From positions 1-27,473 of IMG/VR virus record IMGVR_UViG_3300034375_010945: a stretch of 27,473 nucleotides of DNA; one strand, 5' to 3'. The stretch's first letter is position 1. The number at the start of each line of letters is the position of its first letter. Positions 1-27,473 of the stretch are shown piece after piece. A program made the position numbers and the translations under genes. The notes under the pieces are model-generated. The model saw nothing but the letters and a program-made list of their open reading frames with translations, made no database searches and had not been told where the DNA came from. Source of the stretch: a virus.

Positions 1-1
1 T

Positions 2-580
2 AAATATTCAGATACTGGGGGGTTGATTAGCGAGTCAGATGCTAAAACAATGGTAAATGCGGCAGATGAATTAAGAGATCTGCAAGCAGAATTAACTATT
101 TTAAATTTAAAACCAGAATCAGAAAGGACTGATAAAGAGAAGGCTAAGATGCATGATCTTACTTCTACTATTTTAGCTAAGCGTAAAACTTTGATGGAAA
201 AAGAAACGAGTTATATCACTCTTTTTAATCATACCGCCGATATTAAAGCTCAAAATAGAGCTATTTTATGGTACATTTTAAGTTTGACTTATTATAAGGA
301 TGAAACTATTGGAAGCGAATTTCAACCTTTATTCCCCGGAAAAAACTTCGAACAGCGTGAAGCTGTGATGTTTGATTATGAAGATTCAGAGAATGAAATT
401 TACAATAAATGCTATAGCAAGCTAGCTAGTATTGTGAGTCATTGGTTTTTTACTAGTAATGTAGATAGTGAAGAATTCGATAGAATTATTCAAGAAATAG
501 ATGGACCAGAAGAACCAGAACCAGAGCCAGAAGAAGTATCAGGAGAATCAGGAGAATCCGATAACTCAAGAGAAGAGTGA
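2..580 (+). CDS. Tail assembly chaperone-like protein (G-like position), 5' end probably outside the window
   Basis: The frame is open to the left edge, so the gene is probably truncated; the first possible internal starts are TTG at 23 and ATG at 50, neither with a convincing ribosome binding site. The visible product is about 190 residues, mostly charged alpha-helix, with an HTADIKAQN motif followed by a WYILSLTYY segment, ending in a low-complexity acidic tail of Glu, Pro, Ser and Gly. Its place two genes upstream of the tape measure protein is where long-tailed phages encode chaperones that coat and fold that protein. The 3' end overlaps the next gene by 80 bases in another frame, the arrangement used for programmed frameshifting in lambda-type G/GT pairs. 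The chaperone role is inferred from position and composition; I do not see a diagnostic catalytic or binding motif. Confidence 0.6.
   Translation, partial: KYSDTGGLISESDAKTMVNAADELRDLQAELTILNLKPESERTDKEKAKMHDLTSTILAKRKTLMEKETSYITLFNHTADIKAQNRAILWYILSLTYYKDETIGSEFQPLFPGKNFEQREAVMFDYEDSENEIYNKCYSKLASIVSHWFFTSNVDSEEFDRIIQEIDGPEEPEPEPEEVSGESGESDNSREE
17..26 (+). other. Possible -1 slippery heptamer with adjacent stop
   Basis: Positions 17-23 read G GGG GGT in the frame whose next codon is TGA at 24-26. This fits the X XXY YYZ pattern of -1 frameshift sites. A slip here would enter the frame of the following chaperone-like gene. Only 24 bases of the putative upstream frame are visible, and the downstream frame is itself open to the edge, so a simple long gene explains the data equally well. 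Confidence 0.2.
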
Positions 581-1556
581 TTCTTTAAGAAGGGCTTTCA
601 GGGATATTAAAAGAGGATTCTCTAAGATACACATCTTAGGGAATTCTTTTTATTTAAAGCATATATCTTTTGATGATCAAATAGATATTGATGATGTGTA
701 TGATAAATATTTCAAAGAAGCTCAAGATAGAGGAGTTCCTACACATGAAGAAACTCTTGAAAGACTCAAAGAAGAAGGAGAATGGAGCGACAAGCAAGAA
801 GGAAGAATAAAACAGCAAGAAGATTTTGTTCAACAGCTAAGAAATAATAAAAAAGTTCAGTATCTAAAAAAAGAAATTCAAAGATTAAATAAAGATATTG
901 CTGATGGAATTAAAAAGCTGAACGAAATGAAAAATGAAAGGGCGGCGCTATTTTCGAGAACGGCTGAATCTTACGCTGAAGAAAGAGTAAATGATTTTTA
1001 TATTTTAAAATGTTTATATAAAGATTCTAAATTAACAGATTTGGCTTATTCTGAAGAAGAGTTCGATGATATCGACTCTGAGGATCTGTTTGAAATTATA
1101 AAAGAATATAATAAAGTATATTCTAACATTAACGATGAATCTATTCAGTTTATTGTTTTACAGGATTTTTACAATTTGTTCATGCCTTTTGCTGAACACG
1201 CTCATGAATTTTATGGTAAACCTGTCTGTGATTTAAGCTACAATCAATTAAAACTCCTTATTTATTCAAGATATTTTAAAAATATTTTCAGTAATAATGA
1301 TAAGATGCCTGATCACATCAAAAAAGACCCTGAAAAAATCATTGATTATGTCAATGCAAATGAAAATGCTAGGAAGCTAGTAGATAAAAAAGGAGAGAAG
1401 GAAAATGCCGCTCAAACTCTTGTGGGAGCGACAGAAGAAGATATGGAATACATTGGCTTCAAAGCTAAAGGAGAAAAAACCACTTCTCTAGCAGAAGAAG
1501 CTAAAAAGAAGGGCGGCTCACTTTCTATGGAAGATATGATGAAATTGTTTGGATAA
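501..1556 (+). CDS. Tail assembly chaperone-like protein (T-like position), coiled-coil
   Basis: This 351-residue protein lies immediately upstream of the tape measure gene. Its first 30 or so residues are a Gln/Asn/Lys-rich low-complexity stretch encoded in the overlap with the previous gene; recognisable globular sequence starts near residue 30 (RAFRDIKRGF). It contains a GVPTHEETLERLKEEGEW segment near residue 80, a long charged helix at about 105-150 likely to form a coiled coil, a TAESYAEER motif, and an acidic helical second half. No good Shine-Dalgarno sequence precedes ATG 501, which directly follows a TAG in its own frame. Independent initiation is therefore weakly supported, and expression as a frameshift extension of the upstream gene (+1 or -2) is a real alternative. 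I remember similar protein pairs beside phage tape measure genes, but the function is inferred from position. Confidence 0.6.
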   Translation: MDQKNQNQSQKKYQENQENPITQEKSDSLRRAFRDIKRGFSKIHILGNSFYLKHISFDDQIDIDDVYDKYFKEAQDRGVPTHEETLERLKEEGEWSDKQEGRIKQQEDFVQQLRNNKKVQYLKKEIQRLNKDIADGIKKLNEMKNERAALFSRTAESYAEERVNDFYILKCLYKDSKLTDLAYSEEEFDDIDSEDLFEIIKEYNKVYSNINDESIQFIVLQDFYNLFMPFAEHAHEFYGKPVCDLSYNQLKLLIYSRYFKNIFSNNDKMPDHIKKDPEKIIDYVNANENARKLVDKKGEKENAAQTLVGATEEDMEYIGFKAKGEKTTSLAEEAKKKGGSLSMEDMMKLFG

Positions 1557-1594
1557 CATGAATTTATATTATTTTTTAGTGTAAATAGTGTAGT

Positions 1595-4500
1595 ATGCCA
1601 GTTCAAGTCAATGTAGCAGCCGATCAACAGAATTTAATTAATTCTATTGAGAGAGGGGTACGAGCTTATAATCAAAGATTTTCGAAGAGTAATACGATTA
1701 ATCTTAATATTAATGAGCGAGGTTTTACTCAGCCATTGGGTCGAATTACTGGTGCCGTTAATGATTTCGAATCAGCGATGGCAGCTTCTAATGCGCGTGT
1801 TATTGCTTTCGGTGCGTCTACTGCTGTGCTGGGTACTGCTATTGCTGGTTTTAGATCTTTAGCTAAAGCTAGTATTGAAGTTGAAAAGAATTTGGCAGAT
1901 GTTAATCGTATTTTACAATTAAGCACTAGTGACCTTCAGACTTTCGGAAAAGAACTATTTAATATTAGTAAAAGAACTGCTACTTCTTTTAATGATGCTT
2001 CTAAGGCTTTGCTTGAATTCTCTCGTCAAGGTTTGAGCGCAGAAGAAACTCTAAGAAGAACTAATGATGCTTTGACGTTAACTCGTCTAGCTGGTTTGGG
2101 GGCTGAAGCATCTGTTGCTGCTTTAACTGCTACAGTTAACGGTTTCGCTAAAAGTGGTATTACGACAACTCAAGTTTTAAATAAATTAGTTGCAGTTGAA
2201 CAGGCTTTTGCTGTTAGTGCGAGGGACTTATCTGAAGGTCTATCCCGTACTGGTCAAGCCGCTCAAGAAGCAGGAGTTAATATAGATCAATTAAATGCTT
2301 TAATTTCTGCAGCCCAACAGAGAACTGCTAGAGGTGGTGCTGTTATCGGTAACGCATTGAAAACAATTTTCACTCGTTTACAGCGTAGTGATACTCTCGA
2401 TAGATTAGAAGAATTTAATATTGCTGTTAGAGATGTTCAAGGTAATACTTTGCCAGCTACAACAGTTCTACAAAATTTCGCTGCAGCTTATAATAGATTA
2501 GCTGATGCTCAAAGAGCTCAATTATCAGAACAAGTCGCTGGTGTTTATCAAGTCAATATTTTAAAAGCTATTGTAAGCGATTTAAATTCAGAGCAAAGTA
2601 TTTATAACGCAGCTTTGATAAAAGGGGCCAGCGCAACAAATGAAGCTTCAAGAGCTAACGCTCAATTAAATCAAACTTTGTCTGCATTACTTGTTCAGGT
2701 CGGAAATAATACTCAGCAACTAGCTTCAACAATTGGTAGTGTTACATTTGAACCTTTAGCTAAAAGCGCGGCCAAAGCAGCTAATTCTATAGTTGAAGCT
2801 ATTACAGATGTAATTACCGGAGAAGGACTAGGGAGTGATTTGGCTAATGGTTTATTGAAAGGTATCAGAAATGTTTTAGCTGGTCCCGGCGCTATCGCTG
2901 CTTTTTATACTCTATTTAAATTAGTTCAAAGTTCTTTCACTTATGTAGCTCAAGCATTACCTCAGATAGCTGGCATAACAACCGAAACACAAAAAAGACA
3001 AAATTTAGAACAAGCCATTCTTGGCATATTGCAATCAGAAAATAATATATCTAAATCTATTTTAGGTAATACTGGAAATCAAAAAAGACAAGCAGAGATA
3101 TTATTAGGTGTAGCGAGACAGCAGACAGCTCAGTATAGAGAACAGTTAGCTTTAGCAAATAGCTTGGCTGGAACTTTAAGAAATCAAGGAGTTTCTGTCG
3201 GAGCGAGAGGCTTACAAGCTGGAAGAACAAGAAGTGGGGGTTATATTCCTGCTTCAACAAGAATGGCTGAAAGAGCTGGCGCTTTTGCTGGTGGATATGC
3301 TCCGGGTAAAGTTGTTAATTCTCCTGTCGGGGGAGTGATGAATACTGCTGAAGATATTAAGTATATGCCCGGATTTGCTCAGCCATTTATTAATCCTCCT
3401 AAAAATTCTAGAGCAGGAAGATTGCATAGAGCAAATGCGGTGAGGCAAGTCGGTGTAGATCCTTATCAATATCGAGGGTTTGTTCCTAATTTTAGCTCTT
3501 TATCTTTAGGTAGCTTATCAAAATACAAAAGATCAAAAACAGAAATAGAACAATACGCTGATGTAGAAGGATCTAATATTAATACTAGAGATACTTTAGA
3601 TTCTGGTTATGACAAAATTATTAATTTTGATGCGACAAAAGTAAAAGGTTATGGAAAATTATTAACATCATCCGCGACTGGAAAAGCAAGTAAATCTTTT
3701 GGAGATAAATTTGAAAAAGCTATTTTAAAAGCTATAAAAACTAATAACGCAGCAGCTTTTGAAGGTGGGATTAGTCAGAGTTTAAGAAAACTTCAAGCCG
3801 CTCATAATTTAAAAGGAGGGTTTAGTTCTGCTATTGATTTTATGAGTGCAGACGCTTCTATTTTAGCAGAAGCAAAAGGAGGTTTTTATGATGATGCAGC
3901 TGGAGATAAGCCCCCTAGGGCTATAGCGGAGAATTTGAGAAGAGCTGAATTCGCTAGATTGTTTACGAGTCAAGGCCCAGAATACATAGATACAGAAAAT
4001 ATTTTAATACAAAATAAAAATTTTGGTTACGGTAAAAAGCAACAAGCTCGCTTAGAAAAAAATTATGGAAATATTAACGTAGATAAGACTTATCTTGTTA
4101 AAAGAAACAAAAATTCTGGACATATTCCTAATTTTGCAGCTGGCTATAGAAATCCATTTACTGGCGCATTAAATAATGCTGCTATAGCAAGAGGTATTAG
4201 AACTGGAGCTTTAACTGAAAAACAAGCTCAAGAAATGGGATATGCTACTTCAAGCTCGAAGATAGGAGCAAGAAAAGCTAAAAGAGCTGCTGCTGTTGGA
4301 GCGTTAAATTATCAAATGGTATATGTTCCTTGGGATATCGAAGGTTTTAGAGGAGGAAGAAGTGGGGGTAGGTTAAATATCGCTCAAGGAACAGCTTATG
4401 AAAGTTTTATTTTAAATTTACTCAGAAGTGGTCAATTAAAAGGAACCACTTCATTAGGTCAATCTTTTTCTCTTCCGGCTAGGCCAGATGTTGTTTCGTC

Positions 4501-7500
4501 TGCAGCTTTAAAAGGGGGGTCAAATGCTCGTATAGATGGTTATTCTTTATCTGCTGGTGAAATGTATGAAATGAAAGCTGGCGGCACTGGTAATACTGCT
4601 TCCGGTCTTCAGGATAAATTTATCAAAGCTATAGAAAATAATCCTGAAATTCTTAATCCAAAAAGAAAATGGAAAAACTATATTTTTAGGACCACCGCTG
4701 CTAAAGGAAGAGGCGCTAGTGGTGGATTCATTCCTAATCTTGCTTATAAAGGTGAAGTCATGGATCTCGAAGAATTTATTAGCGGTCAAAAAGCTATTTA
4801 TTCTGAAACTCCATTTCCTCATGTTAGAAATGCGAGCCAACCAACATTCGCATCTGCTATCGCAGATCATGGTGGTTTAGGTAATGCTTTAAAAGATTCT
4901 TATAGAAATCAAAGTGCTGCTGGAATGGTTTATGGAGGCTACGTTCCTAATTTCGCTCCTAAGGGTACTATAACAGCTAAAGCGGCAGGTATAGACAATT
5001 TATCGGCAGCTGGAAGTGAATTGCAAAAAACTTTTTATAAATTGCAAGGAGCAATGAGGAAATTAACACAAAGCACAGATTTAAGTACTAAACAGCGAGA
5101 TATTTTGCGTCAAGACTTGAGGACTTATGCTAGAACTATTGACTCTGCAACAGGATCTACTAAAGCTTTAGATTCAGTTAATAAAGCTTTAGCGAATTCT
5201 AAAAAGAAAAATAAAGCTGCAGTAGATACAAATACATCTGCGACAAAGAAAAATACAAGTAGTGGTAGAGGTGGAGGAGGAGGTTTATTGGGATCAGGAG
5301 GAAGAACGGCTTTAGCGTTTGGTGGACCTATGATTGCTGGTTTAATAGAACAAGCAGCTTTTGGGAATAGGCAAAGAATTGATTTATCAGAAAATGAAAG
5401 AGCTGTTCAAAGTACATTGAGTACAGGTTTAACTTCTATATCAACGGGTTTTGCGATAGCGGGACCAATAGGGGCTTTAGCTGGGGCTGCTGTTGGAGCA
5501 GCTTCTGCTATAAATGCAATGTCATTAACAGCAGAAGAGTATACTCAGCTTGCTGATAAATTTAATTCTACTACACAAGAAAACGCCGCAGCAGCTAAAC
5601 AGTACATCGAGGCTCAAAAATCAATGGCATCTTCTTTGTCTGGAGAAGATTTTCAGTTAGCTTCTGATTCAGCCGCACAAGCTTTAAAAAAGATAAAAGA
5701 TGTGAATTTGCAAAAATCTTTTGAAGCCGCTGGAAATGATGTTAAAAAATTAACAGAATCTTTAAAAACTTACGAACAAACTAGACTTTCAGGCTTAAAT
5801 AGAGCTAATCAATTAGCTTTATCAAAACAAACTGGAGAAGCCAATGAGACAGGTTTTATAGCGTCTATTCTTCAGTTAGAAGAATTTTTTCCTACAACTA
5901 AAAGAAGATCTGGGGCTTTGCAAAATTTAGGTTATAGGACTGACGTTTCTGAAACAGGATCGATAACTTTAAATGAGGGTTCTAGGTCTAAGGTTTTAAG
6001 GGATTACTTTCAGCTTTTTGATGATTTAAGTGAAGTAACAGAAGGAGAATTAGATGATTTTGTTAAATTAATTGAAGAGCAGAAATCTAATAAATTTTTT
6101 GACACAGATGCTGTTGCTAGATTTTTTCAAGATGTGGCTGGTTTAGATTTTGTAGACGCTCAATCTAATGCAGATTTACTTGATATTTTAGAGGACGGAA
6201 GCAATGTTGTTGGGCAATTTATTTTTAAAAATTTTAAAAGTTTAGTTGATGATATTAAAGCCAAAGATTTTGAAGTCAATTTAGGAAAAATTCTCTCTGA
6301 AAGCAGGGGTGCTGCGGCTGACAATTTTAATAATATATTTAGGTCTATAAATGATTCATTTGACAGGATATCAAACGAAACATTAAACGTTTTAGAGCAA
6401 GCTAGATCTGATCAACAAATAAATAAAACTATACTAGATTTTACTACTTCTTTTACTGATAGTATTTCTTCTTTTGTTTCTAGCAATTTGCCAGATTTAG
6501 AAAGATATCAATTCGCTCAGTCTGCAGCTAGGCAAAAAGCAAATAATCAGTTAGCTCAATTAGCACAAGATTCAGATAATTTTGAGCAAAATCAAATAAA
6601 TCAAAGAAGGCAAGCGCTAGAAAAGAATGCAGACGAGATATCCGCTTCTTTTGAAAAGAATTTATTTCAATCTCAAGCTGTTGGTGAGATTTTTAGAGAT
6701 AGAATATTGCCGCAGTTAAAACAAGGCAATTATAATATAAATATAGATGAAATACAAAAACAGTCTCAAAAAGATGCTGTATTGGAATTTAATAAGAAAT
6801 ATTTTTCAGAATATCCTCAAGTTGGGATTTTTGGGGAAGTTAATGATGTCGGTCAATTAACGGATAATGCTTATGGTAATTTATCACAAGAAGAAGCATC
6901 GAAGAGAATCAAGAAAGAAACAGCTAGAATAGAAAAACAGTTAGAGTATTTGAATAGGGTTAAAGGTGGTGCTGAACCTTCTTATGAAGGTTCAGTTGAG
7001 ACCGCTCAAAAGCAATATGATAAATTAATTCAAAAAGCTAAAGATTTACAGGAACTTGAGAAAGCTGTAGGCTTAACACAAGAAGAAAAGTCTAAAGCTG
7101 AATTAGAATCTTTATTAAAAAGAAAACAAGACGAGCAAAAATTATTTGAAGCGTCAGCAGCGAATGCTAAAAAAGAATTTGAACTTAATAAAGCTTTATC
7201 TGAGCAAAGGATAAAAGCCGAAGAAACTTTAGCTGTTCAGAAAGCAAGAATAGATGAGAAAAATTTAGCTAGAACCAGAGCCGCCGAAATAACTTCTTCG
7301 AGATTAGGATTTGCTTCAAACATAGATCAAGCGAGAAGGAGAGAGCAAATAGCTCTTTCAGAAGATGCTATGAATGATCCGAGGGCTAATTATGGTTTAG
7401 GATTGAAAGAAATTACAGAAAGAAGAATTAAGGCTGAAGAAGATATAATTCAACAGAGAAGGGCAGCAGAAGATGCTCAATTAGATATTGAAATGAAGCA

Positions 7501-9595
7501 ATCTTATTTGAGATTAAATGCTGAAATTCAAAATACAAATGCTTTAAACGATTTAAATCAAACTGTTCTTCGGTTAATTGGAGTTCAGCTTAGTGGGGAT
7601 GCAGAAGTTAAACAAATTAAAGATTTTGTTAGCTTGCCAAATAATGTTAATGTTGATGACGAAACAATAAAAAGAACATTTGGTGATCAAGCTGCTAATA
7701 AATTCTTTGCGTTCCGTGAGGTAGAAAGTTCTCTTTCTCTTCAAACTGGTACACGTTCTTCAGCTTTAGAGGAGGCTTTGGAGAAACAAAAAGAATCCGG
7801 GGAAATAGATAAAGAAGCTTTAAGGATAGCTGCGGAAAAAGATGGTTGGAGTAAAATGGAGTTAAAAATGCTAGAAGAAGAATTGGAGAATAGAAAAGAT
7901 GTCTTAGAAATAGAAAGAAGAATTGATGATACAATAAGAGGAAGAGCTAATGCTAGAGCTAGAGAGGGAGTAGATTTAGGGGGTAATTTTAGAGCTGGTA
8001 TCGGGGCTATGAAATCAGAATCTGATGCTATATTAAATAATTTAGCTAGAGAAGCTCCTTCTAGATTTGCAGATGGAATGGCTAACGCTTTAAGTGAGGT
8101 CGCTCAAGGAACTAAAAGTTTAGGTGACGCTTTCACTGACATGGCGATTGATTTTGGTAGAATGTTGCAGCAGGAAGTTTTCAGGGCTTTAGCTCAAAGA
8201 GCTGTTGGTAGCGCACTGACGGGTTTATTTGGTACGGCAGGTAGTGCTGCTGCGGCTGCAGCCGGTAATATGCGCGGAGGCATCATTAAGGCTCAAAATG
8301 GAATGTATATTTCTGGAGGAAGAACCGGAGATAGAAATTTAGCATTATTGGAAGATGGGGAATATGTCTTAAATAGAAATGCTGTTAGAATGATGGGGGG
8401 TCCGAAAGGTTTAGATAATTTAAACTTTAACATGGCTCCTAGATTTGCTTCTGGAGGAGCATATTCACTTAGACCTGAACAGCAAAGATTAAAATCTGGA
8501 GAATTAGATTTCACTGGAAATTATATATCTAGTAATTCTGCTGGACGTATCAATGATGATATGTTCACTTCTTATGCTTTAGCTGAAGACAAATATTTTC
8601 AAGATAAGAAGCAAAAAGCAAGAGAAGCTTTAGAGAGAAGAATCCAAAAAAATTATGAGCGAAAAATGAAAAGAGCTCAATTAATTAGTTCTATTGTGGC
8701 TGCGGCTGGCAGTATAATGATGGCGTATGGAGCGTCTGGTATGGCAGCTAGTAGTGCAGCTGGGGCGCAAGGTAAAGCGGCTTTACAGGCTGGACAGATG
8801 ACTGGGGCGGATGCAGCAACACAGGCAGGTTTACAACAGGCTGCTTCAAAAAGTAATTATGCTTTTGGGCAATTTATGCAGAAAAACGCAAATAATATAT
8901 TGGTAAATAATATACCATTAAATACATTAGCTTCCAGCGTAAGTGGAACATTGTCAGAAACTGTATCAGGTTTAAGAAAAATAGGAGCTAATGATGCTTA
9001 TATAAATAATTTCTTGTCTCAAGCTTCAGCGGGTCCTGTTGGAAAAGGAGTTAGCGGCATGACTTCAATATCATCTGGTTTATCAAGTCAAGGAATTGTG
9101 GCGGCGCAAAAAGCTTCTAAAGCGGGTTTATTTTCAAGGCTATTTTCTAGTGGAGCTGGTATAGCTTCTGGAATAGGTAAAAGGCAAGTGGGTGGTATAA
9201 TAGGTTATAATTCAGGTGGATTTGTTCCTCATGGTTCTAGGTTAAGTGATACAATTCCTGCAATGCTTACTGGTGGTGAATATATCATGAATAATAAAGC
9301 TGTTAAGAAGTACGGACTGGGAACAATGAACGCTATGAATTCGGGGGCCTACCAGTCTGGGGGTATGGCTAGCAGCACAACTAATAATAATAGTACTAGC
9401 AATAATAATACTAATATATCTGTAAAAATAGATAGGGCTGGCAATTCTGTGTTTGGCGCAGATTCTAATAGCTATGAGCAAAATGATGTTATTATGTCTA
9501 AGAAGATGGCTAAGCAGATTAATTCTATTGTTTTAAGAACTATCAGTAATGAAAAAAGATACGGCGGCGAACTTTCTAAGAATGATCTAGGATGA
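1595..9595 (+). CDS. Tail tape measure protein, giant, with embedded domains
   Basis: This 2666-residue protein sets tail length and travels through the tube during infection. Residues about 60-310 match the tape-measure core of TP901-type proteins (helical, Ala-rich, with an ISKRTATSFNDASKALLEFS stretch and a TARGGAVIGNALKTIFTRLQR-like end). Residues about 545-1121 carry five copies of a G-[FYH]-[IV]-P motif and two PD-(D/E)XK-like segments (separate entries). Hydrophobic glycine/alanine-rich stretches lie near 1238-1252, 1277-1306 and 2362-2400, and a charged coiled-coil region lies near 1840-1900. Two copies of a C-terminal GGE-[YF]-[IV]-x-N module follow, then an Asn/Ser/Thr-rich linker and a conserved-looking EKRYGGEL terminus. 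At about 0.15 nm per helical residue it could span roughly 400 nm, less if the inserted domains are globular. The start has no clear Shine-Dalgarno but MPVQVNVA is a typical opening. Confidence 0.96.
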   Translation: MPVQVNVAADQQNLINSIERGVRAYNQRFSKSNTINLNINERGFTQPLGRITGAVNDFESAMAASNARVIAFGASTAVLGTAIAGFRSLAKASIEVEKNLADVNRILQLSTSDLQTFGKELFNISKRTATSFNDASKALLEFSRQGLSAEETLRRTNDALTLTRLAGLGAEASVAALTATVNGFAKSGITTTQVLNKLVAVEQAFAVSARDLSEGLSRTGQAAQEAGVNIDQLNALISAAQQRTARGGAVIGNALKTIFTRLQRSDTLDRLEEFNIAVRDVQGNTLPATTVLQNFAAAYNRLADAQRAQLSEQVAGVYQVNILKAIVSDLNSEQSIYNAALIKGASATNEASRANAQLNQTLSALLVQVGNNTQQLASTIGSVTFEPLAKSAAKAANSIVEAITDVITGEGLGSDLANGLLKGIRNVLAGPGAIAAFYTLFKLVQSSFTYVAQALPQIAGITTETQKRQNLEQAILGILQSENNISKSILGNTGNQKRQAEILLGVARQQTAQYREQLALANSLAGTLRNQGVSVGARGLQAGRTRSGGYIPASTRMAERAGAFAGGYAPGKVVNSPVGGVMNTAEDIKYMPGFAQPFINPPKNSRAGRLHRANAVRQVGVDPYQYRGFVPNFSSLSLGSLSKYKRSKTEIEQYADVEGSNINTRDTLDSGYDKIINFDATKVKGYGKLLTSSATGKASKSFGDKFEKAILKAIKTNNAAAFEGGISQSLRKLQAAHNLKGGFSSAIDFMSADASILAEAKGGFYDDAAGDKPPRAIAENLRRAEFARLFTSQGPEYIDTENILIQNKNFGYGKKQQARLEKNYGNINVDKTYLVKRNKNSGHIPNFAAGYRNPFTGALNNAAIARGIRTGALTEKQAQEMGYATSSSKIGARKAKRAAAVGALNYQMVYVPWDIEGFRGGRSGGRLNIAQGTAYESFILNLLRSGQLKGTTSLGQSFSLPARPDVVSSAALKGGSNARIDGYSLSAGEMYEMKAGGTGNTASGLQDKFIKAIENNPEILNPKRKWKNYIFRTTAAKGRGASGGFIPNLAYKGEVMDLEEFISGQKAIYSETPFPHVRNASQPTFASAIADHGGLGNALKDSYRNQSAAGMVYGGYVPNFAPKGTITAKAAGIDNLSAAGSELQKTFYKLQGAMRKLTQSTDLSTKQRDILRQDLRTYARTIDSATGSTKALDSVNKALANSKKKNKAAVDTNTSATKKNTSSGRGGGGGLLGSGGRTALAFGGPMIAGLIEQAAFGNRQRIDLSENERAVQSTLSTGLTSISTGFAIAGPIGALAGAAVGAASAINAMSLTAEEYTQLADKFNSTTQENAAAAKQYIEAQKSMASSLSGEDFQLASDSAAQALKKIKDVNLQKSFEAAGNDVKKLTESLKTYEQTRLSGLNRANQLALSKQTGEANETGFIASILQLEEFFPTTKRRSGALQNLGYRTDVSETGSITLNEGSRSKVLRDYFQLFDDLSEVTEGELDDFVKLIEEQKSNKFFDTDAVARFFQDVAGLDFVDAQSNADLLDILEDGSNVVGQFIFKNFKSLVDDIKAKDFEVNLGKILSESRGAAADNFNNIFRSINDSFDRISNETLNVLEQARSDQQINKTILDFTTSFTDSISSFVSSNLPDLERYQFAQSAARQKANNQLAQLAQDSDNFEQNQINQRRQALEKNADEISASFEKNLFQSQAVGEIFRDRILPQLKQGNYNINIDEIQKQSQKDAVLEFNKKYFSEYPQVGIFGEVNDVGQLTDNAYGNLSQEEASKRIKKETARIEKQLEYLNRVKGGAEPSYEGSVETAQKQYDKLIQKAKDLQELEKAVGLTQEEKSKAELESLLKRKQDEQKLFEASAANAKKEFELNKALSEQRIKAEETLAVQKARIDEKNLARTRAAEITSSRLGFASNIDQARRREQIALSEDAMNDPRANYGLGLKEITERRIKAEEDIIQQRRAAEDAQLDIEMKQSYLRLNAEIQNTNALNDLNQTVLRLIGVQLSGDAEVKQIKDFVSLPNNVNVDDETIKRTFGDQAANKFFAFREVESSLSLQTGTRSSALEEALEKQKESGEIDKEALRIAAEKDGWSKMELKMLEEELENRKDVLEIERRIDDTIRGRANARAREGVDLGGNFRAGIGAMKSESDAILNNLAREAPSRFADGMANALSEVAQGTKSLGDAFTDMAIDFGRMLQQEVFRALAQRAVGSALTGLFGTAGSAAAAAAGNMRGGIIKAQNGMYISGGRTGDRNLALLEDGEYVLNRNAVRMMGGPKGLDNLNFNMAPRFASGGAYSLRPEQQRLKSGELDFTGNYISSNSAGRINDDMFTSYALAEDKYFQDKKQKAREALERRIQKNYERKMKRAQLISSIVAAAGSIMMAYGASGMAASSAAGAQGKAALQAGQMTGADAATQAGLQQAASKSNYAFGQFMQKNANNILVNNIPLNTLASSVSGTLSETVSGLRKIGANDAYINNFLSQASAGPVGKGVSGMTSISSGLSSQGIVAAQKASKAGLFSRLFSSGAGIASGIGKRQVGGIIGYNSGGFVPHGSRLSDTIPAMLTGGEYIMNNKAVKKYGLGTMNAMNSGAYQSGGMASSTTNNNSTSNNNTNISVKIDRAGNSVFGADSNSYEQNDVIMSKKMAKQINSIVLRTISNEKRYGGELSKNDLG
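3701..4117 (+). other. PD-(D/E)XK nuclease-like domain 1 within the tape measure protein
   Basis: Residues about 703-841 of the tape measure protein. A G-x2-[FY]-E helix (G703 to E707) is followed 41 residues later by D748-x10-E759-x-K761 and then Gly-Gly, matching the catalytic layout of restriction-endonuclease-fold enzymes. After the core comes a helix and a final strand, then the GHIPNFA motif. The same pattern recurs in the next segment, which supports a real domain. Activity is inferred, not shown. Confidence 0.55.
4379..4720 (+). other. PD-(D/E)XK nuclease-like domain 2 within the tape measure protein
   Basis: Residues about 929-1042. G932-x2-Y-E936 is followed 45 residues later by D981-x10-E992-x-K994 and then Ala-Gly-Gly, the same signature and core spacing as domain 1. 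A likely helix and a terminal strand lead into the GGFIPNLA motif at 1043. Overall sequence outside the motif differs clearly from domain 1, so the two are either an old duplication or independently acquired members of one fold. Confidence 0.55.
8276..8460 (+). other. Tape measure C-terminal GGE/N module, copy 1
   Basis: Residues about 2228-2289: Gly-Gly start, a short glycine-rich segment, then LLEDGEYVLNRNAV and GPKGLDNLN. This resembles the module near the C-terminus of many tape measure proteins (D-x-IPA-x-L-x-x-GE-[YF]-[VI]-x-N). A second copy follows at 9191. Confidence 0.6.
9191..9360 (+). other. Tape measure C-terminal GGE/N module, copy 2
   Basis: Residues about 2533-2589: Gly-Gly start, SGGFVPHGSRLSDTIPAMLT followed by GGEYIMNNKAV and GLGTMNAMN. 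This is the fuller match to the known tape-measure module, and shares its order with copy 1 at 8276. Confidence 0.65.
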
Positions 9596-10494
9596 AAAAC
9601 GCAAAAACAAATTACGAAAATATATTTTACTTTGACCAAAGGGCTTTATCTGGAGTTCTATCTGTAGATGGTTCTTATAATTTAGCTTATGAGCCAATAA
9701 ATGTTGTTGGGAAAGGGTTTTTAAAACAAGTCATGGGTTCTGTGCCTACGGCGAGCATGTCAGTGAGTAGATATATGACTTATTCAGATCCTATATTAAA
9801 TGCTACTGGCGAAAGATCAAGATTAGCTATTCCATTTAGCGCCGGTTTGTATTATAAAAATAAATATTTTGCTTTTAATAATGGTTATTTAAATTCTTAT
9901 GGTGTTAGTTGTTCTGTTGGTGAAGTTCCATCGATAGAATCTCAATTTGAAATATATGGTGATATAGGGCCTAACTTTAATCCTTCTGGAAATAAAAATG
10001 TTGGATCAGTTTTCGTGCCTCAAGTAAAAAATATAATATTAACAACAAAGGGGTCAACAACAAATAGAATAACTCAATTTAATATTGATTATAATATACC
10101 TAAAGTTCCTATATATGGTGTGTCAAGCGCTGATTCTCAATTTCCTATTGAGGTCCATAATATGTATCCAATAGAGGTTACATCTAGCTTTACGATAGAG
10201 ATAGATGATTATGAAACAAAAAGTATTTTTGATGATTTGTCTTCTAGCGCATATTCTTCTTTTTCTATCGATGTGAAAGCATCTATATTAAATAATGTTG
10301 GATTATCTGACGCTGATGGCAATAATCTTATAGATGCTATTGATGAAGAAAATTTTAATTCTTTTGATAAAGGAGATGATCCATCTATATTCACTTTTAA
10401 CGCTTCGGATGCAGTTATTGTTTCAGAACAAGTTAGTTCGTCATCAGACGATGTAATGAGTGTAAACTTATCATATAAAACATATTTAAATTAA
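9592..10494 (+). CDS. Predicted beta-rich tail structural protein, possibly tube-like
   Basis: This 300-residue protein is coupled to the tape measure gene by an ATGA overlap. It is mostly short alternating hydrophobic strands with many Ser, Asn, Tyr and Phe and no signal peptide or membrane segment. A central YGVSCSVGEVPSIESQFEIYG strand pair (reported here as positions about 103-123) resembles the style of phage tail-tube and minor-tail beta sandwiches, and the protein two genes downstream has a comparable VSFSVEPFQPVLISAEFDWY strand pair. Near residues 240-252 is a D-A-D-G-N-N-L-I-D-A-I-D loop reminiscent of a calcium-binding dockerin or EF-hand loop. No lambda gene sits in this position. 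A tube or collar role is inference, and I do not recognise a named family. Confidence 0.5.
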   Translation: MKNAKTNYENIFYFDQRALSGVLSVDGSYNLAYEPINVVGKGFLKQVMGSVPTASMSVSRYMTYSDPILNATGERSRLAIPFSAGLYYKNKYFAFNNGYLNSYGVSCSVGEVPSIESQFEIYGDIGPNFNPSGNKNVGSVFVPQVKNIILTTKGSTTNRITQFNIDYNIPKVPIYGVSSADSQFPIEVHNMYPIEVTSSFTIEIDDYETKSIFDDLSSSAYSSFSIDVKASILNNVGLSDADGNNLIDAIDEENFNSFDKGDDPSIFTFNASDAVIVSEQVSSSSDDVMSVNLSYKTYLN

Positions 10495-10506
10495 AATGGC
10501 TAAATT
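10490..10506 (+). repeat. 17-base direct repeat, copy 1
   Basis: The sequence attaaaatggctaaatt spans the stop of the upstream gene and the start of the fibre-like gene at 10496. An identical copy lies at 12267-12283, across the next stop/start junction. The two copies bracket exactly one gene. Confidence 0.8.
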
Positions 10507-12271
10507 TACAGATTTAACTCCAATATCTGGCCCTAACATGACTAATAGTTATGTTTTTGCGGTTTCCACAAGCTCAGATACAAGATCTTTGAGCTTGGAT
10601 GAACTAGAGCAATCTTTTACAGGTTTGAAAGCCAAAAGTACTGATGGGATCAGTATGTTAGGGAGAACTGTGCCTAGTGGTATAACTGTTGGTGATAACG
10701 GGTTTGTTGGAATAGATAATGACGATCCAACTTTTTCTTTGCACGTTGGCGATTATAATGGAGTAACAAATCCAGAAATTAGAATAACTGGAGCTAGTTC
10801 TTCTAGATCTGTTGCTGTAACAATGTCTGATTCAGATATTTATTGGAAAAATATTAAAAAAGCTTCTGACTCAGATTATTATATTCAAGTTTCAGATGAC
10901 GACACTAATTATACTGGAGTTTTTAATATAACTACAGGTGGTAATGTTGGTATTTTTGATGGGTCTTCTGATGTAACAAATAAATTGTATGTAAATGGTG
11001 GAGATATTAAATTCCAAAGCGGCATTTCTGGTATTATATTTGATCCGGGTAAAGCAGAGATTAAAACATCTGTAGCTTCAGATATTTTTTATATTAATCA
11101 GAGTAATACAGATGATATCTGTTTAGGTAATGATATATTTTACGTTTCTAATAATGTTTCTTCTCCTGCTGTGGGTATTGGTACGACTTCACCAAGTAGT
11201 CCAATAGAAGTTCACGGTGAAGATACGATTATTAATGTTGCTAATGCGACTTCTTCAAGAAGCAGAATAAGAATAAGCAATAATGTTGCTGTTTCGTTTT
11301 TAACTATGCAATTGAATAAGTTAAGCATAGGGCCGATAAGTTCTTTAAGCACAAATAATATTGTTTATGATTTATCTAATAGAAGATTAGGGTTAGGATC
11401 GACTGCTCCTGATAATAAATTGCATATTTATAGTAATACGGATAATAGATTATTGAAGATAGAAGGTAAAGCTTCTTCTGTTTCGGAAGTTTTTCAAACT
11501 AATAATTTTAATAATGATGAAGTTTCTTATACTGGTCCTAGGCATTCAGTGTATACATTTGCTAGATCTGTCGGGACTGGTCCGACATTTACGAATAATG
11601 TCAGCAAATGGGGTATAGGTCTGTATGACGATGGTGTGGCGGATTCTTATGAAGATGTTTTTGTTTTTAGAGTTGATTCGGATACTTCTTCAGCCTCTTC
11701 TATAAAAGCTTTTATAAATAGAGATGGCGATTTAGATATAAAAGGATCTTTAACTACTGATTCTGATTACACTAAAGGTAAATTTATTCAAAACTATCAC
11801 ACAAGGTGTGTATCTAGTGATATTTATATAAATCCATTTGAAGAAAGTTCTTCTACCAGCGCTAACGCTAGTAGCAGCACCGATAACGCTTTTGGGATAG
11901 CTCCTTATGCCGGGACAATTAAAAAAATAAAAATTGTAACAGCTGATACTTCTTTAACGCATTTTACTGCTGGTGCGAGATTTGAAATATCAGTTGTGAA
12001 CGCTTCTTCTGGTGGAACCGATGAAGAGTTAGATTGTTTTTCAGATGTTGCTGCTACAGCTCCAACTTCTTTACCGACAAATGGAGTAGTAGCTCAATTC
12101 AATTTAAGTAGTGTGTCTAGCGCTGGGGATGTATTTACTTTTACGAGTTTTTCGGGTGATCCAAGTTTTGCAGAAGGTCAATTAGTTCAATTTAGAATTT
12201 GTCAAGCTGGAGGATCAGCTACAGATATTAATTGTACTATCATGTCAAGTATTTCTTATACAGTAGATTAA
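10496..12271 (+). CDS. Fibre-like tail protein with VGIGT-type repeats
   Basis: This 591-residue protein starts MAKF one base after the upstream stop, with an A-rich leader and no Shine-Dalgarno. It carries four spaced copies of a VGI-x-x-x-x-P-x-x-x-L-x-V type motif starting near residues 71, 151, 226 (VGIGTTSPSSPIEV) and 298 (LGLGSTAPDNKLHI). This motif is widespread in phage and bacterial trimeric fibres, often ahead of a peptidase S74 chaperone, but no S74 domain is visible here. The C-terminal 150 residues form a separate Ser/Ala/Thr-rich beta domain (GIAPYAGTIKKIKIVTAD, then FSDVAA and QFRICQ) that resembles a jelly-roll head domain. A surface-exposed tail appendage is the likely role; its placement right after the tape measure gene, and not after J, is unusual. 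Confidence 0.6.
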   Translation: MAKFTDLTPISGPNMTNSYVFAVSTSSDTRSLSLDELEQSFTGLKAKSTDGISMLGRTVPSGITVGDNGFVGIDNDDPTFSLHVGDYNGVTNPEIRITGASSSRSVAVTMSDSDIYWKNIKKASDSDYYIQVSDDDTNYTGVFNITTGGNVGIFDGSSDVTNKLYVNGGDIKFQSGISGIIFDPGKAEIKTSVASDIFYINQSNTDDICLGNDIFYVSNNVSSPAVGIGTTSPSSPIEVHGEDTIINVANATSSRSRIRISNNVAVSFLTMQLNKLSIGPISSLSTNNIVYDLSNRRLGLGSTAPDNKLHIYSNTDNRLLKIEGKASSVSEVFQTNNFNNDEVSYTGPRHSVYTFARSVGTGPTFTNNVSKWGIGLYDDGVADSYEDVFVFRVDSDTSSASSIKAFINRDGDLDIKGSLTTDSDYTKGKFIQNYHTRCVSSDIYINPFEESSSTSANASSSTDNAFGIAPYAGTIKKIKIVTADTSLTHFTAGARFEISVVNASSGGTDEELDCFSDVAATAPTSLPTNGVVAQFNLSSVSSAGDVFTFTSFSGDPSFAEGQLVQFRICQAGGSATDINCTIMSSISYTVD

Positions 12272-12283
12272 AATGGCTAAATT
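12267..12283 (+). repeat. 17-base direct repeat, copy 2
   Basis: Identical to 10490-10506, again spanning a stop codon and the ATGGCTAAATT start of the next gene. Recombination between the copies would remove the intervening fibre-like gene and leave both neighbours intact. Confidence 0.8.
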
Positions 12284-13085
12284 CTTTAATTATAAAGACA
12301 TTGATTTTAGAATTAATGGAAGCATCTTTTATGCTGAGCAAGTTTCTTTATCTGCTCAAGCTTCCGTTGAGCCTGTTATATTAAGTGATGGAACATTTTT
12401 GAATTATGCTCCAAAGGGAGCTGTTGTTGGGAATTTATCTTGTGATTTTTATTTGAATGGATCATTCCCTTCTTTTTTAGATGTGACTAACACAGATGAA
12501 AGCGCCGTGACGGTTTCTTTTGCGGGAATAACAATAAACAATGTTTTTTTAAAAAATGTGTCTTTTTCTGTAGAGCCATTTCAGCCAGTTTTGATTTCAG
12601 CGGAGTTTGATTGGTATAGTAATATTTTATTTGAAAACATGAAAGAACAATCTAATTCAGCTAGGCAAAGTAAGCCTATACCATCTTATATTGCTCATTC
12701 TTATAAATCTTATATTGATCAAAATAATTTCTATCCAGATGATCCGAATGATTCTTTAGGTAATGTTGTTTCTTTTTCTTATTCCACTTCTTGTGATAGA
12801 CCAATATTCTTAAAAGTTGATCAAACAATTCCTTTTAGATGCGCCAAATTAAATAAAAATATAAGTGTAGATTTAAGCGCGAATAATTTAGGCAAAATAG
12901 TAACAACGAAAGGAAAGAATATTTCAACTATTATTTATTTGAAAGATTTCTATGGGCAAAGTTTATCTACTTTTTCGATCAACGGTGTTATGACTAGTCA
13001 GAGTTATAGTGTTTCTTCTGGAAATTATATGTTAAGTCAGGCTTCTATAGAGAAGATGATAACGGAGGAGAAAGTTTTGGTATGA
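12273..13085 (+). CDS. Predicted beta-rich tail structural protein, possibly tube-like
   Basis: This 270-residue protein starts MAKFFNYKDI immediately after the preceding stop. It is predicted all-beta, with alternating strands throughout and no membrane segment. The segment near residues 93-113 (LKNVSFSVEPFQPVLISAEF) resembles in spacing the strand pair in the 300-residue protein two genes upstream, and both are of tail-tube-like size. They may be divergent relatives, but pairwise identity by eye is low. It lies just before the M-like gene, whose lambda homologue acts at the tube-to-tip junction, so a distal-tail or tube-adaptor role is plausible. Function is inferred from composition and context only. 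Confidence 0.5.
   Translation: MAKFFNYKDIDFRINGSIFYAEQVSLSAQASVEPVILSDGTFLNYAPKGAVVGNLSCDFYLNGSFPSFLDVTNTDESAVTVSFAGITINNVFLKNVSFSVEPFQPVLISAEFDWYSNILFENMKEQSNSARQSKPIPSYIAHSYKSYIDQNNFYPDDPNDSLGNVVSFSYSTSCDRPIFLKVDQTIPFRCAKLNKNISVDLSANNLGKIVTTKGKNISTIIYLKDFYGQSLSTFSINGVMTSQSYSVSSGNYMLSQASIEKMITEEKVLV
13064..13070 (+). promoter_or_regulatory. Strong Shine-Dalgarno for the M-like gene
   Basis: GGAGGAG lies 11 bases upstream of the ATG at 13082, inside the end of the previous gene. It is one of only two clear Shine-Dalgarno sequences in the window and supports the 13082 start alongside the ATGA overlap. Confidence 0.65.
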
Positions 13086-14962
13086 GTTATTTGATATCAG
13101 GATTAAATATTCAAAATATTAGTGATTATGATTCAACTCAATCGTATAATAAATATGATGTGGTTGATTTTCAGTTGTCTACTGCTGTAGCGTCTTACCC
13201 TCAAAAAGGGGTGGATGGGATTAGGTTTTGGTTTAATAATGAAGCATTATCGGATTTTTCTTTAAATCAAGATTACGATGTTACTTCTTGGACTAATAAG
13301 GTTGCAGCAGATTCTTATCTAAAGCAGACTTCTGAGGACGACGAAGAAAAGCCTTATGTTGATTTTAATGCTGATTATCTAGAATTGTCTAATAAAGAAA
13401 ATTTATTTGGCAATACTTTTGAGGTTGGAGAAAATATTAACAGTAGAACTATTTTTATTTGTTTTGATCCTGCTCCTTATTCTTATACCACTTTCGATAA
13501 TCAGACGCTGATGCATTTTGATACAAGTAATTCATTTTCTTCTTCTTATGGGAAATTAGAGATAGGAGGTAATGACTCTTTTTCGGATGCGTCTTTTAAT
13601 ACGGATGGAAAAATATATATAGATGGTGTCGGTTACGAAGCTTATTCAAAAATTTATAACACTCAGAATATAATTTGCATCACACTCAGCAAGAGTGGAG
13701 CAACAAAAAATTTAAAGTTGAGGCACAATGGAAAACAAATAGCTGATTTAAACACTTTTAATGATAATTGGTTCAATAGCTATTTAAAAATAGGGGGAAA
13801 TAATGGAAATATTGGTATAAAATATTACGACATAATTGGATTTGATGGAGTTTTAACAGAAGCTTTAATTCAATCTTACGAAAAGTATTTGTTTGAAACT
13901 TATTTTAATATAGAAGGATTATTTTTTGCAAAAAAGGATGTTCCGGCTGGGTTAGAAACTTCTCCTTTAGCTGGCGGAGGTGGTACTTTTTATTGGACAA
14001 GGAATATAAATGAGTTATTTAATTTAAGTTATGGTAGCAGTGTTGATTTTTCTTGTAAGTTGTCAACAACTGATTTTGATGATGGTTATAAAAATAGCGT
14101 TGCAAGAAATATAAATCCTATAACAGCTACATTTAATTTCGCTTATGATGGGTTGACGGATATAGAAGCTAAAAGTTTGATAGCTTTTTTTGAGAATACT
14201 CCAGAAGCTAAAAAGAAAAGTATCTATGAGGATTTCGAGGGAGTAAACATGGAGTTGTTCACGCCATACAAAAAAGATTCTGAAATTTATTTTTTAGACA
14301 TAGATCATTCTACTCCTTACAATAATATAAATTCAATTAATATAAAAGGAGAGTCTTTATATGATAGTTCGTTGGATTATAAAGGCTTGTTGGTGCAGTT
14401 GGATGAACAATATATAAGGACATATACGTCATCTTTAGAAGGGTTTGAATATAACGATGTAGTGTATGTAGATAGTTCAGTGTTTAGAGATAGGGGGTAC
14501 TATTATTATACTGGGGATTCAGTTCAAGGTTCTCTTCCAGAAGAAAATGGTCCTTTAGGAAATGATTCTCATTTTACTAAAAATTTTTATTTCAAACAAG
14601 ATATAGATTATAGCGTTCCTTCTCAGATAAGGTTGAGAAATTTAGATTTAGAAAGTTCTACTAGAGAATACGCTAAAGCGGGTATAAATTATAATGTTTT
14701 GCAATTTGATTTAAATTTTTCAAATAGATCAGATCGGGAAGCTAGGGCTATTTTAAAGTTTTTTGATTCTAAGATAGGATATAATACATTTAATTATACT
14801 TTGCCTCAACCTTATAATAAAACAATAAAGGTTTATTGCCCTGAATGGAGTCATACTTACAATTTTAAAGATGATCACAGCATTAAAGCTAAATTTATAG
14901 AATTCAAATCAGCAGCAGATTATTATGCTGGTTTTAATAGTATTGTTACTTTTGTCCCATGA
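13082..14962 (+). CDS. Lambda M-like minor tail protein with two M-type repeats and a LamG-like domain
   Basis: Lambda M is about 109 residues; this protein has 626. The C-terminal part (about 500-608) matches M: a helix RSDREARAILKFFDSKIG, then FNYTLPQPYNKTIKVYCPEW and a final strand. A second, earlier M-like half at about 302-396 has FYWT, DDGYKNSVARNINP and a similar EAKSLIAFFENTP helix. Residues about 41-275 look like a concanavalin/LamG-type lectin fold (GIRFWF, TSWTNK, YVDFNADYLELS, ending YYDIIGFDGVLTEALIQSYEKYL), and residues 15-30 resemble a small Y-x-x-x-DVV carbohydrate-binding-module turn. It should sit at the tube-to-tip junction, as M does, while displaying a lectin-like domain. 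The gene is coupled to its neighbour by ATGA overlap and has its own strong Shine-Dalgarno. M homology is well supported; the lectin call is moderate. Confidence 0.8.
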   Translation: MSYLISGLNIQNISDYDSTQSYNKYDVVDFQLSTAVASYPQKGVDGIRFWFNNEALSDFSLNQDYDVTSWTNKVAADSYLKQTSEDDEEKPYVDFNADYLELSNKENLFGNTFEVGENINSRTIFICFDPAPYSYTTFDNQTLMHFDTSNSFSSSYGKLEIGGNDSFSDASFNTDGKIYIDGVGYEAYSKIYNTQNIICITLSKSGATKNLKLRHNGKQIADLNTFNDNWFNSYLKIGGNNGNIGIKYYDIIGFDGVLTEALIQSYEKYLFETYFNIEGLFFAKKDVPAGLETSPLAGGGGTFYWTRNINELFNLSYGSSVDFSCKLSTTDFDDGYKNSVARNINPITATFNFAYDGLTDIEAKSLIAFFENTPEAKKKSIYEDFEGVNMELFTPYKKDSEIYFLDIDHSTPYNNINSINIKGESLYDSSLDYKGLLVQLDEQYIRTYTSSLEGFEYNDVVYVDSSVFRDRGYYYYTGDSVQGSLPEENGPLGNDSHFTKNFYFKQDIDYSVPSQIRLRNLDLESSTREYAKAGINYNVLQFDLNFSNRSDREARAILKFFDSKIGYNTFNYTLPQPYNKTIKVYCPEWSHTYNFKDDHSIKAKFIEFKSAADYYAGFNSIVTFVP

Positions 14963-16392
14963 GTGTTACTTATTACGGAATAGAATTAGAGGATGTTCCA
15001 ACAGGATTCGGTATTTATACTGGTATAAATATTAGAAATGCTGGAGATACTCCTGTCAGATATGACATATCAATAGAAAAAGTTGATGTAGGGGGTATCC
15101 CGCCGGAAGATGAAGTAGATACACTGTTTCTTTTGAAAGATTTAAACGTTTTTACATCTTTAGAATCAGAATTGCAGATTGAAGCTAATCCTAATTCAAA
15201 CTCAAAGTTTTATGTTGTTCATAAACCTTTTAGAACAGATACTGATGATTATGAAACAGCTAGAATAACCATAAATACTCTAGCTTATAACGGAGATGAG
15301 GATGACGAAATAACTATAGACGTAACTGGCGTGAGAGTAACTGGAGCTCCTAATGAGCCGCCAGTTCCAAATAGTTTTTACACAGTTCTAAATTGGAATG
15401 CTACTGATGGTGTTCATGCTAAATTTAATTGGTCTTATATTAAAACTAATAGTTATGTTACTGGCTTTAAATTGGATTTAGCATCTGATAGTTCTTTTTC
15501 TTCATTGGTTGATGAAATATTTCTTCCTGTTGAAAGTAATAGTTCAGACATATTGCCAGATTTTGGAAAATATGCAGCATTAAGTGGTTTTGATTTTAGC
15601 TTGACGGCTAAAAATTTAGGTTTTGGTTCTAGCTATTATGCTCGATTGAAAGCTTTAAATAATGCTGTGTCGCCATTATCAGCAGAAAGTAGTTATGTTT
15701 ATGGCCCAGTATTCAGAGGTAGCAATCCAAATTTAACTCAAGAACAGATAGAATCAGCAACATCTGCTCCTCCTGAAATTGTTTTAACGCCGGGTAAACT
15801 GCAAATAATATATAAAGTTACTGAAAATAATAATCCTGTGGATGTTTTGCTTTTGTTAAAAAATGAAAATGGTGGAAATGGTTATAATTTTATGGGGTAT
15901 AATGAGGCTGAAATTATATTTGAGCCGTTACTGAATAATGTGAGCGCTTCTATTGTGGGTAATTCTACATATCCATCACCTTTGTACACATTGGCTCCAA
16001 ATGAATATTCTTTTAATGTTGATTCTAATAATATTTTTAAACTGACATTAAAATTCAATAGAGTTAGTTTGTACGGTTATGGCGGTGAAGGGGTGACGCC
16101 TAATTCTTTGGTTGGGGGTAATGGTGGGGCTTTATTTAATTTCGATAATTTAAACTATACAGATAATGGAGTTTTGAAGCAGTTCAACTATTATATAGTT
16201 AAAGATATATATTCTGAATTTGTTGCTGGGGTTGGAGGAGGACAAGGTTTCGTCATTACAGATACAGATACGGAGGATAGAAATAGCGCGATTTATGTGA
16301 ACGGAGGCCAAATAGATTATGTTAATTATATAAATTTAGTTGAACAAGACGTTCAAAATGAATCTCTCAATCTTTTAAATGAACTAACATGA
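14959..16392 (+). CDS. Accessory tail-tip protein: Ig/ASH-like, FN3-like and Gly-rich domains
   Basis: This 477-residue protein begins at an ATGA overlap with the M-like gene. Residues about 1-128 have the look of an ASH/MSP-type immunoglobulin domain (INIRNAGDTPVRYDISI, later IEANPNSNSKFYVVHKPF, then EITIDVTGVRVTG). Residues about 135-250 resemble a fibronectin type III domain (LNWNATDGVHAKFNWSY and SYYARLKALNNAVSPLSAES). The C-terminal third contains a glycine-rich stretch near 371-400 (YGYGGEGVTPNSLVGGNGG), as found in some phage adhesins. There are no membrane segments or catalytic motifs. It lies between M- and L-like genes, where lambda has nothing, so it is probably a decoration or binding protein of the tail tip. 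Domain calls are by eye; function is not known. Confidence 0.55.
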   Translation: MSVTYYGIELEDVPTGFGIYTGINIRNAGDTPVRYDISIEKVDVGGIPPEDEVDTLFLLKDLNVFTSLESELQIEANPNSNSKFYVVHKPFRTDTDDYETARITINTLAYNGDEDDEITIDVTGVRVTGAPNEPPVPNSFYTVLNWNATDGVHAKFNWSYIKTNSYVTGFKLDLASDSSFSSLVDEIFLPVESNSSDILPDFGKYAALSGFDFSLTAKNLGFGSSYYARLKALNNAVSPLSAESSYVYGPVFRGSNPNLTQEQIESATSAPPEIVLTPGKLQIIYKVTENNNPVDVLLLLKNENGGNGYNFMGYNEAEIIFEPLLNNVSASIVGNSTYPSPLYTLAPNEYSFNVDSNNIFKLTLKFNRVSLYGYGGEGVTPNSLVGGNGGALFNFDNLNYTDNGVLKQFNYYIVKDIYSEFVAGVGGGQGFVITDTDTEDRNSAIYVNGGQIDYVNYINLVEQDVQNESLNLLNELT

Positions 16393-18551
16393 ATAGTAAA
16401 ACTACAAATAGAAATCAAAATCAAGATTTTTATCTGAATGGAAAAAAAATTTCTATTGGGCGAGCTGTCAAAGCCGACTCTAATGGTTTGTTGTTGGCTT
16501 CTTCTACGATAAGTATAAAAAACAATAAAGATTCTAAAAAACCATTATCTTCTAATATAGTTGATGTAACGAATAAAAATATAGTTACAAAAGATTATTC
16601 TGGAAATTTATCGAGATTTACAATATCTTCTGCTAATACTCAAGGTTTAAAAATAGAGCCTCTTGGTGTGGCTGGCCAAACGGGATTATCTGTTCAGCCG
16701 GTTTCAACGGAGCAAAATCCAAATGTGTTTTTAAATTTTTGGAATGTTAATTTTGATAGGAACTTTTTAGCGTTTAATTTTTCTAGCGATTCTTTCGCCG
16801 GTTTATCTGTTGGATCTTCGTTTACAAGTTGGCAAGATGAAATAACAGAGCAATCTATATCTGGTAGCGGAGAGGTCGTTGAGGCTTATGGTCAAAAATT
16901 TTTAAAAATAACTAATGGGTCTAGATTTTATAGCACACAATTCAAGTTAAGAAATGTTTTGAATCCAAGTTTTGGTATTTTAGTTTTTGCTGTTGCAACA
17001 ACAGATTCCACAAAAACTACACAAGAAGTACTTTCTCCAACGAGAAAAGTTTTACAGTTTTTAGATAATGTTACGTATGAGATAAAAACAGTCAAGAGTG
17101 AATATGTTGATGAGACTTTAACTATTCCTTACGTGGATAGGCAAGATAATAAAATGAAAAAATTCACAGTTACTGTCAAAAAATGGGTTCAAAGCTATAA
17201 AGTGTATGTAGATCAATGGGGTTCTCCAACGAGTTGGCCTACAAATATAAGTTGGCAAGAGCAAACTTCCGAAAAAGAAACGTTTATTTACTATAATAGC
17301 GATAAATATAAAAAAGATAATCCGCAGGTTAAATTTATTGGTAGTCGTCCTGAGTTAGTATCTGAGTTTGATGGTAAATATCCGGTTAGATATAGTGGAA
17401 CTACTAATATGGTTGATACTTCTTTGAAAATATTGATTTCCCAAACAAGTGGTACAGATTTTGGGAAAGGAGATTACAAAATATTTACTTATGGATATGC
17501 TTATTCTGTAGAAATAGATCAAGGAGTGACTACTGAAAAAACATACACTGAAACTACTTCAGGCTATGTAGAAAAGATAGATAGGACACCAGCATATTCT
17601 TATAATCTTTATCAGACTAATTTTGCTAATATCCAAGGTTCTTCATCTGTCAATTCTGCTCATTTTATAACTTCGACATTAAATACTTTGAGGTGGGCGT
17701 CAAGATCGGGAGGGGGGCAAACCCCTTTTATAGATTTCCAAATACATCAAACAGCTGGAGAAACTGTAAATAATTTTTCTGGAGGAATAGATGCTAATAC
17801 AATTCAATTTAAAGAGGATTTAACAAATTCTGCTTCTAATTTAAGTTTTCCAGACACGAAAACAGATTTTATTGTTAGCGAAAGCTCTGGAGATGTTACT
17901 TATAAAAAGTTCAAATTGTTTTTTGTTCAAATGCATACTGATAGTGTTCAAGAAGATGTTGCATTTGTTAATTCGTCTTCGGAATTATTAAACGGCATTT
18001 TCCTTACTCAAGGAGGAATTGATCCTCAATATAAATATGATGCTAGAAGCAAAGCTATAATGAAAGCTTGGGAAGAGCTTGGTTATGGGGTAGAAGAATT
18101 TTATCCTAGTTCATACCCTGTTAATTTAAATGAAATTTTAACTAAAGTTCAATTTAATACGATTATTAATGGAAAGCAAGCTGATTCATCATATTATAGA
18201 TTGCAGCAAGCTGCGGATTTGTACAAGCAAGATGGATATTTAATGGTGGCGCAAACAGACGGGTTAGGTAAAGGGAATTTCGTAGATTATGCTGTTTCTT
18301 TGGGTCATAATGATGGAAGTGTGGTAGATTCAGAAATATTTTTAATGGATTATTTATATGGTTACGAACAAACTAAAGAAAAAAGAGATAATAGGTCTAA
18401 TCTTCTTATGGAGCATTTAGTTCATAAGTATAAAAATTTAATTTTTAAGACTTCTGATGATGATTTTCAAATATCTAATTCTACTAATGCTTTGCAGTTT
18501 AATATTCCGAGCGCTCATCCTTTCATTAAAATTCACACTAAAGGAGAATAA
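16389..18551 (+). CDS. Large accessory tail-tip protein with split LamG-like domain
   Basis: This 720-residue protein starts at an ATGA overlap and ends 5 bases before the L-like gene. The first 100 residues are polar and beta-rich. From about 110 (NFDRNFLAFNFSS, then FTSWQDEI and QKFLKITNGSRFYSTQFKLRN) it resembles the start of a concanavalin/LamG-like domain. The matching end appears only near 649-690 (EIFLMDYLYGYE, then RDNRSNLLMEHLVHKYKNL), comparable to the closing helix of the LamG-like domains in the M- and L-like proteins. The intervening sequence would then be large insertions, including a Tyr/Thr-rich segment at about 230-400 and a mixed helical segment near 550-640. No enzyme motif was recognised. 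A carbohydrate-binding tip protein is a reasonable guess. Confidence 0.5.
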   Translation: MNSKTTNRNQNQDFYLNGKKISIGRAVKADSNGLLLASSTISIKNNKDSKKPLSSNIVDVTNKNIVTKDYSGNLSRFTISSANTQGLKIEPLGVAGQTGLSVQPVSTEQNPNVFLNFWNVNFDRNFLAFNFSSDSFAGLSVGSSFTSWQDEITEQSISGSGEVVEAYGQKFLKITNGSRFYSTQFKLRNVLNPSFGILVFAVATTDSTKTTQEVLSPTRKVLQFLDNVTYEIKTVKSEYVDETLTIPYVDRQDNKMKKFTVTVKKWVQSYKVYVDQWGSPTSWPTNISWQEQTSEKETFIYYNSDKYKKDNPQVKFIGSRPELVSEFDGKYPVRYSGTTNMVDTSLKILISQTSGTDFGKGDYKIFTYGYAYSVEIDQGVTTEKTYTETTSGYVEKIDRTPAYSYNLYQTNFANIQGSSSVNSAHFITSTLNTLRWASRSGGGQTPFIDFQIHQTAGETVNNFSGGIDANTIQFKEDLTNSASNLSFPDTKTDFIVSESSGDVTYKKFKLFFVQMHTDSVQEDVAFVNSSSELLNGIFLTQGGIDPQYKYDARSKAIMKAWEELGYGVEEFYPSSYPVNLNEILTKVQFNTIINGKQADSSYYRLQQAADLYKQDGYLMVAQTDGLGKGNFVDYAVSLGHNDGSVVDSEIFLMDYLYGYEQTKEKRDNRSNLLMEHLVHKYKNLIFKTSDDDFQISNSTNALQFNIPSAHPFIKIHTKGE
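18541..18546 (+). promoter_or_regulatory. Shine-Dalgarno for the L-like gene
   Basis: AAGGAG sits 10 bases before the ATG at 18557, in the last codons of the upstream gene. It is a clear ribosome binding site in a window where most genes lack one, and fixes the start of the L-like gene. Confidence 0.7.
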
Positions 18552-18556
18552 ATAAA

Positions 18557-20716
18557 ATGTCAGATTTATTTTTATTACAAAATAACCAGATAGTAGATTT
18601 GTTTGAAATTAAGCTTAATGATTTTGAAGGGTTTTTAAGATTTCATGGCTCTAAAAATTATAAAAATGATTTAGTTTATAATGGGCAAATATATCTGTAT
18701 ATTCCTTGTGAGTTATCTCAATTGAGTTATTCATCTGAAGGAAAACAATCTAGACCAACTTTAACTATAGCGAATATAAATAATTTCATAACTAATGTTA
18801 TGAAAGATAGAAGTAGTTTATTAGGCCGGAGGCTCTCTAGAAAAAGGGTGATGGCTAGAGATTTAGATAATATTAATTTTGGCGGAGAAAATAAAAATCC
18901 ATTTGGTCAGAAAATTTTAACTTCTTATATAAGCTCAGATACTTTTGTCATAAATAAGAAAGATTTTGAAGATAGAGATAAAGTAGAATTTACTTTAAGT
19001 AATATTTTAGATACAGAAGGTCTCACGGTTCCTAATAGAAAAATTTATAATAATTTCTGTCAATGGCAATATAGAGGTTGTGGTTGTAATTATGGAAAAA
19101 TTTACAATTATGACGGTCCTATTGTTAGGGTAATGAATGATACCCAAGTAGGCTCTGTTACTTTTGAGCCAAAAACTTTAAAAGACATATGCGATGACGA
19201 GGGCATAAGTAGTAATTGTTTTTTGTGGCTGGATGAAGATGGTCATAATTTAAATAACCCTCTGACAGAAATACAAACAGCAAATCTATTGAGTTACACT
19301 GAAGCTCAAGGAAATATAGCTATAGCAGGAACAGCTACTCCAGACATAAATACAGCTGGAATAAGTAAAGGGACTCATTATGATAAAGATAGTGGTGCAG
19401 GTTTATTTTTGAAAGAATGGATAGATAGATCGTATACGATTCGTAATAGCGGTTCTGCAAAAACAGTGTCTACAAATTCAAATAATTTTGCGATGAGATA
19501 TCGTTCTGAGAGTAGGAAACCATTAAATGATAAAGTTAATGGCAATGAAGCTTTGTGGGGAATAAGATTATATCCTAATGTGGGTTGGTATTCAGATTCT
19601 CTGGGGAATTACGTTAAAGATTCTACTTCTGAGGTAGTTTTTGATGCTGTAGCTACAGATATAGATGCTGCAGACAGCTTTACTATATTTTTTGTATCAG
19701 AATTAGTAAATAAATATTACGATATAGATAAAAACATTATTTCTTCTGACGAAATGTTTGGAGTGATTGGAGGGCAAAGTACAAATCCAAGCGATTTAAC
19801 TATAGGGACACAGATAAAAAAATCATCCAGCGATGCTACTAATCAAGCTGATTATTTGAGCGTTTCTGCTACAGCTGGAGGAACGCAACAGGTATATTCT
19901 TCGAGTCCTGCGTTTTCAGATAATTTTAATGAAACAAAATCTTATTGCGTCAGAGTAGACAAAACTAAATCAGGAAATGAGATCGATTATTTTATAAATT
20001 CTATCAAAAAAGTTACTGGATCTTTACCTTCTGGGTGGAATGGGTTGACTGGTTATGGTTTTAATTTAAGTAATACAAATTATAATAATGCTGCAGGAGA
20101 ATTTGTCTTATATGAATTTATAGTTTTTGATTCAGCATTAACTGATAAACAGATTGGCGAAATAAATAAATATTTAGCGACTAGATATGGTAGACATTTA
20201 TTAAATTTACCAACACAGGCTCAAGAATCTCTTCCTAATGGTTCTGTTCCTAGCAAGATCTTTTTTTCTGATCAGGATGGAAATTTAGGTATACCTATGG
20301 CTGATGCTTCAGATAAATCATTTTTGAAAGATATAGGTAGTGCTAAAAAATACACTAATGATCAAACATATGGTTTAAGTAGTTTGAAATATAGAGGAGA
20401 CTTCGATATTAATACTCAGTATTCTCAGATGGATTTTGTAAAAATTGATCCAAGCATAGATTTTGATTTTGACAAGACTTCTATAAAAAAAGAAGAAGAG
20501 ATTCCTTCAAGATTTTTCGTCTGTATTAGTGAGAATGGGTCCAAAGGGTTAGATCCAATGAAAAATACTAATATTTGGGTAGAAGATCAATGTTCGAAAA
20601 CTTTAAATGGATGTTCGTTAAGATTTTCAAGTTCTGACAGTGCTCAGCAAATTAATCTACCTTTTGGCGGATTTCCCGGCACAGTTGATTATGACTACCA
20701 ATTACCAAGTTCCTAA
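18557..20716 (+). CDS. Lambda L-like minor tail protein, Fe-S type, with LamG-like insertion
   Basis: Residues 1-180 follow lambda L closely in order: a YNGQIYLYIP strand, GKQSRPTLTIANI near 62-74, SSLLGRRLSRKRVMARDLD near 86-104, TEGLTVPNRKI, then CQWQYRGCGC at 168-177. The C-terminus carries CSKTLNGCSLRF at 679-690 and a Gly-Gly-Phe ending, as in lambda. The four cysteines expected to bind the [4Fe-4S] cluster are C168, C177, C679 and C686, with the same within-pair spacing as lambda (9 and 7). Lambda L is about 232 residues and this one is 719; the extra roughly 480 residues lie between the two cysteine pairs. They include a LamG/concanavalin-like domain at about 330-545 (ALWGIRLYPNVGWYSDS to LYEFIVFDSALTDKQIGEIN and KYLATRYG) and a small CBM-like turn near 611-665. 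Expected role: tail-tip assembly next to J. Confidence 0.85.
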   Translation: MSDLFLLQNNQIVDLFEIKLNDFEGFLRFHGSKNYKNDLVYNGQIYLYIPCELSQLSYSSEGKQSRPTLTIANINNFITNVMKDRSSLLGRRLSRKRVMARDLDNINFGGENKNPFGQKILTSYISSDTFVINKKDFEDRDKVEFTLSNILDTEGLTVPNRKIYNNFCQWQYRGCGCNYGKIYNYDGPIVRVMNDTQVGSVTFEPKTLKDICDDEGISSNCFLWLDEDGHNLNNPLTEIQTANLLSYTEAQGNIAIAGTATPDINTAGISKGTHYDKDSGAGLFLKEWIDRSYTIRNSGSAKTVSTNSNNFAMRYRSESRKPLNDKVNGNEALWGIRLYPNVGWYSDSLGNYVKDSTSEVVFDAVATDIDAADSFTIFFVSELVNKYYDIDKNIISSDEMFGVIGGQSTNPSDLTIGTQIKKSSSDATNQADYLSVSATAGGTQQVYSSSPAFSDNFNETKSYCVRVDKTKSGNEIDYFINSIKKVTGSLPSGWNGLTGYGFNLSNTNYNNAAGEFVLYEFIVFDSALTDKQIGEINKYLATRYGRHLLNLPTQAQESLPNGSVPSKIFFSDQDGNLGIPMADASDKSFLKDIGSAKKYTNDQTYGLSSLKYRGDFDINTQYSQMDFVKIDPSIDFDFDKTSIKKEEEIPSRFFVCISENGSKGLDPMKNTNIWVEDQCSKTLNGCSLRFSSSDSAQQINLPFGGFPGTVDYDYQLPSS

Positions 20717-21014
20717 AAAATTAAAAGAGCAATTAAAAAGAGATTCTATTTCTTCTCAGGAAGAAATTTGTGGATTTATTTTAAGAGATAAATTTATTAA
20801 AGTAGAGAATAAGCATCCAGAAAGTAAGAATTTTTTTTTGATTGATCCTTTAGATTGTATCTGGGAAGAAGGCGTTATTTTGTTTCATAGTCATCCTGAT
20901 CACGTTAAAGAAAAAGGGTTTTCTGAATGGGATTTAGAAAATCAGTATTATTTTCAGTTGGATATGCTATTATATAGTGTAAATAATGATGAGTTTTATT
21001 TCAAAAAGATATGA
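20691..21014 (+). CDS. JAB/MPN-type metalloprotease, stand-alone N-terminal half of lambda K
   Basis: This 107-residue protein overlaps the L-like gene by 26 bases. I chose ATG 20691 over an in-frame ATG at 20640, because the extra 17 residues are outside the family pattern and would deepen the overlap. It has a JAMM-like zinc site: E25 in EEICGF, H66-S-H68-P, then S78-x2-D81. The H-to-D spacing is two residues longer than the usual HxHx10D. Lambda K joins such a domain to an NlpC/P60 peptidase; here the NlpC/P60 half is missing, and no Cys/His peptidase core is seen in neighbouring genes. In K-type proteins the domain is thought to act in tail-tip maturation. The start of the next gene overlaps its stop as ATGA. 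Confidence 0.8.
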   Translation: MTTNYQVPKKLKEQLKRDSISSQEEICGFILRDKFIKVENKHPESKNFFLIDPLDCIWEEGVILFHSHPDHVKEKGFSEWDLENQYYFQLDMLLYSVNNDEFYFKKI

Positions 21015-21634
21015 TCGCCGTAGATTTAAAAGGAGTTTTAGGTAAAAAATTTGGAGAAAAATGGGAACTGGAAGTCGATTCAGTTTATGAAATTTTTGAG
21101 GCTATTCAAGCTAACAAAAGAAATTCTGCAAAGATTTTTGCAGACGCGGCTAAGCTTGCATCTCATTTTATTGTTTTTGTGAATGGTAAAATTTTAGCTT
21201 CTTATAGTGTATTTAGTAAAATTTTAAAACCGAATGATTTTGTTCAAATAGTTCCTATTGTTCAAGGAGGAAGCCCTTTAGTGATATTTGTAATTGGTAT
21301 GATTCTTCAAGTTGTGTCAATGATCCTATTAAAAGCTTTAAGCCCTAAAAAACCAAAAGATGTTAAAACTAGCTCTACTATTTTGACTGGCACAAGAAAT
21401 GTGTCAAGCAGAAATGTTGTCGTTCCGCTAGGTTATGGGAGAATGAGAGTGGGTAGTGTTGTTATTTCTAATGATTCTATAATAAAATCATTAAGATTAG
21501 AAGCGGATACTAATTCTACAGCTCTTGGTTATTTGCCTTTAGCTGATTTAGCTTATCAAGTAGATGTATTAGATGGAAACTCTTTTAATGGTATAAAAAG
21601 TAGTCAAGGAATTAACCCTTATTTAATGATTTAA
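21011..21634 (+). CDS. Lambda I-like tail assembly protein
   Basis: This 207-residue protein follows the JAB gene, as I follows K in lambda. Residues 1-82 form a ubiquitin-like beta-grasp domain (IAVDLKGVLGKKFGEKWELEV, then FIVFVNGK and NDFVQIVPIVQGG). A hydrophobic segment at about 86-110 (PLVIFVIGMILQVVSMILLK) is typical of the family and could be membrane-active or hidden in the tip. It ends with a Lys/Pro-rich hinge and a Ser/Asn/Val-rich C-terminal part (residues about 120-207), with a VPLGYGRMRVGS strand. It acts in assembly of the tail tip with J. There is a 1-base gap before the J gene. Family assignment is strong on order and fold pattern, though absolute identity to lambda I looks low. 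Confidence 0.8.
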   Translation: MIAVDLKGVLGKKFGEKWELEVDSVYEIFEAIQANKRNSAKIFADAAKLASHFIVFVNGKILASYSVFSKILKPNDFVQIVPIVQGGSPLVIFVIGMILQVVSMILLKALSPKKPKDVKTSSTILTGTRNVSSRNVVVPLGYGRMRVGSVVISNDSIIKSLRLEADTNSTALGYLPLADLAYQVDVLDGNSFNGIKSSQGINPYLMI

Positions 21635-21635
21635 T

Positions 21636-24600
21636 ATGGCTGATAATACAAATTTTGCTAGCCTAGATGACCAGCGGTTTAGTCAAATGGTCGGAGCTAT
21701 AGCTGCTGGTAATAAGAGCAGGATAGAATCTGAAGAGCAATTTTTTGCTACAGATTTGATTTGTGAAGGTCCTATCGAGGGGTTAGTAGATGCAAATGGA
21801 AGTTTATTGAAATATATAAGCTCATCAAATCAGTCTATAAATAACTCTAATATTATTTTATCTAGAGGTATTTATTATGATGATGTTCCTGTTTTAGATA
21901 CTTCTTTAGATAGATTTAACTTTTCTAATTTAAATTTTGCAGTTTCTTATGGTGAAGAACTTCCTATGGAAGCTGTTTATCCTTCCACAGTATTTAGATA
22001 CAATAAAAGAATGTATTTAAATAATTCTACTCCGGCGGTCACCGCGCCTGCTGAATTAGGTGGCGCGGCTATTTTTAAATCTTCTTTTTTTATTAAAACT
22101 GATACATCAGGTACTATCGATGGAAAAGATTATCCGGGTAGTACTGCTGTTACTAATCCTTTAATATCGGCAAATGGTGGTAAAATTTCAAACACCGTAG
22201 ATAATCTAGATAAAACTCGACTTTCTGCTGGTGAGTTTACTCACAAGATAGTTAATAAATATTGCGATTATCTTAAAATTAATCTATCTATAGATAGTTT
22301 ATTTAAGGTTGAAAAAGACACTGGTACTATTTTACCGGCACAAATGGCTTTTGCTGTAGAGATATCTAAAGATACATCGAATGAAAGGCTGTTGTGTTAT
22401 TTTCTTGTTAAGGGTATAGTTAAAGGATCTCAGACTTTAGTAGAAATTCCGTTCAATTTAGATTTAGATACAGTTAATGCTAATTCTTATTATGTGAAAG
22501 TTTATTCTTGTACAAAAAGAGTAGCTTCGGATGACGCCACTGAAGATAAAAGTTTTTCTATAAATTCAATCGTTGAGCAAATTAGAACAAGAGGGGGATT
22601 CTGCCATCCTTTTTCTGCTCTAGTAAAAACAGGGGTTGCTTCTAAAAGTTTTTCTACAGATCCGGCAAGGTCTTTCGATTTAAAACTTCTTAAAGTTAAA
22701 GTTCCAGATATCTATGATTCGGAAAGCAAGACATACAGAGGCAGTTCTTACGATGGTAATAACAATAGATTTAGTGATATCTGGACAGGTAAATTTGATT
22801 CTTTTTTAAGATGGACGGATAACCCTGCTTGGATTTTTTATGATATTTGCACTAATGCTAGATATGGCATGGGTAGGTCAAATATTATAGACAGTGATTT
22901 AAATAAATGGGATTTATTTCAAATAGCTAAATATTGTGATGAATTAGTTGAAGTAAAAACTCCATTAAAATATGATTTTGATAATTTTACAATAAATCCG
23001 CTTGCGAATTATCCTAATACGATATTAATAGAAAAAGACACTAGAAGTATTGCTGATTTTAAAACTCAATACCCTCCTGTTTATGACGAAAGTACTGATT
23101 ATGCAAATATTGCGCTTTTGGGCAATAATGGTGGATATCAAAACAGCGTAATTAGCCTATTGAATTTAAAAAATCAAAATGGGTCTGTTGCTGAGAATTT
23201 TAGGAAAATTATTTGGTCTGTAGATCTTGTTTATTTTGATGGTGACTCAATAACTGGAATAGATAATGAAGAAGAGAGTTCAGCTACGCATTATATGATA
23301 ACATTAATGAATGATTTCGGGCCTAGGAAATTCTTCGAAAAAAACAGTGCTTTTTTTAATTCTTTTGCCGAAGATTTAAAGGCTGCTTTAGACTTAAAAC
23401 AAATAACAGTTGATCCGAGTGAGACTTTTAAAGCGGAAACTAAAATAGATTTAAAGAAGAATATTAGTGCTGCAAAATTAAATACTGAAGACGGAGCGAA
23501 AGAATGGATTCTGCTGAAATTTGCTTCTTTGAAGAAAAATACCAACAATCAGAATGATCAAAATAGTTTCATTGATTCTTATTTGAATGATAGAGTATTC
23601 CCTTCTGATTTAGATCTTACGAACTTGAGTGGTCAGTGTTCTCCCAAGGTAAAAAATTATAGAGAAGCTTTAGAGCCTAGATTTACTGGAAATATATATA
23701 TAGATAACGAAACAGAAGCTTTAAAATTAATAAATGATTTATCTTCTATTTTTAGAGGTATTACTTATTACAAAAATAATTTGATTACATCTACAATTGA
23801 TGTGGATAAAGAAATTTCTTATTTATTTAATAATACAAATGTAAAAGATGGTATTTTTACTTATTCTTCTGGGTCTTTAGATGGGAATTATACAGTAGCA
23901 AAAGTTTTTTATAGAGATAAATATAATAATTTTTCTGAACAAGTAGAAGTTGTTGAAGATTCACTCTTGATTCGAGAATATGGGATCATACCTAAAGAGA
24001 TTTTAGGTTTTGGTGTGACTTCGAGAGATCAGGCTAGGAGGCTTGGTTTATGGATGTTAGCTACAAATAGATTTGAAAACGAAACTGTGACTTTTAACAC
24101 TAGTTTGCAAGGATCTTTATTAAAGCCTAGTGATATTATTCAAATAGAAGATCAATATAAAAATTCAATCAATCTTCAGGGTAGAGTTATTTCTGTCAAT
24201 TACACAGAGGGTTATGTTGTTGTTGATAGAAAATTAAGAGCTAGCTTAACTGGTAATATAATAAAATTTTTATTTATTAATAATTTATTTACGGACGATT
24301 CTAACATTCAGAACTCAATAGATTATGAAGGTTCTTCAAAGACAAATAATGTTTTTGAAATGAAGGTCGATAGAATTGATAATACTAATAATAGAGTCTA
24401 TTTGGATCAAAATTATGTTAACGAAGATGGAGAAAATACATTTGATTTTATGGGGCGAATAATCGCTTCGTGTCCGTTTATTATTGTAAATAAAATAAAG
24501 AATCAAAATATACAAAAACTGTATAAGATCGTTTCTATATCTGAAGAAGATGTTAATTCTTATAATGTCTTTTGTATTAGACATGATAATAATAAGTATT

Positions 24601-25160
24601 CATTGCTAGATAAAGGGCAAATTAGTGATTCTTTAAACTCTGATGATAATACTATTTCTTTTTCTAATTTTTCTAATTTGGTCGAATTAGATTTGAGCGA
24701 AATTGAAACAACGGATGATAACTCTTATTATAAAATAGAAAATTTAAATAATTCTACAGATGTCAGTTCTTTTAATTTTTCTTTTCATGAAAATTCTCAA
24801 ACCTTGAGGCTTGAAGATGACGAGAATCAGAATTTTGTATACCAAAAATTATCTATTTATTTTTCTAAAATCAAAGATTTTATAATAGATAATAAGGATG
24901 ACGCTGATCCTGATAATTATTATACAAAAGTTTATGATGTTTTGAGAAATAATGGAGGATTCTTAGTGGTTTTATATTTAAGAAATCAATCTATTAAGTT
25001 TTCAGTCCCTTACTCTGTTGTTCAAGTAGGTAATGATACAAGTAATACAAGAAGTATATTTTTGGGTAGATTTTACAAAACAATTACAAACGCAATAACA
25101 CCTACGAATGGAATTAGAATATATCTATATAATAAAGAAAATAAAATCGTGCAAGTGTAA
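21636..25160 (+). CDS. Tail tip attachment (host specificity) protein J-like, with insertion
   Basis: This 1174-residue protein opens with an ATDLICEGPIEGLVD-type J N-terminus near residues 32-50. Typical J landmarks follow: NPAWIFYDICTNARYGMG at 396-413, YCDELV at 433-438, EPRFTGNIYID from 680, FRGITYYKNN, a REYGIIPKEILGFGVTSRDQ stretch followed by ARRLGLWML, LKPSDIIQIEDQY, and a LYKIVSISEED strand. In lambda only about ten residues separate YCD-x-x-V from EPR-x-T; here there are about 240, a probable inserted domain (439-679). J sits at the distal tip and contacts the receptor. The FN3-rich C-terminal half of lambda J is not obvious here, and its role may have moved to the fibre gene that follows. 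Confidence 0.9.
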   Translation: MADNTNFASLDDQRFSQMVGAIAAGNKSRIESEEQFFATDLICEGPIEGLVDANGSLLKYISSSNQSINNSNIILSRGIYYDDVPVLDTSLDRFNFSNLNFAVSYGEELPMEAVYPSTVFRYNKRMYLNNSTPAVTAPAELGGAAIFKSSFFIKTDTSGTIDGKDYPGSTAVTNPLISANGGKISNTVDNLDKTRLSAGEFTHKIVNKYCDYLKINLSIDSLFKVEKDTGTILPAQMAFAVEISKDTSNERLLCYFLVKGIVKGSQTLVEIPFNLDLDTVNANSYYVKVYSCTKRVASDDATEDKSFSINSIVEQIRTRGGFCHPFSALVKTGVASKSFSTDPARSFDLKLLKVKVPDIYDSESKTYRGSSYDGNNNRFSDIWTGKFDSFLRWTDNPAWIFYDICTNARYGMGRSNIIDSDLNKWDLFQIAKYCDELVEVKTPLKYDFDNFTINPLANYPNTILIEKDTRSIADFKTQYPPVYDESTDYANIALLGNNGGYQNSVISLLNLKNQNGSVAENFRKIIWSVDLVYFDGDSITGIDNEEESSATHYMITLMNDFGPRKFFEKNSAFFNSFAEDLKAALDLKQITVDPSETFKAETKIDLKKNISAAKLNTEDGAKEWILLKFASLKKNTNNQNDQNSFIDSYLNDRVFPSDLDLTNLSGQCSPKVKNYREALEPRFTGNIYIDNETEALKLINDLSSIFRGITYYKNNLITSTIDVDKEISYLFNNTNVKDGIFTYSSGSLDGNYTVAKVFYRDKYNNFSEQVEVVEDSLLIREYGIIPKEILGFGVTSRDQARRLGLWMLATNRFENETVTFNTSLQGSLLKPSDIIQIEDQYKNSINLQGRVISVNYTEGYVVVDRKLRASLTGNIIKFLFINNLFTDDSNIQNSIDYEGSSKTNNVFEMKVDRIDNTNNRVYLDQNYVNEDGENTFDFMGRIIASCPFIIVNKIKNQNIQKLYKIVSISEEDVNSYNVFCIRHDNNKYSLLDKGQISDSLNSDDNTISFSNFSNLVELDLSEIETTDDNSYYKIENLNNSTDVSSFNFSFHENSQTLRLEDDENQNFVYQKLSIYFSKIKDFIIDNKDDADPDNYYTKVYDVLRNNGGFLVVLYLRNQSIKFSVPYSVVQVGNDTSNTRSIFLGRFYKTITNAITPTNGIRIYLYNKENKIVQV

Positions 25161-25168
25161 TAATAGTT

Positions 25169-27473
25169 ATGCCTATATTTAGTGGAGTTTCAGGTCCAGT
25201 TTATTCAAAGAATTTTGAAATAAGAGACGTTAGAATTGTAGATTTAGACAAAAGCTATGGAAGAGTTTTGTCTGACAGCATTACTTTCTCTAATGGTCTC
25301 AAAGGAAAGGTCGTATCCCTAAATCAGCCAAATTTTACTATACAGTTAGATATATATGATCCAGATTTACAACAAGTAGTATCTTTAAATTCTCTTTCTA
25401 ATACAGATTTTTCAGGCATAAATTTAGAAGTGCAAGGCGGCGCACTCAGGGAATCCATGTTCAGAACTTTGGATTCAAAAGCTACAAGGAGAAGTATATC
25501 TCTATCGGATTTGGCTATAAATTGCGCTGAGTATACAGGTGTAGAAAATTTAAGTTCGCTAAGAACTGGTTTGTACCTTTATTTTACATCTAAAAGCGTA
25601 TTTGGTGATGTTAGTAATTTTTCTTTGGATCTAAGAATACCTGAACCGGAAATTTTTGATTTAAACATTATAACAAAAAATCCTTTGAGGTTTAATGTTG
25701 TTGGAGGTGGGCCGGGATTACAAAATATAAGTTTATTTTGCGTTAAAGATAATTCTATTGAAGATTATTCTGGCAATAAAAATTTATTATTGTCTGATAA
25801 TAATTCTTATGTTTATTACAGAAAAGATTTCGATTTAAGAAATAAAGATATAGAATCTTATGTTTTTGAAGCGAATGTTCCTGTTATTAGGAATGATTAT
25901 CAAGATATTTCTCTTCCTTTTAATTTAGTTCTTGTTCCTCAAGATAATTTTTCAACTGGATCTTATTTTTTGAGTTCTGGAATAAAAAGTTACTTTAATA
26001 GTGAATATGATATTGCTCCAGAGATAAATAATTTAACAGGCAAGGTTATTGCTAGTCAGAATAAATATGATAAATATTTAGATTTACAGGCTTTTGTTAA
26101 ATGGGATGAAACTAAAAATAAAAATTTAACTTTTGAAGCTGATATTGTTGAATTCGGGGAAACTGGATTAGCTGGCCATCCACAAAATCAAGTTAATTAT
26201 CAGATGACCGCTCAGAATCCTTCTGTTGAAAACATTTCTTATATTGTTCAAGGCACTGGATCTGGGATTAATGTATCGTTAATAAATAGTGAAAATATAG
26301 GAGTATATTCTTCAGATATATTTTATGTTACTGGGTCTGGGATTGGTTGGCAAGATCATACTTTATTTTTAGATGATTATAATATTTTCGAACCCGGAGA
26401 ATATAATACAGGAACTTCGCTTAGCTATATAACAGAAGTAAGAATTCCATCTGGTAGCTTGCAATCAACTGAAATTTATTTTGTTTATTCTTTTGATACC
26501 GGAACTAGCGAGTATTCTTTTTATCCTTCTGGGGGTCAATATACAGGATCAATTTATACTGGTACTTATTATGGTTATCCTTTTACAGGTTTAAGTGGAG
26601 AATTCGATAGTTTAACAGGATTAAATTCTGGTATATCTGGTGTAGGTGTTCCTTCTTCTTTAACGGATCTTGATGAACATGGCGTACTAATTGCTAAAAT
26701 AATAACAGGTTATAATGATGGAAGCTTAGTTCGTACTGATACATTTCTACAAACAGCATTTGATCCTTCTTTATCTTTTCCAGTAAAACCTAATAAAAAT
26801 TATAAGTTTAAAGTTAGATCCAAAGATTCTCAAGGTCTTTATTCTGATTTTTCTGATACGCTTTTATTTACTTCTGGTGAAATTTATTCAACAGTAGAAG
26901 AGATTTTTTCTGGTCAATATGTTTTAGCTGGTTCTGGAACTAGTGGATATATTCCATTTTTTAGCGGCGACGATTTATTATTTGATTCTATAATTTATCA
27001 AGCTACAGGAAATATCGGCATCAACAAGCTAGAGCCAAGCGGAAAATTACACGTTGGAGGAAATGTATATATTGATGATGTACAACAAGAAATAGATGAT
27101 GAAAAAGTTTTAGTTTGGAACTCTTCAAGTGGTTTAGTTGGGTATTCGCCTTTCGCAGCTTCAAGCGGAACTTCAGGAACTAGTGGAACAAGTGGAACCT
27201 CTGGTAGTAGTGGAACTAGTGGATCATCAGGAAGCTCTGGAAGCTCTGGATCTTCTGGAAGCAGCGGATCATCAGGTACTAGTGGGTCATCAGGTACTAG
27301 TGGATCATCAGGTACTAGTGGGTCATCAGGTACTAGTGGGTCATCAGGTACTAGTGGGTCATCAGGTACTAGTGGGTCATCAGGTACTAGTGGGTCATCA
27401 GGTACTAGTGGATCATCAGGTACTAGTGGGTCATCAGGTACTAGTGGGTCATCAGGTACTAGTGGATCATCAG
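25169..27473 (+). CDS. Tail fibre protein with Gly-X-Y tract, 3' end outside the window
   Basis: An open frame begins at ATG 25169, eight bases after the J stop, and runs at least 768 codons to the right edge. The N-terminal 500 residues are beta-rich and Ser/Asn/Tyr-rich without a recognised family. An FN3-like segment lies near 535-565 (YKFKVRSKDSQGLYSDFSD), as in C-terminal J domains, suggesting this is a split-off J-type region. Then comes a single IGINKLEPSGKLHVGG motif like those in the fibre-like protein at 10496, followed by VLVWNSSSG. From residue 665 it is a strict Gly-X-Y repeat of Ser and Thr, with Gly every third residue. Being directly after J, it is the likely long side or central fibre that binds the host. 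The receptor-binding end is beyond the window. Confidence 0.75.
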   Translation, partial: MPIFSGVSGPVYSKNFEIRDVRIVDLDKSYGRVLSDSITFSNGLKGKVVSLNQPNFTIQLDIYDPDLQQVVSLNSLSNTDFSGINLEVQGGALRESMFRTLDSKATRRSISLSDLAINCAEYTGVENLSSLRTGLYLYFTSKSVFGDVSNFSLDLRIPEPEIFDLNIITKNPLRFNVVGGGPGLQNISLFCVKDNSIEDYSGNKNLLLSDNNSYVYYRKDFDLRNKDIESYVFEANVPVIRNDYQDISLPFNLVLVPQDNFSTGSYFLSSGIKSYFNSEYDIAPEINNLTGKVIASQNKYDKYLDLQAFVKWDETKNKNLTFEADIVEFGETGLAGHPQNQVNYQMTAQNPSVENISYIVQGTGSGINVSLINSENIGVYSSDIFYVTGSGIGWQDHTLFLDDYNIFEPGEYNTGTSLSYITEVRIPSGSLQSTEIYFVYSFDTGTSEYSFYPSGGQYTGSIYTGTYYGYPFTGLSGEFDSLTGLNSGISGVGVPSSLTDLDEHGVLIAKIITGYNDGSLVRTDTFLQTAFDPSLSFPVKPNKNYKFKVRSKDSQGLYSDFSDTLLFTSGEIYSTVEEIFSGQYVLAGSGTSGYIPFFSGDDLLFDSIIYQATGNIGINKLEPSGKLHVGGNVYIDDVQQEIDDEKVLVWNSSSGLVGYSPFAASSGTSGTSGTSGTSGSSGTSGSSGSSGSSGSSGSSGSSGTSGSSGTSGSSGTSGSSGTSGSSGTSGSSGTSGSSGTSGSSGTSGSSGTSGSSGTSGSSGTSGSS
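27269..27473 (+). repeat. 18-base tandem repeat coding Ser-Ser-Gly-Thr-Ser-Gly
   Basis: Eleven complete copies of tcatcaggtactagtggg, plus 7 bases, run to the window edge. The only variation is the last base (G, or A in units 2, 8 and 11). Upstream, from 27161, the same Gly-X-Y pattern continues in non-identical codons. The near-perfect units point to recent expansion. Confidence 0.95.

Follow-up and report, generated by a model that had tools for sequence, protein, structure and literature searches.

A Variable Slot with Exchangeable Nuclease-Like and Other Cassettes in a Tape Measure Protein Suggests a Modular Carrier in Phage Tails

The Tape Measure Gene and Its Variable Slot

The window, i.e., the whole stretch of viral DNA analysed here (27,473 nucleotides, IMG/VR record IMGVR_UViG_3300034375_010945), encodes a tape measure protein (TMP), recognised by its N-terminal domain homology, its large size and its position before the tail-tip genes (Table 1). 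An earlier note on this DNA had located two nuclease-like motifs within a TMP, and the identity of that host protein is well supported: PhageMin_Tail (PF10145) matches the 2666-residue product at 1.9e-26, PHROG tape-measure families match the reading frame at values to 6.7e-42, and lambda-like tail-tip genes (gpL/I/J-like) lie downstream. TMPs act as rulers and as formers of membrane channels.

Table 1. Features of the tape measure gene in the window.
Feature	Residues	Position	Strand	Basis
TMP, chassis of cassette array	2666 aa	1595..9595	+	PF10145, PHROG TMP families, gpL/I/J-like genes downstream
Constant anchor A1 before slot (GGYIPAS..VMNTAE..PGFAQPFINPP..GVDPY..GFVPNF)	548-633	3236..3493	+	Conservation in relatives
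Joint motif 1, GFVPNFS	628-634	3476..3496	+	Motif consensus
Cassette 1, PD-(D/E)XK-like domain, predicted catalytic E707/D748/E759/K761	628-841	3476..4117	+	Conservation, pattern, model, hhalign
Catalytic-motif stretch of cassette 1	E707 to K761	3713..3877	+	Invariant in alignment A3
Joint motif 2, GHIPNFA	842-848	4118..4138	+	Motif consensus
Cassette 2, small N-terminal helical part and PD-(D/E)XK-like domain, predicted catalytic E936/D981/E992/K994	842-1043	4118..4723	+	Conservation, pattern, model, hhalign
Catalytic-motif stretch of cassette 2	E936 to K994	4400..4576	+	Invariant in alignment A5
Joint motif 3, GFIPNLA	1044-1050	4724..4744	+	Motif consensus
Constant 71-residue element closing slot, PFPHVRNASQPTFASAIADHGG	1044-1114	4724..4936	+	Conservation in viral loci
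Joint motif 4, GYVPNFA	1115-1121	4937..4957	+	Motif consensus
Hydrophobic segment, candidate membrane-inserting part	about 1282-1307	5438..5515	+	Hydropathy windows from residue 1282 to 1288

Computation shows that the TMP in this siphophage group serves as a chassis: two constant anchors flank a single variable slot. Anchor A1 has a mean column identity of 88% in the four first relatives and is present in 57 loci; the closing element PFPHVRNASQPTFASAIADHGG occurs in 66 viral loci, with a median dN/dS of 0.11. The slot ranges from about 360 to more than 1000 residues across relatives and is filled by a single independent domain or by several, each beginning at a repeated seven-residue motif, G-[FY]-[IV]-P-N-F-A, which we call the joint and which divides the slot into cassettes. 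The 204 joint copies have 95 distinct codon spellings, a variation close to background with GGT and CCT mildly in excess. A DNA recombination site was rejected as the main cause of joint conservation, since codon variation is near background; the joint is under selection at the protein level and would be either a cleavage/release site or a structural hinge. Short DNA stretches common to joints may assist exchange.

Two PD-(D/E)XK-Like Modules

The pattern G-x2-[FY]-E ... D-x10-E-x-K-x(0,2)-GG occurs exactly twice in the TMP, at residues 703-763 and 932-997, and the Glu, Asp, Glu and Lys of each copy are the predicted catalytic residues of Table 1. Both motifs lie at the residues where they had been reported, with the Glu-to-Asp spacings of 41 and 45 also as described, and the pattern was absent from all shuffles, both the 4,000 of the entire protein and the 20,000 of residues 600-1120. 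Because the pattern was derived from the window's own sequence, conservation in homologues is a stronger test than shuffling. The acidic and Lys residues, whose conservation had been proposed as a check, are invariant in both modules. Module 2, aligned with 10 relatives at 21-86% identity to the window, has E/D/E/K among only seven invariant columns (11 sequences, window included); in module 1, the four aligned sequences, those of the window and three relatives at 27-47% identity, all share F-E, D, E and K. Comparison of module 1 with module 2 by hhalign gave 97%, and 85-93% after removal of the joint. Module 2 is under purifying selection, with a dN/dS of 0.19 at a dS of 0.52; such ratios were taken from close pairs only, values at dS near or above 1 being distrusted. 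Neither window module has a Pfam or PHROGs match, and the module 2 profile retrieved only MspI (E 0.11) from PDB sequences.

The predicted order of elements is alpha-beta-beta-beta-alpha-beta in the models of both modules. The core of the module 2 model has pLDDT mostly of 80-91, and its VIA neighbours are nearly all PD-(D/E)XK proteins, including Hjc at Z 5.7 and FAN1 VRR_NUC at Z 6.8, the latter value lying inside the range of models without clear matches. The module 1 model is of low confidence (mean pLDDT 55), its best VIA Z is 3.9 and its neighbours are mostly of the PD-(D/E)XK fold. The element order of both models fits the fold proposed in the earlier note; Foldseek on its own matched neither model significantly to a PDB entry. 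Conserved motif residues, a fitting element order and the fold of the neighbours suggest the PD-(D/E)XK assignment, with moderate confidence for module 2 and low confidence for module 1. The two domains are probably catalytically competent.

Exchange of Cassettes at Joints

Two pairs of loci, L010/L030 and L063/L109, have backbones of 94-97% DNA identity over 5-6 kb and carry different cassettes, homology stopping and restarting at joints. In the pair L005/L017, with 90% identity upstream and 97% over 7.7 kb downstream, whole-cassette differences lie inside the TMP. Homology breakpoints, which are not mutually independent, fall within three residues of a joint in 457 of 496 cases (92%), versus 9.3% at random. 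In L005/L017 and L063/L109 the two members differ only within the TMP, and no gene was gained alongside the cassettes.

On near-identical backbones, the differing cassettes of relatives include other PD-(D/E)XK types, staphylococcal nuclease (SNase), GNAT acetyltransferase and HIGH-type nucleotidyltransferase and, by motif only, ADP-ribosyltransferase (ART), P-loop, HAD and metallopeptidase-like domains. Pfam names some of these families: SNase in L107 (PF00565, 29.2 bits versus a gathering cut-off of 21; best E 1.9e-9), GNAT (PF00583; dN/dS 0.06 in close pairs) and the cytidylyltransferase-related PF16581. The ART-like cassette (e.g., L005 and L159) has an invariant R and S-x-S in alignment A6 and, by eye in some members, an E-x-E; it gave no Pfam ART match and no relevant PDB profile match. 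Searches of the cassettes with Pfam, PHROGs, NCBIfam and PADLOC returned few confident matches, and most cassette types are without a name. Nucleases are the commonest type, their signature being found in 53 of 138 distinct cassettes (8.5 in shuffles) and in 54 of 61 complete TMPs (14 in shuffles).

Ordinary TMP mosaicism with a chance likeness to enzyme motifs is highly improbable: TMPs often look mosaic by sequence, a survey having confirmed no genuine cases (PMC10684548), but the breakpoint precision and the invariant catalytic residues contradict such an origin, as do Pfam matches above the gathering score. Defined exchange points and the predominance of nucleases would also suit selfish, homing-like nuclease elements that spread into the slot, with delivery being incidental. 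We regard this as very unlikely, given that many exchanged cassettes are not nucleases and recombine with equal precision, and that joints lack the DNA conservation of a homing site.

The earlier note overlooked this larger pattern: its two domains belong, as cassettes, to a recombining array delimited by motifs. In relatives the array holds many other enzyme types, which argues against the purely structural modules that the note had offered as an alternative. A related possibility is that the domains are enzyme-derived but inactive spacers tuning tail length or tube filling. TMP length determines tail length in known phages, and the wide range of slot lengths would fit; however, at 21-31% identity the invariant residues are the catalytic ones, SNase, GNAT and nucleotidyltransferase families remain recognisable in relatives and nuclease signatures are strongly over-represented, all of which makes spacers improbable.

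All relatives are metagenomic. Among the listed matches to one joint spelling, nearly all lie in large TMP-like reading frames. The 50,697 cultured phage records held no relative except via the ordinary TMP N-terminal domain, and no match to module 1, module 2, the closing element or another nuclease cassette; the SNase relatives of cultured phages are separate small genes, e.g., in Moraxella phage Mcat8 and Microcystis phage Mae-JY22. We rejected phrog_8809 as a similar large protein, as the SNase part alone matches it and it also turns up in many control genomes. GTDB yielded a single contig, a 3,960-base TMP fragment in a Proteobacteria MAG; as it is possibly misbinned, we claim no host.

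A Possible Carrier of Injected Proteins

These observations suggest a second role for the tail tube, as a modular carrier of proteins that are injected into bacteria. On balance, we favour the reading that the siphophage TMP is an interchangeable, nuclease-dominated effector carrier, and we infer its packaging, delivery, activity and target. Cassettes are exchanged whole by recombination in or beside joints; they would ride the tail tube along with the TMP in an unfolded or elongated state and would enter the host cell together with the DNA or just before it. Nuclease cassettes may then be early effectors that attack the DNA of the host or of a resident rival, or that act on incoming ends, and other cassettes may modify host proteins or nucleotides. 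The earlier note's suggestion that the tail may deliver nucleases fits this picture. The slot lies just upstream of the hydrophobic segment, on its N-terminal side, which counts against the carrier reading. More tentatively, we can picture a widespread class of uncultured phages whose TMP would be a programmable multi-effector carrier, each G-F-I-P-N-F-A joint freeing an independent enzyme after tube passage and cassette exchange at joints re-arming the phage.

Alternatively, cassettes could be cut from the TMP at joints prior to the assembly of tails and then serve as late enzymes in the producing cell (host DNA breakdown, phage exclusion), the chassis alone being packaged. Folded 20-kDa domains are ill-suited to a narrow tail tube, the joints resemble a processing site in their shortness, repetition and protein-level conservation, and a few cassettes have HExxH metallopeptidase-like motifs. 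Yet a free nuclease would put the replicating DNA of the phage itself at risk, the window yielded no identified protease gene and an ordinary separate gene would be simpler; we therefore consider late enzymes unlikely.

If effectors are indeed carried, tailed phages would possess an injected arsenal acting before any gene expression, and one short motif would retrieve dozens of uncharacterised effector families. The arrangement would also provide a design from nature for packing cargo into tail tubes, and it raises the testable question of how folded enzymes pass through a narrow one.

Comparison with Known Systems

An enzyme domain inserted in a TMP, as in the window, is also found in SPbeta YomI-type proteins. 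YomI is annotated as a transglycosylase in some records, and its built-in enzyme is a fixed muralytic domain for cell-wall passage; the TMPs of SPbeta, Stahl and CB473P1 have no joint array. Polymorphic toxin systems likewise join a constant delivery part to exchangeable toxin-like domains. There, however, the C-terminal toxin is exchanged with an adjacent immunity gene, whereas the cassettes here are internal, and no immunity gene was seen moving with them in L005/L017 or L063/L109, which in those pairs sets them apart from polymorphic toxins.

Polyvalent proteins of phages and conjugative elements are large, multidomain, encoded with virion genes and thought to be injected with DNA; among their effector domains are those of the ART, GNAT and peptidase types (Iyer et al. 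2017, PMC5512222). The TMPs described here resemble them in that a single polypeptide, encoded among virion genes, has at least two effector-type domains, i.e., two nuclease-like modules in the window and several enzyme types in relatives. Polyvalent domains are carried by, among others, MuF, portal and further head or internal proteins, and the tape measure is absent from that paper's text (PMC5512222); here, by contrast, the carrier is a TMP, which has a single slot and a repeated joint motif at which exchange takes place.

Precedents also come from contractile injection systems (CIS). Tme of the Streptomyces davawensis CIS is a TMP-related nuclease effector whose endonuclease domain has been demonstrated and which is loaded in an injector resembling a phage tail; unlike the window TMP, it belongs to a bacterial injector and not to an infectious phage, has one C-terminal EndA-like domain (not PD-(D/E)XK) and DUF4157, and has no joint-delimited internal array described (PMC11126660). 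Sle1-type CIS effectors combine a TMP-related chassis with a diverse, swappable functional domain, and the swapping was shown experimentally; that domain is single and C-terminal, the systems are actinobacterial and one member is in a toxin-antitoxin pair (PMC13277306), whereas here several internal cassettes occur in environmental phages and, in the compared pairs, no extra gene stands beside the differing cassettes. The TMP carrier, the joint motif and the breakpoint pattern appear to be unreported in the literature searched. If the carrier reading is true, these TMPs would be the phage counterpart of effectors that, in bacterial injection systems, derive from TMPs (PMC11126660, PMC13277306).

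Results

Pfam and PHROGs matches identify the 2666-residue product of the reading frame at 1595-9595 as a tape measure protein (TMP). The genes 3′ of it match minor tail, tail assembly and J-like proteins, so a long, non-contractile tail is probable for the phage represented by this 27.5-kb fragment. Directly 5′ of the TMP gene lie two genes that share 80 bases but are read in different frames, much as lambda G and GT, the tail-chaperone genes, are arranged; the shared stretch showed no canonical slippery heptamer.

Two PD-(D/E)XK-like motifs, placed by an earlier note at TMP residues 703-761 and 932-994, are present with the positions and spacings it described. The pattern G-x2-[FY]-E ... D-x10-E-x-K-x(0,2)-GG occurs twice in the TMP and in none of 4,000 whole-TMP or 20,000 regional shuffles; since it was derived from the window sequence itself, we place weight on conservation in homologues instead. 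The four predicted catalytic residues (E707, D748, E759 and K761 in module 1; E936, D981, E992 and K994 in module 2) are invariant across module 1 and three relatives and across module 2 and 10 relatives, most of the latter only 21-31% identical to the window.

The predicted structures lend the PD-(D/E)XK fold moderate support in module 2 and weak support in module 1. The AlphaFold2 model of module 2 (mean pLDDT 70.9, nuclease core mostly 80-91) contains a helix (90-104), strands (108-118, 141-143, 148-153), a second helix (161-174) and a further strand (186-192), with E936 on a helix, D981 immediately before a strand, and E992 and K994 within the following strand or where it ends. Foldseek by itself gave no significant match for this model. 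When its candidates were structurally aligned, FAN1 VRR_NUC domains ranked first (Z 6.8, rmsd 3.7 Å, 95 residues) and Hjc resolvases second (Z 5.7), values below 8 being no proof taken singly; VRR_NUC, Vsr, TnsA, NucC, a CdiA-CT and restriction enzymes ranked lower. The near-uniform PD-(D/E)XK fold among the neighbours listed is nevertheless informative. The model of module 1 is poor (four aligned sequences, mean pLDDT 55, core 68-88); it has the same order of elements, and its weak neighbours (Z ≤ 3.9) mostly share the fold of those of module 2. The profiles of the two modules match one another across the catalytic core (hhalign 97%, or 85-93% once joint residues are removed).

The first relatives found carry the same TMP with other sequence at the nuclease position. 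Scans with the constant anchors (window residues 548-633 and 1044-1114) gave about 70 contigs with 62 distinct TMP sequences, in which the protein between the anchors is divided by joints, G-[FY]-[IV]-P-N-F-A (232 distinct contexts, P and N being fixed by the search pattern). Conservation of the flanks is at background within about two residues, and the pieces form 36 loose clusters or 46 stricter families. Joint codons are variable (95 spellings in 204 copies), so selection acts on the peptide. A segment of the TMP C-terminus resembles the G-F-[IV]-P joint (see table); the joint may go back to a common TMP element.

Closely related contigs differ by whole cassettes. The DNA of L010 and L030 is 94.5% identical across 6.4 kb ending at residue 639; their cassettes differ from there on, and homology resumes at a joint, residue 1106. 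In DNA, L063 and L109 are 97% identical up to residue 641 and homologous again from 1483, with one shared cassette (987-1167, 95%) spanning joint to joint; L005 and L017, with 90% identity upstream and 97% across 7.7 kb downstream, differ by cassettes amounting to 343 residues. The close pairs together gave 496 breakpoints, which come from related pairs and so are not independent events; 457 of them lie at most three residues from a joint, where random placement would put 9.3%. No gene travelling with the cassettes was found in the pairs examined.

Pfam recognises a staphylococcal nuclease cassette (best 1.9e-9), a GNAT acetyltransferase cassette (best 6.7e-8) and a cytidylyltransferase-related region (PF16581, 3.3e-8); ADP-ribosyltransferase-like, P-loop, HAD-like and HExxH cassettes were recognised by motif alone. 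A PD-(D/E)XK-like signature occurs in 53 of 138 distinct cassettes (shuffles: mean 8.5, maximum 17), and 54 of the 61 TMPs with a complete slot hold at least one nuclease signature, against 14 in shuffles; the pattern is loose, and these counts give a trend, not individual assignments. The P-loop/HxGH cassette is probably the single member matching PF16581 (3.3e-8). The HExxH cassettes of L172 and L219 are possible metallopeptidases that might process the TMP, as suggested for polyvalent proteins. A recurrent first-position family has its own conserved residues (GRxFE..VG ... FADAHSGxGH ... TEIIGxGxD).

Features of the TMP and its relatives (L numbers, related metagenomic viral contigs or loci)
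Feature	Location	Strand	Remarks
Genes 5′ of TMP	window 2-580, 501-1556
TMP C-terminal segment	window 9218-9316 (aa 2542-2574)		GFVPHGSRLSDTIPAMLTGGEYIMN; similar to G-F-[IV]-P joint
P-loop/HxGH cassette	L163:4886-6166	-	427 aa; P-loop (GTAGIGKTT) fused to HxGH-like nucleotidyltransferase
HExxH cassette	L172:428-1411	-	HELFH
HExxH cassette	L219:1512-2111	-	HESSH
Protein- or HipA-type-kinase-like cassette	L107:10245-11141	+	weak Pfam: Act-Frag_cataly E 0.008, HipA_C E 0.16
Protein- or HipA-type-kinase-like cassette	L159:6766-7437	-	likeness by eye
First-position GRxFE family	L005:6454-7008
First-position GRxFE family	L017:4222-4776
First-position GRxFE family	L059:6789-7334
First-position GRxFE family	L031:1497-2030
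First-position GRxFE family	part of L006
TMP-only contig	L130:1-3960		3,960 bases; Proteobacteria MAG bin

Between L002, near-identical to the window, and L003, module 2 has a dN/dS of 0.19 (dS 0.52); the TMP N-terminus has 0.09 (dS 0.94) and a GNAT cassette 0.06. The cassettes are under constraint, yet faster-changing than the chassis.

A blind search with one DNA spelling of the joint returned at least 80 loci; 78 of the 80 listed have the joint within a sizeable reading frame. Nearly all of these frames contain at least two joints and look like the TMPs of this group, and contigs among the matches listed reach about 194 kb. The TMP-only contig is probably a phage fragment caught in its bin. 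Cultured phages have only the TMP N-terminal domain in common with the window's TMP, and the joint array is absent from three cultured-phage TMPs sharing that domain.

Discussion

The TMPs of this group consist of a chassis and cassettes that are exchanged at joints, with active-site residues conserved. We hypothesize that the cassettes would be carried within the tail tube, enter the host and act there enzymatically at an early stage. The chief alternative is that they are released before assembly and used inside the phage-producing cell. The principle of TMP-borne effectors is supported by two published TMP-related CIS effectors: Tme, with a working endonuclease domain (PMC11126660), and Sle1, with a swappable domain (PMC13277306).

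The literature searched, mostly without subscription papers and preprints, yielded no description of a TMP with joint-delimited cassettes, and a survey of mosaicism in proteins was unable to establish genuine recent instances among TMPs (PMC10684548). The cassette TMP would work like the polyvalent proteins, known from MuF, portal and other virion proteins in an account that does not bring in the tape measure (PMC5512222).
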